Part shown: piece after piece, positions 1 to 9,267 of the stretch
Position numbering within the stretch: position 1 is the stretch's first letter
Layout: each line of letters begins with the position of its first letter
Source of the DNA: Candidatus Desantisiibacteriota bacterium
GTDB taxonomy: Bacteria > JACRDZ01
Direction: 5' to 3'
Length of the DNA stretch: 9,267 bases
NCBI GenBank assembly: GCA_016209155.1
Contig: JACQWU010000268.1
Span: 1-9,267, forward strand
Translations under genes and position numbers: made by a program
Notes under the pieces: model-generated
The model's database searches: none
Seen by the model: only the letters and a program-made list of their open reading frames with translations
What the model was told of the DNA's origin: nothing

Positions 1-28
1 TTGGCCCATGCATCTTTTTTTTAGCCAT
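1..28 (-). CDS. Start of an unidentified gene leaving the left edge (partial)
   Basis: Nine codons are visible, reading MAKKKMHGP before the window ends. The start is supported by an AAGGGG ribosome-binding site about 8 nt upstream (36-41 on the plus strand). The same frame is open without a stop back to an ATG at 274, through the REP-like repeats, so a longer start cannot be excluded. The ribosome-binding site makes 28 the better choice. Too little protein is visible to suggest a function. It has the same orientation as the operon to its right. Confidence 0.4.
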
Positions 29-66
29 ATTTAAATCCCCTTTTAAATATTTAATATATATTTTTC

Positions 67-94
67 GTAGGGGCGAACCTATGTGTTCGCCCTG
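67..94 (+). repeat. REP-like hairpin, copy 1
   Basis: This 28-bp element has a GGGCGAAC / GTTCGCCC stem (8 bp) around a 6-nt loop CTATGT, preceded by GTAG. It is identical to the copy at 461-488 and the exact reverse complement of the copy at 175-202. Such short GC-rich palindromes in AT-rich DNA are typical substrates of RAYT transposases, one of which is encoded next door. Confidence 0.9.
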
Positions 95-160
95 CATTTG
101 TTGTTCGCCCAATATTGTCCGCACAATGTTTGTTGTTCGCCCTGTATTTGTTGTTCGCCC
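87..160 (+). repeat. Degenerate 18-bp repeat units between the hairpins
   Basis: A 14-bp core, TTTGTTGTTCGCCC, occurs at 97-110, 129-142 and 147-160. Spacing of the last two is 18 bp. The unit at 137-154 differs by one base from the 18-bp tandem unit inside the transposase gene (535-552 and 553-570), so the two arrays share an origin. Confidence 0.8.
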
Positions 161-174
161 AATGTTATCCAAAA

Positions 175-202
175 CAGGGCGAACACATAGGTTCGCCCCT
201 AC
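175..202 (-). repeat. REP-like hairpin, copy 2 (inverted)
   Basis: Exact reverse complement of copy 1 at 67-94. The two copies form a 28-bp perfect inverted repeat with 80 bp between the arms, each arm also being a hairpin on its own. This paired arrangement resembles a BIME. No run of T follows on either strand, so I do not call it an intrinsic terminator. Confidence 0.9.
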
Positions 203-254
203 ATTGGTGGATGTTACAATATTTCCATTGTTGATAATACAATAAAAATGAATT

Positions 255-869
255 TCAAATAAAATATTTATCATCCTGCCATTTTATTGGATTATTGATA
301 ATATATTCTGATATTTTATAATACGATTCTTCATTTCGGATAATATGTTCATAATAATTCCGTTGCCATAATTTTTTATCAAATTGTTTCCACCCATTTT
401 GTTTAACATTTCGTATATATTCATTCGTGGTCATCGTTTTAAACCATTGCACAATTCCCCGTAGGGGCGAACCTATGTGTTCGCCCTGTTTTTGATCTTC
501 GCCCTGTTTTTGATCTTCGCCCTGTTTTTGATCTTCGCCCTGTATTTGATGTTCGCCCTGTATTTGATGTTCGCCCTGTATTTGATCCCCATTGTTGACA
601 ATAATACAATGAAAATGGTTTGGCATGATGATGTATCCATCCAATTCAATATCGGTAAATTTGTTTTGCAATTCGTTATACCATTTTTTGATCATTTCAC
701 CTGCAACATTTAATTTCATCTTTCCGTCCACAATTTTTCCAAATAAACATTCACGGTTTTGAGTACAAATAGTGATAAAATATAATCCCGATTTTGAATA
801 ATCATAATTTTTTAATCGTATTGAACGGCGATGATGAATATCAGGATCATATTTTGTCATAAATTGCAT
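255..869 (-). CDS. REP-associated tyrosine transposase (RAYT, IS200-like Y1_Tnp)
   Basis: This is a 204-aa HUH-superfamily single-strand transposase. The metal-binding motif HFH is at residues 85-87 (MPNHFHCII). The catalytic tyrosine lies in WQRNYYEHIIRNE (168-180, Y172 or Y173). The C-terminal EYIINNPIKW (188-197) is typical of the family. Such proteins nick and join REP palindromes. Residues 96-131 are an unusual insert of hexapeptides (QIQGEH, then QKQGED), encoded by six 18-bp repeats and one REP-like hairpin. The 869 start has GAGGG six nt upstream. M4 (860) is an alternative, forming ATGA with the old rhuM stop at 857. All motifs are present, so the gene may be active. It is a mobile or domesticated neighbour rather than an obvious defence component. 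Confidence 0.9.
   Translation of the reverse strand: MQFMTKYDPDIHHRRSIRLKNYDYSKSGLYFITICTQNRECLFGKIVDGKMKLNVAGEMIKKWYNELQNKFTDIELDGYIIMPNHFHCIIVNNGDQIQGEHQIQGEHQIQGEDQKQGEDQKQGEDQKQGEHIGSPLRGIVQWFKTMTTNEYIRNVKQNGWKQFDKKLWQRNYYEHIIRNEESYYKISEYIINNPIKWQDDKYFI
461..488 (+). repeat. REP-like hairpin, copy 3, inside the transposase gene
   Basis: Identical over 28 bp to the intergenic element at 67-94. On the coding strand it reads in frame as QGEHIGSPLR (residues 128-137). The hairpin therefore lies within the gene of a transposase whose family acts on such hairpins. Confidence 0.9.
481..588 (+). repeat. Six tandem 18-bp repeats in the transposase coding sequence
   Basis: Six head-to-tail 18-bp units cover 481-588. 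The first three are identical (TCGCCCTGTTTTTGATCT), the next two are TCGCCCTGTATTTGATGT, and the last ends in CC. Because 18 is a multiple of three, copy-number change keeps the reading frame. On the minus strand they encode hexapeptides with a QGE core. The first unit overlaps the end of the REP-like hairpin at 481-488. Confidence 0.95.
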
Positions 870-1018
870 TTCTTACCCTCAATCCTTTTTATCTCTTTAT
901 CAAAATCAGAGATATAATTTTCATCCTGTATTTTTCTATAAACCTCATATTCCTGTTCTGCTTTAAGCTTTGCTTCTAAAGCAGTAATTTTTCCTTTGTC
1001 AGATAAAATAGGATAGTT
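857..1018 (-). pseudogene. Detached C-terminal remnant of rhuM
   Basis: Downstream of the truncated RhuM stop, another minus-strand frame is open from 1018 to a TGA at 857-859. It reads NYPILSDKGKITALEAKLKA, then EQEYEVYRKIQDENYISDF, then DKEIKRIEGKKCNL. This matches the usual RhuM C-terminus as I remember it (…Y-x-ILxDAGKIS…, …YISDFDKEVKRL). A TAG precedes it in this frame, so it is not translated as part of RhuM. The final stop overlaps the transposase start region. Confidence 0.75.
876..880 (-). promoter_or_regulatory. Ribosome-binding site for the transposase
   Basis: GAGGG lies 6 nt upstream of the ATG at 869, within the former rhuM coding sequence. It supports 869 over M4 (860) as the start. 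Confidence 0.5.
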
Positions 1019-1646
1019 CTAAAAAATCATAAATAATTTCCGCGGCTGTTTTTCCTGTAATTGCCCAATGGAGCTTATTTTGCACAGTAGCAAAAAACTC
1101 TTTTGTTATAGGAGCATTTTTATCATAATCAACAGACAGTGCGTATATATCTGTTATTTTCTGATAAAATTTTCGCTCACTGGCCCGAATCTCACGAATG
1201 CGTTCTATCAGTTCGTCAAAATAGTCTTTACCAAAAACCTGATTCCCTTGCTTCAACCGTTCATCATCCATCACAAAACCTTTAATAATGAATTCTTTTA
1301 AGGTCTTTGTTGCCCAGATACGAAATTGAGTAGCTTGATAACTATTAACTCGATAACCAACAGAGATAATAGCATCAAGATTATAGAATCTGGTTTTATA
1401 TGTCTTTCCATCGGATGCAGTTGTTTCCAAAATGGAAATAACTGAATTTTCTTCAAGTTCACCAGCTTCAAAAATATTTTTTAAATGTTTGTTAATTGCA
1501 GGTACTTTAACTCCAAAAAGCTCCGCGATTGCTTTCTGTGTAAGCCAAACAGTTTCATCTTTTAAAAAGACTTCTATCTTAACATTCCCCTCATTTGAGG
1601 TGTAAAGAAGGAAGTTAGATTGTTTATCAGGAAGATTTTTTTTCAT
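999..1646 (-). CDS. rhuM: Truncated virulence RhuM-family protein
   Basis: These 215 residues match the N-terminal part of the RhuM family, whose full members are about 330-345 aa. Visible hallmarks are the helix-turn-helix-like ETVWLTQKAIAELFGVK (31-47), NKHLKNIF (52-59), YNLDAIISVGYRVNS (88-102), FRIWATKTLKEFIIKGF (108-124) and MDDERL (126-131). After AAEIIY (201-206) the protein jumps to DFLE, normally about 80 residues further on, then leaves frame and stops. This implies an internal deletion plus a frameshift. RhuM function is poorly understood; members are often found inside restriction-modification loci. The start ATG (1646) overlaps the stop of the ATPase gene as ATGA. The fragment is probably non-functional, though the N-terminal domain could still fold. 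Confidence 0.85.
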   Translation of the reverse strand: MKKNLPDKQSNFLLYTSNEGNVKIEVFLKDETVWLTQKAIAELFGVKVPAINKHLKNIFEAGELEENSVISILETTASDGKTYKTRFYNLDAIISVGYRVNSYQATQFRIWATKTLKEFIIKGFVMDDERLKQGNQVFGKDYFDELIERIREIRASERKFYQKITDIYALSVDYDKNAPITKEFFATVQNKLHWAITGKTAAEIIYDFLELSYFI

Positions 1647-3901
1647 GATTGATTCCCCACTACAGATTCTTGTAATATTTTGTAGTGTTTTGGAAATGCA
1701 CTATTCATCATATCCAATAGATATTCTACATTTTTTTGACTTTCTTGAACAAGAGATGGTTCAAATCCTTTCCCTGTCATATGTGACTGGTCATTAGTAA
1801 ATTTATAAATCGCTGTTTTTTTATTTTCATCAAATTTGATTGACTCCAGTTTTTTATATATATTTTCACAGTTTGGGCACATTATCATTAAAAAATTTTC
1901 AAGAAGTTTTCTTGCAATGTTTGGAATGTGATATACAGAAGCTATTGTTCCATCAGATTTAAAATCGCTTAAAACTTTAAATAAATATTGGTATTCATTT
2001 TCATAATTTTTTAATAATTCATCTAAATAATCTAATATAGCGATTCTGTTCCCATTTGAGAATAAGTTTTTGATCATATAAAATTCTTTGCCACCCTGAT
2101 TATTTGGGTATCTTTTTAACCAATCCAATAATAATTTTAAAAAATCAAAATTATGGGTTAGAATAAAAACTTGAGCAGATTCTTTCACTGCATTTTTTAA
2201 GAATGCGAAAGCTTGAAATAAAGAGTTTGCGTCAAGACTGCAAATCGGGTCATCAACAACAACAATTCCATCACTAATTTTGAAATCATGATCTTTTAAG
2301 TGAATTGTAAAATAGACAAAAGCAATAGCTGTTTTTTCTCCTTCGCTTAGATTTTTAGCGATTCTGCCTTTCCTTTTTATTAAATATCCTTGTTCGGCAA
2401 CTTCAAAAGCAAGCTCATCTCTACCTAAAAAAGTTTTTAATTGATTATTAATTTCTTCACATGCTGTACCAGATGTGGATATTTTGTTCTTATTCTCGAT
2501 AATTCTTTTTTGAATTCCTTCGATACCAATATCATTTGAATCTTTTGGATTGCCTTTTTCAAGTAGATTTATTTCTTCTTTCAATATTTTAATATTCGAT
2601 TCTAATAATTTTACATCATCAAATATTTCACTTAAGTAATGATTTTCAAGTTTAGTTGTAGCTTCTTCTTTGGCTTTTGTAAAGTTATTCGTTTTTTTAT
2701 TATGGCTATTTATCTCTGAGTTGACTGACGTTATTGCAGAAATAATAGATTCCGTATCGATATTCACATTTAGTTCTAAAGAGTCTGTTGTATTAGATTT
2801 TTTATTTTTAATTATTTCCTTGAATATTAAAATACTGTTCAACAAATCTGTTTTACAAATATTGAAATTGCTCGTTTTGAGTAAGTAATTTTCTTGAAGC
2901 TCATCATATAAATTGGCTTTATCAAAAATATTTAAATTTTTAATCGTATCATATAATTCATCAATCTCACTCAATAAAATATCAATCTCATCCTTTAGTT
3001 TTTTATCGGCATCGTTGAAAAAAGCTAATAAATCAGAAATGCGTTCTTTCGGTAAAGGTTGATTGCAGAATTCACAGTTTGTTGATTTTTCTATTATGTG
3101 CAGTTCAAGACCTTGTTCAACCCATTTTGAAATATTAACATTTTTTTTCAATCGTTCAATAATTACTGTTTCAACAGTGCGTTTTAAAAGTATTTTTGAC
3201 TTAAGGATAATAGATTTGACTTTTTCTTTAATATTGTTAATGATTATCTCATTAAGAACTGGTTTTTCTATCTGTTTTAGGGTAAGTAAATAGTTGTTTA
3301 TTTTTTCTTCCGATTGTAATTGTTTTGTTTGTAGCTTTGCAAAAGCTTGCTCCGCATTATTTTTACGATAATTTCTCGCTGAAACTCCGCTGGTATTTGA
3401 ACTTATGATTTTAGCGATGTCTGTAAAACATTTTCCCTTTTCTACCTCTTTTTGATCAATTTCATTTTTCTTCTGCTCTAACTTTTTAAGTTTCCCTATG
3501 TCATCTTTTTTCTCTGGGTCACCGTGGAGGATTTTTTCATCATTTTTAATAGCTTCTACTAATTCTTTATTTTCTTTACCAAGTATAAAAATCGGTTTTG
3601 CTTTTCCTGCTAAAATATCAATGTTTTCGGATATATAATCCTGATTAAATACCCTTATTTGTTTATTAAACGTGTTCCCGTGGGTTAAATCACCATCTGA
3701 AGTTTGAATTTTATATTCAAGTTCAGCATATGTTTCTGATTTACCATTTGGGAAAGAAGCAAATAATTGAGATAATGTTGTTTTGCCCGAACCATTCCAG
3801 CCATAGATAAGATTAAACCGTTTAAAATCTGGTAAATTGGAATTCCATTGATAACTATCAAAGATGCCAAGATTTTTAATTTTAGATATTTTATTTATCA
3901 T
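1643..3901 (-). CDS. AAA_13 ATPase, RloC/PrrC-like candidate anticodon nuclease
   Basis: An SMC/Rad50-like ATPase of 752 aa. Residues are numbered from the in-frame TTG at 3922, which adds seven. Walker A is GWNGSGKTT (41-49), a long coiled coil carries a zinc-hook-like CEFC (283-286), the ABC signature is LSEGEK (525-530), Walker B is IVVVDDP (553-559) and the switch is LTHN (588-591). The C-terminal domain has RKLLE (R671, E675) and NDQSH (H714), the R-x3-E...H pattern of PrrC/RloC anticodon nucleases, which cleave tRNA in the anticodon loop during phage attack. The ATG at 3901 overlaps the phosphatase stop as ATGA, with GGGAGG 13 nt upstream; the TTG has no such site. It is shorter than the RloC proteins I know. 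The ATPase call is firm; the nuclease activity is inferred from motifs. Confidence 0.85.
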   Translation of the reverse strand: MINKISKIKNLGIFDSYQWNSNLPDFKRFNLIYGWNGSGKTTLSQLFASFPNGKSETYAELEYKIQTSDGDLTHGNTFNKQIRVFNQDYISENIDILAGKAKPIFILGKENKELVEAIKNDEKILHGDPEKKDDIGKLKKLEQKKNEIDQKEVEKGKCFTDIAKIISSNTSGVSARNYRKNNAEQAFAKLQTKQLQSEEKINNYLLTLKQIEKPVLNEIIINNIKEKVKSIILKSKILLKRTVETVIIERLKKNVNISKWVEQGLELHIIEKSTNCEFCNQPLPKERISDLLAFFNDADKKLKDEIDILLSEIDELYDTIKNLNIFDKANLYDELQENYLLKTSNFNICKTDLLNSILIFKEIIKNKKSNTTDSLELNVNIDTESIISAITSVNSEINSHNKKTNNFTKAKEEATTKLENHYLSEIFDDVKLLESNIKILKEEINLLEKGNPKDSNDIGIEGIQKRIIENKNKISTSGTACEEINNQLKTFLGRDELAFEVAEQGYLIKRKGRIAKNLSEGEKTAIAFVYFTIHLKDHDFKISDGIVVVDDPICSLDANSLFQAFAFLKNAVKESAQVFILTHNFDFLKLLLDWLKRYPNNQGGKEFYMIKNLFSNGNRIAILDYLDELLKNYENEYQYLFKVLSDFKSDGTIASVYHIPNIARKLLENFLMIMCPNCENIYKKLESIKFDENKKTAIYKFTNDQSHMTGKGFEPSLVQESQKNVEYLLDMMNSAFPKHYKILQESVVGNQS

Positions 3902-4392
3902 AATTTTAAAATATCCTCCCAATTTTTTTGTAAGTAAAGAGCAATGCCTTTCCCTGGTAAATAATCAGAATATATTTCCGAAAATTCAACCTTGGCACTT
4001 GAATAAGAATTGCACGAAATAATATTATTTTGAGCAAGATAAATCAAACCAATAGAAGGTGAACGGGATTGCCCCATGTTGCAATGGATAAGGATTTTTT
4101 GTTCCTTTATATGTTTTCTTATGAAGACCAATGCGGATTGTATTATTGGATGTGTAAATTTTACAAGCAACTCTCTATCCATATCGACTATATTTAGGAA
4201 TAGATGATTAGCACTTTCATAAATTAGGTAATAGGGATGATTTGAGGACAAATTGCCACGGTATCCAACACCGTTTTGGTGACAAGTTTTACATGTATGA
4301 ATAATAAAAAAATGTAAACCAGTAGTTGAGCAATCAACATCATTACCGATATAAAGATTTTTTAAAATTTCTTTCATAGAGAAGCTTTCCAT
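3898..4392 (-). CDS. Dual-specificity-type (HCX5R) phosphatase
   Basis: A small cytoplasmic cysteine phosphatase of about 164 aa from this start. The active-site loop is HCNMGQSRSP, with catalytic Cys and Arg six residues apart. An upstream LNIVDMDR segment supplies the likely general-acid Asp. The fold order (LYIGN strand, acid loop, long helix, ILIHC strand, SRS helix) fits the dual-specificity family, whose members act on phosphotyrosine/serine/threonine or RNA 5' phosphates. The frame is open to a TTG at 4446. I prefer ATG 4392; ATG 4377 (MKEILKNLYIGN) is equally plausible because the family typically begins near NLYIGN. The stop overlaps the ATPase start as ATGA, so the two are translationally coupled and probably work together. 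The substrate is unknown. Confidence 0.85.
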   Translation of the reverse strand: MESFSMKEILKNLYIGNDVDCSTTGLHFFIIHTCKTCHQNGVGYRGNLSSNHPYYLIYESANHLFLNIVDMDRELLVKFTHPIIQSALVFIRKHIKEQKILIHCNMGQSRSPSIGLIYLAQNNIISCNSYSSAKVEFSEIYSDYLPGKGIALYLQKNWEDILKL

Positions 4393-4446
4393 CCTACTCT
4401 CACGTTTCCGTTCACCAGCGCATTCCTCAGACGCAAGAAGGTTCAA
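4393..4446 (-). other. GC-rich leader before the phosphatase, with 5S-like words
   Basis: This short stretch is clearly richer in G and C than its surroundings. On the minus strand it contains GCGCTGGT, a small ACG-GAAA-CGT hairpin with a GNRA-type loop, and GAGAGTAGG. The last word matches the loop-E side of bacterial 5S rRNA. It may be a structured leader, a rearrangement scar or coincidence. It is too short to be a 5S gene. Confidence 0.2.
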
Positions 4447-4480
4447 ATTTTATTGAAGTTTTCTTGAATTCAGATAAAGA

Positions 4481-5803
4481 TTATCTCTTTTCATCTTTTA
4501 ATAAGGTTAACCCTTTTAGTGTTACTTTATATTTTTGTAAACGACTATTAGGTTTATCCGGAATTGTTAATTCCAATAAACCTTCATCAATAAGTGGTTT
4601 AATATAAAAATTCCGAAACCTTGTGCGATTTGTTTTTCCGCATATTTCCATCAGTTCTAATAAATTTTTATCTTTTGTTGATGCCTTTAGTATTTTTATT
4701 GTTTCTTCACTTGGGACGATCTTAGGACGATCTTGGGACAAACTTGAGACATCTTGCTCATGTTTTTTGTCTGCTTGCGAATGAATTTTAAACGTCGCCA
4801 TAAAATATTCCCTGTCATCATCCGTTTCAAAAACAGGTGACGGGGATCCATTTCTTTTTAATGCCTTGCGAATTTTTGGAAATCCGGTACAGCGGCCTTC
4901 CGTTAAATGAAGTTCTTTTAAAAAATCACCCAGACGGCTGTTCCTATAACGATGAGAAGTAACGATTGGTTTGTTTATATTGTCTTTGCCAAGCGGCGGT
5001 AATGGTCCGGGGTAGCTAAGTATAAGAATGTGGTCAGGGTATATTCGCACTTCAACCGGCTCACGTTCTTCGTAGCTTTTGTGATACACTGCGTTGACTA
5101 AAGCTTCTTCAAGCGCCTCATACGGATAATTATAAAATCTGTCTGCTTCCGCTCTGCCGGGTATTTTACGGACAAACTCTCTGATTACTGTATTTTTCAA
5201 ATAACCAAGAGCGGAACGAACTTGCTGATGAACAGGGCCGGTAAAAATCTTTTCCGCAAAAACATCTCCTGCTTCATCTTCAAACTCGACAATATCAATT
5301 CGCGCGCGAGGAAAGAATTTTTCCGGATTATCATTAAAAAGCAATAGTCCTATGTTTTTCGGTTTAAAATATTCCGCAGAACCCTGAGCAATATTCATCC
5401 GTATACATAAGTCCGCGAAAGGTACCTTTGATACCTCGTCAGAAAAGGCACTGCGAATTTCTGCCAGATATGACCGGATCAAGGTAATATTAAGATCATT
5501 CAAATTCGCATTATGGTTACTTAAAAAATATTCAGGCCTTATCTTGTAGAACAGCCCCAAAAGCTCTTTTTGAATCTTCACAATCTCGGACTGAGATAGC
5601 CCATTTGGCGGAAAGACAGGAACGTTCTTTTTCTCCGCAACACCAATCACAATGTAGCCACCGCCCCAATTGTTGATATCATTAGCAAAAGCGCACATCG
5701 TATGTAAGACCGCTTCAGGATTCCATCCTTCTTTAAATTCAAGGCGCTCGGACTCCACAACACGGCCGTGTAGTAATTCATAAATATTTATTGGTAATGC
5801 CAT
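4481..5803 (-). CDS. AlbA_2 / GHKL ATP-binding protein with C-terminal winged helix
   Basis: A COG2865-like protein of 440 aa. The N-terminal AlbA_2 (Schlafen-type) nucleic-acid-binding domain shows VESERLEFKEGWNPEAV (16-32) and FANDINNWGGGYIVIGV (39-55). A GHKL-type ATPase domain carries the N-box EEALVNAVYHK (E233, N237, H241), SYPGPLPP (263-270) and GRCTGFPKI (303-311), where homologues often have GRGTG. Residues about 365-438 form a winged-helix-like tail. Compared with homologues I remember (about 500 aa), roughly 60 residues are missing near 95-100, removing the second half of AlbA_2. The ATG at 5803 has AAGGCGG 7 nt upstream and lies 22 nt after the helicase stop. Family members often accompany restriction or defence genes; the exact role is unknown. 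Confidence 0.85.
   Translation of the reverse strand: MALPINIYELLHGRVVESERLEFKEGWNPEAVLHTMCAFANDINNWGGGYIVIGVAEKKNVPVFPPNGLSQSEIVKIQKELLGLFYKIRPEYFLSNHNANLNDLNITLIRSYLAEIRSAFSDEVSKVPFADLCIRMNIAQGSAEYFKPKNIGLLLFNDNPEKFFPRARIDIVEFEDEAGDVFAEKIFTGPVHQQVRSALGYLKNTVIREFVRKIPGRAEADRFYNYPYEALEEALVNAVYHKSYEEREPVEVRIYPDHILILSYPGPLPPLGKDNINKPIVTSHRYRNSRLGDFLKELHLTEGRCTGFPKIRKALKRNGSPSPVFETDDDREYFMATFKIHSQADKKHEQDVSSLSQDRPKIVPSEETIKILKASTKDKNLLELMEICGKTNRTRFRNFYIKPLIDEGLLELTIPDKPNSRLQKYKVTLKGLTLLKDEKR
4714..4756 (+). repeat. Imperfect 11-bp tandem repeats in the linker of the AlbA_2 protein
   Basis: Four degenerate units are seen: GGACGATCTTA, GGACGATCTTG, GGACAAACTTG and AGACATCTTG (one base short). 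They code for the linker QDVSSLSQDRPKIVPS just before the winged helix. An 11-bp unit is not a multiple of three, so copy-number change would shift the frame and cut off the C-terminal domain. Confidence 0.6.
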
Positions 5804-5825
5804 ATTATTTCCGCCTTTTCAGCGC

Positions 5826-8780
5826 TTACTTAGCGACAAATGTAAGAATAATATTTTGTGTTTCATGAATATCCTGCACTTCAAGAATTGCCCATTTCCC
5901 GAATTTCTCCGTATTATTTACTGCCGGAATCCACATTTCACGGGCTGTTTTTACTTTTATTGTTTTTTTATCATCTTTTTTTCCGGTAACTTCAAGAATA
6001 AGATTCAAAATGGATTTATCATGCATTTTAATTTTTACAATAAAGTCGGGTGTATATTGCCTTCCAATACCCTGATGTTCATAAGGGATAGTAAATCCTA
6101 AATTTTGATTTTTTACATAGGTAAGTACTTCAGGCATCTGTTCCAGTCTTTTTGCGACACCCTGTTCCCATTCTTCAGTATCAGCGACAACATAGTTTAC
6201 ATGGCTTTTTGCCGTCTCCCGCACTTCCTTAGTTGTTAAAAAATCAACATAACGCGTAGAGCCTATCGTATCGTAGGGAACAAGAATGGGTAATAACTTT
6301 TTATCTTTTTGATTTTTGATGTTTTCGACTATAATTGCCTGCTGAATTTTTGTTAAAGCGCCTGAAAAATATTGTCCCACTGAAAGAAATCCAATTACCA
6401 TTCGATCTTTCAATACTACATAATTTTTTACATACTGCTCGGCAATTCGCCTAAGCTGTGGACCAAGCCAATATTTCTCAGCGCCGTCAGCGTCAGTGTA
6501 ATAACGCTTGAGAAGGGCGGAAGTCAAATGCATAATAACTTCTCCCTCCCGGAGTTCTTTTATTCTTTCCATTGTTTCTTTAATTTCTACACCAATTATT
6601 CCGCTGCTCGTTACTTCAGTTGGTTCGTTTTCAATAATTGTTTTTGATTCATCAGTAAAATGCGCCTCCAGTTTAACTTCATTTAATTCATAACGATAGC
6701 CCTCAACACGAGGGTAAGTAATTTCATATTGTTCACGTTCAGATAATGCATAAACACGATGAAAAATTTTTGGCGGCTGAGGCGGAGTCTCTCCTTCTGC
6801 TTTTAAAAAATTAAATGGAACACCATAAACCTCAGCATATTCTGGGGTCATAAGACCGGTTGATTCATCAACGTTATAATCAATGCGTCGCAAAGCTCTG
6901 CCAATTACCTGTTCACATAAAAGCTGGGTAGAAAATGCGCGCACTCCTAAAATATGGGTGACGGTATTGACGTCCCATCCTTCAGTAAGCATTGAAACTG
7001 AAACAACGCATTTAATGTTTTCCCCAAGCTTGCCGGGTTTGCCGACTGTGTTCATTACTTCACGCAATAATTCTTCATCTGTCGGTTCTGTCCTGCCCGG
7101 AAAACGCCGGCGGTATTCTTTATGGAAATCATCAATTTCTTTATCAAAAATATTTTTGAATTCCGAATTGATTTTTTCTCCGCTTTCAAGCTGTGCGCTG
7201 TCAATAAGCAGCGTGTTTGGACGATCAAGAAAACGCACTCCGTCTTCGTTCCGGAATATAGGCAGATTACCTTTTTCAATTTTAATTCCACTGCTTGCAG
7301 TTTCTTTTTCATAACCGGTTATCCAGCGATAAACTAATTCTGAAACTGTTGTATTGTTGCATACTACAATCATTACCGGCGGCATCACACCTGAATTATT
7401 TTTTTTGTGTTTCTCGTATTCACGATAATATTTTTCATAGCTTCCATAAAGGGATTCCAAAGCTTCCTGCAATGTTGTAGGCAAAATCAGTACTGAAAGA
7501 TTATATTCTTTCTTGCCGGTTTTCAGTCCTTTTTTGGGAAGATTGTCCCGAACATGCAGCCATAAATTACGAAATTCAGGTTCATCACCTTTAGCAATGG
7601 TGTCAGACTCAATTGGTAAACGCGGAATTTTTACAACACCGCATTCCAGAGCATCTAAAAGAGAAAAATCATAAACTGTCCATGGGAATAATGTGCCTTC
7701 CTGATAGCCTGAACCGCGCAGGAAATAAGGAGTTGCTGAAAGATCAATAATTCCATTAACGGTAATTTTTTTATAAAGCGCTTCAATTCCGCTGATCCAA
7801 ACACGTGCTGATTTATTGTTTTCTTCCGCCTCTTTTCTGTCTTCCCCTGCCAATTTTTCTTCGTTTGGTTTTTCCCGATAGCAATGATGGGCTTCATCAT
7901 TTATAACCAAAACGCGTTGTTTGTTAAGAATGCTTTTGAATGCCCTGTTTACCATAGCGTTCGGAGTCTCTTTCATAGCTTCATCTTTAATGATGCCTGT
8001 AGCTTTTATTACAGCGCCGAGTTGGAAACGAGGATTTTGGCGTAATTCCAACTGGTGAAAATTTGTTATAAAAACCACTGCCTGCTGAAGAAGTTCTAAA
8101 TCCTGAATTGAAACGATATTGCGCTGTCGATAATAATTTTGAGGATCATTCGGACGTAATACATTAAGCCGGTCGCGAATAGTAATACCGGGAGTAATAA
8201 TAACAAAAGCATCTGTAAAACGCGTATCCTGCGGGTAACGAATTTTATTAAGCGTATGGTAAGCAATAATCATTGCCATTACTACAGTTTTGCCGGAGCC
8301 TGTTGCCATTTTAAATGCTAATCGGTATAATCCGGGATTTGCGTCAGTGCTTGCTTTTTTGAGTGTATTAATTATCCAATTTTCCCCGAATTTTTCCGCA
8401 ACTTCATTAATATACATTAATGTTTCAAGCGCTTCTATCTGGCAGAAAAATAATTTATTTTCCCGGTTTCCATCATTCCAGTAAAAAAGCAGATCGCGGG
8501 ATGTTTTTGTTATACCTTGATAGCCGGCATCGCGCCAGGCTTTGATTTTAACGCGGATTTTATTTATGAATTCATTTTCTTTCTCAAGCTCGCTTCCATA
8601 AGCGCCTTCAGCAATATTCAGTGCAAGCTGTTTTTCTTTAGTCTTCGCTCGCGGGACAGGAATATAAAAACTGCTTGGACGGCGATAATTTAGAATTTCT
8701 TCGGTTAAGCCGCGTTCATCTGCTTTAAAATGCCGCGATGGTTCGTTGTACGGTGAATTGAGTATTGGATTTTTTGCCAT
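5826..8780 (-). CDS. Type III restriction-like DEAH helicase/nuclease (BPTD_3080 family)
   Basis: A 984-aa superfamily 2 helicase related to type III restriction Res subunits. It likely translocates on or unwinds DNA using ATP and cuts it. Visible motifs are Walker A MATGSGKT (158-165), NDEAHH (294-299), LSATP (347-351), MLTEGWDVNTVTHILG (597-612) and QVIGRALRR (624-632). The C-terminus has YTPDFIVK (909-916) followed by ILEVTGKKDDKK (928-939), a PD-(D/E)xK-like nuclease site in which T replaces the usual lysine, with lysines just after. VPAVNN-type residues (IPAVNN, 951-956) and KWAILEV (962-968) are typical of this family. The start ATG has AAAGG 6-7 nt upstream and a promoter further up. 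It is the first gene of the operon. No methyltransferase partner is present. Confidence 0.9.
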   Translation of the reverse strand: MAKNPILNSPYNEPSRHFKADERGLTEEILNYRRPSSFYIPVPRAKTKEKQLALNIAEGAYGSELEKENEFINKIRVKIKAWRDAGYQGITKTSRDLLFYWNDGNRENKLFFCQIEALETLMYINEVAEKFGENWIINTLKKASTDANPGLYRLAFKMATGSGKTVVMAMIIAYHTLNKIRYPQDTRFTDAFVIITPGITIRDRLNVLRPNDPQNYYRQRNIVSIQDLELLQQAVVFITNFHQLELRQNPRFQLGAVIKATGIIKDEAMKETPNAMVNRAFKSILNKQRVLVINDEAHHCYREKPNEEKLAGEDRKEAEENNKSARVWISGIEALYKKITVNGIIDLSATPYFLRGSGYQEGTLFPWTVYDFSLLDALECGVVKIPRLPIESDTIAKGDEPEFRNLWLHVRDNLPKKGLKTGKKEYNLSVLILPTTLQEALESLYGSYEKYYREYEKHKKNNSGVMPPVMIVVCNNTTVSELVYRWITGYEKETASSGIKIEKGNLPIFRNEDGVRFLDRPNTLLIDSAQLESGEKINSEFKNIFDKEIDDFHKEYRRRFPGRTEPTDEELLREVMNTVGKPGKLGENIKCVVSVSMLTEGWDVNTVTHILGVRAFSTQLLCEQVIGRALRRIDYNVDESTGLMTPEYAEVYGVPFNFLKAEGETPPQPPKIFHRVYALSEREQYEITYPRVEGYRYELNEVKLEAHFTDESKTIIENEPTEVTSSGIIGVEIKETMERIKELREGEVIMHLTSALLKRYYTDADGAEKYWLGPQLRRIAEQYVKNYVVLKDRMVIGFLSVGQYFSGALTKIQQAIIVENIKNQKDKKLLPILVPYDTIGSTRYVDFLTTKEVRETAKSHVNYVVADTEEWEQGVAKRLEQMPEVLTYVKNQNLGFTIPYEHQGIGRQYTPDFIVKIKMHDKSILNLILEVTGKKDDKKTIKVKTAREMWIPAVNNTEKFGKWAILEVQDIHETQNIILTFVAK

Positions 8781-8842
8781 ATTTAACCTTTTTATTCAAA
8801 TCCCATGTATATGTATTGTAAAATCAAAATATGGATAGTTTA

Positions 8843-8871
8843 TTTAAACACAAAAATCGTAAAGAAGTCAA
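8843..8871 (-). promoter_or_regulatory. Candidate sigma-70-type promoter of the defence operon
   Basis: On the minus strand, -35 TTGACT (8866-8871) is separated by 17 nt from TTTAAA (8843-8848), with TTAAAT one base further on as an alternative -10. The -35 matches consensus at 5 of 6 positions. Transcription would start about 55 nt before the helicase ATG. This is the only strong match seen upstream of the operon. Confidence 0.5.
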
Positions 8872-8917
8872 GAAATTTGAAATTTTTTGTGTATCCCCTC
8901 AGATATTGGTGTAGTTT

Positions 8918-8987
8918 GTCATTCCTGCGAAGGCAGGAATCCAGATGTTTTAAAAGTGGATTCCCAATTAAACATGCTGGGAATGAC
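8918..8987 (+). repeat. REP/MITE of the GTCATTCC...GGAATGAC type
   Basis: Outer 8-bp inverted ends, GTCATTCC (8918-8925) and GGAATGAC (8980-8987), enclose an inner hairpin ATTCCTGC-GAAG-GCAGGAAT (8921-8940) and a second weaker one (ATTCCC 8960-8965 with GGGAAT 8979-8984). This form, with GGAATCCAG after the first hairpin, is widespread in bacterial intergenic DNA as a non-autonomous repeat. It differs in sequence from the GGGCGAAC family at the left end. Confidence 0.75.
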
Positions 8988-9070
8988 AGCCAAAGAAGCT
9001 TTTCTCACACCAATAACTGAGGCAATACTTTTTTATCAAAATGAATATTGTTATAAAATCCAAAAATTTC

Positions 9071-9100
9071 TTGATTTTTTTACTATTTTTATGGTTTAAT
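9071..9100 (+). promoter_or_regulatory. Weak candidate promoter for the right-hand gene
   Basis: TTGATT (9071-9076) lies 18 nt before TTTAAT (9095-9100), about 115 nt upstream of the ATG at 9217. The region is very AT-rich, so such matches arise easily by chance. Confidence 0.25.
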
Positions 9101-9216
9101 AATATGACTTAATTATTGCTTCATCTGTGCATTTTTTGATTTGATGAGGGGGTGAAAATGTAATCAAAAATTAAAACTGATTCAATAATAATAAAAGAAA
9201 GGGGTAATTAATAAGC

Positions 9217-9267
9217 ATGAAAAATAAAATATTTAAGCTATTGATTTTATTTATGTTAGTTTTTTTT
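9217..9267 (+). CDS. Start of a secreted or lipoprotein-type gene (partial)
   Basis: Seventeen codons are visible before the window ends, reading MKNKIFKLLILFMLVFF. Two lysines followed by an uninterrupted hydrophobic stretch is the form of an N-terminal signal peptide or membrane anchor. A purine-rich AAAGAAAGGGG lies upstream, with GGGG ending 12 nt before the ATG, a longish spacing. The gene diverges from the defence operon and is probably unrelated to it. Function cannot be told. Confidence 0.6.
   Translation, partial: MKNKIFKLLILFMLVFF

Follow-up and report, generated by a model that had tools for sequence, protein, structure and literature searches.

The window, a 9,267-nucleotide stretch of DNA from a Candidatus Desantisiibacteriota bacterium, carries on its minus strand a row of genes for a Res-like helicase/endonuclease, an AlbA_2/GHKL ATPase, a dual-specificity phosphatase (DSP), an RloC-like protein and rhuM (Table 1). 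Profile searches and open reading frames bore out these identities and the common strand, both of which had been proposed in a first-pass annotation. The interval given there for the set, 3898-8780, does contain Res, AlbA_2 and DSP; the RloC-like gene and rhuM lie outside it. As had been noted there, rhuM follows the RloC-like gene, with a 4-bp overlap, but it is broken: residues about 1-205 are followed by residues about 282-329 in another frame, the middle is absent, and the domain is not full length (Virulence_RhuM profile positions 1-141 of 252 only).

Table 1. Positions of genes and gene junctions in the window
Feature	Position	Strand	Remarks
BPTD_3080-family Res-like helicase/endonuclease	5826..8780	-	984 aa; the restriction half in R-M systems that include Mod
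AlbA_2/HATPase_c_4/Fic-like_C protein	4481..5803	-	440 aa; Pfam
Dual-specificity phosphatase (DSP)	3898..4377	-	159 aa from the likely ATG at 4377; ORF reaches 4446
ATGA overlap, DSP stop/RloC start	3898..3901	-	ORF coordinates
RloC-like AAA_13 anticodon-nuclease candidate	1643..3901	-	752 aa counted from the probable ATG, 3901; the longest ORF begins at 3922
ATGA overlap, RloC stop/rhuM start	1643..1646	-	ORF coordinates
rhuM, N-terminal about 205 residues, broken	999..1646	-	Virulence_RhuM E 1.9e-69
rhuM 3'-end remnant, other frame	878..1009	-	tblastn with intact RhuM
REP-associated transposase	869-255	-	downstream of rhuM

ORF coordinates place 4-bp ATGA overlaps at both the DSP/RloC and the RloC/rhuM junctions, and about 103 bp separate the AlbA_2 gene from the DSP start, a gap that leaves a single transcript for all the genes unsupported. 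An hsdS remnant was sought in this gap, and nothing recognisable was found. In the assembly the contig (C208) is 11,271 bp long and extends beyond the window; upstream of the latter it holds only a divergent repetitive protein, so that the earlier observation, of a methylase lacking both among these genes and upstream, was confirmed as far as 11,271 bp, and a Mod gene upstream of Res is excluded on this contig. Neither hsd nor type IIG genes occur on the 11.3 kb. Base 1 is the contig end, on the transposase side of rhuM; the first 26 bases overlap with nothing elsewhere in the assembly, and the genome's other hsd contigs gave no provable join.

Several repeats were also seen. A MITE-like repeat (CATTCCTGCGAAGGCAGGAATCCAGATG ... 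CATGCTGGGAATGACA) lies on the promoter side of Res at window 8917-8990, and at window 480-570 the transposase ORF encodes repeated units, QIQGEH/QKQGED, which resemble the 'CAGGGCGAACAC..TTCGCCC' repeats near window 70-210. The broken rhuM (window 878-1646; middle gone, frame changed) adjoins this REP-type transposase.

The Res protein gave an equivalog-level match to NF046055 (BPTD_3080) of 1117.8 bits, the curated cut-off being 800 bits, together with Pfam matches to ResIII (E 3e-11) and RE_endonuc (E 5e-4). Its nearest relative, in a genome of the same phylum (G001), is 91% identical and lies in the order Res–AlbA_2–Mod–DarT–DarG, with an AlbA_2 protein of 495 aa and a Mod-like N6_N4_Mtase of 720 aa. 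Alignment with that AlbA_2 protein showed that the window copy has lost 71 internal residues in frame, inside the AlbA_2 region, and that identity is 93.5% on one side of the deletion and 78% on the other.

We examined the flanks of 39 other BPTD_3080 loci drawn from a 386-genome sample, the window locus not being among them. A Mod-like gene was present at 36 (some of the 3 exceptions are cut by contig ends), neither DSP nor RloC was found beside the helicase at any of the 39, and, conversely, none of 30 genome DSP loci had BPTD_3080 beside it; by these counts the window is an exception. At five of the 39 loci (L224, L230, L232, L236 and L240) an OLD/AAA_15-type ATPase-nuclease stands beside the BPTD_3080–Mod pair, of which it is possibly a further part. 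A literature search, with subscription journals and preprints outside its coverage, found nothing on BPTD_3080.

A piece of the missing methylase was found in the same assembly. Contig C331 starts with the last 187 residues of a Mod of the G001 type, 97% identical to it; the N-terminal part was not found in the assembly, which is 79% complete. In composition C331 is nearer to this genome's contigs than G001 is, and it is also the most distant among the own-genome contigs compared. The suggestion that a cognate methyltransferase might lie outside the window is thus borne out in part, by this fragment on C331, and not on the window's own contig, where no Mod-type methylase adjoins Res as it would in a Mod-partnered (type III-like) restriction-modification (R-M) system. 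Elsewhere in this genome (L200, on contig C271) type I genes with HSDR_N, HsdM_N and Methylase_S matches are followed by seemingly broken pieces of DarT and DarG, the pair that comes after Mod in G001.

These observations bear on the original proposal of a single defence system, lacking a methylase, made up of Res, AlbA_2, DSP and RloC, with RloC as back-up for the helicase. The shared strand, the short gaps, the DSP/RloC/rhuM overlaps and the 11.3 kb without a methylase are all consistent with it, and there is a report of RloC next to R-M loci of type III (PMC2610378). Against it stand the regular presence of Mod and the uniform absence of DSP and RloC at the other BPTD_3080 loci, the Mod piece in the same assembly and the internal deletion in AlbA_2, and we consider it very improbable. 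The description 'methylase-free' does not survive comparison with the Res–AlbA_2–Mod order of G001, and the idea of one joined operon does not stand up to the same counts; across the 39 BPTD_3080 and 30 DSP loci the helicase and the DSP were nowhere neighbours, the outcome that had been named beforehand as refuting the proposal.

RloC and PrrC are latent anticodon nucleases tied to restriction. RloC cleaves tRNA, excising the wobble nucleotide; PrrC, which has no zinc-hook insert, is about 340-416 aa long and is encoded inside a type I operon. The window protein matched AAA_13 with E 7e-136 and the PADLOC model PDC-S06 with E 1.6e-246, and the PrrC model matched its C-terminus (residues 547-744, E 1.6e-12). 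Its 759 aa with a zinc hook and the lack of an hsd gene on the contig do not fit PrrC. In an alignment of ten homologues (A6), the ATPase motifs of the published RloC anatomy (Walker A, signature and Walker B/D-loop; GWNGSGKTT, LSEGE and DDP) were invariant or nearly so, and both the zinc hook CXXC (C283/C286) and the anticodon-nuclease triad R671/E675/H714 were invariant; the equivalents in GkaRloC are C288/C291 and R692/E696/H737 (PMC2610378). The first-pass reading of this protein as RloC therefore holds, with Walker motifs, zinc hook and Arg-Glu-His triad all kept, and from these conserved residues it is expected to be an anticodon nuclease. A structure model showed long helices on either side of the zinc hook and found Rad50/SMC heads in Foldseek, but the model is only moderate (pLDDT 79) and the global fit poor, so that no claim is rested on it.

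That RloC is occasionally linked with loci of type I or type III has been noted before (PMC2610378), and to that extent the RloC part of the locus is not new. In our genome sample, 3 of 10 other PDC-S06 loci were R-M-linked (HsdS–RloC–HsdR in L256, type IIG–RloC in L264, and L258) and none of the 10 had a DSP; RloC adjoins HsdR without DSP in L256 and L212. Plasmid homologues, of 28-41% identity, for the most part stood alone or had McrBC or TIR genes as neighbours, and no DSP was found near them.

The DSP gave a DSPc (PF00782) match of E 1.5e-8, with 35.0 bits against a Pfam gathering score of 33.5. Its CX5R motif, HC99NMGQSR105, and a general-acid candidate, D65, lie in a protein whose H98-C99-X5-R105 and D65 are conserved in two alignments (A3/A5). 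The structure model is very confident (pLDDT 97.4) and has the DUSP fold (Z 16.4, rmsd 2.3 over 129 residues to 4yr8_B), the best structural neighbours being MAP-kinase phosphatases (MKPs). Judged from sequence, the catalytic motifs are intact; the activity of the protein, its substrate and the direction of its effect are predictions.

It is conceivable that such a protein acts on nucleic-acid ends, for instance by stripping 5'-phosphates, so that phage kinase/ligase repair of RloC-cut tRNA or of R-cut DNA would be blocked. The DSP does adjoin an anticodon nuclease in the window and in one viral contig (L068), and it weakly resembles the DUSP-like domain of Rit1 (E 0.0058), a match that falls below the cut-off; an identity as an RNA phosphatase was rejected for that reason and the idea kept only as a rival. 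The signature HCNxGxSRSP and the structural neighbours, on the other hand, are those of protein phosphatases (MKPs), and most R-M-linked copies have no adjoining anticodon nuclease. We regard action on nucleic-acid ends as quite unlikely; the conserved residues, together with the modelled MKP-like fold, make a phosphoprotein a likelier substrate than the ends of RNA or DNA.

Single-protein back-translation scans, with P0003 of genomes and with P0004 of viral sequences, gave no matches, and alignments were required. The DSP family is rare: among 386 genomes, strong matches occurred only in the window's genome, G118 and G377, and a 50-genome sample of the phylum of G377 added two more (G403 and G422). 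Three of these four other copies lie in R-M operons, of type IIG in G118 and of type I in G377 and G403 (HsdM–RhuM–HsdS–DSP–x–HsdR in the last), and the fourth, in G422, is beside a gene that we take to encode a KAP-type NTPase. Scanning 84,980 species genomes yielded 32 loci, 30 of them with a recovered DSP ORF. Within 4 ORFs of the DSP, a type I, type IIG or BREX gene was present at 15 of these 30, which near-duplicates (L152/L153/L159, L160/L163 and L155/L156) reduce to roughly ten independent cases; about half had no R-M gene nearby. As a rough control, the 39 BPTD_3080 loci, with flanks of similar size, gave a type I or type IIG gene at none. The phosphatase association that had been noticed is real for R-M operons in general and not for the BPTD_3080 helicase. 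In the window itself the DSP comes after the Res/AlbA_2 pair, on a contig without hsd or type IIG genes.

At six loci the hsdS stop and the DSP start share 4 bp. In the viral contig L068, where the DSP overlaps HsdS by 4 bp, overlapping genes run HsdM–RhuM–225 aa–HsdS–DSP–RloC–HsdR; this contig and the window are the only two places in which a direct DSP–RloC pair was seen. The DSP of L145, 65% identical to that of the window, lies in the order HsdM–Fic–AlbA remnant–HsdS–DSP–Abi_C–OLD–UvrD-like–HsdR, and the operon in G377 (L222, 4410-13965) reads HsdM–RhuM–HsdS–DSP–TIR–RhuM–HsdR. Other neighbours include an AbiTii gene, an OLD-type nuclease and an SMC-like ATPase, besides the TIR gene of G377, and in L154 the DSP directly follows brxL. 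Two further features of these operons were the Gabija-like pair (OLD-type nuclease plus UvrD-like protein) nested in L145 and, in G377, the two RhuM copies and the position of the DSP directly before the TIR-domain protein.

A tree of 51 rows places the window DSP with L145 (100/97) and then with G377, L143 and L144; all four are R-M-linked, and support is modest at the clade's deeper forks (89/81, 83/73, 91/51). The R-M label required 7 changes on the tree, against 13.8 in shuffles, and so the association has several origins and is nevertheless clustered. Separately, the family was seen to be common in phage contigs, with 101 confirmed stretches (L063-L142), and phrog_5614 covers 16 of 40 members tested.

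The DSP could be a passenger. On this view R-M operons are insertion hot spots for mobile genes and receive, among others, a phage-type phosphatase gene with no function tied to restriction. Its frequency in phage contigs, where most copies lie outside R-M operons, and the half of the genome loci without an R-M gene make such a role possible; the R-M label was gained several separate times, and R-M operons hold many other inserts (Fic, RhuM, DUF2971, TIR). Yet the R-M-linked members cluster on the tree, the hsdS overlaps are exactly 4 bp in six loci, and type IIG and BREX operons have been entered besides type I. We hold the passenger explanation to be an improbable one, though it has to be taken seriously.

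The reading that we favour, at a probability of roughly 0.6, is that the locus combines, as a mosaic, two pieces of R-M origin. The first, BPTD_3080 Res plus AlbA_2, would be the restriction half of a Mod-containing system whose Mod is no longer adjacent and whose AlbA_2 is damaged; the second, DSP–RloC–rhuM, would be a cassette of accessory genes such as type I operons carry between hsdS and hsdR. That the whole locus is decaying debris with nothing now working is unlikely in our estimation: three of six genes are indeed damaged or missing (Mod cut off, AlbA_2 deleted, rhuM broken) and a REP-type transposase adjoins, but Res, DSP and RloC have kept their full length and their motifs, and a free RloC without control is expected to be toxic.

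Within the proposed mosaic, RloC would lie latent and, once restriction is breached or DNA is broken, halt translation as a tRNA anticodon nuclease, a role known for RloC and expected here from the conserved residues. The DSP would act as a phosphoprotein phosphatase on the R-M complex or on the linked suicide effector, the activity of which would then depend on its phosphorylation state; alternatively, it may reverse phosphorylation made by an infecting phage. A role in resetting or sensing the phosphorylation of the complex or effector is likely. HsdR of EcoKI can be phosphorylated on threonine, with no known enzyme or purpose according to a review (PMC3874165), and representative type IB and IC R subunits are reported there not to be phosphorylated, which weighs against HsdR as a universal target.

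Neither PADLOC nor NCBIfam holds a defence model for the DSP (one weak chance match was obtained), and in the literature searched, which took in no subscription journals or preprints, no account of a DSP in R-M or anti-phage operons was found. The new element is accordingly the recurrent link of this DSP family to R-M operons, for which no such paper or PADLOC model was found. More tentatively, we suggest that this so far undescribed MKP-like family might regularly regulate type I, type IIG and BREX systems, and their suicide effectors (RloC, TIR and OLD nucleases), as a partner whose phospho-switch times their activity; this is a possibility to which we give less than even weight. Knowledge of how type I enzymes and linked anticodon nucleases are silenced and released is incomplete; a phosphatase whose gene overlaps hsdS ahead of hsdR or of an anticodon nuclease is a direct, testable candidate for such control. 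The locus also corrects the methylase-free reading and illustrates that broken R-M operons can mimic new systems.

The window may finally be set beside known systems. Its Res shares the equivalog-level match of BPTD_3080-family R-M systems (NF046055 plus a Mod-like N6_N4_Mtase), and its AlbA_2 neighbour is common to G001 and G267; unlike those systems, it has no adjacent Mod, its AlbA_2 is internally deleted and DSP–RloC–rhuM comes next. PrrC/EcoprrI, an anticodon nuclease in a type I operon, is matched in position by relatives of the window genes (hsdS–RloC–hsdR in L256 and L212, hsdS–DSP–RloC–hsdR in L068), whereas PrrC has neither zinc-hook insert nor phosphatase partner and the window has no hsd genes. 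With RloC (PMC2610378) the window protein shares a coiled coil that bears a CXXC zinc hook and separates the ABC ATPase motifs, a C-terminal Arg-Glu-His triad at matching spacing and a similar size; it differs in lying between DSP and rhuM, on a contig without an intact R-M operon. The DSP has the fold (Z 15.8-16.4), the HCX5R motif and the general-acid Asp candidate of the MKP-type phosphatases DUSP16, DUSP8 and DUSP7, but only about 20% identity to them and an R-M context, and its prokaryotic/phage family has a conserved N-terminal block, HACK..CHQ..GYRG....HP.YL, unlike MKPs. BREX/Pgl also has a phosphatase-like gene in a methylase-based defence operon, and a DSP follows brxL in L154; PglZ, however, belongs to the alkaline-phosphatase superfamily and is unrelated to DSPs.
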